In this document: piece after piece, positions 1 through 40,860 of the stretch
Layout: each line of letters starts with the position of its first letter
Numbering within the stretch: position 1 is the first letter of the stretch
Notes under the pieces: generated by a model
Seen by the model: the letters and a program-made list of their open reading frames with translations, nothing else
Told to the model about the DNA's origin: nothing
Databases searched by the model: none
Translations under genes and position numbers: made by a program
Assembly (NCBI GenBank): GCA_022781925.1
Contig: JALESO010000031.1
Location: 1-40,860 of the forward strand
Direction of reading: 5' to 3'
From: Lachnospiraceae bacterium
GTDB taxonomy: Bacteria; Bacillota; Clostridia; Lachnospirales; Lachnospiraceae
Length of the DNA: 40,860 nucleotides

Positions 1-99
1 CATACGGTCAACATTTTCGATGACGGACTTGCGTGGATGTAAGATATAAAGCATTTCTTCATAATGGTCTTTGAAAATATCCTGTAATACATTACTCAT
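1..99 (-). CDS. IS91-like transposase, N-terminal fragment (runs off window)
   Basis: The minus strand reads 33 codons from an ATG at 97-99 to the window edge without a stop. The residues LQDIF, DHYEE, HPR and ENVD resemble the start of the zinc-binding domain of IS91-type transposases, as recalled from related Firmicutes proteins. Such proteins catalyse single-strand, rolling-circle-like transposition. Only the N-terminus is visible, before the cysteine cluster, so the family call is tentative. No good ribosome binding site is seen in front of the ATG. Confidence 0.5.
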   Translation of the reverse strand, partial: MSNVLQDIFKDHYEEMLYILHPRKSVIENVDRM

Positions 100-170
100 G
101 AGACTATTATGAATGCTTATTAATAAAAAAGAAACCCCTTATCCCTCATGATTGAGGGGCAGGGGAGTTG

Positions 171-192
171 AAGTGTCGAAGACACTTTTTTA
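171..192 (+). terminator. Intrinsic terminator-like hairpin
   Basis: AAGTGTC pairs with GACACTT around a GAA loop, and a T run follows. A second small hairpin lies just before it (CCCTCA at 143-148 with TGAGGG at 153-158). A wider inverted repeat, AGACACCC at 220-227 with GGGTGTCT at 262-269, sits at the 3' end of the neighbouring minus-strand gene and may help end its transcript. Confidence 0.45.
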
Positions 193-267
193 TTTGATAG
201 GAAATTACCTCGCACGAGAAGACACCCACTTTAAATGGTGAGTAGTAACAAGTACATTTCCGGGTGT

Positions 268-486
268 CTAGGTTTCTTTCTCGGCCTTTTTGGCGCAGTT
301 CAGTAAGAATTTATAACGCATCTGAGCAGATTGCAGCTGATAGATATAGCAGTCGATGAGATCCGGATCCAGTGCGTGTTCGAAATTGAGATAGGCACAG
401 TCAAGTTCCCGTTTGGCCTGGTGGATTGCATCCGTGATCGTCGGTGTGGTGTCATTTTTCTTCTGTTGGAAAAATATATTTGCCAA
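268..486 (-). CDS. DUF2508 (YaaL-like) family protein
   Basis: This 72-residue soluble protein resembles the DUF2508/YaaL family, which in many Bacillota lies between recR and bofA and has no established function. It is mostly helical, with a pattern of an acidic-aromatic helix (ELDCAYLNFEHALDPDLIDCYIYQLQ region, residues about 27-52) and a basic C-terminus. The start is taken as TTG at 484-486 because a strong GGAGG (about 496-500) lies at the right distance; an overlapping ATG-initiated frame is a shadow. The BofA-like gene next door is divergent here, whereas in Bacillus the two are co-directional. Confidence 0.7.
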   Translation of the reverse strand: MANIFFQQKKNDTTPTITDAIHQAKRELDCAYLNFEHALDPDLIDCYIYQLQSAQMRYKFLLNCAKKAEKET

Positions 487-637
487 AATTTAGTCACCTC
501 CAGATGGACATACCGTGAAAAAATGGAATGTTTTTCTTGTTACAGTATAGGCGCGAGACAGGAAAACTATACGAAAAATAGCATAAAATTCCACAAAAAT
601 AATATATTACAACAAAGAAAAATGTGGATGTGACAGC

Positions 638-910
638 ATGGAACGTATGTATGGAATTGCGGCCATAACCGGTGTCTGTGTTCTGGTAATTTTGATCGGA
701 GTGTTAAAGAAAAATGCCGAAGTTCTCTTGAATTTCGCGGCCCGGACGGTGGTGTGCTTTCTGTGTTCCCACTTCTTAAACAGCTTCTTCCTGTCGCGGG
801 GACTGGATGTGGCGGTAGGCATCAATATCATCAGCTTTTTGACATACGGAACCCTTGGTATCAGCGGGATGGCGGCACTTTACGGCATTTTATTCCTGCA
901 ATTGTTGTGA
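638..910 (+). CDS. BofA-like pro-sigmaK processing inhibitor family protein
   Basis: This 90-residue membrane protein has three hydrophobic stretches (about 5-22, 30-50 and 62-90). The C-terminal half, with a Gly-Ile-Asn-Ile turn followed by a Gly-rich LGISG segment, fits the BofA family pattern (GINP...LGIPG). In Bacillus BofA anchors the SpoIVFB protease complex in the forespore membrane and holds back sigma-K activation. Many Lachnospiraceae carry the family, so presence alone does not prove sporulation. The ribosome binding site before 638 is weak, and ATG at 644 is an alternative start. The family call rests on the C-terminal pattern and the DUF2508 neighbour. Confidence 0.65.
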   Translation: MERMYGIAAITGVCVLVILIGVLKKNAEVLLNFAARTVVCFLCSHFLNSFFLSRGLDVAVGINIISFLTYGTLGISGMAALYGILFLQLL

Positions 911-1003
911 TATTGTACAAAGGGAAAAATGCCGAAAAAAAGAGGGGTAGACAGCCGGGGGAAAACATCCTATAATCGGTCTCACAAAGGAGGCGGAACG
1001 TAT

Positions 1004-1534
1004 GTGAGACTTATTCAGATCAGTGTGACGTCGGTCTGGCTGCTGCGGGCAGTGGAAATGGATTTTGCCCGTGAAAAGATCAGAAACCGATGGTTGATAA
1101 TGGGAATATTACTGGGAGTGCTGTTTTGGATTCCCGGAATGAATGAGGCAGGTTTTCTGGAATTACTGGGAGGACTGCTGTTGCCGGTACTTATCTGCTG
1201 GATCCCGTTTCGAATGCGGGGCCTTGGAGCCGGTGATATTAAATTGTTATGTGTCGTTGGCTGCCTGAATGGCAGTCGGAATATTATCTATTGTATCTGT
1301 ATTTCTTTCCTGCTTGCAGCAGGATTCTCATTCGGCAGATTGCTGAATCGAAAGCAGTTTCGGACAAGTATGCGAAGCTGTGTTCATTATTTTCAACGAA
1401 TTGTAGAACTGAGGAAAATCGTTCCTTATGAGGGGAGGAAAATACCCGGACATCAAATTCATTTTTCGGCGTTTATCCTTCTGGGATATGCGGCGGTTCT
1501 GGGGGTGAATCTGTGCAAACTTATACCATTGTGA
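1004..1534 (+). CDS. Type IV prepilin peptidase, A24 family (TadV/CpaA-like), copy 1
   Basis: This is a 176-residue integral membrane aspartyl protease that would cut the leader from Flp-type prepilins. Both catalytic aspartates of the family are visible: Asp20 in the DFAREKIRN segment and Asp78 in the GAGD (GxGD) motif. Four to five hydrophobic segments surround them. The methyltransferase domain of long PilD proteins is absent, as in TadV. GTG at 1004 is chosen over upstream codons because AAAGGAGG (986-993) lies 10 nt before it. It is the first gene of the Tad operon, and its last codons overlap the TadZ-like gene. A second A24 peptidase lies at 8946-9377. Confidence 0.85.
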   Translation: MRLIQISVTSVWLLRAVEMDFAREKIRNRWLIMGILLGVLFWIPGMNEAGFLELLGGLLLPVLICWIPFRMRGLGAGDIKLLCVVGCLNGSRNIIYCICISFLLAAGFSFGRLLNRKQFRTSMRSCVHYFQRIVELRKIVPYEGRKIPGHQIHFSAFILLGYAAVLGVNLCKLIPL

Positions 1535-2535
1535 TCGGTGGACTGGAAAAATCTTTTATGCAAAAGCTGGTGTTGTATCTGAATGAACGTCTGGGACAAA
1601 GCGCCCGGGTGGAACTGCTGGAACACTGGGAACTGCCGGAGAAAACGCAGGAGCCGGGGGTAGAAAGACAGGCAGCGGATATCAAAACGGAAGATAAAAA
1701 GTGCTGGGATACCGGGATCGGGTCAGAGGCATTTGTCTCATACCTGACCAGGCAGCATCTGGTAAGTCAGACTCTGACGATGACAGAGCAGGAACGGTCG
1801 GAAGCAGCCACGGTATATCAATATCAGTCCCGGGATTGTCTGTATCGGGAAATTATTTCCAAATGTCCGATGAGTATCAACTGTTATCAAAATGCGGGAC
1901 AGGCCAGTGGCCGACAGCGGTGGATAGTATTTACCGGAGAGGGACAGAGCGGGGATCTGATGGCATTTTCACTGTTGTATGCTTGGATGTTGTCAGAGAC
2001 AAAGAAGGTGCTGTATGTCAATTTTACGGAATGCAGTGGGATGATGGAACTGTTTGAACTGGTGGGACAGCCGGATGATCTCAGTGATTTTTTGCTGGCG
2101 CTGCGCAGGCAGTCGCCAGAATCATTGGCATATTATACCGGGAGGATCGAAGAACTTGAATATCTGGTACCAGCGGATAATCCACAGGTTCTGCGTGAAC
2201 TGACCGAGACAGATATGAATCGGCTGCTGGCGTGTATCACGCAGGCGGACCAGTATGAGATCGTTGTATTTGCTCTGGGAACGCTGTTGTGTGGCTGTGA
2301 ACAGATTTTTTTGCAGGCAGAAAGGCGGATTCAGCTGTGTGGAAGCCGGCTGACCGGACAGTGCGCAGGTCGGGAAAAGGAACGGTTTGTCAGCCGATGT
2401 GCACCGGGTCGGGAGGATGCCATGACGCGGATCGTGATGCCGGAAATGAATGGTGAGCATACCGGGATTTCCCTGTTGTATGAATGGCGGGAGATGGAAC
2501 CCGGGCGGCTGGCGACGGAACTTATGGATTGCTGA
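1513..2535 (+). CDS. TadZ/CpaE-like P-loop-fold protein with degenerate Walker A
   Basis: This 340-residue protein sits where tadZ/cpaE is usually found, between a prepilin peptidase and tadA. TadZ proteins localise the Tad machine to a pole or site in the cell and belong to the ParA/MinD superfamily. Residues 136-150 have the beta-strand plus glycine loop of that fold (IVFTGEGQSGD), but the Lys and Ser/Thr needed for nucleotide binding are missing. A later strand (VLYVNFTE) and an IVVFALG strand fit the rest of the fold. The GTG start at 1513 follows GGGGGTGA and overlaps the upstream gene by 22 nt. Assignment rests on fold pattern and position. Confidence 0.65.
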   Translation: MQTYTIVIGGLEKSFMQKLVLYLNERLGQSARVELLEHWELPEKTQEPGVERQAADIKTEDKKCWDTGIGSEAFVSYLTRQHLVSQTLTMTEQERSEAATVYQYQSRDCLYREIISKCPMSINCYQNAGQASGRQRWIVFTGEGQSGDLMAFSLLYAWMLSETKKVLYVNFTECSGMMELFELVGQPDDLSDFLLALRRQSPESLAYYTGRIEELEYLVPADNPQVLRELTETDMNRLLACITQADQYEIVVFALGTLLCGCEQIFLQAERRIQLCGSRLTGQCAGREKERFVSRCAPGREDAMTRIVMPEMNGEHTGISLLYEWREMEPGRLATELMDC

Positions 2536-2645
2536 CGGGGATAAGCGCTCCGCAAAGGTGCACATTATCCGGTTGGCAATGGGTTTGCACGAACCGACAG
2601 CAAGTGCAGTGGTGCAGTGATCTTGAACAGAGGAGGGGAAGGCTA

Positions 2646-3878
2646 TTGCAGGAAAAGGGAGAATTCTGGCAGGAGATCCGGAATCGGGTCTTTCAGAACA
2701 TGGATCTGTCCAGAGAAATATCAGATGAAGAACTGAAGCGGCTGATCACGGAGGAAGTACGGCAGTTTGGAAAAGGACATTTATTGTCATTGCAGGCAAG
2801 AGAAACTTGTGAGGAACAGATTTTTAATTCGTTTCGGAAACTGGATATCCTGCAGGAACTGCTGGATGATCCGGAGGTGACGGAGATCATGGTCAATGGT
2901 GCGGCGCATATTTTTTACGAAAAGCATGGCGTGCTACATCGGTGGAAAAAAGGCCAGCTGTCAGAAGAACGGCTGCGGGATATGATCCAGCAGATGGTGG
3001 GAGCCGCAAACCGTACCGTCAATGAGGCACAGCCGATCGTAGATACAAGACTGCCGGATGGCTCCCGTGTCAATATCGTTCTGCAGCCGGTATCGTTGGA
3101 TGGTTCCTGTATTTCTATCCGGAAATTTTGTGGGATTCCCATGAATCTGGACTATCTGGTGCAGTCGAAATCGATATCGGAGGATGCCGCAGAGGTATTG
3201 AAACTGCTTGTAAAAGCCGGATACAACATTTTTATTTCCGGTGGAACCGGTTCCGGAAAGACGACATTTCTGAATGCACTTTCGGAATATATACCAGGAA
3301 CGGAGCGTGTCATCACCATAGAAGATTCTGCGGAACTTCAGTTGAAAAACATAGAAAATCTGGTGCGGCTTGAGACACGTCTGGCAAATGGCCAGGGAGC
3401 ACAGGAAATCAGCATCCGGGATCTGATCCGCACCGCGCTGCGTATGCGGCCGGATCGCATCATTGTGGGAGAAGTCCGCGGGGCGGAGGCACTGGATATG
3501 CTGCAGGCCATGAATACCGGACATGACGGAAGTCTGAGCACCGGTCATGCAAACAGCAGCAGGGACATGCTGCTGCGTCTGGAAACGATGGTATTGATGG
3601 GAAGCATGCAGCTTCCGATCCTTGCGATCCGGCGTCAGATCGCTTCGGCAATCGATATATTGGTGCATCTGGGAAGGGTACGGGATGGAACCCGGAAAGT
3701 GCTTCAGATCAGTGAAATCCTGGAAATGAATCAGGAGGAGATCGCGATGAAGCCGTTGTTTACATTTGTGGAAACGAATCAAAAAGGAGCGGGTGTACAT
3801 GGTATCTGGAAAAAGGAAGGGCATCTTCAGTGCCGGAAAAAACTGGAAGAAAAAGGGCTTGTCTGTAAAATTATTTAA
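2646..3878 (+). CDS. tadA: TadA/CpaF-type secretion ATPase
   Basis: This 410-residue cytoplasmic hexameric ATPase powers Flp pilus assembly. The N-terminal domain (about 60-170) carries family landmarks such as the [11 protein letters not shown] and RLPDGSR segments. The Walker A motif GGTGSGKT is at residues 199-206, followed by the ITIEDSAEL Asp box, a Walker B region ([13 protein letters not shown], about 267-279) and the His box STGHANS (298-304). TTG at 2646 is chosen because AGGAGGGG (2631-2638) precedes it; the open frame extends further upstream but without ribosome binding site support. It overlaps tadB by 80 nt, which points to translational coupling. All catalytic motifs are intact. 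Confidence 0.92.
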
Positions 3879-4659
3879 GATTGGACCGGGCAGGCGATAT
3901 CGGATAAAACGGCTACATAGAACAGAAGAAAGGGACAGAAAGTTCACTTCTGGGGAATATGTGCAGACGCTGGCACTGGCGGCAGGAATCAGTATAGCCA
4001 CCGCATTCCTTTTCTACCGTTCGGTATGGGGCCTGTGCACTTTTTGCATATTTGTTCCATTGTGCCTGAAGATACACCGGAAAAGGCAGGATGCCAGACG
4101 GGCAGAGCAGATACAAAAAGAGTTCCTGACGGCGATGGAATCGGTATCCGGGGCATTGATGGCAGGATATTCACTGGAGTCGGCATGGAAATATGCCCAG
4201 CGGGAGACCGGGCAGATGTATGGAACACAGAGTGTTTTCTGCCGGGAATTACAGAAGATGAATCAGAAACTTTCCATGCATGAGCCGATGGAACAGTTGA
4301 TCTATGAACTGGCAGAACAGTGTGACAACGATGACATTTATCATTTTGCAGAGATTATGCTATACGCAAAACGAAGCGGAGGAAATATGACAGAGATCAT
4401 TCACAGAACGGTGTGCCGGATGCAGGAGAAACATGAGGTATTGAGGGAAATTGCCGCAAATGTGGCTGCGAAGCGGGCAGAACAGAAAATGATGATGATT
4501 CTGCTTCCGTTGATGCTGTTGTTTCTGACGGTGAGTTCGCCGGAATACACCGGTGCTTTGTATGGAAATCCGGCTGGAGTCTTGGTGATGAGCGGATGTC
4601 TGGCGGGATACCTGGGAGCCATGTTATGGGCGGAGAAGATTATGGATATTCCGGTCTGA
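3799..4659 (+). CDS. tadB: TadB-like inner-membrane platform protein (T2SSF domain)
   Basis: This 286-residue protein has two N-terminal hydrophobic segments (about 55-90), a cytoplasmic helical T2SSF domain (about 100-225, starting near the KEFLTAMESVSGALMAGYS stretch) and two C-terminal membrane segments. TadB and TadC form the membrane platform that couples the TadA motor to pilin assembly. ATG 3799 is supported by AAAGGAG at 3783-3789. Its first 80 nt overlap tadA. It is followed by a 130-nt gap before the TadC-like gene. Confidence 0.85.
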   Translation: MVSGKRKGIFSAGKNWKKKGLSVKLFKIGPGRRYRIKRLHRTEERDRKFTSGEYVQTLALAAGISIATAFLFYRSVWGLCTFCIFVPLCLKIHRKRQDARRAEQIQKEFLTAMESVSGALMAGYSLESAWKYAQRETGQMYGTQSVFCRELQKMNQKLSMHEPMEQLIYELAEQCDNDDIYHFAEIMLYAKRSGGNMTEIIHRTVCRMQEKHEVLREIAANVAAKRAEQKMMMILLPLMLLFLTVSSPEYTGALYGNPAGVLVMSGCLAGYLGAMLWAEKIMDIPV

Positions 4660-4789
4660 ATGAATAGTGTAAGCAGATTGCGGATCTTTGTTTGGTCAAC
4701 AGAAATCTAAGCCAGGTGTACAGAAAATCCGGGACATAAATCTGGTATCAGAATGTATTTGCAGAGATGCGTATGAGAAAGGAGGCATT

Positions 4790-6010
4790 GTGTGTCGTGT
4801 ATTAAAGGAACATAAAAAAACTATTCTGGCAGCAGCTGTATTTGTACTGCTTGCATTGTTGATGTGGCTGCGACAGGCGGCAGACAGTCAGAACGATATA
4901 CTGGTCCGGGAAGAGCCGGGAGGAAGTGTCAGACAGGAACAGATCACCTATCAGACCGGGGATGGCGTGACACAGGAACTGGAGCTGGAAGTACATCCGC
5001 AGGAATGTTCCGAAAAGGAAGCGGAAGAATATGTGAGGAAGGCAGCAGCACTCTGGGAACAGGAATATCTGGGAGAGAATGATTCAGAATCAGAAGTATA
5101 TCAGGCACTGAAACTGCCGGATAAGATGATGGATGGAAGGGTGACTGTTTCGTATGAGAGCAGTGATTATGACATTTTGCAGGAAGATGGAAGCATTGTC
5201 TGGGAACAGGTTCCAGATGAGGGAACTCTGGTGGAATTGCAGGCGACATTTACCTGTCAGAAGTATACACAGACAGAAATCCGTTCCCTGCAGGTGGTGC
5301 TGCCGCCAAAGGAAAGCCGGGCATGGCTTCAGATACAGGTTGCCCGGGCGATGGAAAAAGCGGAACAGAGCAGCCGGAAGGAGACAAAGATACAATTACC
5401 GGAACAGGTAGATGGTATTTCTATTTCCTGGATGAAACCACAGTCAAAGGACTGGGCAGTGATGCTTCTGGTGGGAGCAGTCTTTGTCATTGCACTGGAG
5501 TGGAGAAAGAAAGAGAGAAAGCGGCAGGCAGAAAAACAACGCCAGAGAAAGCTGCGGCGGGAATATCCACAGCTGGTGGAGCAGCTGGCTCTGCTGATCG
5601 GATCCGGAATGACGATCCGCCGGGCATGGGAACGCATTTTGTGGATGGAACAGAGAATGCAGAAGGCACATGGAGATCAGGGACATTTGTTCCGGACGGA
5701 GATGCAGAGAACGCATCAGGAGATACAGAAAGGCTGCGGCGAGAAAGAAGCATATGAGCGGTTTGGACAGCGGATCGGAATGCCGGAATATCGCAGGCTG
5801 GCTTCTCTGCTGGCAAGAAATCTGGAAAAAGGAACAAGAGATCTGTGTGAACTGCTCTCGGCAGAATCGCAGGAAGCTTGGGAAAACAGAAAGTTTCAGG
5901 CGAAAAAACTGGGGGAAGAAGCAGGGATGAAGCTGTTGTTCCCGATGTTGCTGCTGTTTGTGCTGATTCTGATCATATTGTTATATCCGGCGGTAAATAA
6001 ATTCGGATGA
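4790..6010 (+). CDS. tadC: TadC-like platform protein with large extracytoplasmic domain
   Basis: This 406-residue protein starts at GTG 4790 just after AAAGGAGG (4778-4785). An N-terminal membrane anchor (about 11-28) is followed by some 200 residues rich in Glu and Gln that should lie outside the membrane. A second membrane segment (about 230-247) leads to a strongly basic stretch and a T2SSF-type helical domain (QLALLIGSGMTIRRAWERI region), and then a C-terminal membrane helix. The T2SSF part matches TadC. Canonical TadC lacks the outer domain, so this is a longer architecture. It may contact pilin or cell wall during export, but that is inference. It lies directly upstream of the Flp1 pilin gene. 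Confidence 0.75.
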   Translation: MCRVLKEHKKTILAAAVFVLLALLMWLRQAADSQNDILVREEPGGSVRQEQITYQTGDGVTQELELEVHPQECSEKEAEEYVRKAAALWEQEYLGENDSESEVYQALKLPDKMMDGRVTVSYESSDYDILQEDGSIVWEQVPDEGTLVELQATFTCQKYTQTEIRSLQVVLPPKESRAWLQIQVARAMEKAEQSSRKETKIQLPEQVDGISISWMKPQSKDWAVMLLVGAVFVIALEWRKKERKRQAEKQRQRKLRREYPQLVEQLALLIGSGMTIRRAWERILWMEQRMQKAHGDQGHLFRTEMQRTHQEIQKGCGEKEAYERFGQRIGMPEYRRLASLLARNLEKGTRDLCELLSAESQEAWENRKFQAKKLGEEAGMKLLFPMLLLFVLILIILLYPAVNKFG

Positions 6011-6089
6011 TTTAACTTAGGCTGAGAAGGATATTAATAACATTCTTGCGTCAATGCAAGATAAAAGGAAAATGAAGAGGAGGATACAG

Positions 6090-6272
6090 ATGAGAAAAGA
6101 ATGGTTGCAGGAAATAAAACGATTTTGTGAGGAAGAATCCGGTGTCGGCGTAGTGGAGATTATTCTTGTGCTGGTGGTGATCGTGGGGCTTATTCTCATA
6201 TTTAAGAAACAGCTGACCAGTCTGGTCAATAAGGCATTCAGCAATATCAATGACAAAGCAGGAACCTTATAA
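6090..6272 (+). CDS. Flp1-family type IVb prepilin (major pilin candidate)
   Basis: This 60-residue prepilin has a short charged leader, then a class III processing site: cleavage after Gly18 leaves Glu23 at mature position +5, followed by one long hydrophobic helix (IILVLVVIVGLILIF). This is the expected form of a Flp1-type pilin that is cut by an A24 peptidase and polymerised by TadABC. ATG 6090 is preceded by GAGGAGG. The next gene starts directly after its stop codon, so the two are surely co-transcribed. Confidence 0.88.
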   Translation: MRKEWLQEIKRFCEEESGVGVVEIILVLVVIVGLILIFKKQLTSLVNKAFSNINDKAGTL

Positions 6273-7748
6273 ATGAAGAAGAGCGGAAGTGTTACTGTGT
6301 TTTTCGTATTGCTGTTGGTACTTCTGGCATCGGTACTGTTTGCGTTTCTGGAAGCAGCGCGGGTAAGTTGTCTGAAGACAGAGGCACATTTGTGTACCGG
6401 TCAGGCTGCGGATGCGGTCAGGGCATCTTATCAGCCGGAATTATGGAAGGATTATCACTTGCTGTTCTGGCAGCGAACAGGGACAGATGCGGAAAAATTT
6501 GCAGATTTATATCAACTGCAAAAAGATATCATAGAAAAAAATCAGGAGGCATCTGTCAGTCAGAAAAATTTTTTCCTGCTTCCGGTACACGGCAGTGCAA
6601 TTACAGTGGAACAGTATCAGCTGGCCACGGATGACGGCGGGCTGGCATTTCGGGAGCAGGCGGCAGACTGGGTAAAAAAGACGATTGCCGGAGACAGTAT
6701 CGATCTGATATGGAAGGTGGTTACAAATGCAGAAACAGAACAGTTGGAACAGAGTGGCAGCAGGCAGGAACAGGAAATGGAACATATCCTGGAACAATAT
6801 GGCAGTGGAGAGGAACCCGGTGGAACTCTGCCGGGAGAGCAGAATCCGTCAGAGACAGAGATCACGTCCAAACCAGAACTGCCGGATATACAGGAAAATC
6901 CACTGACCTGGATGAAAAAGATACAAAAGAAAGGAATACTGGCTCTTGTGATGGAGGAAGATAAAATTTCTGCCAAAGAGACAGACTGGTCAGAGGCAGC
7001 GGGAAACAGACAACTACAGACCGGAAACTGGCCGGAACAGGCATCTTCCGGGGCTGTGGAACGAATGTTATTCCATTTGTACTGTCAGGGACATTTTTCT
7101 AATGTGACACAGAATGCGGATGGGAAAAATCTGAATTACGAGATGGAGTATCTGATCGGAGGGAAGGCATCTGATGCGGCAAATCTGAAAGTGGTGGTCC
7201 GGCGTTTGCTGCTGCTTAGGGAAGGCGCAAATCTGACCTATCTGGAAACGGATGCACAGAGAAGTCAGGAAGCACTGACCTTGGCGCTTTCCATCACATC
7301 AGCTCTTGGAAATCCGGAGCTGGCAGAACCGGTGAAACATGCCATTCTGGCAGCATGGGCATATGCGGAATCGGTCAGTGATGTGCGCATTTTGCTGGAT
7401 GGCGGACATGTTTCCATGGTCAAGACGGCGGTACAGTGGCGTACCAGTCTGGAGCATATCGGTGATTGTCTGACCGTTTCTGCGGATGATACGTCCGGGG
7501 AAGGTCTGGGTTATGAAAGCTATCTGCAGATCCTGCTGTGGACGGTGTCAGAAGAAAAAATAACCATGCGGGCGATGGACATGATTGAAAAAAATGTAGG
7601 AATCCATATGGATGATATGGTCAGCAGGCTGTCCTGTTCTTATGAGTATGAGGCTGCACCATTATTCTGGGATTTTGTACAGATCGGGAATGGAAGACTG
7701 ACCTCTTATCATTTCAGAGATCAGGCGCAGATCCTGTTTGGATTGTAA
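6273..7748 (+). CDS. DUF5702-like Tad-associated surface protein
   Basis: This 491-residue protein has one N-terminal membrane helix (about 8-28) and a large exported domain. The start, SGSVTVFFVLLL, mimics a pilin leader (cleavage after Gly5) but has Phe instead of Glu at mature position +5. This gene type regularly follows Flp1 pilin genes in Lachnospiraceae Tad loci and is annotated as DUF5702; that recall is the main basis for the name. A region at about 170-210 is rich in Glu, Gln and Pro and is probably a flexible linker. Function is unknown; a tip or adhesin role would be guesswork. Confidence 0.65.
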   Translation: MKKSGSVTVFFVLLLVLLASVLFAFLEAARVSCLKTEAHLCTGQAADAVRASYQPELWKDYHLLFWQRTGTDAEKFADLYQLQKDIIEKNQEASVSQKNFFLLPVHGSAITVEQYQLATDDGGLAFREQAADWVKKTIAGDSIDLIWKVVTNAETEQLEQSGSRQEQEMEHILEQYGSGEEPGGTLPGEQNPSETEITSKPELPDIQENPLTWMKKIQKKGILALVMEEDKISAKETDWSEAAGNRQLQTGNWPEQASSGAVERMLFHLYCQGHFSNVTQNADGKNLNYEMEYLIGGKASDAANLKVVVRRLLLLREGANLTYLETDAQRSQEALTLALSITSALGNPELAEPVKHAILAAWAYAESVSDVRILLDGGHVSMVKTAVQWRTSLEHIGDCLTVSADDTSGEGLGYESYLQILLWTVSEEKITMRAMDMIEKNVGIHMDDMVSRLSCSYEYEAAPLFWDFVQIGNGRLTSYHFRDQAQILFGL

Positions 7749-7768
7749 AAAATAAATGGGAGGAGGGT

Positions 7769-7911
7769 ATATTGCAGTGCTTTTGCCAAAACAACAGAAT
7801 AAAAAAATCTACAAATCTCTCTCTGGCATCTATCTAAAATCGCGGCATGAGTCTCCAGCAAATTCCAGCGATAAGTCCGAATCAATAAAATGCGCAAAAG
7901 CACTGCAATAT
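7769..7911. repeat. 18-bp perfect inverted repeat around a gene start
   Basis: The 18 bp at 7769-7786 (ATATTGCAGTGCTTTTGC) recur as the exact reverse complement at 7894-7911, separated by 107 nt. The left arm begins two nt after the ribosome binding site and contains the predicted GTG start of the TadE-like gene. Folded RNA would therefore bury the start codon. No target-site duplication is evident. Confidence 0.85.
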
Positions 7912-8802
7912 GCCCGTCTCCCGGGAAGCCTGACAGTGGAAGCAGCCTTTGTGACTCCGTGGATCATTCTGGCGGCTATCGCATTATGCAGCCTGTTTCT
8001 GGTGCTTCAGACAGAACTTTATATGTCGGCGGCGTTACATAATGCGGCAAGGATCATGGCTGCTGCAGTAACCGAAAATGAGTATACAGAAAATTTGCCG
8101 GATGATGCGACTGTGGATACAAACAGTGCAGATATCACAGGCAGCGCGAAGCACGAAAAGACAGGAATAACTGATTCTGAAAGCAGCGCAGAAGAAACAT
8201 ATAGTGCAGGTGAAAATTCTGTTATGGGAACAGTGGTTTCACATGTTCGTCTGCGTTATCTGGTGCAGAAAGAGTTACGCGGAATGGGATGGGAAGACAG
8301 AAAAATTTCCGGAAACGTGTCTGGGATATCTTTTCTGGACAGTGATTTTTCCGGGGACGAAATTGTTGCATGTGTTTCTTACCGGATCCGGATGCCGGTC
8401 TCTTTTGGACGCTGGGGAAATCTACCGGTGAAGCAACAGGTGGTGTGTAAAAAGTGGACTGGGAGAAAAGAACATGGCAGCGGAACAGAAGATGCAGATT
8501 ATGTCTATGTCACACCGTATGGAACAGCATATCATGTCAGTCTGGGCTGTCGTTATCTGGATCTGTCTGTGCGGAGTGTGCAGGCAGCAGGACTGAAATC
8601 GTTGCGGAATAAAGACGGCGGCATCTATTATCCATGCAGCTGTGTAAAAGAAAACAAAAGCAGCGTTTATATTACCGATTACGGAACATTTTATCATGAA
8701 AATCCGGGATGTTACAGGCTGAAACGCAGTGTATCAAAAATTCTCAGATCAGAAGCTGGTTCCCGGCATCCATGCAGCAAATGTGCAGACGTTTCAGAAT
8801 AA
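7777..8802 (+). CDS. TadE-like pseudopilin with tandem Cys-rich (Ada-like) modules
   Basis: This 341-residue protein has a 50-residue leader ending in LPG, then SLTVEAAF with Glu at mature +5 and a hydrophobic helix, which is the signature of TadE-type pseudopilins. The C-terminus holds two copies of a small module (about 245-290 and 298-338) with the shared pattern Y-x-T-x-YGT-x-YH...C...L...SV...PC-x-C, resembling the Cys-rich Ada-type metal-binding fold seen at the end of many surface proteins. GTG 7777 is chosen because GGAGGAGGG precedes it; ATG 7756 is possible but lacks a site. The leader is unusually long and lies inside an inverted repeat. Confidence 0.7.
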   Translation: MLLPKQQNKKIYKSLSGIYLKSRHESPANSSDKSESIKCAKALQYARLPGSLTVEAAFVTPWIILAAIALCSLFLVLQTELYMSAALHNAARIMAAAVTENEYTENLPDDATVDTNSADITGSAKHEKTGITDSESSAEETYSAGENSVMGTVVSHVRLRYLVQKELRGMGWEDRKISGNVSGISFLDSDFSGDEIVACVSYRIRMPVSFGRWGNLPVKQQVVCKKWTGRKEHGSGTEDADYVYVTPYGTAYHVSLGCRYLDLSVRSVQAAGLKSLRNKDGGIYYPCSCVKENKSSVYITDYGTFYHENPGCYRLKRSVSKILRSEAGSRHPCSKCADVSE

Positions 8803-8830
8803 TAGAGTGTAACCAAAGAAAGGAAGTCCA

Positions 8831-8912
8831 CTGCTTCCGGTGTGCAAAAGGAGCAGGAAGCAGCGTGAGCGGATGATAAAGATCTGTTTGATTAAAAATA
8901 TAGAAACAGATC
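8831..8912. other. Two inverted repeats in the gap before the second peptidase gene
   Basis: CTGCTTCC (8831-8838) pairs with GGAAGCAG (8856-8863). GATCTGTTT (8881-8889) pairs with AAACAGATC (8904-8912). Neither is followed by a T run, so they are not typical terminators. They may be RNA processing or stability structures within the operon transcript. Confidence 0.5.
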
Positions 8913-8945
8913 AAAAATATCCACTTGAGTAAAAAGGAGCATAAA

Positions 8946-9377
8946 ATGACGAAATACTGTGTGAGCGAAATTCTGTGCCTGATATTTTTATATCTGTGCA
9001 GCCGGGAAGATTACAGATACAAGACATTGTCCGTGCATAAATTTTTGATATTTGGGTGTCTGGGACTGGTTTATGTGCTGACAGTGGATATCGTGTCTGT
9101 GCAGAGTATGGCGGCAGGGGCAGGAATCGGTGGCGTGATGCTCCTGTTTTCCAGATGTGGTCTGAACTGGCTGGGAGAAGGTGACGGATGGATGTTTGTG
9201 GTGACGGGGCTGCTTCTTGGAATCAGACAAAATCTGGCGATATTGTGTATTGCGCTATTTTTGAGTGGTATCTATTGTCTGGTTGGCATGCTGTTGAAAA
9301 AGTATCAGAAAACAGATTGTGTTGCACTTGCTCCCTTTGTACTGGCGGCAGAGGTTGTGCGACTGTACCTGATCTAG
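8946..9377 (+). CDS. Type IV prepilin peptidase, A24 family, copy 2
   Basis: This 143-residue membrane protein has four to five hydrophobic segments and both A24 aspartates: Asp22 in the SREDYRYKTLS segment and Asp80 in GEGD, the GxGD motif. It is shorter than and clearly different from copy 1 at 1004-1534, so it is not a recent duplicate. ATG 8946 is preceded by AAAAAGGAGC. Lying between two TadE-like genes, it may process the pseudopilins while copy 1 handles Flp1, but nothing in the sequence proves that split. Confidence 0.8.
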   Translation: MTKYCVSEILCLIFLYLCSREDYRYKTLSVHKFLIFGCLGLVYVLTVDIVSVQSMAAGAGIGGVMLLFSRCGLNWLGEGDGWMFVVTGLLLGIRQNLAILCIALFLSGIYCLVGMLLKKYQKTDCVALAPFVLAAEVVRLYLI

Positions 9378-9483
9378 CTTCATCTCAGCCTGAGTTGAGA
9401 CTCTCGCTTCTGTAAGTGGTAAGTAATAACAAATTTTTTCAGTGGGAGTTCAATCAAAATATAATCTTATGAGACAACGAATA

Positions 9484-9789
9484 ATGAAAAAACAAAGAAA
9501 TAAAATGAATAAGTCACAGACCCGAATGATTTGGAAGAACCGGACTTGCCGGGCATCTATTACGGTAGAAGCGGCGCTGCTATATCCGATACTGATCTTA
9601 CTGCTACTGTTCTTGTTACAGAAAACGATTATGTATTATCAGCAGACAGATCAGACAGCACAGACGATCCGGTCTGTGGAAGAACCGGATACGTCGAAAG
9701 AGTTCGGGAAAGGCGTGCTGATGAAACGAGGGATGGAAAGCCTGAAAGAAAAGGCGGGATTACAGGAGGAAAATGTGTATGAAAACTGA
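9484..9789 (+). CDS. Small TadE-like pseudopilin
   Basis: This protein of about 101 residues has a basic leader ending in CRA, then SITVEAALLYP with Glu at mature +5 and a hydrophobic helix rich in Leu, followed by a short polar tail. That is the TadE/TadF pseudopilin plan. The start is uncertain: GTG 9442, ATG 9469, ATG 9484 and ATG 9508 are all in frame, and none has a clear ribosome binding site. The stop overlaps the start of the next gene, so it is part of the same operon. Confidence 0.7.
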   Translation: MKKQRNKMNKSQTRMIWKNRTCRASITVEAALLYPILILLLLFLLQKTIMYYQQTDQTAQTIRSVEEPDTSKEFGKGVLMKRGMESLKEKAGLQEENVYEN

Positions 9790-11044
9790 GTATCTGCGGA
9801 CAGCGAAAAACAGTTATATGATTGTAAAAGATGCAGATTTTGAATTTGAGCCTTATGAATTGCAGATGGTATTGCAGAATCAGCTGAAAAATCTGGTACC
9901 CATGCAGGTGATCGTGGCGGATGGAAAAGTAGAATACTGGTTTGATGTTACCGGCATGAAGACACTGGAGCAGGAACTGTCGGTGACCGATGCAGACCGT
10001 GATATGATAAAACTGCTGCTGGAAAGTATATGCAGTGTAAAAATGGAACTGGAAGAATATCTGCTGGATGACAAAGACATTTCATATACTCCGGCGATGA
10101 TTTTTCGAAATCGTGCCGGGAATCGGATACAATTCTGTTATATCCCGGGATACCATTGTGGAGATTATCCGGGAATCCGTAAATTGTTTGAAAAACTGAT
10201 GCAGCAGTTGAATCATGCAGATCCGGAGGCTGTGCGTATGACATATGGAATATATGAAATCTGTGCGTTGGCTGAGCCGGTTCTGGAAGATTATCGGGAA
10301 ATTCTGTATGGAAGCGGCAGCCAGGCAGATTCTTTTTCATCCGGGATTTCGGACAGAGGTGAGGCTTCTGTCCCTTATGTAGATATGCAGACTGATCATC
10401 CCGATGAGCCAGATTACCGAACTCAAAATAGTATGGGCTGGGATATGGATTTTCGTACCTCAGAGCAGCTGGAGTTGGCTGATACAAGAAAAAACGATGT
10501 GGGAAAATATAAACAGAAAGAAGAAAAGAAGGAATTAAAACCAACGAAGGAAAAACGGGAATCCGGATTGCGATCATCTTTTTTGCGGAAAGGAAAGAGA
10601 AAGAAACAGATACGGCATACTGCTGGCTATTATGAATCGGAAAAAGAAGAGGCAGTATCTGTGGTGGCAGAACCCATGCCGGATTTTCATGCAGGAGAAA
10701 CTGTTTGTTTTTCAGAATCTTCCTTTCAGAGAATCTGGGAACTTGTATATATCGGTGATGGGATAGAAAAAAATCTGCTGATGGAAAAGTTCCCATACAT
10801 AATTGGGAAAAACAGCAGCATTGCGGATGGAATTCTCCTTGCAGAGACGGTAAGCCGTGTGCATGCACGAATTTTACGGGAAAATGATACTCTTTTTCTG
10901 GAAGATCATAATTCAACCAATGGAACCTATCTGAATGGACACCTGATTCCTATGAATACACGGATGGTTTTGCAGGAGGGGGATCATCTGATTTTTGCAA
11001 CGGAGGAATATGTATTGAGAAGCCGAATGATACCAAATAGATAA
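9779..11044 (+). CDS. DUF6382-FHA domain protein of the Tad locus
   Basis: This 421-residue protein ends the Tad operon. The N-terminal region (about 1-180) resembles DUF6382, a domain found in front of FHA in Lachnospiraceae Tad loci. A charged linker (about 235-300, Lys- and Glu-rich) follows. The C-terminal FHA domain (about 335-415) shows SRVHARI and the HNSTNGTYLNG segment, which bind phosphothreonine. It is likely a cytoplasmic adaptor that links the secretion machine to Ser/Thr kinase signalling. Start ATG 9779 sits 9 nt after AGGAGG; ATG 9773 is too close. Its start overlaps the upstream stop. Confidence 0.8.
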   Translation: MKTEYLRTAKNSYMIVKDADFEFEPYELQMVLQNQLKNLVPMQVIVADGKVEYWFDVTGMKTLEQELSVTDADRDMIKLLLESICSVKMELEEYLLDDKDISYTPAMIFRNRAGNRIQFCYIPGYHCGDYPGIRKLFEKLMQQLNHADPEAVRMTYGIYEICALAEPVLEDYREILYGSGSQADSFSSGISDRGEASVPYVDMQTDHPDEPDYRTQNSMGWDMDFRTSEQLELADTRKNDVGKYKQKEEKKELKPTKEKRESGLRSSFLRKGKRKKQIRHTAGYYESEKEEAVSVVAEPMPDFHAGETVCFSESSFQRIWELVYIGDGIEKNLLMEKFPYIIGKNSSIADGILLAETVSRVHARILRENDTLFLEDHNSTNGTYLNGHLIPMNTRMVLQEGDHLIFATEEYVLRSRMIPNR

Positions 11045-11085
11045 ACAAACTAAATCTTTAAGACTGCAATAGTGAAAATCCTGCC

Positions 11086-11114
11086 TTGCAACAAATGTGA
11101 AATTATATTAAAAT
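11086..11114 (+). promoter_or_regulatory. Sigma-A-type promoter for the Rrf2 gene
   Basis: TTGCAA at 11086-11091 and TAAAAT at 11109-11114 are 17 nt apart. They lie about 80 nt before the Rrf2 start, in the gap after the Tad operon. Confidence 0.55.
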
Positions 11115-11193
11115 ACTATATTGTATATAGGAATTGCGGAAAAACAGGGAAAATGTTTTTCATGGTTCATAGATGTTACAAGGAGGAAACAAT

Positions 11194-11637
11194 ATGAAAG
11201 TATCAACAAAAGGAAGATATGCCTTACGTCTGATGGTTGATCTGGGCGTGAATGGCGGAGAAGATAAGTACATTTCACTGAAGGATATTTCTGCGAGACA
11301 GAATATTTCTATTAAATATCTGGAGCAGATTGTAACACCGCTGCATCGTGCGGGACTGGTACGCAGTGTGCGTGGTGCACAGGGTGGATATCGTCTCAGC
11401 AGAAAAGCAGACAAGTACACAGCAGGTGAGATTCTGCGTGCGATCGAAGGCAGCTTTGCGCCGATTGCCTGCCTGGAAACACCGGAAAATGAATGTGAGC
11501 GATACCATGACTGTGCTACGGTAGGATTCTGGGAAGGAATGTACAAGGTAATTTCTGACTATGTGGACAGCGTAACGTTAAAACAGCTGATCGATGAGCA
11601 CATGGCAAGACATTGCCCGGGCTGTCAGGAAAAATAG
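11194..11637 (+). CDS. Rrf2-family transcriptional regulator (IscR/CymR-like)
   Basis: This 147-residue DNA-binding protein has the Rrf2 winged helix at the N-terminus (MKVSTKGRYALRLM start, ISIKYLEQI recognition region, GAQGGYRLSR wing). Cys93, Cys101 and Cys107 lie where IscR-type members bind an Fe-S cluster, although the spacing C-x7-C-x5-C differs from the C-x5-C-x5-C of IscR, and two further Cys lie at the C-terminus (CPGC). It may sense iron-sulfur status, redox or cysteine supply. ATG 11194 follows AAGGAGGA. Such genes often precede iscS/nifU, but here an amidase gene follows 13 nt downstream. Confidence 0.85.
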   Translation: MKVSTKGRYALRLMVDLGVNGGEDKYISLKDISARQNISIKYLEQIVTPLHRAGLVRSVRGAQGGYRLSRKADKYTAGEILRAIEGSFAPIACLETPENECERYHDCATVGFWEGMYKVISDYVDSVTLKQLIDEHMARHCPGCQEK

Positions 11638-11650
11638 GAGAAACGTTGAT

Positions 11651-12730
11651 ATGGCGAGAAGGATTATGCTATTGGCATGTGCGGGCATTCTGGCATTGTT
11701 GATGTCGGCATGTGGAAAATCGCAGGAAGCGGTAAAACATCAGGTATCGGGCAGTAGTATTGCAGCGTCGGAGAGCAGTGTATCAAAGTCACTTTCCGAT
11801 GTACTTTCAGAAGCGGAGCCTGAGGTACCGCAGGATACAGGGGAAATCGCAGGAGCGGTGGAACAGGCACCGGAAGAAACTGACAGCCAGCAGCCGGAAC
11901 AGTCAGTTGTGCAGCCCGAAGATACGCAGCAGCCAGAAACATCTCAGACTTCTGCGCGTGGAACGGTAAGCTATGCGGATTGTCAGGAAATATATCTGGA
12001 CAGCAGCTGGCAGTATGCGGATCATTCGGCAATTCATTCCGGCTGTGCAGTTATGTACAAAGCCTCTGAAAACCGCAATGGTATCGTGGTTGGAGTGAAT
12101 GCCGGTCATGGAACATCAGGCGGCAGCAGTGTCAAAACGTTGTGTCATCCGGATGGCTCTGCAAAGACGACCGGAGGCAGCACGGCAGCAGGAGCTACAA
12201 AAGCAACTGCCGTTTCCGGAGGAATGACATTTTCGGATGGAACATCGGAAAGTAGTGTGACTTTGCGTATGGCACAGATTTTGCGAGACAAATTGCTGGC
12301 AGCCGGTTATGATGTGCTGATGGTACGTGATGGCTCTGATGTGCAGCTGGATAATGTAGCAAGAACTGTCATTTGCAATAATGTGGCAGACTGTCATATT
12401 TCATTACACTGGGATGGGGATGGTCTGAACTATGACAAGGGTAGTTTTTATATTTCCGTACCGGACGGCATCAAAGGAATGGAACCGGTAGCGTCCCACT
12501 GGACACAGCATAATGCACTGGGCGCATCTCTGGTTGACGGCCTACGGGCACAGGGATGTAAGATCAATGGTGGCGGAAGTATGAGTATTGATCTGACACG
12601 GACCTCATATAGCACGATACCATCTGTTGATATGGAACTTGGCAATGCATGTTCCAACCATAGCGATGAAACGTTGAACACACAGGCAGAAGGTCTGTTG
12701 CGTGGCATCAACGCATATTATGGAAGATAA
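11651..12730 (+). CDS. Lipoprotein N-acetylmuramoyl-L-alanine amidase (Amidase_3)
   Basis: This 359-residue enzyme cleaves the bond between MurNAc and L-Ala in peptidoglycan. A lipoprotein signal ends in MSAC (Cys21). A Pro/Glu/Gln/Ser-rich linker (about 30-105) should span the wall. The catalytic domain (about 143-359) has the zinc ligands His153 (AGHG), Glu201 and His254 (SLHWDG) and the catalytic Glu330 (VDMELGN). The domain has an insertion rich in Gly, Ser and Thr after the first His (about 155-195). The start is ATG 11651 with AGGAG upstream. It is co-directional with the Rrf2 gene and ends before a hairpin at 12824. Confidence 0.85.
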   Translation: MARRIMLLACAGILALLMSACGKSQEAVKHQVSGSSIAASESSVSKSLSDVLSEAEPEVPQDTGEIAGAVEQAPEETDSQQPEQSVVQPEDTQQPETSQTSARGTVSYADCQEIYLDSSWQYADHSAIHSGCAVMYKASENRNGIVVGVNAGHGTSGGSSVKTLCHPDGSAKTTGGSTAAGATKATAVSGGMTFSDGTSESSVTLRMAQILRDKLLAAGYDVLMVRDGSDVQLDNVARTVICNNVADCHISLHWDGDGLNYDKGSFYISVPDGIKGMEPVASHWTQHNALGASLVDGLRAQGCKINGGGSMSIDLTRTSYSTIPSVDMELGNACSNHSDETLNTQAEGLLRGINAYYGR

Positions 12731-12823
12731 AAAGACCAGAAAGCAGGAAAAGTATAACAAGAAGAAAACGGTGGAAATTGATTTCGCAAGTGAATAAAAA
12801 GAAGAAAATTGAAAAAAGTTAAA

Positions 12824-12850
12824 AAAAGGTGTTGACAAACAACACCTTTT
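12824..12850 (+). terminator. Terminator-like hairpin overlapping the tRNA promoter
   Basis: AAAAGGTGTTG pairs perfectly with CAACACCTTTT around an ACAAA loop. It can end the amidase transcript, and its right half contains the -35 box of the next promoter. Confidence 0.6.
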
Positions 12851-12860
12851 CCTGTAATAT
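12832..12860 (+). promoter_or_regulatory. Strong sigma-A promoter for tRNA-Pro
   Basis: A consensus TTGACA (12832-12837), a 17-nt spacer and TAATAT (12855-12860) lie 43 nt before the mature tRNA 5' end. Confidence 0.8.
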
Positions 12861-12903
12861 ATGTCAAGTAGCGCGGCGGTGCTACAAAAGAAAAATAAAA
12901 AAA

Positions 12904-12977
12904 CGATGCGTGGCTCAGTTTGGTAGAGCGCTGCGTTCGGGACGCAGAGGTCGCAGGTTCAAATCCTGTCGCATCGA
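12904..12977 (+). tRNA. tRNA-Pro (anticodon CGG)
   Basis: The acceptor arms CGATGCG and CGCATCG pair fully, with A as discriminator base. The D arm (GCTC/GAGC), anticodon arm (CTGCG/CGCAG with loop TTCGGGA, anticodon CGG) and T arm (GCAGG, loop TTCAAAT, CCTGT) are all intact. The 3' CCA is not encoded and must be added. A consensus promoter and a downstream terminator frame it as a single transcript. Confidence 0.93.
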
Positions 12978-12992
12978 CTCTTGGCAGGGGCG

Positions 12993-13032
12993 CCGGAATG
13001 TTTGAAGAGATTCAGATATTCCGGTCTTTTTT
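12993..13032 (+). terminator. Intrinsic terminator of tRNA-Pro
   Basis: CCGGAAT (12993-12999) pairs with ATTCCGG (13018-13024), followed by TCTTTTTT. Confidence 0.8.
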
Positions 13033-13049
13033 GTTGGAAAGTAGAAAAA

Positions 13050-13150
13050 CTGCGTTCGGGACGCAGAGGGTCCACGAGGTCCGGTGGACCTCGGATTTGG
13101 ACCGACCGAAGCGGAAGCGGAGACCGCAGGTTCAAATCCTGTCGCATCGA
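13050..13150 (+). pseudogene. Broken tRNA-Pro copy with 55-nt insertion
   Basis: The anticodon arm of the intact tRNA (12931-12950) recurs exactly at 13050-13069. The T arm, 3' acceptor strand and following spacer (12952-12993) recur exactly at 13125-13166. Between them, where the tRNA has a single nucleotide, lie 55 nt (13070-13124) that contain a strong hairpin, CGAGGTCC with GGACCTCG around GGT. The 5' acceptor strand and D arm are absent, so it cannot fold as a tRNA. A matching terminator follows. It looks like a degraded tandem duplicate. Confidence 0.85.
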
Positions 13151-13165
13151 CTCTTGGCAGGGGCG

Positions 13166-13203
13166 CTGAGGTGTTTGAGAGATCGAACATCTCAGTTTTT
13201 TTG
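13166..13203 (+). terminator. Intrinsic terminator after the tRNA-Pro remnant
   Basis: CTGAGGTGTT (13166-13175) pairs with AACATCTCAG (13186-13195) with one G-T pair, followed by a run of T. Confidence 0.75.
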
Positions 13204-13215
13204 TGCAAAAAAATC

Positions 13216-13244
13216 TTGCATGGTACACTTTAGCAAAGTAAAAT
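13216..13244 (+). promoter_or_regulatory. Putative promoter of the AraC-type regulator gene
   Basis: TTGCAT (13216-13221) and TAAAAT (13239-13244) are separated by 17 nt and lie 35 nt before the start codon. Confidence 0.6.
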
Positions 13245-13279
13245 AATAGAAGTGAGACATTGGGATGGAGGATATAGCC

Positions 13280-14887
13280 ATGCAAAAGAACAAACCGGTA
13301 TTACTTATTATGGGCACAGAAGACGAAGTGAAACGTACCTTTGGTGTAAATCAGGAAGAACTGTTGCATGATATGATATTTGGCAATGATGCCGGATTAA
13401 AACAGTGTAAAGTCTGTATTGCCGGTAATCCAACAATGGTTGCTGAAGTGATAGAACGATATACGGTTCTTCTGACAGTTGCATTTGTCGAAGTAAACAC
13501 ATGGAAATCAATGTTTCTATATGAATTTCAGCGGGAATATCCTCAAATTGCAATTATGGGCATGTTTGATACGATAACAGAATCAGAAATGCAGTATGCA
13601 AAAGCCTTATTTATGGAATCAGTATCTGAGCAGAAAGCATTCAGCTTTTATACATTTTCATTTTCCGTTTGCCGGGAAATGAAAAAAAGGCTGGCACATG
13701 AAGATGCAATGAACATTTTCCAACATAAACTTGTTCTTGGAGAACCGACATTTTTACAGCATACATTCTGGCGAAATGTGATTTTGGATGAACGCTGGTT
13801 TGATGATCAGGAAATGTTTGCAAAGGGAAGGGAGCTTGGAATACAGCTGGATGTGGCGGATACCTATGTACTTGTTTTGTGCAGGAGAATCCGTTCACAG
13901 CAGATGATGGAACAGACAATTTTGGAAAGCTTCGAAGAAAGTAAACCGCTGTTTGAATATAAAGAGCCTTACGAAATTGTTGCAGTGGAAGCATCTGCAG
14001 TATGTTTGATCATTCCTGTTACAGAGAAAAACTACCGTCAGTTGTGCAATTCGGTGTCTGTTTTCGTGCGAGATGCGGCAGCACAGGGGACTGGCTGGTG
14101 TACCTATACAAGCACAGTGACACTACTTCCCATTTTACGACAGAAATATCTGGAATTGCGTGAAATGGAACGCAGAAATGTATCACCGAAGAGCAGAAAT
14201 TTTCTTCTGGAAGAAATGCCGCTTTATAACCGTGTCAATGTAATAGAAGGAAGCGAATGGATTCAGCATTTTGCAGAAGGAAAGATCACATTGATACGGG
14301 AAGAACTTTCTGCATTTGTAAGTATGCTGGTCGAAAATGGAGAACTTAATATTGAGAGTATGTACGGAATCGTACATCGCCTGAGCATGGCATTTTATGC
14401 ATCTATGGAGATGCGGAAACAGCCGGTAAATGAGATGCTTACAACCAGTGAATATCTGGAAAAATTTAATCAGGCAAGCCGTTCGGTAGAAAATCTGTAT
14501 GTATTTCTGGATTATCTGGAAAATTATAATCAGTCTGTCATTAAAAATTTGCAGGAAGATCATTTTTTATCCATACAGATTCGTCAGTATATTAAGGATC
14601 ATATAGAGGAAGACCTGACGAGAGAAGAAATTGCGAACAGCTTCTTTATGAGTAAAGACTATATTTCACATATTTTCAAGAAAGAGACAGGAGAATCTCT
14701 GATCAGTGCAATCAATGAGGAAAAGATCAGAAAAGCGAAAGAGATGTTGATTACGTCAGCGGCATCTGTCAGCGAGATCGCCACAAATCTTGGCATTACG
14801 AATTTTTCTTACTTTACCAGAATATTTAAAAAGGAGACAGGAGTGTCACCACAGGAATTTCGAAAGAATGCCTGGAATCGTACATAA
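13280..14887 (+). CDS. AraC-family regulator with divergent N-terminal sensor region
   Basis: This 535-residue protein has a C-terminal AraC-type double helix-turn-helix (about 435-530), with MSKDYISHIFKKETG and ITNFSYFTRIFKKETG as the two recognition helices. The N-terminal 120 residues alternate strands and helices like a response-regulator receiver, but no phosphorylatable Asp is obvious. The middle is a long helical region of unknown kind. This YesN-like build is common in gut Clostridia for sugar-uptake control. ATG 13280 follows GGAGG; ATG 13265 lacks a site. It probably controls the permease and TRAP operons downstream, which share an upstream motif. The ligand cannot be read from the sequence. 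Confidence 0.85.
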   Translation: MQKNKPVLLIMGTEDEVKRTFGVNQEELLHDMIFGNDAGLKQCKVCIAGNPTMVAEVIERYTVLLTVAFVEVNTWKSMFLYEFQREYPQIAIMGMFDTITESEMQYAKALFMESVSEQKAFSFYTFSFSVCREMKKRLAHEDAMNIFQHKLVLGEPTFLQHTFWRNVILDERWFDDQEMFAKGRELGIQLDVADTYVLVLCRRIRSQQMMEQTILESFEESKPLFEYKEPYEIVAVEASAVCLIIPVTEKNYRQLCNSVSVFVRDAAAQGTGWCTYTSTVTLLPILRQKYLELREMERRNVSPKSRNFLLEEMPLYNRVNVIEGSEWIQHFAEGKITLIREELSAFVSMLVENGELNIESMYGIVHRLSMAFYASMEMRKQPVNEMLTTSEYLEKFNQASRSVENLYVFLDYLENYNQSVIKNLQEDHFLSIQIRQYIKDHIEEDLTREEIANSFFMSKDYISHIFKKETGESLISAINEEKIRKAKEMLITSAASVSEIATNLGITNFSYFTRIFKKETGVSPQEFRKNAWNRT

Positions 14888-14891
14888 TCTG

Positions 14892-14926
14892 CAGGAGGCA
14901 TGGCATCATGTCTCCTGTATTTTTTT
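14892..14926 (+). terminator. Intrinsic terminator after the AraC-type gene
   Basis: CAGGAG and CATG pair with CATG and CTCCTG around a short loop, followed by TATTTTTTT. Confidence 0.75.
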
Positions 14927-14950
14927 AAAAGTACAAATTATAAACTGTAA

Positions 14951-14984
14951 AGTGCAAGTGCAATCGGGAAGAAAAAAATACAAT
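14951..14984 (+). promoter_or_regulatory. Putative regulator binding site before the GntP-like gene
   Basis: The segment has AGTGCAA (14951-14957), CGGGAAGAA (14965-14973) and a -10-like TACAAT (14979-14984). The same elements occur at 18132-18165 before the TRAP genes. No good -35 box is present, as expected for an activated promoter. Confidence 0.5.
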
Positions 14985-15057
14985 GTATTTGTACATAAAA
15001 ATCAAATCCGAAACAAGTATTTTCAGATGAGAATACGAAGGAGAAGGGAGAAGAACA

Positions 15058-16410
15058 ATGTCAGGATTAGATGTAGTAGCATTGGTTGGTGTGCTGGTTT
15101 CTTTTGCAGTCATGTTCATTTTGGTATTTAAGGGCATGCATGTTGTGTGGGCAACAGTGATCTGCACGATCATCCTGGTCATTACAAACAGACTGAATCT
15201 GCTGGATTCGATCAATACGCTGTTTGTATCGTGGGGAGATTCAATTCCTCAGTTTGCACCGGTTATTTTATTTGGTGCAGTATTTTCAAAGGTAATGGAT
15301 TATACAGGTGCGGCGAGATCCTTTGCCACGACGCTGTATAAGTACGCTGTACCAAAATCGGCAGAGGGCAATCGCAGGAGAGCCTGGACAATCGTAATTA
15401 CCATTATTCTGGAAGTAGTGTTGGTATATGCAGGTATCGATCAGTTCGCAATTTTGTTTATTATGATGCCGATTCTTGCAACCGTATGTGAAGAGGTAAA
15501 TATTCGGAGAAGATATCTGCCGGCATTAATTCTTGCGGCAGCAGGTATTGCCTGTGCGATGCCGGGATGCGCAAATGTATCCAATACCATTCCGATGGGA
15601 CTGACAGGATCCACCAGCATGGGCGGTATGGTTCCAGGATTTATAGGAGCAGCAGTTGTTGCGGCAGGTGTCTGCTTATACCTGGTAAAATCTGTGAACA
15701 AAGCAGTAGCGACTGGTGAAAATTTTGAATGGGGCGAAGTATTAAAACCATCCGCTGTGGATGGAAATGTACCACCGTTCATTCTCAGTATCATTCCGAT
15801 TCTGGTAGTTGTTATCGCGTTCAATGCGTTTGGACTGGCTGCACAGTATGCGCTTGCACTTGCAGCAATTGTCGGATGTATCATTTTATACAAATGGATT
15901 CCGATTCCGGAACAGCAGGAAAGCAATGTGAAAGGACATTTTCATGGTATTTACAAGATGATGCTGGATGGTCTGATGTCAATCGCACCGATCATTCTGA
16001 TTTTCCTTTCCATGGGATTTGCATCTGTAATCAGTGAGACAAGAGGATATGAGATTTTGCTTGATCTGGTTATGAAAGTAAACTTAAATCCGACAATTAC
16101 ATTTGCAATTATTATGTGTCTGCTGGTTGGTATTATGATCAATCCGGTAGGTGCAATGATGGTAGCAATCCCGTTTGCCATGAGTGCGTTCCCGGATCTG
16201 TCACCGTTTGCATTACACAGAATCGCATCTTTCTCATACATCGTTCTGGATTCGATGCCGTTTGCAGCAGGAATTATCGTGGCAATGAATATGGCAGGAT
16301 TGAAACAGAAAGAAGCGTACAAGCATCTGTTTTTTACGACGGTTGTATGGGCTGCAGTCGGATTTGCCGTAGTAGTATTACTGTTTACTTTAAATCCGGG
16401 CTGGCATTAA
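15058..16410 (+). CDS. GntP-like carboxylate (gluconate-type) permease
   Basis: This 450-residue protein has about 12-14 hydrophobic segments and no signal peptide. Conserved-looking polar breaks in the middle (MPGCANVSNTIPMG and NPVGAMMVAIPFA) fit the GntP/CitMHS-type ion-coupled transporters of sugar acids and hydroxy-acids. It probably imports an organic anion by proton or sodium symport. AAGGAGAAGGGAG lies just upstream of ATG 15058. It is followed by the flavoprotein gene 61 nt later, so the two likely form an operon. The exact substrate cannot be deduced, and the family name is by pattern. Confidence 0.7.
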   Translation: MSGLDVVALVGVLVSFAVMFILVFKGMHVVWATVICTIILVITNRLNLLDSINTLFVSWGDSIPQFAPVILFGAVFSKVMDYTGAARSFATTLYKYAVPKSAEGNRRRAWTIVITIILEVVLVYAGIDQFAILFIMMPILATVCEEVNIRRRYLPALILAAAGIACAMPGCANVSNTIPMGLTGSTSMGGMVPGFIGAAVVAAGVCLYLVKSVNKAVATGENFEWGEVLKPSAVDGNVPPFILSIIPILVVVIAFNAFGLAAQYALALAAIVGCIILYKWIPIPEQQESNVKGHFHGIYKMMLDGLMSIAPIILIFLSMGFASVISETRGYEILLDLVMKVNLNPTITFAIIMCLLVGIMINPVGAMMVAIPFAMSAFPDLSPFALHRIASFSYIVLDSMPFAAGIIVAMNMAGLKQKEAYKHLFFTTVVWAAVGFAVVVLLFTLNPGWH

Positions 16411-16471
16411 AAATGGTTAGAAAGAAAGTTTGTGAGTATCGTCCGGGAGTGACGGTAGAATGGAGTGTAAA

Positions 16472-17932
16472 ATGAAACAATTATCGACAGAAGTAGCTGT
16501 GATCGGAGCAGGACCGGCAGGAATGGCGACAGCACTGACAGCAGCGCGATTGGGAAGAAAAGTTGTGATTTTTGAAAAAGGGGATCACTATGGCGGTGCC
16601 ATCGGCGGCGGAAAGGGACCGCTTGGCATCAATACCTTACAGCAGAGACGTTTGCAGCGTGTTGTAACAGAGGATGAAGCATTCAAATATTTTATGGATT
16701 ACAGCCACTGGAGAGCAAATCCGGCACTGGTTGCGGCATATGTAAATAAGTCTTCCGACACGATTCACTGGCTGGAAGATCTGGGCTGTGAATTTAACAG
16801 TCTGAATGCTTATGTGGAAGGCGGAAATCATACCTGGCATGTATACGATGACAGTGAATATTCCATTTGTGACCGTATCTGGGCAAAAGCAAAGGAGCTG
16901 GGCGTTAAGATCGTGTATGGAGCAGCCGGAAAAGATCTGATTCTGAGAGATGGACGTGTTGTTGGTGTTCAGATCGTTTTGAATAATGAAATGGAAGACG
17001 TGATGGCAGATGCAGTAGTGATCGCAACCGGAGGATTTGGAAATAATGCGGAAATGGTTGCAAAATATACGCCGTATGAACTTGGAAAAACGGTATGTGC
17101 GATGACCAGGAACTGCGATGGAGACGGAATCCGCATGGCATGGGATGCAGGCGCTTCCAAAGGATACATGTTTTATGATGCATTTGCGGGTCTTCCACAT
17201 CCGCAGCTGGGAGGCCCGGGTGGATTCTGTTCTGAACTGCGTCCGTTCCGTCAGCCGAATCTGCTTTTTAACCAGCAGGGAAAACGTTTTACAGATGAGA
17301 CGGCCATGTGTAATGGCGCATATGGTATCAATGCGATCCGTCAGCAGCCGGGAACGTATGCTTATATGATTCTGACGGATGAGATTCTGGATCATTACAG
17401 AGCAGATGGATTTGCAATCGCGCTTCCAAGTCAGGATCCGTTTACCGGACGATATGAGGACTGGCCGCGGGGATTTGAGAAAAAAATGGAAGAGGTTATC
17501 CGTGAAAAACAGAGTCCGGATCTGTACATGGGAGATTCCATTGAGGAGATCGCTGCGCAGATCCAGATAGATGCGGAAACGTTAAAAACAACAATTGAGG
17601 AGTATAATAAGTTCTGTGATCAGGGCCAGGATCAGATCTTCCATAAGAGAAGAAGTTTTCTGCTTCCGATCAGGGGGAAAAAATTCTATGTTGCCCGTTT
17701 GAGTGCAAACAGTTACGCAACACTGGGCGGTATCAATATTAATGAAAAAGCAGAGGTTATCCGTGAGGATGGAAGTGCGATCCAGGGGCTTTATGCAGCC
17801 GGAAATGATGCAAATACAATCTGTGTGGATTCCTACTGTTTTGAAATGCCGGGACACACTTCAGGCTTTGCCTATAATACCGGCCGTATTGCAGGGGAGA
17901 ATTTAAATACATATATTGATTCGTGTAAATAA
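16472..17932 (+). CDS. FAD-dependent oxidoreductase, fumarate reductase flavoprotein-like
   Basis: This 486-residue protein has an N-terminal dinucleotide-binding motif GAGPAG (12-17) with the Glu of the FAD ribose site (IFEKG), an ATGGFG motif, and the C-terminal GLYAAGN segment typical of the FrdA/KstD/urocanate-reductase superfamily. No export signal, FMN-binding domain or heme motif is visible, so it should act in the cytoplasm. It probably reduces or oxidises a C=C or CH-OH bond in the compound brought in by the adjacent permease; that is inference. ATG 16472 is chosen because TGGAGTG precedes it. A strong terminator follows at 18004. Confidence 0.8.
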   Translation: MKQLSTEVAVIGAGPAGMATALTAARLGRKVVIFEKGDHYGGAIGGGKGPLGINTLQQRRLQRVVTEDEAFKYFMDYSHWRANPALVAAYVNKSSDTIHWLEDLGCEFNSLNAYVEGGNHTWHVYDDSEYSICDRIWAKAKELGVKIVYGAAGKDLILRDGRVVGVQIVLNNEMEDVMADAVVIATGGFGNNAEMVAKYTPYELGKTVCAMTRNCDGDGIRMAWDAGASKGYMFYDAFAGLPHPQLGGPGGFCSELRPFRQPNLLFNQQGKRFTDETAMCNGAYGINAIRQQPGTYAYMILTDEILDHYRADGFAIALPSQDPFTGRYEDWPRGFEKKMEEVIREKQSPDLYMGDSIEEIAAQIQIDAETLKTTIEEYNKFCDQGQDQIFHKRRSFLLPIRGKKFYVARLSANSYATLGGININEKAEVIREDGSAIQGLYAAGNDANTICVDSYCFEMPGHTSGFAYNTGRIAGENLNTYIDSCK

Positions 17933-18003
17933 TTATAGCTAATGTGAGAGGTCTCCCGTTTTTACAGGCGGTGAGCAATAAAAATATCGTAAGCCATATC
18001 AAT

Positions 18004-18042
18004 GTGCCGTTTTCCATTTGGAGAACGGCACTTCTCCTTTTT
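18004..18042 (+). terminator. Intrinsic terminator after the flavoprotein gene
   Basis: GTGCCGTT with TCC pairs with GGA and AACGGCAC (18004-18031), followed by a pyrimidine-rich TTCTCCTTTTT tail. Confidence 0.8.
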
Positions 18043-18110
18043 GGAAGAAAAATTTTTTGTATTATGACAGGAATGTGTGTTGATAAATGCGGAAACGGAA
18101 AATGTCACTA

Positions 18111-18165
18111 AGTGCAAATTCAGAGCAGTTTAGTGCAAGCGGGAAGAACTGCTATTTTATACAAT
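18111..18165 (+). promoter_or_regulatory. Putative regulator binding sites before the TRAP operon
   Basis: AGTGCAA occurs at 18111-18117 and again at 18132-18138, the second followed by GCGGGAAGAA (18139-18148), as upstream of the GntP-like gene. The second copy is flanked by AGCAGTT (18124-18130) and AACTGCT (18147-18153), an inverted repeat. A -10-like TACAAT lies at 18160-18165. Confidence 0.5.
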
Positions 18166-18195
18166 AAGTACATCAGAAAGAAAGGAGAGGTAATT

Positions 18196-18741
18196 ATGGG
18201 AGAACGTCATGAAAAGCTATCCAGAATAGACCGGATCGTCAACCGATGTATGTGGGGCATTTCTATTGTATCCGGAATCTGTCTGGTTATTACAGCCGTG
18301 CTTTGTACCTGCGATGCACTGCTGTCAAAATTCTTTTCTGTCAGTATACCAAACGGAACCGAATGGGTGACTTATCTGAATATTCCGGTTGTATTTTTTG
18401 CAATGGCATATATCCAGGTTGACCGGGGACATACAACGGTAGATCTGCTTTGTGCGAAATTTCCGCAGAAGGTCCAGAAAGTGATCAAGGTTGTGGGAGA
18501 TGTCCTGGGAATGGTGGTATGCCTGTTTTCTGGATATTGCGCAATGAGACTGACAGCAGATAAGTTCAGTACCATGACAAAAAGTTCCTCCGCATCCAAT
18601 GCATTTGTGATCTGGCCATTTGTACTTGTGATCGCCATTGGATTTGTTGCGGTAGAAGTTGCATTTGCCTGGTGTATTGTCAGAGACATACTGAAAAATG
18701 GTGCGGAAAACACAGAAGAGAAAGAGGAGGTGATGCCATGA
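18196..18741 (+). CDS. TRAP transporter small permease (DctQ-like)
   Basis: This 181-residue protein has four hydrophobic helices (about 20-42, 58-76, 93-112 and 133-158), which fits the small membrane subunit of TRAP carboxylate/sugar-acid transporters. The stretch around VFFAMAYIQVDRGHTTVD (about 69-86) resembles the conserved DctQ region before helix three. Start ATG 18196 follows AAAGGAGAGG. Its stop overlaps the start of the large permease (ATGA), so translation is coupled. Confidence 0.85.
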   Translation: MGERHEKLSRIDRIVNRCMWGISIVSGICLVITAVLCTCDALLSKFFSVSIPNGTEWVTYLNIPVVFFAMAYIQVDRGHTTVDLLCAKFPQKVQKVIKVVGDVLGMVVCLFSGYCAMRLTADKFSTMTKSSSASNAFVIWPFVLVIAIGFVAVEVAFAWCIVRDILKNGAENTEEKEEVMP

Positions 18742-20051
18742 GTTCCATCGCTGTGATCGGAATTGCAATGTTTATTCTGATGATTGTAATGGCATTGATC
18801 GGAATCCCGATATTCGTAGATATGCTGGTATGTTCTTTCCTTGGATTTTATCTGATGGGCGGCATGAAAATGGTTGTGACACAGTTTATGCAGGCACCAT
18901 TTGCGATAGGAGCAAGTTATACATATGCAGTATTACCACTATTTGTACTGGTAGGAACGCTGGCTGGCGTAACCGGTATCGCACAGGGCGCATTCAATGC
19001 CATGCAGAACTGGCTTGGTCGTTTTAAAGGCGGTCTGTTATATGCCCTGGTAGCATCTAATGCAGTATTTGGCGCATGTTCCGGTATTTCCATTGCCGGA
19101 AATGTAGTATTTGGCAAGATTGCAATGCCGGAGCTGGAAAGACATAAGTACGACCGTAAGCTGTCTCTGGGAGCAATCGTTGGCGCGGGATCTTTGTCAT
19201 CCCTGATTCCACCAAGTGTACCGATTATCATGTGGTGTCTTCTGACGAATCTGTCAATCGGAACCACCCTGATGTATGGTCTTTCGGTTGGAATTATCAT
19301 GATCATATTGCTATGCATTGCCATTCGTGTTTTTGTGGCAATTTTTCCAAAAAAAATTCCTTCTACAAGCGATATGGAAAAGATCCCGCTCAAAGAAAAG
19401 ATTATTTCCCTGCAGTACCTGGTACCGATCATTCTTGTATTTGCCCTGATCGTTGGTGGTACGCTGGGTGGTTTCTTTTCATCGACAGTTGCAGGCGCAG
19501 TTGCAGCAGTTGCCCTGATCATTTTTGCACTGGTTAAGAAGGTGCCGGTCAAACAAATCGGATATTGTATCTGGGATGCAGCAGTAATGAATGCAGGTAT
19601 TTTCCCGATCATCATTGCGGGAACAATTTTCAGCCGTTTTGTAACACTGACAAGACTGGCAGATACACTGGCTAATATGATTGCGGAAGCCAATATTCCA
19701 ATGTTTGCGGTATTTTGCATGGTTGTTGTATTTTATCTGCTTTGCGGATGTGTTATGGATATTAACTCAACGATCATTATTACCGTTCCGATTGTGTTCC
19801 CGTTACTGACAGGTCTGGGATACAATCCGTATATCATTTGTGTATTACTGGTAATGCTTTGCGAGTGTGCCGGAATGACACCGCCGATCGGAATGAATGT
19901 TTTTGCGGTATCAAATGCATTACGGATCAAAGCGAGCGAAATATTTGCGGGTGTGTGGCCATTCTTCTTAATTAATATTGTGGCAATCTTTATTATGGCT
20001 CTGTTCCCACAGCTGGTAGAGTTCATTCCACATTTGCTGGGTGTGGCGTAA
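18738..20051 (+). CDS. TRAP transporter large permease (DctM-like)
   Basis: This 437-residue protein has about 12 hydrophobic segments. Conserved-looking loops such as GSLSSLIPPSVPIIMW (about 152-167) and the late ECAGMTPPIGMNVF (about 378-391) match the DctM/DedA-type large subunit that moves substrate with sodium. The start overlaps the DctQ stop and is preceded by GAGGAGGTGA. The substrate-binding protein gene follows 27 nt later, giving the order Q-M-P. Confidence 0.92.
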   Translation: MSSIAVIGIAMFILMIVMALIGIPIFVDMLVCSFLGFYLMGGMKMVVTQFMQAPFAIGASYTYAVLPLFVLVGTLAGVTGIAQGAFNAMQNWLGRFKGGLLYALVASNAVFGACSGISIAGNVVFGKIAMPELERHKYDRKLSLGAIVGAGSLSSLIPPSVPIIMWCLLTNLSIGTTLMYGLSVGIIMIILLCIAIRVFVAIFPKKIPSTSDMEKIPLKEKIISLQYLVPIILVFALIVGGTLGGFFSSTVAGAVAAVALIIFALVKKVPVKQIGYCIWDAAVMNAGIFPIIIAGTIFSRFVTLTRLADTLANMIAEANIPMFAVFCMVVVFYLLCGCVMDINSTIIITVPIVFPLLTGLGYNPYIICVLLVMLCECAGMTPPIGMNVFAVSNALRIKASEIFAGVWPFFLINIVAIFIMALFPQLVEFIPHLLGVA

Positions 20052-20078
20052 ATAAAAAGGACAAGGAGAGAAAAAGGT

Positions 20079-21206
20079 ATGAAGGCAAAAAAATTAACAG
20101 CTGTTTTAGTGGCAGCAGCAATGACAGCAACGGTACTGGCAGGATGTGGCGGAAATGACACAAAAAAAGATGCAGCTGCAGATAATAATGAGACATCCGC
20201 AGCAGGGGAAAGCGGCGGAAGCGGTTCAGCGGATCTGGATCAGGTAACTCTGACACTGACCACAACATTTTCTGAGACAGAATCAGCCGGACAGATGGTG
20301 GCACACTTTAAAGACTATGTGGAAGAGCAGTCGGATGGGGCTGTGACGGTGGATGTGTCTTATGGTGGAACGCTTGCCAGCGATACAGAGGAATTATCTT
20401 TTGTGTCATCCGGTGCAGTTGATATGACGGTTCTGAACCAGAATAACTATACCGATGTATTCCCACTGCTGAATTTCCCATCCCAGGTGTACAGCGATGA
20501 GGGATTCGAGGCATCCATTGCTATTTTTGATTACATGATGAGCGAAAATGAGGAGACCGCCGGGCTGATCGAGGCGCAGACAGAAGCGCAGAATATCCAT
20601 ATGCTTGGTGGAGTTCCGGCAGGAACAAACTGTTTTGTATCCAAAAAGCAGTGTACAACGCTGGATGAGCTGACCAAATTAAAACTCGGAGCCGGAATTA
20701 ACTTATCCGCATTTAACGAGATGGGATTCAATGTAGTATCCGTTATGCCAAACGAATATTATGACAGTCTGAGCAGAGGAATCATTGACACCGGATATTT
20801 CCCGATTTCTGTTTTTGTATCCATGAGTCTGCAGGAAGTAACTCCGTATTTTATTCTTGATGGAAGCTATACAGCAGGAAACTTCTTCTCCATGAATCTG
20901 GACAAATGGAACTCTCTGAGCAAATCCACACAGAACTTCCTGGAAGAGGCCATGGATGAGACACAGCAGTATGCGATCAAACTTGCAAACGAGCAGACAA
21001 ATGATGCAAAGACAACAATCGAAGAAGCCGGTGGAGCAGTGACAGAACTTTCTGATGCAGATAAGGAAACTGTTAAAAGTGCTTTATTTAACACAGCTGT
21101 TTCCGATGCAAGAAGTTATGCAAAAACATATGGATGTACAGAGGAAATGGAAACAGTATTGAAAGCTGTCAGTGAATATCAGGGTATTGAATTACCGGAA
21201 AATTAG
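20079..21206 (+). CDS. TRAP transporter substrate-binding lipoprotein (DctP-like)
   Basis: This 375-residue protein has a lipoprotein signal ending in LAGC (Cys23), an Asp/Asn/Gly/Ser-rich linker, and a DctP-type domain that captures the substrate outside the membrane. In TRAP binding proteins a conserved Arg binds a carboxylate; the equivalent position cannot be assigned with certainty here, and the segment around residues 190-210 is KLKLGAGINLSA where many family members have an R. Loss of that Arg would point to a non-standard ligand. AAGGAGAG precedes ATG 20079. Confidence 0.85.
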   Translation: MKAKKLTAVLVAAAMTATVLAGCGGNDTKKDAAADNNETSAAGESGGSGSADLDQVTLTLTTTFSETESAGQMVAHFKDYVEEQSDGAVTVDVSYGGTLASDTEELSFVSSGAVDMTVLNQNNYTDVFPLLNFPSQVYSDEGFEASIAIFDYMMSENEETAGLIEAQTEAQNIHMLGGVPAGTNCFVSKKQCTTLDELTKLKLGAGINLSAFNEMGFNVVSVMPNEYYDSLSRGIIDTGYFPISVFVSMSLQEVTPYFILDGSYTAGNFFSMNLDKWNSLSKSTQNFLEEAMDETQQYAIKLANEQTNDAKTTIEEAGGAVTELSDADKETVKSALFNTAVSDARSYAKTYGCTEEMETVLKAVSEYQGIELPEN

Positions 21207-21239
21207 ACAGTTGTAGATAAATGAAATTGAGATAAGGTA

Positions 21240-21273
21240 CATGTGAAGGATTCACATGAGAAGTCTTGAAAGA
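21240..21273 (+). other. Hairpins between dctP-like and beta-helix genes
   Basis: CATGTGAA (21240-21247) pairs with TTCACATG (21251-21258), and GTCTT pairs with AAGAC (21262-21273). No T run follows, so read-through into the next gene is likely, with possible RNA processing. Confidence 0.5.
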
Positions 21274-21289
21274 CAGGAAGGGAAGAATC

Positions 21290-22690
21290 ATGAAAAAATT
21301 TGATGTGTATTATGGAATGCCTGAAGTTGGAGGACCGGGGGAAATCCCGCATATTATTCCGGGACCTCCTGGATTTGGAACCATGCCGGATCCGAATGAG
21401 CCGGAACCGGAACATATTCCACACGGGGAATTAAAACCGCTGGTACATGTAGCAGATGGGGCACTGGTTAAGGGGGCGGATGTGACAGCAGAAGTTCTCA
21501 CTGAGAAGCAGGCAGAAAAATTGAATATTTCCTGCAGCGAAGATCTGACCGGTGGAATCACTGTGACCGGAAAAAGCACTTATGATGTGACAGATTCCAG
21601 GATTACATTATCCGGAAACTGTGTCAATGATTTTGATGGAAACGGCGCAGGCATTCAGGTGCTGGGTGAATCCGTTGTGACGGTGAAAGATACAGAAATC
21701 GCAGTAGATGGTGTATTAAGATCCTGCTTAAACGCAAATGAGCATGCAACCATGTATGTGGAAAACTGTGTACTCACCTGCAAAGGCGGCGAAGTGCCGG
21801 AAGGCTGGCCGGGAGCAGAACTTGTCGGTGGACCGGGAATGGTGGAGGCACCGCCATCCATGGGAGTCAGCGGACACAGCCGACTGTCACTGACAGAGGG
21901 AAATGCCCACAGTTATTTCAAAAACTGTAAAGTTGTTTCTGACGGATGGGCCGGTCTCTCCACAGACGGTGCATGGGGCGACTGTTATCTGCAGGCACAG
22001 AACTGTGATATTGAGGTATTAAATCCGGGTTACGGAACATTTTCTGATGAAGGCTGTCTGGTAGTGTTTGATGACTGCCGCATGAAAACGGCGTCTCATA
22101 CAATCATGCTTGACAGAAAGGGAAAAGCACGGATGTCCCGTATTCAGGCAGAGTCCGGACAGTATTTTGCATTTTTCTTTTCTGTACTTGGCAATTCCAG
22201 TCAGGTAAACGAGCTGATCGTCAGTGACTGTGATATCAAAACAGGGGAAGATGCATTCCTTGTATCCGGCTGCAATGCATATATTGACATTCGCAATACA
22301 AGAATCGAGGCAGCAAATGGTGTGGCAATCCGTTCCGAACTGAGCCAGGATCCGATGAATTCTCCGGTTGAACCGGGTGAGAAAACATATGGTGTAAAAG
22401 TTGTGTTATCTGATATGGAATTATGTGGCGATATTTTACATGAAGATACCAACCGCCAGATGGCAGTTACATTAAAGCATGCAACCGTAAAGGGTGCGAT
22501 CAGAGATGCATTTGTGACAATGGATATTGCGAGCCGCTGGTATGCAACCGCAGACTCAAATGTAAAACTGGTTGGATCTGTCACGGCTGATCAGCTGGAT
22601 GCGCCGGAAGGCGTCACAATTTATGCAGAGAGCGAAGCGGAACTGAACAGTGGCATGCTGGCATCCGGTGGAAAATTAGTTGTAAAGTAA
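21290..22690 (+). CDS. Right-handed beta-helix protein without signal peptide
   Basis: This 466-residue protein has an N-terminal Pro/Gly-rich segment (about 10-45, with PGPPGFG and PEPEH), followed by repeated short strands with Asn, Asp and Gly turns (for example VKDTEIAVDG, YVENCVLTCKGG, YFKNCKVVSDGWAG). That pattern is typical of pectate-lyase-like parallel beta-helices. No signal peptide, lipobox or anchor is seen, so it appears cytoplasmic, which is unusual for this fold. It lies in the TRAP gene cluster, 83 nt after dctP-like. It might be a lyase, epimerase or isomerase acting on the imported sugar acid, but no catalytic residues can be assigned. Start ATG 21290 follows AGGAAGGGAAG. 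Confidence 0.65.
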   Translation: MKKFDVYYGMPEVGGPGEIPHIIPGPPGFGTMPDPNEPEPEHIPHGELKPLVHVADGALVKGADVTAEVLTEKQAEKLNISCSEDLTGGITVTGKSTYDVTDSRITLSGNCVNDFDGNGAGIQVLGESVVTVKDTEIAVDGVLRSCLNANEHATMYVENCVLTCKGGEVPEGWPGAELVGGPGMVEAPPSMGVSGHSRLSLTEGNAHSYFKNCKVVSDGWAGLSTDGAWGDCYLQAQNCDIEVLNPGYGTFSDEGCLVVFDDCRMKTASHTIMLDRKGKARMSRIQAESGQYFAFFFSVLGNSSQVNELIVSDCDIKTGEDAFLVSGCNAYIDIRNTRIEAANGVAIRSELSQDPMNSPVEPGEKTYGVKVVLSDMELCGDILHEDTNRQMAVTLKHATVKGAIRDAFVTMDIASRWYATADSNVKLVGSVTADQLDAPEGVTIYAESEAELNSGMLASGGKLVVK

Positions 22691-22729
22691 AAAAGTTTGA
22701 AATTTTGTAGTAAGAGAGAGGCAAAGATT

Positions 22730-23773
22730 ATGTTAGCAGTAAAATATCATGGACCGAAAAATCTGGAATATGTCGATATTCCAAAACCGGAAGTCCTTCC
22801 GGGAACAGCACTTGTAAAAATCAAATATTGCGGTATTTGCGGAACCGATGTACATGCTTATTCCATTCCGGGCATTTTTGACTGGGAACTGGTTTTAGGT
22901 CATGAGTCTGTAGGTATCGTAGAAGCAGTAGGCGCAGGTGTGGATAATGTAAAGGTGGGAGACCGCGTGGCAGTCGGACCTCCAGGGGACTGTGGAAAAT
23001 GCTATGCATGCAATACCGGTCATCCGAATGTATGCGCAAACGCATTTCCGGAGACACTCGGAATCGGACCGAATACACAGGGCGCTTATGCTGAGTAAGT
23101 ATTATCCAGACATCCGCAGAATGAACTGTTTGTGATTCCGGACAAAGTAGAATTTGAACAGGCCGTATTATTTGATGTAATCGGTGTCGGATTCCATGCG
23201 GTTCGCCGTTCAGAGTTAAAAGTAGGTGATAATGCGGTGGTAACCGGCTGCGGTTCTGTTGGTTTATCGGCAATCCAGGCAGCAAAACTTGCAGGAGCCA
23301 GAAATGTGATCGCATTTGACTTAAATGAGACAAGACGTGAGATGGCATTACAGGCAGGAGCTGATTATGCATTTGATTCCACTTCAGAAGAAGATGTGGC
23401 AAAAGCAAGAGAAATTTTAAGCCATGAGGGTGGCGCGCATGTATGCTTTGAAGCGGCAGGTCATCCGACATCGACCACTCTGTGTGAGCAGTTGTGCATG
23501 GCAGGTGGTCAGGTGCTTATTATCGGAAGTGATGCGAGACCATATGAACTGGTAAGTGCGGCATTGGGTCCGAGAGAACTTGATTTCAAATTAAGCTTTA
23601 CTTATACAAAAGAAGAGATTTATATGCTGTTCCAGTTAATTGCTTCCGGAAAATGGAAAACCGATGTGTATACTATTGAAAAAGCACCATTGAAAGAGGC
23701 GATTGCAAAAATGGAGGAGTTATCCAGCGGAGAACTGGATGTGGCCCGTGTGCTTCTGATGCCGGAGGCGTAA
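22730..23773 (+). pseudogene. Zinc alcohol dehydrogenase family gene with in-frame TAA at codon 123
   Basis: The frame reads through 347 codons as a medium-chain zinc dehydrogenase (threonine/sorbitol/galactitol dehydrogenase type). It has the catalytic zinc residues Cys37 and the GHE His58, the structural zinc cysteines 88, 91, 94 and 102, and a later GCGSVG Rossmann motif. A TAA at 23096-23098 interrupts it between AYAE and VLSRHP, where relatives usually have Tyr, so one base change from TAT or TAC explains it. Reading frame and domains are otherwise intact. It is either a recent nonsense mutation, a sequencing error, or an uncommon read-through. Its role would be oxidation of a polyol or sugar acid. 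Start ATG 22730. Confidence 0.85.
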
Positions 23774-23840
23774 AATACAGATAAAAATATAACGGCGCAG
23801 TTTTGCGTACGTTATGAAATTGGTTTGATTCAAAAGGGAA

Positions 23841-23883
23841 AAAGAAATGTATTCTGTTTGCAGCAGGGTACATTTCTTTTTTT
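23841..23883 (+). terminator. Intrinsic terminator ending the TRAP cluster
   Basis: AAAGAAATGTA (23841-23851) pairs with TACATTTCTTT (23869-23879), followed by TTTT. Confidence 0.75.
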
Positions 23884-23917
23884 CAACCTTTTTGCCCTCT
23901 GAAACCAGTTTCTTTTA

Positions 23918-23946
23918 TTGTTTTCTACATTCTGAAATGCTAAAAT
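23918..23946 (+). promoter_or_regulatory. Putative promoter of the GH42 gene
   Basis: TTGTTT (23918-23923), a 17-nt spacer and TAAAAT (23941-23946). A weak match in the -35 suggests regulation. Confidence 0.45.
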
Positions 23947-24032
23947 GATAATAACTGAACGTGATGGTTACACTAAGAAACAAACGGTTACAGGAAACAC
24001 TTGTAATGCATAAAAAAGGAGACGTTATTATT

Positions 24033-26087
24033 ATGAGAGCGGAGCAGAATTTTAAATGGGAGAAACTTTCACTGGGTACCTGTTATTACCCGGAGCATTG
24101 GGATAAAAGTCTCTGGCGGGACGATCTTCGCCGGATGAAAGAAAACGGAATTTTTACCATTCGGATCGCAGAATTTGCATGGAACAAGATCGAGCCAAAA
24201 GAAGGGGAATTTACTTACGAATTTTTTGATGAATTTCTGGATGTGGCAGAAGAGGAACAGATGAAGGTGATATTTGGCACACCGACAGCGACACCGCCGG
24301 TCTGGCTGACAGAGAAATATCCGGAGGTATTAAACTGCCGTCTGGATGGCACACCATTTTATCATGGCATGCGTCGTCACTATAATTACAATTCTCCGAT
24401 TTATCAGGAACTGTCAGCACGGATCGTAAAAAAAGTTGCAAAGCATTACGGCAAACGTCCGTGTATTGTGGGTTGGCAGATTGATAACGAGTTAAACTGT
24501 GAAGTGGATGAGTTTTATTCTGAGAGCGATACACTTGCATTTCGGGAATTCCTGAAGAAAAAATACAAAACACTGGATGCACTGAATGAGGCATGGGGAA
24601 CCATTGTGTGGAACCAGACTTACACGAACTGGAAAGAAATCTATGTGCCGCGGACAACGGTGCATGATTCCACAAATCCGCATCAGGTACTGGATTACTA
24701 TCGTTTTATTTCCGACAGTACGCTGCGTTTCTGTAAAATGCAGAGTGATATCATCCGCAAATATAAAAAGCCGGAGGACTTTATCACAACAAATGGTATT
24801 TTCGGTAATGTGGACAACCATAAAATGGAAGACGAGTGTCTGGATGTGCTGACATACGATTCTTATCCGAACTTTGCTTACTGTCTGATCGAAGATCCGA
24901 AACATTCCGATGATCTCAATGACAGAAAATGGAGCAAAAATCTGACGGAAGTGCGTTCTATCTGCCCGCATTTTGGCATTATGGAGCAGCAGTCCGGCGC
25001 AAACGGATGGAATACACGGATGGAAGCACCGGCTCCGAAACCGGGGCAGATGACATTATGGACGATGCAGAGTATTGCGCATGGTGCTGATTATGTCAGC
25101 TTCTTCCGCTGGCGTACTGCTACCGTGGGAACCGAGATCTACTGGCACGGTATTCTGGATTATGACAACCGTTATAACCGCAAGCTGGCAGAAGTAAACC
25201 GCATCTGGCACCGGGTACAGGCCATTGAAAATGTAACCGGCGCAGAGTATAAGGCTGCGTTTGCACTGGTGAAAGATTATGATAATGTGTGGGATGCACA
25301 GCTGGATGTATGGCATGAGCGTCTCATGAAAAAAAGTGAAAAAGAAATCTTTGTGGCAGCACAGCTCAGTCACACACCGATGGATGTATTCTATTTAAAA
25401 GACAGTACGGAAGTGGAAGAAATGAAAAAATATCCGGTGCTGATCTATCCGCATCCACTGATTCTGACAAAGAAACGTGCCAAAGTGCTGAAGGAGTATG
25501 TAAAAGCAGGCGGAAAGCTGATCATCGGAGCACGGACCGGTCAGAAAGACAAACATGGTCACTGTGTCATGGAGCCGATGCCGGGATTGCTGACCAACGT
25601 AAGTCATACCGATGTGAAAGAGTTTACTTTTGTGGGACCGGCAGATGATCCGGTATCCATGGAGTGGAATGGCAAAGAGATCGAGACCGGAATTTTCAAT
25701 GATATTCTGGCGGCAGCAGGCGATAATGTGGAGGTGCTGGCAAAATATACGTCCAACTATTATGCAGGTCGTCCGGCACTGATCCGTACAAACACACATC
25801 AGGGATACACCTTGCATTTTGGCGGAACATTTACCCGTCAGAACGTAACAGAATTTCTGACTTATACCGGTGTCATTGAACCGTGGAAAGAACTGATCGA
25901 ACTTCCGGCAGACTGTGAGATCGCTGTTCGTGAGAAAAACGATGCAAAATACATTTTTGTATTGAATTACAGCAGCAAAAAACAGGATATTACATTGAAA
26001 ACCCGTATGACAGATCTGTATACAACATCGGACAGTGAAGGTCTGATCACGCTGGAGCCGTATGAGACAAAAGTATATCAGGTTTAA
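24033..26087 (+). CDS. GH42 beta-galactosidase
   Basis: This 684-residue cytoplasmic glycoside hydrolase has a (beta/alpha)8 domain (about 10-390) with the acid/base Glu153 in IDNELNCE and the nucleophile Glu318 in GIMEQQSG. A trimerisation-type domain (about 395-600) and a small C-terminal beta domain follow. There is no signal peptide, so it cleaves galactosides after uptake. AAAGGAG lies 13-19 nt before ATG 24033; an in-frame ATG at 24006 is upstream of that site and less likely. It is separated from the TRAP cluster by a terminator and its own promoter, so joint control with that cluster is possible but not shown. Confidence 0.93.
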   Translation: MRAEQNFKWEKLSLGTCYYPEHWDKSLWRDDLRRMKENGIFTIRIAEFAWNKIEPKEGEFTYEFFDEFLDVAEEEQMKVIFGTPTATPPVWLTEKYPEVLNCRLDGTPFYHGMRRHYNYNSPIYQELSARIVKKVAKHYGKRPCIVGWQIDNELNCEVDEFYSESDTLAFREFLKKKYKTLDALNEAWGTIVWNQTYTNWKEIYVPRTTVHDSTNPHQVLDYYRFISDSTLRFCKMQSDIIRKYKKPEDFITTNGIFGNVDNHKMEDECLDVLTYDSYPNFAYCLIEDPKHSDDLNDRKWSKNLTEVRSICPHFGIMEQQSGANGWNTRMEAPAPKPGQMTLWTMQSIAHGADYVSFFRWRTATVGTEIYWHGILDYDNRYNRKLAEVNRIWHRVQAIENVTGAEYKAAFALVKDYDNVWDAQLDVWHERLMKKSEKEIFVAAQLSHTPMDVFYLKDSTEVEEMKKYPVLIYPHPLILTKKRAKVLKEYVKAGGKLIIGARTGQKDKHGHCVMEPMPGLLTNVSHTDVKEFTFVGPADDPVSMEWNGKEIETGIFNDILAAAGDNVEVLAKYTSNYYAGRPALIRTNTHQGYTLHFGGTFTRQNVTEFLTYTGVIEPWKELIELPADCEIAVREKNDAKYIFVLNYSSKKQDITLKTRMTDLYTTSDSEGLITLEPYETKVYQV

Positions 26088-26172
26088 TTTGATCAGGAAA
26101 AGGATTGCAGATATTGATTGACCGATATTGAGTGATCATGTAAAGCAACGGAAGTTTGCAAAGAATTCTGTT

Positions 26173-26260
26173 TATATCAGATGTGAGATGACTCCCATCT
26201 TTATATATGGTGGATAACAAAATTATATTAGTGGTGGGACTCAATCTCCCATCTGATATA
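26173..26260. repeat. Inverted repeat in the gap before dus
   Basis: TATATCAGATG (26173-26183) is the reverse complement of CATCTGATATA (26250-26260), with smaller complementary segments (GATG/CATC, GGGA/TCCC) between. The 88-nt unit could fold as one arm in RNA or be a small repeat element. The rest of this 218-nt gap is AT-rich and shows no gene. Confidence 0.55.
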
Positions 26261-26305
26261 GCTTTCCAATTATAAAAAATATAGCAACAGAGGAAAAAGG
26301 ATAGC

Positions 26306-27352
26306 ATGAACTTATATTTCGCACCGCTGGAGGGAATCGGCGGATATATTTACCGAAATGCACAGGCCGATTATTTTGAAAAAGCAGATAAATATTTTTC
26401 GCCGTTTCTGGCACCGAATCAGAACCGGAGCATCAGTCCGAAGGAGTATAAGGACATTGCACCGGAACACAATGAGAAAATCCATCTGGTTCCGCAGATC
26501 ATGGCGAATAATGCAGAAGTATTTCTGAAAGCAGTGCAGGAGCTGGAACAGCTTGGATATCAGGAAGTGAACCTGAATCTGGGCTGTCCGTCCCGGACGG
26601 TGGTAACAAAATATCGTGGGGCAGGTTTTCTGGCAAAACCGGATGCCCTGGAACAGTTCCTGGAAGAAGTGTACAGTAAGATCAATATTCGTCTGTCCTT
26701 AAAAACGCGTCTTGGAATGGAAGACGCAGAAGAATTTGAACAGCTGCTGGAGATATACAACAAATTCCCGGTGACGGAGCTGATCATTCATCCGAGGGTG
26801 CAGACGGATTATTACAAAAACAAACCGCGGATGGAATGTTTTCTGGAAGCACTGGCAAAATCAAAAAATCCTGTTGTGTACAACGGAGATATTTTTACCG
26901 GAGACTTATATAAGAAACTGATGGCACAGATCTCCATGATAGATATTACTGATACTACTGCCATAGAAAACAGAAGGGAATCGGATCAGACATCTTTGTC
27001 AGAGTGTGACCGGGATACTGCGCAGAAATCCGGCACGGGAAAAACGTTATCCGCTGTCATGCTCGGGCGGGGTGTGCTGGCAGATCCGGCGCTGTTTGGC
27101 GAGATCCGGGGAACACAGACACTTACGAAAGAACGTTTGTGGGAGTTTCATGAACGGCTGCTGGCAGACTATACGGAGGAAATGTCCGGAGAGCGGAATG
27201 TATTGTTTAAAATGAAGGAACTGTGGTTTTATCTGGCCTGGTCCTTTACCAATTCCAAAAAATATGAGAAAAAGATCCGGAAAGCACAGCATCTGACAGA
27301 TTACAGGTTAGTTGTAAAACAGCTGTTTTCAGAGCAGGAAATTGTTTTATGA
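26306..27352 (+). CDS. dus: tRNA-dihydrouridine synthase family protein
   Basis: This 348-residue flavoenzyme reduces uridine to dihydrouridine in tRNA D-loops. It shows the APLEGIG start, the active Cys94 in NLGCPSRT, the KTRLG segment, the IHPR motif, NGDIF and the LGRG phosphate-binding motif. Between NGDIF and LGRG it has roughly 40 residues (about 208-247, polar, with many Asp, Ser and Thr) that most Dus proteins lack. The start, ATG 26306, follows GAGGAAAAGG. It stands alone between GH42 and fprA. Confidence 0.88.
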   Translation: MNLYFAPLEGIGGYIYRNAQADYFEKADKYFSPFLAPNQNRSISPKEYKDIAPEHNEKIHLVPQIMANNAEVFLKAVQELEQLGYQEVNLNLGCPSRTVVTKYRGAGFLAKPDALEQFLEEVYSKINIRLSLKTRLGMEDAEEFEQLLEIYNKFPVTELIIHPRVQTDYYKNKPRMECFLEALAKSKNPVVYNGDIFTGDLYKKLMAQISMIDITDTTAIENRRESDQTSLSECDRDTAQKSGTGKTLSAVMLGRGVLADPALFGEIRGTQTLTKERLWEFHERLLADYTEEMSGERNVLFKMKELWFYLAWSFTNSKKYEKKIRKAQHLTDYRLVVKQLFSEQEIVL

Positions 27353-27380
27353 ACGGGAGCATAAACAGATGCAGTAGGGG

Positions 27381-27409
27381 TTGCGTTTGCCTGCATTTCT
27401 GGCTATAAT
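27381..27409 (+). promoter_or_regulatory. Sigma-A promoter of the fprA-like gene
   Basis: TTGCGT (27381-27386), 17-nt spacer, and a perfect TATAAT (27404-27409), about 140 nt before the start codon. In the 5' leader GCAACCC (27417-27423) can pair with GGGTTGC-like DNA overlapping the -35. Confidence 0.75.
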
Positions 27410-27547
27410 GTGAGGAGCAACCCGTAGTAGTGAGAACTAATCATGTACATTGGATGTGAGGCAGATCCTGCTTATACAGGCGGTGAACAGCAAAACGGAA
27501 TGCATATGAGCGGTTCGAAAATAACAAAATATATGGAGTGTATTACA

Positions 27548-28702
27548 ATGAAAATTACAGAGGATATTATTTATGTAGGCGTAAATGATCATGACGTGGA
27601 TCTGTTTGAGGGACAGTATATCGTTCCAAATGGAATGGCATACAATTCTTATGTGATCCGTGATGAAAAAATCGCCATTATGGATACCGTAGATGGTAAT
27701 TTCGGAGAAGAATGGCTGGCAAATATTGAGAAAGCACTGGATGGTGCGACACCGGATTATCTGGTTGTTCAGCATATGGAGCCAGATCACGCAGCAAATA
27801 TCCAGGTGTTTGCAGAAAAATATCCGGATGCACAGATCGTTGGAAATGCAAAGACATTTACCATGATGAAAAACTTTTTCCGCGGATTAAATCTGGATGG
27901 AAAAACAGTTGAAGTAAAAAATGGTGAGGCACTGACACTTGGAAAACATGTGCTGAATTTTGTATTTGCACCGATGGTTCACTGGCCGGAAGTTATGGTG
28001 ACATACGACAGCACAGATAAAGTTCTGTTTTCCGCAGATGGATTTGGAAAATTCGGTGCTCTGGATGTGGAAGAAGACTGGGATTGCGAAGCACGCCGTT
28101 ACTATATCGGAATTGTCGGAAAATACGGTGCGCAGGTACAGAACCTGCTGAAAGCAGCTGCAACACTGGACATTCAGATCATCTGCCCGTTACACGGACC
28201 GGTTCTGACAGAGAATCTGGGACATTATATTGAAAAATACAACATCTGGTCTTCCTATGGGGTGGAGTCTGAAGGTGTTATGATCGCATATGCATCTGTG
28301 TATGGCAATACAAAAAAAGCAGCAGAACTGCTGGCTGAAAAACTGCAGGCAAAAGGCTGCCCGAAGGTAGTGGTATGTGATCTTGCCCGTGAGGATATGG
28401 CAGAGGCAGTAGAGGATGCATTCCGTTATGGAAAACTGGTTCTTGCAAGTGTAACTTACAATGCAGATGTATTTCCGTTCATGAAGACTTTCATCGAGCA
28501 TCTGACTGAGCGTAATTACCAGAAACGTACCATCGGTCTGATTGAGAATGGTTCCTGGGCTCCGACAGCTGCCCGTGTAATGACAGGCATGTTCGAGAAG
28601 AGCAAAGACATCACATGGCTTGCGCATTCTGTGAAGATCATGTCTTCTCTCAGTGAAGAAAATGAGAAAGAACTTGATGCCATGGCAGAGGAACTTTTAT
28701 AA
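27548..28702 (+). CDS. fprA: FprA-family A-type flavoprotein (oxygen/NO reductase)
   Basis: This 384-residue flavodiiron protein reduces O2 to water or NO to N2O and protects anaerobes. The diiron ligands are all visible: His76, Glu78, Asp80 and His81 (HMEPDH), His145, Asp164 and His216. A flavodoxin-like FMN domain follows (about 250-384, start AYASVYGNTKKAA). There is no rubredoxin or flavin reductase extension, so electrons must come from a separate partner. The start is ATG 27548, preceded by a GGAGTG. A strong promoter precedes it and a long leader (about 130 nt) is present. Other in-frame upstream codons lack support. Confidence 0.93.
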   Translation: MKITEDIIYVGVNDHDVDLFEGQYIVPNGMAYNSYVIRDEKIAIMDTVDGNFGEEWLANIEKALDGATPDYLVVQHMEPDHAANIQVFAEKYPDAQIVGNAKTFTMMKNFFRGLNLDGKTVEVKNGEALTLGKHVLNFVFAPMVHWPEVMVTYDSTDKVLFSADGFGKFGALDVEEDWDCEARRYYIGIVGKYGAQVQNLLKAAATLDIQIICPLHGPVLTENLGHYIEKYNIWSSYGVESEGVMIAYASVYGNTKKAAELLAEKLQAKGCPKVVVCDLAREDMAEAVEDAFRYGKLVLASVTYNADVFPFMKTFIEHLTERNYQKRTIGLIENGSWAPTAARVMTGMFEKSKDITWLAHSVKIMSSLSEENEKELDAMAEELL

Positions 28703-28747
28703 AATCTTTGTTTGGCTTGTTGGTGGCTAAAATTTAATTTTTAATAC

Positions 28748-28915
28748 GAAAACGAAGCATCCTGTCAGGACGCTAGACGCTCACTACCCTCATTTCACGT
28801 CGTTTTCATCGCGCTCGTTCCCACGCCTGAAAAAGAGGTCGTTCCCACTCGCGCAAAAACTCGTGAAACTCGGTCGTTTGCTTAATCGCTTACCTTGACA
28901 GGATGCTTCGTTTTC
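28748..28915. repeat. 168-bp element with 20-bp perfect terminal inverted repeats
   Basis: The 20 bp at 28748-28767 (starting GAAAACGAAGCATCC) recur as the exact reverse complement at 28896-28915. The 128 nt between contain two copies of TCGTTCCCAC and no reading frame. It fills the gap between convergent genes, so it can act as a bidirectional transcription stop. The length and ends also fit a MITE-like or other dispersed repeat. Confidence 0.85.
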
Positions 28916-28944
28916 TGTATTTACACAGTGAAATAGTTAGCCAT

Positions 28945-29250
28945 TTACACGAAAAGCTCCAGCACGAATACCACGACGCAGGACAGCACGGCCACCTGAA
29001 ACAGACTGCGTCCGCACCAGGCCAGTATGATTCCTACCACCAGAGCGGCAAGTCCGGCAACGGGACTGTTTGTTGCTTCCATGATAGCCGGAAATGTCAT
29101 GACTGCCAGTGTGACGTAAGGCACATAGTACAGAAATGACCGGATGGTTTTATTTTTGATTTCTCTGCGGATCAGTGTCAGCGGCAGGACACGGATCAGG
29201 TAGGTCACGGCAAACATGACCAGAATGTAGATATAGATATTATGCTGCAT
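28945..29250 (-). CDS. azlD: AzlD-like branched-chain amino acid exporter subunit
   Basis: This 101-residue protein has three or four hydrophobic helices with the RVLPL segment near residue 20 and YVPYVTLAVMTFP (about 42-54), as in AzlD. With AzlC it exports branched-chain amino acids. It overlaps azlC by 11 nt, so the two are translated together. Confidence 0.85.
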   Translation of the reverse strand: MQHNIYIYILVMFAVTYLIRVLPLTLIRREIKNKTIRSFLYYVPYVTLAVMTFPAIMEATNSPVAGLAALVVGIILAWCGRSLFQVAVLSCVVVFVLELFV

Positions 29251-29965
29251 GTTCGTCTTCCTCCTTTACCGGGAACAGGATCGCTGCGATGCCTGCGATC
29301 ACCACCGTGAGAATGATGGTGCGGATGCCGGATGAAATATTTGAGATCACCGGCAGCCGGGAGAAGATATAGCTGGAAACCATGGAGATGGTCACCAGTG
29401 CCGCGATCACTTTGCTTTTGCGTGCAGGTGGAATGATGATGGCAAGAAACATGCCGTACAGACCGACACTCAACGCACTTACAATGTTTGTTGGCAGGAT
29501 GTTTCCCATGATAACACCGAAAAATGTACCGAGACTCCATCCCGGAATGGCGACGGTCATCATGCCGTAATTGTAAAAAGGATTCAGTTTTCCGGGTTCC
29601 GATACGGCGACACCGAAGATCTCGTCGGTGACGTCATAGCCTACCAGCATGCGGTGCAGCAGACCGGTTTCAGAAGAAAACTTCTGACTCAGGGAGCAGG
29701 ACATCAGCAGATAACGTGCGTTTGCCACAAGCTCCATCAGGATCATTTCAAAATAAGTGCCACCGGCTGCGATTACGGTAAAGCCCGCATACTGACCGGC
29801 GGAAGCGTTACAGGCGAGACTGGTGAGCATAGCCTGCCAGGCTGTCATACCTGCATTTCGGGCAGTGATACCCAGTGTAAAAGAAACCGCGAGATAGCCG
29901 AGACAGATCGGCATACCGTTCTTAATTCCTTTCAGATAATAATATTTGTTTTTCTGTCTGTCCAT
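29240..29965 (-). CDS. azlC: AzlC-like branched-chain amino acid exporter subunit
   Basis: This 241-residue membrane protein has about eight hydrophobic segments, and the N-terminal part (PICLGYLAVSFTLGITARNAGM and NASAGQYAGFTVIAAGGTYFEMI regions) is typical of AzlC. It forms a pair with AzlD for amino acid efflux. ATG at 29963-29965 follows AAGGGGA. It is divergent from the MATE gene, with a 258-nt gap that holds the MATE promoter. Confidence 0.88.
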   Translation of the reverse strand: MDRQKNKYYYLKGIKNGMPICLGYLAVSFTLGITARNAGMTAWQAMLTSLACNASAGQYAGFTVIAAGGTYFEMILMELVANARYLLMSCSLSQKFSSETGLLHRMLVGYDVTDEIFGVAVSEPGKLNPFYNYGMMTVAIPGWSLGTFFGVIMGNILPTNIVSALSVGLYGMFLAIIIPPARKSKVIAALVTISMVSSYIFSRLPVISNISSGIRTIILTVVIAGIAAILFPVKEEDEHAA

Positions 29966-30074
29966 TGTTGTATGTATCCCCTTGTAAATCGAATATACGA
30001 TAAGCCAGTGCCAACCGCTACGGATTTTTTGCAGACATATGGTTCTGACACTGTATATTAGTGTAACATTTCAC

Positions 30075-30103
30075 TTGCATTTCGTCCAATAAATCTTTAT
30101 ACT
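30075..30103 (+). promoter_or_regulatory. Sigma-A promoter of the MATE gene
   Basis: TTGCAT (30075-30080), 17-nt spacer, TATACT (30098-30103). It leaves a leader of about 114 nt with small stems (CGCC with GGCG near 30157-30167). No known riboswitch consensus was recognised. Confidence 0.65.
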
Positions 30104-30223
30104 TTCTAAGGTTGACGAGAGATAGAATCGTTTTCCGGGTACAGAAAGGGGAAAGCGCCTCTGGCGGAAGCAGTGGATCCGTGAAAATGATCTGTGTACA
30201 GGTATAAATGGGAGAAAAAGAAA

Positions 30224-31555
30224 ATGACGAAAACAAAAACGCTGACAGAGGGAACACCCTGGAAACAGATCCTGCTGTTTTCCATTCCGATTTTCTGGGG
30301 AAATGTGTTTCAGCTGTTGTACAGCCTGGTAGATACAAAAATTGTAGGAAGTACGCTGGGAACGGAAGCACTGGCGGCAGTGGGGTCCGTGTCCACGTTA
30401 CATACGCTGATGACCGGATTCCTGAATGGTCTGACGCTTGGATTTTCCCTGATTACAGCCATGTGTTTCGGGGCAAAAAACAGGGAACGGCTGAAGATGT
30501 CCTTTGCGACAGCAATCTCACTTGGGGTACTGACTACGGCGGTTCTGGTGGTGGTGCTGATGATTTTTCTGCATCCGGTGCTGAATCTGCTGCATGTACC
30601 GCAGGCACAGTATGAGATGGCATATGCCTATATCAGTGTGCTGATCGTCGGGCTGTTTGCCACGCTGTTTTACAATCTGTGTGCCAATACGCTGCGGGCC
30701 ATCGGAGATGCACTGACACCGCTGATCTTTCTGATCGTGGCAACGGTGAGCAACATCGGGCTGGATTATCTGTTTATCCTGGGATTTCAGACCGGAGTGC
30801 AGGGAGCTGCCTATGCCACTGTGCTGGCGCAGCTGCTGTCTGTGGTGCTGTGTCTGATCCGTATTTTCCGGAAATTCCCGATCATGCATATCCAGAAAGC
30901 AGACTTTCAGTTTGACCGGGAACTGGTTGCGGAAATGTATAAAAGCGGCCTTTCCATGGGGCTGATGTCCTGTCTGGTCGGTATCGGAACGATCCTGCTG
31001 CAGTCTGCCATCAACACTCTGGGAACAACGGTCATTGTAGCGCACACTGCGGCCCGGAAAGTATTTGAGATCATGTCTCTGCCAAACAGTGTGCTCGGTT
31101 CTGCCATGGCGACGTATTGTGGACAGAATTACGGCGCAAAACGGTTTGACCGGATCCGGCAGGGAATCCGTGCTTCCCTGATCATTGCAGTGGTCTGGGC
31201 CGGTGTGGTTTTCCTGATCTGCCACACGATAGAAGGAAAACTGATCCAGTTTGTGGCAAGTACCACCAACCCGGATGTGGTCTACTGGGGCAGCACCTAT
31301 CTGAAAGTGGACATGTCCTTTATCGTGGTCTGTGGTGTGATCGTTATATTGCGAAACTCCATGCAGGGATTTGGAGACCGTGTCATTCCGGTGTTTTCCA
31401 GCTGTATCGAACTTGCGGGAAAAATCATATTTGCCTTTGTATTTGCACCGATGTTTGCATACTGGGGCATTATCTGGGCGGAACCGGTGGTGTGGATCGC
31501 CATGGTGATCCCGCTGATCGTGAAGGTGGTTCATGTGTTGAAAAAGGAAGCATAA
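30224..31555 (+). CDS. MATE-family multidrug/cation efflux transporter
   Basis: This 443-residue protein has about 12 hydrophobic helices. The start (PWKQILLFSIPIFWGNVFQLLYSLVD) and the second-half repeat match the MATE family, which exports drugs or cationic metabolites using sodium or proton gradients. ATG 30224 follows GGGAGAAAAAG. It is a single gene with its own promoter. The substrate is unknown. Confidence 0.9.
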   Translation: MTKTKTLTEGTPWKQILLFSIPIFWGNVFQLLYSLVDTKIVGSTLGTEALAAVGSVSTLHTLMTGFLNGLTLGFSLITAMCFGAKNRERLKMSFATAISLGVLTTAVLVVVLMIFLHPVLNLLHVPQAQYEMAYAYISVLIVGLFATLFYNLCANTLRAIGDALTPLIFLIVATVSNIGLDYLFILGFQTGVQGAAYATVLAQLLSVVLCLIRIFRKFPIMHIQKADFQFDRELVAEMYKSGLSMGLMSCLVGIGTILLQSAINTLGTTVIVAHTAARKVFEIMSLPNSVLGSAMATYCGQNYGAKRFDRIRQGIRASLIIAVVWAGVVFLICHTIEGKLIQFVASTTNPDVVYWGSTYLKVDMSFIVVCGVIVILRNSMQGFGDRVIPVFSSCIELAGKIIFAFVFAPMFAYWGIIWAEPVVWIAMVIPLIVKVVHVLKKEA

Positions 31556-31621
31556 GGGAGCACTTTCAGAATTTATAGATGCTTTTTGAAAAAATATACC
31601 CGCTATGAAATAAAATAGTTG

Positions 31622-31650
31622 TTGATTTATAGAGAGAGAACAGATAGAAT
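31622..31650 (+). promoter_or_regulatory. Putative promoter of metA
   Basis: TTGATT (31622-31627), 17-nt spacer, TAGAAT (31645-31650). Transcription would start just before the first leader hairpin. Confidence 0.55.
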
Positions 31651-31660
31651 AGAACCATCT

Positions 31661-31729
31661 GCGAAGATGAAAGCGTGTCTTCGCCATTCATAACGCTCGT
31701 CAGGCACACGGGTGTTTCATAACGTGTGC
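31661..31729 (+). promoter_or_regulatory. Structured 5' leader of metA (two hairpins)
   Basis: GCGAAGA (31661-31667) pairs with TCTTCGC (31678-31684). GCACACG (31704-31710) pairs with CGTGTGC (31723-31729). TTCATAACG occurs in both the spacer and the second loop. The S-box SAM-I core was not found. It may control methionine synthesis, but this is inference. Confidence 0.55.
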
Positions 31730-31771
31730 AGGCTGAGCCGTATGAAGAAAAAACAAAAGGAGGAAAAGGAT

Positions 31772-32686
31772 ATGCCGATTAAAATACCAGATTCACTGCC
31801 GGCAACAGCAGTTCTTGAAAGCGAGAATATTTTTGTTATGACGGAGTATCGGGCGATGCATCAGGATATCCGTCCCCTGAACGTGCTGATCCTGAATCTG
31901 ATGCCTACAAAGGTAGTTACAGAGAATCAGCTGCTTCGGAAACTTTCAAACACACCGCTTCAGATCAAGGTAGAATTTTTACAGACTGCCAGCTACACAC
32001 CTCAGCATGTGGATACGGAGCATATGGAATCATTCTACACGACATTTGAACAGGTGAAGGACCGCTGGTTCGACGGACTGATCATTACAGGCGCACCACT
32101 GGCGTTTGTGCCGTATGAAGAAGTACATTACTGGAAAGAACTTTGCAATATCATGGACTGGGCAAAGACACATGTACACTCTACGATGCACATCTGCTGG
32201 GGAGCACTGGCAGGACTCTATTATCATTTCGGTATCCCGACCGTGGAATACCCGGAAAAACTTTCCGGTGTGTATTCCAATACCGTACTGAAACAGAGTT
32301 CACCGTTATTCCGTGGATTCGATGATGTGTTCAATGCGCCGCATTCCCGTGAGGTTGGTATTCTCAAAGAGGACGTGGACAAAGTTCCGGAACTGGAACT
32401 GATCGCAGACAGCGAAGCGGGCGGACCGACGATTTTGAAAACGACGGATTCCAAAAACTTTTTTGTGCTTTGTCATCTGGAATATGATGCCAATACACTG
32501 GAACTCGAGTACAAACGTGACCTGGAAAAAGGACTGAACCCGCATGTTCCGTACAATTACTACCCAGATGATGATCCGACCAAGAAACCGGTGGTTACCT
32601 GGCGTTCCGCAGGACAGCTGCTGTTTTCCAACTGGCTGAATTACTATGTATATCAGACCACACCGTATGATATCGGAAATAAATAA
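31772..32686 (+). CDS. metA: Homoserine O-acyltransferase MetA
   Basis: This 304-residue enzyme activates homoserine for methionine synthesis by transferring an acetyl or succinyl group. It has the catalytic Cys142 in HICWGALAG, the PHSRE segment with the catalytic His and Glu, and the VPYNYYP and SNWLNYYVYQ family signatures. Residue 111, which in characterised members selects acetyl-CoA (Glu) or succinyl-CoA (Gly), is Ala here, so acyl preference cannot be called. ATG 31772 follows AGGAGG. It stands as a single gene with a structured leader and strong terminator. Confidence 0.92.
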   Translation: MPIKIPDSLPATAVLESENIFVMTEYRAMHQDIRPLNVLILNLMPTKVVTENQLLRKLSNTPLQIKVEFLQTASYTPQHVDTEHMESFYTTFEQVKDRWFDGLIITGAPLAFVPYEEVHYWKELCNIMDWAKTHVHSTMHICWGALAGLYYHFGIPTVEYPEKLSGVYSNTVLKQSSPLFRGFDDVFNAPHSREVGILKEDVDKVPELELIADSEAGGPTILKTTDSKNFFVLCHLEYDANTLELEYKRDLEKGLNPHVPYNYYPDDDPTKKPVVTWRSAGQLLFSNWLNYYVYQTTPYDIGNK

Positions 32687-32728
32687 GATTTCTGAGTCAG
32701 ATAAGATCATTTAGAAGCTTTATGAAAA

Positions 32729-32801
32729 AACATCTCAGAGTACGTTAGATATGTCTGCATAGACGGCAGAGTATATTACAGTACGCTGGGATGTTTTTTT
32801 G
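32729..32801 (+). terminator. Intrinsic terminator after metA
   Basis: AACATCTCAGAGTAC (32729-32743) pairs with GTACGCTGGGATGTT (32781-32795) with one wobble and one mismatch; an inner TCTGC/GCAGA stem and seven or more T follow. Confidence 0.75.
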
Positions 32802-32933
32802 TTTATAAATATTTATTGAGAAGTTCGGTAAAACAGGTGCGGATTATACAGATTAAGAGTTGCGAAGCATAAAATATCAAAGTATAATCGAATTATATAA
32901 AAAGAGCGGAAATGATAAAAGGTGGTGATTTGT

Positions 32934-34622
32934 ATGGAACGAAGGATCGCAATTGGTATTCAACGGTTTGACACATTGCGGGAAAACAATTACTTTTACA
33001 TTGATAAAACAGATTTTATCAGAGAATGGTGGGAAGCCGGCGATGCAGTTACACTGATCACGCGTCCACGCCGTTTTGGAAAAACATTGAATATGAGCAT
33101 GGTGGAGCAGTTTTTCTCTCAAACATATGCAGAACGTGAAGATCTGTTTCAGGGATTGAAAATCTGGCAGGAGGATCACTATCAAAAACTTCAGGGAACA
33201 TATCCGGTGATCAGTGTGTCCTTCGCAAATGTCAAGGACGACAGCTATGCAAATGCTTATCGAAAAATCTGTCAGCTGATTTCAGATATTTATGCACGGC
33301 ATAGTTATCTGCTTAAAAGTGAACTGTTACAGGAATCGGACAGAATGTATTTTCGCAGTGTCAGGGTTGGCATGGATGAGGCAACTGCGTCCATGGCATT
33401 ATACAAACTCAGTGACTACATGTATCGGTATTATGGGCGGAATGTCATAATACTTCTGGATGAATATGATACTCCAATGCAGGAAGCATATGTGGGCGGC
33501 TTCTGGCCGGAACTGACAAATTTTATCCGAAATCTGCTGAATGCTACATTTAAAACGAATCCATGGCTGGAACGGGCTCTACTGACGGGAATTACCCGTG
33601 TGAGTAACGAATCCATTTTTTCAGATCTTAATCATTTGAAAGTAGTAACGACAACGTCGGAGGAATATGCAGATTCTTTTGGCTTTTCAGAAGCAGAAGT
33701 ATTTGCTGCCATGGATGAATATGGCTATACACAAAAAGAAGAGATAAAACGTTGGTATGACGGTTTCGCATTCGGCAGTCAGAAGGATATTTATAATCCA
33801 TGGTCGATTCTGAATTATCTGGATACGGGAAAGGTGGCACCCTATTGGGCGAATACAAGCTCCAATCATCTGGTAGGAAAGTTGATTCAGGAGGGAAGTC
33901 GTGAAATTAAGATTTCGTTTGAAAGGCTGTTGAACGGAAAATCAATTCGTACTACGGTGGAGGAGCAGATTGCGTATGAACAGCTGGATATGAGTGAGCG
34001 TGCGGTCTGGAGTCTTTTGCTGGCCAGTGGTTATATGAAAGTGTTGTCATATGAAAAATATGATCCGATGGGAGAAAGCCTTCCGGAATATGAACTGACA
34101 CTGACGAATCTGGAAGTCAGACTGATGTTTCGCAATATGGTGACCCAGTGGTTTTCACAGGCAGAATCTGATTATAATGATTTTCTGAAAGCACTTTTGC
34201 TCGGTGATGTAGATGCGATGAATGAATATATGAACCGGGTGGCGCTTGTTACGTTCAGTTCTTTTGATACGGGGAAACATCCGTCTGTAAAGAGTGAGCC
34301 GGAGCGCTTTTATCATGGATTTGTGCTGGGACTGATGGTAAATCTGCAGGACCGGTATTATATTACCTCGAATCGTGAGAGTGGATTTGGCAGATATGAT
34401 ATCCTGCTGGAACCGAAACATACATCAGATGATGCAATTATTATTGAATTTAAGGTGCAAAATATCAGACGGGAAAAAAATCTGGAAGATACGCTTCGAT
34501 GTGCGTTACAGCAGATTGAAGAGAAAAAATATGATACAGAACTTTTAAAAAAAGGCATTTCGCCGAAGCGGATTCGAAAATATGGATTTGCTTTTTTCGG
34601 AAAAGAAGTTCTGATTGGATGA
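32934..34622 (+). CDS. AAA-ATPase-like protein with C-terminal PD-(D/E)XK nuclease domain
   Basis: This 562-residue protein has an AAA-ATPase-like domain with a P-loop (RPRRFGKT, Lys50) and Walker B (VIILLDEYDTPM, about 169-180). The C-terminus carries a PD-(D/E)XK nuclease-like core, GRYDILL followed by IIIEFKVQ. This pairing is abundant in gut Clostridia and Bacteroidota. Its role is unknown; defence or mobile-element functions have been suspected. ATG 32934 follows GGTGGTGA. It lies alone, with no partner gene, between metA and the Agr locus. Confidence 0.85.
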   Translation: MERRIAIGIQRFDTLRENNYFYIDKTDFIREWWEAGDAVTLITRPRRFGKTLNMSMVEQFFSQTYAEREDLFQGLKIWQEDHYQKLQGTYPVISVSFANVKDDSYANAYRKICQLISDIYARHSYLLKSELLQESDRMYFRSVRVGMDEATASMALYKLSDYMYRYYGRNVIILLDEYDTPMQEAYVGGFWPELTNFIRNLLNATFKTNPWLERALLTGITRVSNESIFSDLNHLKVVTTTSEEYADSFGFSEAEVFAAMDEYGYTQKEEIKRWYDGFAFGSQKDIYNPWSILNYLDTGKVAPYWANTSSNHLVGKLIQEGSREIKISFERLLNGKSIRTTVEEQIAYEQLDMSERAVWSLLLASGYMKVLSYEKYDPMGESLPEYELTLTNLEVRLMFRNMVTQWFSQAESDYNDFLKALLLGDVDAMNEYMNRVALVTFSSFDTGKHPSVKSEPERFYHGFVLGLMVNLQDRYYITSNRESGFGRYDILLEPKHTSDDAIIIEFKVQNIRREKNLEDTLRCALQQIEEKKYDTELLKKGISPKRIRKYGFAFFGKEVLIG

Positions 34623-34630
34623 GAACATGG

Positions 34631-34658
34631 AATGGCAGGATTGATGAATCCTGCCATT
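34631..34658. terminator. Hairpin between convergent genes
   Basis: AATGGCAGGATT (34631-34642) pairs perfectly with AATCCTGCCATT (34647-34658) around a GATG loop. It lies between the ATPase gene and the minus-strand histidine kinase gene. There is no T run on the plus side, so termination strength is uncertain. Confidence 0.5.
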
Positions 34659-34699
34659 TAAAAAATGAGTGGTAATTTTCATTAGTAACGAAATGGGTG

Positions 34700-36016
34700 T
34701 CACATAAGTGGATTTTTTAATAAAATAATCACATGAAATTCATGATTTTCTTCGGAATAATAGTAATCCATGTTCCCTTGATAACGATTTACAACTCTTT
34801 CGATAATTTTTAATCCGTGTCCATGAAGTGCCTTGTTTTCTTTTGTGGTCTTTAATTGTTTCCCTGTACCGGAAAAAGGATTATTTCGACAGGAATTTAC
34901 AAGGGTAATAATTGTAAATGCAGTTTGTGCCTGTCGGTGGATTGCCAGTTCAATAAAAGAATCAGGGATATATCTGGCAGCTTCCAGTGCGTTATCCAGT
35001 AAATTGCAGAACAGAGAAGTCATGTCTGTTTCGTTTAAAAATGTACAGGTATCTTTCCGAATGTCAGTACGAAAATCTATATTGTCTTTTCGACATTGCA
35101 TCAGGTATCTGCAAAAAATTGCATTCAGTAATTCATGATTGCAGAGGCGGACAGATGTTTGCAGTTCAGAGGAATTAATCAATGTGTTAATATAGGAATC
35201 TATTTTTTCTGCTTCTCCATTTTGGTTTAAGATGGCAATGGATTGCAGGTGCTTTTTAATATCATGAATGAAACGGTTTTTGTTTTCTGTTTCTGTAATT
35301 AAAGTTTTATAGTATTCAGAAATGTCCTGTTCCCTTTGAAGTAATAGTTGGAGACTGGCATATTCGTTGCTTCTTTTTACGATATAATTATAGGTAATCA
35401 CTACAGATATGTTTAACAAAAGCAACAATACGGTTGCAATTATAAGCATTTTACTTAATTCAGGTGATAATTGTGCTTCACCAGCAAATCGAACATAACA
35501 GCAGATGAGATACATAGATGCTATTGGGGGAATGAGTAAAATCAAAGGCGGCCTTGCTGCGATGTTTTGTTGAGAATATCTTTTGATGATAATTTCTAAT
35601 ATCAGCATGGTTAAAGCATATAAAAATTTGCTTAAAATCGCAGGAATCATCCATATATGAAAAGCCTTTGCCAATGAATTAAATGAGTATGAATATGGAT
35701 ATGGGATTATAAGAATAATAACGCTTTCCCATAAACTCATTATGATTATGTCAATGACAGAGTGAAATGCTGCGATGTACCAGGTAGTATTATATAAAAA
35801 ATATAAAAATATAAAATTTCCAAAACACAGAAAAAAGAAATTAATCATTGGATGCCCAAATTTGAAGATGGCAAAAATAGCAATATAGATGGGAACTATA
35901 AATAAGCAACGTTTCAGAACGGAACATTTAGCTATAAAAATACTGGAGCAATATTGTAAAAATATGATAGCTTCGAAAATAAATATAGAAAAAAAGAAGA
36001 TATAGGTATTAATCAT
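34700..36016 (-). CDS. AgrC-like sensor histidine kinase (GHKL type)
   Basis: This 438-residue protein has six or seven N-terminal membrane segments (about 5-210) that form the peptide sensor, then a coiled coil and a kinase domain. His251 in FIHDIKKHL is the phosphorylated residue. The N-box (CNLLDNALEAA, about 338-348) and a glycine box (HGHGLKII) form the ATP site, as in AgrC of staphylococci and clostridia. It lies 5 nt after the response regulator, so both are in one operon. It would detect the peptide made from the divergent agrD-like gene. The start, ATG 36016, has TGAGGT upstream. Confidence 0.88.
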   Translation of the reverse strand: MINTYIFFFSIFIFEAIIFLQYCSSIFIAKCSVLKRCLFIVPIYIAIFAIFKFGHPMINFFFLCFGNFIFLYFLYNTTWYIAAFHSVIDIIIMSLWESVIILIIPYPYSYSFNSLAKAFHIWMIPAILSKFLYALTMLILEIIIKRYSQQNIAARPPLILLIPPIASMYLICCYVRFAGEAQLSPELSKMLIIATVLLLLLNISVVITYNYIVKRSNEYASLQLLLQREQDISEYYKTLITETENKNRFIHDIKKHLQSIAILNQNGEAEKIDSYINTLINSSELQTSVRLCNHELLNAIFCRYLMQCRKDNIDFRTDIRKDTCTFLNETDMTSLFCNLLDNALEAARYIPDSFIELAIHRQAQTAFTIITLVNSCRNNPFSGTGKQLKTTKENKALHGHGLKIIERVVNRYQGNMDYYYSEENHEFHVIILLKNPLM

Positions 36017-36021
36017 GTATA

Positions 36022-36729
36022 TTACCTCAGACTTTCTAAATATAGTAAATAAGCAGATTTGAATTCAGTATATTTCCTTCTTGTGAGATAAGCGGTATAT
36101 TTCCGATGAAAAAGGTAAATCAGAGAATGATCAAAATCTGATACATGCATAAAATTTACAATAAAACTGCGATGTGGTTGAAAAAAACTGCCGGAAGGTA
36201 GCTTTTCTTTCCATTGGGCAATTGTGTGGATGGATTCATAATCCTGTGTAACTGTGTGAACAATAGTACGTCGATTGCAGGCTTCCAGATAGATAATATC
36301 AGAGACAGACACAGTATGAACGGAATGCTTTGATTCGATTGGAACATTACAATTTTCTGTACTGTATACACGCAGAGTATCTTTCATATTTTGGAATAAT
36401 CGATGTTTTTCCAGCGGTTTTGATAAATAGCGAAACACATGAAAGCGCATTGCTTCATCCAGATACTCAGCATAAGAAGTAACGATAAAAATTATGATTT
36501 TTGAATTTTGCTTCTTTAATTCCTGACCAGTGGAGATTCCGGAAAGACCTGGCATCTCAATATCAAGAAAAACAATATCTTTTTTATCTGTATTTGCCAG
36601 CAATGCTTCACCACTGTTAAAAGTCAGAAAATTTGGGCAAGTCAGGTTGTTACGTTTAAAAAATGTCTTTAAGTAAGTTAAAAGTTGTTCTGTAAATAAA
36701 ATATCATCATCACAAATTGCAATTACCAT
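36022..36729 (-). CDS. AgrA-like LytTR response regulator
   Basis: This 235-residue protein has an N-terminal receiver with the acidic pocket Asp7-Asp9 and the phosphorylated Asp56 in FLDIEMPG, then a C-terminal LytTR DNA-binding domain (about 135-235, with the FFQPHRSFIVN segment). LytTR proteins bind pairs of direct repeats before target promoters. It would act on the agrDB and downstream promoters (37385 and 38326), although no clear repeat was identified. GGGAGG precedes ATG 36729. Confidence 0.9.
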   Translation of the reverse strand: MVIAICDDDILFTEQLLTYLKTFFKRNNLTCPNFLTFNSGEALLANTDKKDIVFLDIEMPGLSGISTGQELKKQNSKIIIFIVTSYAEYLDEAMRFHVFRYLSKPLEKHRLFQNMKDTLRVYSTENCNVPIESKHSVHTVSVSDIIYLEACNRRTIVHTVTQDYESIHTIAQWKEKLPSGSFFQPHRSFIVNFMHVSDFDHSLIYLFHRKYTAYLTRRKYTEFKSAYLLYLESLR

Positions 36730-36837
36730 TATAAATCCTCCCTATAACGATAATTATATGCGAAAGAGGATTTATTGGCAAGAAAATGGAATGAAAAGAC
36801 CAAAAAGGGGATGTTTTGGTGCGAGTGTGTAGATGTT

Positions 36838-37188
36838 TTAAGAAAAATGCTGTGTATTCCAATTTTTATGATTTTTTTGAACATACAATTTGATAATATC
36901 ATTAATAATATTGAGATCTTCACATGAACACAAGCTGAGATTATCTAAAATATTTTGATTGATATTATTTGCATGCATATTGCCGAGTAATAAATAATCA
37001 GGTGTGACAGACAGTTCTTCGCAAATACGAATAAATACGTGAATACTTGGATTCCCAACACCGCGTTCAATAGATGACATATGATTATTGGAAACACCGA
37101 TTAATTCTGCCAGTTCTGATTGTCTGATTCGTAATTCTTTTCTTCGGGATCTGATTCTGCGTCCCATTTCAACAAGTTGTGTATTCAA
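36838..37188 (-). CDS. XRE-family helix-turn-helix regulator
   Basis: This 116-residue protein has an N-terminal Cro/C1-type helix-turn-helix (about 10-65; RQSELAELIGVSNNHMSSIERG is the core), followed by a C-terminal helical tail of unknown role. The start is TTG at 37186-37188, preceded by AAAGGAT at a good distance. It lies upstream of agrA on the same strand, 108 nt away, and divergent from agrDB. It may repress the locus or itself: a palindrome at 37209-37231 lies just upstream of its start. Confidence 0.85.
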   Translation of the reverse strand: MNTQLVEMGRRIRSRRKELRIRQSELAELIGVSNNHMSSIERGVGNPSIHVFIRICEELSVTPDYLLLGNMHANNINQNILDNLSLCSCEDLNIINDIIKLYVQKNHKNWNTQHFS

Positions 37189-37208
37189 AATATTTTTATC
37201 CTTTTTTG

Positions 37209-37231
37209 TTTTATCATATCAATGGATAAAA
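37209..37231. promoter_or_regulatory. Candidate XRE operator palindrome
   Basis: TTTTATC (37209-37215) and GATAAAA (37225-37231) form a perfect inverted repeat with a 9-nt centre, just upstream of the XRE gene's start codon. The rest of the gap (37232-37384) is AT-rich with no gene seen. Confidence 0.4.
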
Positions 37232-37384
37232 TGAATAAGAAGAAATTGTAATAGTAAAATGCTGTTATAGATTATATTTTTTGTGCGTTTCAGGTTGGAT
37301 TTAATTTTTGACATGTATTTTTGATGAAAACTAGTGTGAAAAATACCAAAGATGATATAAAAATTACCAGAATAGTTAGATATA

Positions 37385-37413
37385 TTGCGAACGAAGAGAT
37401 GATCATTTATTAT
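37385..37413 (+). promoter_or_regulatory. Putative promoter of agrD-agrB
   Basis: TTGCGA (37385-37390), 17-nt spacer, TATTAT (37408-37413), about 84 nt before the agrD-like start. Confidence 0.55.
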
Positions 37414-37460
37414 AAGCGTGTATAACAATCAATGAAATATTACGAGAGGAGAAAAAATAG

Positions 37461-37485
37461 CAGCTCAGAATAACAATCTGAGCTG
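37461..37485 (+). promoter_or_regulatory. Hairpin between ribosome binding site and agrD-like start
   Basis: CAGCTCAGA (37461-37469) pairs perfectly with TCTGAGCTG (37477-37485). A good GAGAGGAG (37444-37451) lies before it and the start codons 37488 and 37497 lie after it, so folding may bring site and start together or block initiation. Confidence 0.7.
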
Positions 37486-37496
37486 TTATGGGAAAA

Positions 37497-37649
37497 ATGA
37501 GCACAAAGAAAAAAAGTAAAAAAATGAACCAAAGAATAAGAAATGTATTAAATGCAGTACTATATGTGGAAGCAAATTCAACATCATCAACATTTTTGTA
37601 TGAAGCAAAAATACCAAAAAATCTTTCTGAATATCGGAAAAAGAGATGA
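37497..37649 (+). CDS. AgrD-like cyclic autoinducer prepeptide, Ser ring residue
   Basis: This 50-codon gene is absent from longer-ORF lists but has the AgrD plan: a basic amphipathic leader (1-24), a central core STSSTFLY (28-35), and an acidic-Pro tail (EAKIPKNLSE, 36-45) like the tail that AgrB removes. Aligned to staphylococcal AgrD, Ser31 takes the place of the ring Cys and Tyr35 is the last ring residue, predicting a five-residue lactone, S-T-F-L-Y. The stop overlaps the agrB start (ATGA), so the two are coupled. ATG 37488 is an alternative start. The call depends on context and pattern; peptide production is inferred. Confidence 0.75.
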   Translation: MSTKKKSKKMNQRIRNVLNAVLYVEANSTSSTFLYEAKIPKNLSEYRKKR

Positions 37650-38243
37650 TTTTCAGATGTTCAGGAAAAATAGCACGACATTTATGTTTGTCAGAAATTA
37701 TTTCCGAAGATGAGTATGAGTTATATCAATACGCAGTTTTTTCGATTATGAGTACAATTATCCCATTGATCATGGTTATGACAATCGGTGGAATACTTGG
37801 TCTGATGAAAAATGGAATAGTTATGATTATACCGTTTCTGACGATAAGAAAATTTTGTGGTGGATTCCATGCAAAACGTGAATGGATCTGCATATTGTTA
37901 TCGGTTATTGTTGTTACCGTTTGTATTATATTTGACAACCTACTGTAAGGCTGATATATGGTTGAATGGCGGAGTGATTGGGTCTGTGTTAACGATATCC
38001 GTGTTTAGTCCGGTAGTATCTGTAAACAGGGATATTCCCAAACACGAAAGAGTGATATGCAGAAAAATTGCAATTATTTTAACGGTGACATCTGCAGGCA
38101 ATTATTTTGTATTGAGATTTTGGGGCTATAGTCAGTTTGCTGTATGTATTGCTATTGGAATTATACTGACGGCTGTTTTACAGGATCTTGCATGGATACA
38201 GCAAAAATTAATACTTAGAGATCAGGCGATTATCGAAAGATAG
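37646..38243 (+). pseudogene. AgrB-like peptide-processing protease, split by a frameshift
   Basis: AgrB is a membrane cysteine protease that cleaves and cyclises AgrD. The first part (100 residues) has the catalytic pair His75 (GGFHAK) and Cys82 (EWIC), seven apart as in AgrB, but ends at TAA 37946-37948. The remaining AgrB sequence (KADIWLNGG onward, to 38243) continues in the +1 frame. Joined, the two parts give about 198 residues, the normal AgrB length. The break lies within roughly 37925-37950, near CTGTAAGG. It could be a real mutation, a sequencing error or a programmed +1 shift; no slippery site with a stimulator is evident. Confidence 0.85.
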
Positions 38244-38257
38244 TCGTCTTTCTTTTT
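38228..38257 (+). terminator. Intrinsic terminator after agrB
   Basis: GATTATC (38228-38234) pairs with GATAGTC (38239-38245) around GAAA, followed by a pyrimidine-rich GTCTTTCTTTTT. Confidence 0.65.
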
Positions 38258-38325
38258 GGGGTATAGAAAATGAATGTAAGGCTTGACCAAAAACAGAGGA
38301 AAAATGTCGTTTCAGGCATAAGTGC

Positions 38326-38353
38326 TTGATAATTGTTTCGATTTTTGTATAGT
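38326..38353 (+). promoter_or_regulatory. Promoter of the secreted-protein gene
   Basis: TTGATA (38326-38331), 16-nt spacer, TATAGT (38348-38353), about 55 nt before the start codon. Confidence 0.6.
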
Positions 38354-38407
38354 GAAATCATCATTGATGTTATACAACGATAAAAAATCAAAAGGAGAAC
38401 AAAAATT

Positions 38408-38851
38408 ATGAAAAAACCAGTTGCTATTTTGGCAAGTCTTGCATTAACGGGAAGCATTTTAATTGGAGGTACAGTTCCTGCATTGGCTGGAAATTGTTCT
38501 TATCAATTTTATGATGTAAGTGGGTTGTCAAAAGAAAGTTATGCGATTTCTTGGTATGACAGAAATACAAAAGCGGTTACAGGTAGAGACTGGGTTGTAA
38601 AAGCAACTACAATTACATTGCCTGATAGTACCACACCGTCATATGGAATCGCACATGTGTTATATAATGTAAAGACAGAAGCCATTAATACAAAGAATGC
38701 GTGGTTAAAAGCTCCGGGAAGAAAAGTGGGACAGTGGTTATCTACATATGGAGTGAAAGGTGAACTGTATGGGATTGGCGCAAGATTAGATACGAACTAC
38801 AAGAACGGAAGAGGAACAACGGTAGGCGTATTTAATTCGGATGCTTACTAA
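38408..38851 (+). CDS. Secreted small protein, possibly DUF2712-like
   Basis: This 147-residue protein has a clear signal peptide (basic start, hydrophobic core, ALA|GN cleavage near residue 27), and a mature part of about 120 residues with Tyr, Thr, Gly and aromatic residues and a single Cys. The end, GVFNSDAY, resembles the tail motif of DUF2712 proteins, which lie beside bacteriocin-like operons in Bacillota; the match is weak. AAAGGAGAAC precedes ATG 38408. It has its own promoter directly after the Agr genes, so it may be an Agr output. A bacteriocin, toxin or wall-associated protein are all possible. Confidence 0.7.
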   Translation: MKKPVAILASLALTGSILIGGTVPALAGNCSYQFYDVSGLSKESYAISWYDRNTKAVTGRDWVVKATTITLPDSTTPSYGIAHVLYNVKTEAINTKNAWLKAPGRKVGQWLSTYGVKGELYGIGARLDTNYKNGRGTTVGVFNSDAY

Positions 38852-38881
38852 GAAGATAGTATAGTTAACGACTAAATTAGT

Positions 38882-38938
38882 GATTAGCTGTTTTGCCAAG
38901 GATAGGTTCAAAATCTTATTGAAGCAAAACAGCTAATC
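38882..38938 (+). terminator. Long-stem hairpin between secreted protein and lipoprotein genes
   Basis: GATTAGCTGTTTTGC (38882-38896) pairs perfectly with GCAAAACAGCTAATC (38924-38938), followed by GTTTTAATG. It may act as a partial terminator that lets more of the first gene be made. Confidence 0.65.
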
Positions 38939-38966
38939 GTTTTAATGAAAGGTATATTACAAAGAA

Positions 38967-40007
38967 ATGAGAAAGCAAACGGTAATTTTTATACAGGCAA
39001 TGATGGTTATGGCAATTGTTTCCGGGTGTAGAAGTAATCCTACGGCTATGGTAACGAATGACAATGGTGTCAAGCAGGAAGAGCAGGAAATAATAACAGA
39101 TGCCAGTAGTGAGAATGCATTAGAAGAAGTTCCGGAACGTTTGATATGCAGTTATGAATCTTTGGACGGAATCAAGAACCTAGATATTCCGATTGAGCGT
39201 ACGGAGCAGAAATTATTATGTGGGAAAATACAGGGGAAAAAAATATCTCCGGAAATTATTTGCAATGTATTGGAACCAGAGGGGCTGTGGAGTCAGGATA
39301 AAGAACTTGCACAGGAAACGAAAGCAGATGATGCGTATCAGACCGAAATTACGACAGCGTTGGGACAGAATATTTCAAGACAGTTATTTGTATTTGATGA
39401 AGGAACATATTTTTACTCGAATACAATCGGGGATGAAACGATGTTTTCTGTGGATTCGGATTTGCTCAGCGAAGAAATGTGGACAGAAGAAGAGCAAAAG
39501 TTTGTACAAAGCAGAACTGATGAGGCAGAAGAAATTTTTAAAAATTTTGGGGTCGATTATCGTGTGACTCAAACCCAGTTATATAAGGATGGGAACAATT
39601 ATTTTGTTACTGTGGGTTTAAGTGAATATATGGATGGAGTACCAATTTGTGATTTTAATGGTATCAGTGCAGGAAGTGATATGTTACTGGCAAATGGTTT
39701 GATTACGTTATCAGAAGATCATATATCCGAATTCCGTATTTGTGGAACCTGCGAGGTAATGAGTGATGCCGAACAGTGTAAGCTGCTCAGCTGGCAGCAG
39801 ATTGAAAACTGTTTTCTGGATGAGATAAAAGGCGCAGATTGGGGAAATTATGATATCACAGCGGTGAAATTAGAATATCTGGTAAAAAACGATCTGACGT
39901 TTGCGCCGGTGTGGAGTTTTTATGGTGAAATTGCGGAAAATATAGAAAAGCCATTATTGTGTTTGAATACGTCCAGTGGAAAGGTGGAATTTCAATGGGG
40001 AATGTAA
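38967..40007 (+). CDS. Uncharacterised lipoprotein
   Basis: This 346-residue protein has a lipoprotein signal with VSGC (Cys21), an acidic linker (about 25-55), and a large outer domain with no recognised family. Segments such as DEGTYFYSNTIGD and the late VKLEYLVKNDLTFAPVWSFYG (about 312-332) resemble regulatory lipoproteins near ABC exporters, but only loosely. ATG 38967 has GAAAGG upstream. It overlaps the following membrane protein gene by 13 nt, so both are translated together and probably act together. Function is unknown. Confidence 0.75.
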   Translation: MRKQTVIFIQAMMVMAIVSGCRSNPTAMVTNDNGVKQEEQEIITDASSENALEEVPERLICSYESLDGIKNLDIPIERTEQKLLCGKIQGKKISPEIICNVLEPEGLWSQDKELAQETKADDAYQTEITTALGQNISRQLFVFDEGTYFYSNTIGDETMFSVDSDLLSEEMWTEEEQKFVQSRTDEAEEIFKNFGVDYRVTQTQLYKDGNNYFVTVGLSEYMDGVPICDFNGISAGSDMLLANGLITLSEDHISEFRICGTCEVMSDAEQCKLLSWQQIENCFLDEIKGADWGNYDITAVKLEYLVKNDLTFAPVWSFYGEIAENIEKPLLCLNTSSGKVEFQWGM

Positions 40008-40747
40008 AACAAAATTTTAAACGTTCCTGTTTGAATCTGGGAATGGTGATAGCAATCGTGGTACCGTTTGGTATTTTTTTCGTCTCATTATACGATGGAG
40101 GGATTTTAGGCAGAAATATGGATATGGATTTATTGTCTGCGTATGCAACACCGATGGCTTTATCAAATTATGTTCAGTTTGCATGTCTTTTCCCTATTTT
40201 GCCATTTGCATTTTCGTTTTGCGAAGATAAAAACAGTGGTTATTTGCAATATATCCGTTTGCGATTGAGTGAAAAAAGTTATATTCGGGAAAAAATGTTT
40301 TGGACGGGAGTGTCTGGCGGTATTGCGGCAGCAATTCCAAGTATGATTCTTTTTCTGGTTTTGATCTGCTGTTACCATCCGACCAGCAATATGCCGGATA
40401 GTATGTATTATCCTTCACATCTGCAGGGGATGATATGGGAAAAATACATAGGTGTCTGGGGTGGAATATTGATTTTACTGCTGAAATTAATATTAGTATT
40501 TTTGTTTGGTATATTTTGTTCAGAAGCAGCTTTGCTGATTTCTGTAATCTGTGCAAACCGTTATGTTGTATTCGTTGGAATATTGACATTTTATCTGGTC
40601 AACTGGATTTTGACACCGGGAAAATACAGTTTGTTTGTTGAGCTGTTTCTGCTACGGGGAGATTTTTTTGATACGGTTCCAATCTGGTGTCCGTATCTTA
40701 TTCAGATGATATACATAAGCCTGAATTATTCACGGAATAGTATCTGA
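39995..40747 (+). CDS. ABC-2-like multi-pass membrane protein
   Basis: This 250-residue protein has about five or six hydrophobic helices and resembles the permease subunits of ABC-2-type exporters, although no ATPase gene lies in the window. AAAGGTGGA (39980-39988) sets ATG 39995 as the start. It overlaps the lipoprotein gene. The protein ends in a polar tail (SLNYSRNSI) right where possible insertion-element DNA begins, so it may be cut short. It could export or give immunity to the secreted protein upstream. Confidence 0.6.
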   Translation: MGNVKQNFKRSCLNLGMVIAIVVPFGIFFVSLYDGGILGRNMDMDLLSAYATPMALSNYVQFACLFPILPFAFSFCEDKNSGYLQYIRLRLSEKSYIREKMFWTGVSGGIAAAIPSMILFLVLICCYHPTSNMPDSMYYPSHLQGMIWEKYIGVWGGILILLLKLILVFLFGIFCSEAALLISVICANRYVVFVGILTFYLVNWILTPGKYSLFVELFLLRGDFFDTVPIWCPYLIQMIYISLNYSRNSI

Positions 40748-40860
40748 ACTGATAACTGTACCATGAATCTGAAAATTGATCCATGCAGCCATAACGCCAC
40801 TCAATTAACCTGTCAAAAGGGCATAGAATCCCTGTGGCAGAGTTTAGAGCAGTTGTTAAG
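40748..40860. other. Possible end of an insertion element at the right edge
   Basis: Just after the stop codon come two related words, CTGTACCATGAATCTG and TTGATCCATGCAG, in an arrangement like the repeated ends of some IS21-type elements. A minus-strand frame is open here but too short to identify. The rest is too short to judge. Confidence 0.25.

Follow-up and report, generated by a model that had tools for sequence, protein, structure and literature searches.

A probable serine-type agrD gene beside an agrB in two reading frames in a Lachnospiraceae contig

AIPs whose ring is closed through Ser are presented as exceptions in a 2025 primer (PMC12312760, section 6). The AIP of S. pseudintermedius and S. 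intermedius is RIPT[STGFF], with Ser closing the ring (PMC5007282, PMC12312760, PMC3673130), and the GBAP peptide of E. faecalis, made from FsrD and processed by FsrB, is also a Ser lactone (PMC3673130, PMC12312760). For C. difficile agr2 (agrB2D2C2A2), Table 1 of PMC12312760 gives the AIP as NSA[SSWVA], the table itself carrying no basis for the ring assignment. A Cys-free AgrD with the core ANESSSLVF is encoded on a plasmid of [Eubacterium] eligens ATCC 27750 (WP_012740347.1). The NCBIfam model TIGR04223 (quorum_AgrD), named for the AgrD family cyclic lactone autoinducer peptide, has been used in a genome-mining rule (PMC13289728), and a literature search over titles and abstract openings, in which subscription journals were thinly covered, returned no paper on a Ser-type AgrD of Lachnospiraceae.

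In the window, which denotes the whole stretch of 40,860 nucleotides analysed here, an agrD-like open reading frame (ORF) sits between XRE, LytTR and GHKL regulator genes and agrB. The features of the locus are as follows.

34700..36016, minus strand: AgrC-like GHKL sensor kinase (Pfam HATPase_c_5)
36022..36729, minus strand: AgrA-like LytTR response regulator (Pfam LytTR and Response_reg)
36838..37188, minus strand: XRE-type regulator, divergent from agrD (Pfam HTH_3)
37457..37489, plus strand: hairpin with 13-nt arms, 92% complementary, and a 7-nt loop
37488..37649 (stop included), plus strand: agrD-like ORF of 53 aa, of which 50 codons remain if the internal ATG 37497 is the start; TIGR04223 match
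37646..37948, plus strand: first piece of agrB, 100 aa (Pfam AgrB, 80.3 bits, profile positions 3-91)
37857..38243, plus strand: second piece of agrB, 128 aa, in a different frame (Pfam AgrB, 36.8 bits, profile positions 82-181)
38408..38851, plus strand: secreted protein, 147 aa
38967..40007, plus strand: lipoprotein-like protein, 346 aa
39959..40747, plus strand: permease-like membrane protein, 262 aa

The peptide encoded by the ORF begins with a basic leader, followed by the core ANSTSSTFL-Y and the charged tail EAKIPKNLSEYRKKR, core and tail together reading ANSTSSTFL-YEAKIPKNL, and it contains no Cys. It scored 24.7 bits in the 53-aa form and 24.8 bits in the 50-aa form against TIGR04223, for which the curated cut-off is 19 bits, and the Pfam search of the ORF gave no match. 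Together with the 15 homologues of equal leader, core and tail plan that could be aligned, this score bears out the 50-codon AgrD-like gene proposed by an earlier reading of the letters alone (the sequence-only reading). Of the span 37461..37649 that had been given for it, the ORF stands and the start does not, the 27 extra bases holding most of the hairpin; the placement directly before agrB was right, as agrB starts at 37646, overlapping the stop of agrD. The expectation that standard annotation would likely miss such a gene is not supported by the E. eligens copy, which bears the name "AgrD family cyclic lactone autoinducer peptide" in its record. The ORF is short, its N-terminus is lysine-rich and its start context is weak, as might be seen in a chance reading frame that contains no gene, but this explanation was ruled out as extremely improbable by the profile match above the cut-off and by the conservation in the aligned relatives, with homologues that have the same neighbours. 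Judged by its sequence, 37488..37649 is a genuine agrD gene of a known family, and most likely encodes an ordinary Ser-type AgrD.

In comparison to the described systems, the E. eligens AgrD is Cys-free like that of the window, to which it is 27% identical, and its gene likewise stands directly before agrB with an ATP-binding (kinase-like) gene and a LytTR gene adjoining, but its AgrB lies in one frame and an SD directly precedes its ATG. C. difficile Agr2 shares the NSxSS core, the Ser ring and the linked two-component genes (PMC12312760, Table 1), although it belongs to a different organism and the likeness is drawn from the peptide and the linked genes. The AgrD of S. pseudintermedius and S. 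intermedius yields a five-residue Ser lactone, as is predicted for the window, yet it comes from a staphylococcus with the agrBDCA order and has a ring beginning S-T without an adjacent second Ser, while E. faecalis differs by the nine-residue ring of GBAP (PMC12312760) and by fsrD lying within fsrB (PMC3673130). The staphylococcal example of S. intermedius had been cited correctly, but closer precedents are found in C. difficile Agr2 and in E. eligens.

Relatives of the peptide were collected by several searches. Within the genus, this AgrD was found in its own genome only (1 of the 20 genomes searched), the other five genomes with matches giving E 0.19 or worse, and the TIGR04223 cut-off was passed in 3 of the 20. 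In the family, matches to the peptide with E no higher than 0.05 were present in 15 of 397 genomes, and a part of them are due to chance. A model of eleven sequences (A1) scored at least 62 bits in 10 genomes and 36.7 bits for the next match; the ten strong scores arise by construction because those matches are ten of its eleven rows, and the gap thus means that this genome draw contains no additional members scoring in between. Of 138 genomes in the genus of G041, 7 matched, from which L070 (already a row), L219, L220, L221 and L224 were kept, while two were left out of the subfamily: L223, which is Cys-type, and L222, which has Thr in the Ser30 column, Ser in the Ser31 column and an AgrB outside the clade described below. 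The resulting alignment of 16 sequences, which includes L040 and the E. eligens plasmid AgrD, is invariant at L18, A26, P40 and L43, and each of the 16 matches TIGR04223 with E no greater than 1. The 16-row model yielded no new strong member among 391 genomes of the class, its two strong matches there being present by construction because both are its own rows. AgrB was located in 109 of 157 loci, and a tree of these 109 rows by a quick method placed 14 subfamily AgrBs, including the first piece of the window, in one clade (SH-aLRT 99), within which Cys, Ser and Thr types are intermingled and outside which L222 falls. The alignment and the AgrB tree show that core and tail are conserved in relatives that keep agrB, a point on which the sequence-only reading had staked its claim.

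Some five residues ahead of its charged tail, where AgrDs have a Cys or Ser as nucleophile, the window AgrD has Ser30 and Ser31 (numbered in the 50-aa form; Ser30 is S33 of the 53-aa form). Since the peptide is without Cys, the lactone predicted earlier is the right prediction, and the ring is probably closed by Ser; the particular choice of Ser31, giving S-T-F-L-Y, is in part supported and in part opposed. A ring through Ser30 would be S-S-T-F-L with the tail YEAKIPKNL, a refinement of the preferred explanation, and several results point to it. In the TIGR04223 match, agrD residues 19-47 lie on profile positions 9-37, with no gap inferred because the aligned lengths are equal on both sides, and Ser30 falls in the Cys column; the Cys-type L041 covers positions 2-38 with its Cys at 23 (hand count, no gaps assumed). 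Cys-type AgrDs, L041 among them, have their Cys five residues ahead of the residue that opens the tail ([YH][QE]P), which is the spacing found for Ser30. The published bracket of C. difficile agr2, NSA[SSWVA], which has the same SS pair, also corresponds to Ser30 (PMC12312760, Table 1), and the Ser30 column of the alignment is Ser in 14 of 16. On the other hand, this column has Ala in L093 and Gly in L224, whereas the Ser31 column holds Cys in 8, Ser in 7 and Thr in 1, that is, C/S/T in 16/16 (17/17 when L222 is added), with Cys opposite Ser31 in 8 of the 15 relatives. In comparison, of the 132 distinct AgrDs that do not belong to the subfamily, among the matches listed, 18 have C/S/T at the equivalent position, and the chance of C/S/T at this column in 15 of 15 was about 1e-13, computed regardless of relatedness. 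Where these other AgrDs are Ser-type (18 sequences, among the matches listed), the Ser31-equivalent position is Cys in 3 and is not C/S/T in 15. We thus weigh the two registers about evenly on these comparisons, with conservation in the subfamily favouring Ser31, and the profile, the tail spacing and C. difficile agr2 favouring Ser30; the ring would be a lactone under either. The cyclic core masses, computed by hand from residue masses, are 611.3 Da for STFLY and 535.3 Da for SSTFL.

The alternation at the Ser31 column leads to a tentative proposal, which we hold at somewhat less than even probability, that in this subfamily the nucleophile may have moved one residue tailward and may switch among Cys, Ser and Thr from one close relative to another (8, 7 and 1 of 16), and that one enzyme lineage may thereby produce both thiolactones and lactones, perhaps including a Thr-lactone, as signals, the cut site being shifted or the ring being smaller. 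At least 2 changes of the Cys label are forced on the AgrB tree within the subfamily. Outside it, the 15 Ser-type rows were clustered on the tree (6 changes in comparison to a shuffled mean of 14.3), and several origins of Ser are not demonstrated because the well-supported branches force only one change.

The frequency of Ser outside the subfamily was taken from 150 AgrD peptides among the matches listed, of which 10 belong to the subfamily, L126 (unparsed) and L095 (misparsed), both Cys-type by eye, were left out, and the remaining 138 reduce to 132 distinct ones. At the usual ring position, these 132 distinct cores, among the matches listed, have Cys in 114 and Ser in 18, which does not agree with the earlier description of Ser-based rings as rare, although the frequency may be off because the peptides were recruited with TIGR04223. 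Besides its two own rows, the 16-row model gave four weaker matches among the 391 genomes of the class, of which L241 is Cys-type and L240, L242 and L243 are Ser-type at the usual position, the latter three belonging to two other families of the class. Two side observations came from the same material: genome G073 has thirteen AgrD matches, among the matches listed, and the pairs L010/L116 and L043/L044 have identical AgrB and AgrD core across different genera, which suggests recent transfer.

The surroundings of the gene are those of an agr locus, with an AgrC-like GHKL kinase and an AgrA-like LytTR regulator nearby, as in agrBDCA, and with a linked agrB, which Pfam AgrB recognises in both pieces though they lie in two frames. 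The flank comparison used the ten subfamily loci with fetched flanks (L040 and L208-L216). Homologues were found for the LytTR regulator in 10 of 10, for the XRE regulator in 8 of 10 and for the kinase in 9 of 10, the tenth, L212, giving only a 99-aa piece cut by the stretch end (E 0.011). The three genes on the other side are shared less widely. L216 has homologues of the secreted protein (E 5e-12), the lipoprotein-like protein (20% identity, E 8e-10) and the permease; L218, whose agrBD does not belong to the subfamily, has a permease homologue and a weak match to the secreted protein (E 0.009); in L040 a stretch of 58 residues matches the permease (E 4e-6). The three proteins gave no match at E below 0.1 in the other eight subfamily flanks. 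In L216, L218 and L040 an ABC ATPase follows, with a lantibiotic-protection type as its best model, under that model's cut-off, and in the window the contig end at 40860 precedes any ABC ATPase. Sets of secreted protein, lipoprotein and permease are thus seen beside agrBD of different lineages (window 38408-40747, L216 3975-8514, L218 4756-9287 and L040 5619-9883). The secreted part differs among these agrBD loci, the protein of L040 matching DUF2712 and L217, outside the subfamily, having lactococcin-972 peptides at the same place beside agrB. The structure model of the 147-aa secreted protein was useless (mean pLDDT 33.6). Since such cassettes stand beside agrBD loci, control by agr of a secreted protein with its transporter is plausible. 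Carriage by phage was rejected, as none of 31 stretches from a viral-contig pattern scan with the AgrD alignment was a relative; four unannotated phage-labelled faecal scaffolds carry distant AgrBs (25-32% identity), and the AgrDs recognised on two of them are of the Cys type.

Two features of the locus bear on whether it works in this strain. The first is agrB, whose first piece contains GGFH-x6-C, which we take to be the His/Cys pair of AgrB peptidases, but whose sequence is divided between two frames. Searched with Pfam AgrB, the full 2.93 Mb assembly, which is 91% complete, gave no AgrB place besides these two, so that the intact AgrB peptidase needed for a complete agrBDCA was not found in it. 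The second is the hairpin (arms 37457-37469 and 37477-37489; 65-nt fold -19.1 kcal/mol), which separates the SD-like GAGAGGAG from the agrD start codons and whose stem is overlapped by one candidate ATG. The comparison used nine relatives and E. eligens, with L089, L219 and L220 left out as their start choice is doubtful. A good SD stands few bases ahead of the ATG in L071, L049, L087, L090, L092, L070, L072, L221 and L040, and in E. eligens as well, and these ten relatives therefore have no room for the hairpin. As a multi-copy repeat the hairpin was rejected, its own genome holding one perfect copy and a next best one with 2 mismatches.

These observations could also be explained by decay of the locus, with agrD as a leftover, because agrB is broken and the hairpin hampers agrD translation, and with a strain that may only sense the peptides of others through its intact kinase and regulator. 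The agrB in two frames with no second copy found in the assembly, the SD directly before the agrD start in ten relatives, and the presence of the gene in 1 of 20 genus genomes agree with decay, which we nevertheless consider rather unlikely. The agrD, kinase, regulator and cassette genes are all open, and another reading frame of the same contig, 22697-23773, presumably dehydrogenase-like, is also interrupted, by one in-frame stop at 23096-23098, making it with agrB the second broken gene on the contig. The break in agrB may for this reason be an assembly error, sequence errors being equally likely as decay. The function of the locus in this strain is doubtful.

The explanation we prefer, and consider fairly probable as a whole, is that agrD encodes a Ser-type precursor with leader helix, core and charged tail which, if expressed, would be cut at the tail by the AgrB peptidase, which would also cyclise the core, by way of a Ser side chain, to a five-residue lactone, and that a second protease would take off the leader. 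The released peptide would be sensed by the adjoining AgrC-like GHKL kinase and AgrA-like LytTR regulator as its presumed receptor pair, which may control the agr genes as well as the adjoining secreted-protein, lipoprotein and permease genes as targets. The annotated Cys-free relative in E. eligens and the Ser-closed AIPs in print speak for this explanation, while the two-frame agrB, the hairpin before the start and the restriction of agrD to 1 of 20 genus genomes speak against it.

The interesting part is the small AgrB/AgrD subfamily, in which the presumed nucleophile alternates among Cys, Ser and Thr. It forms a natural set for studying what determines the nucleophile and the cut site used by AgrB, and for asking how the instability of lactones is tolerated; of a Listeria lactone analogue, 36% had been hydrolysed after 22 h and 48% had rearranged (PMC11297923). 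With Ser at the usual position in 18 of the 132 distinct AgrDs, among the matches listed, predicted lactones may belong to the regular signalling repertoire of the sampled family.
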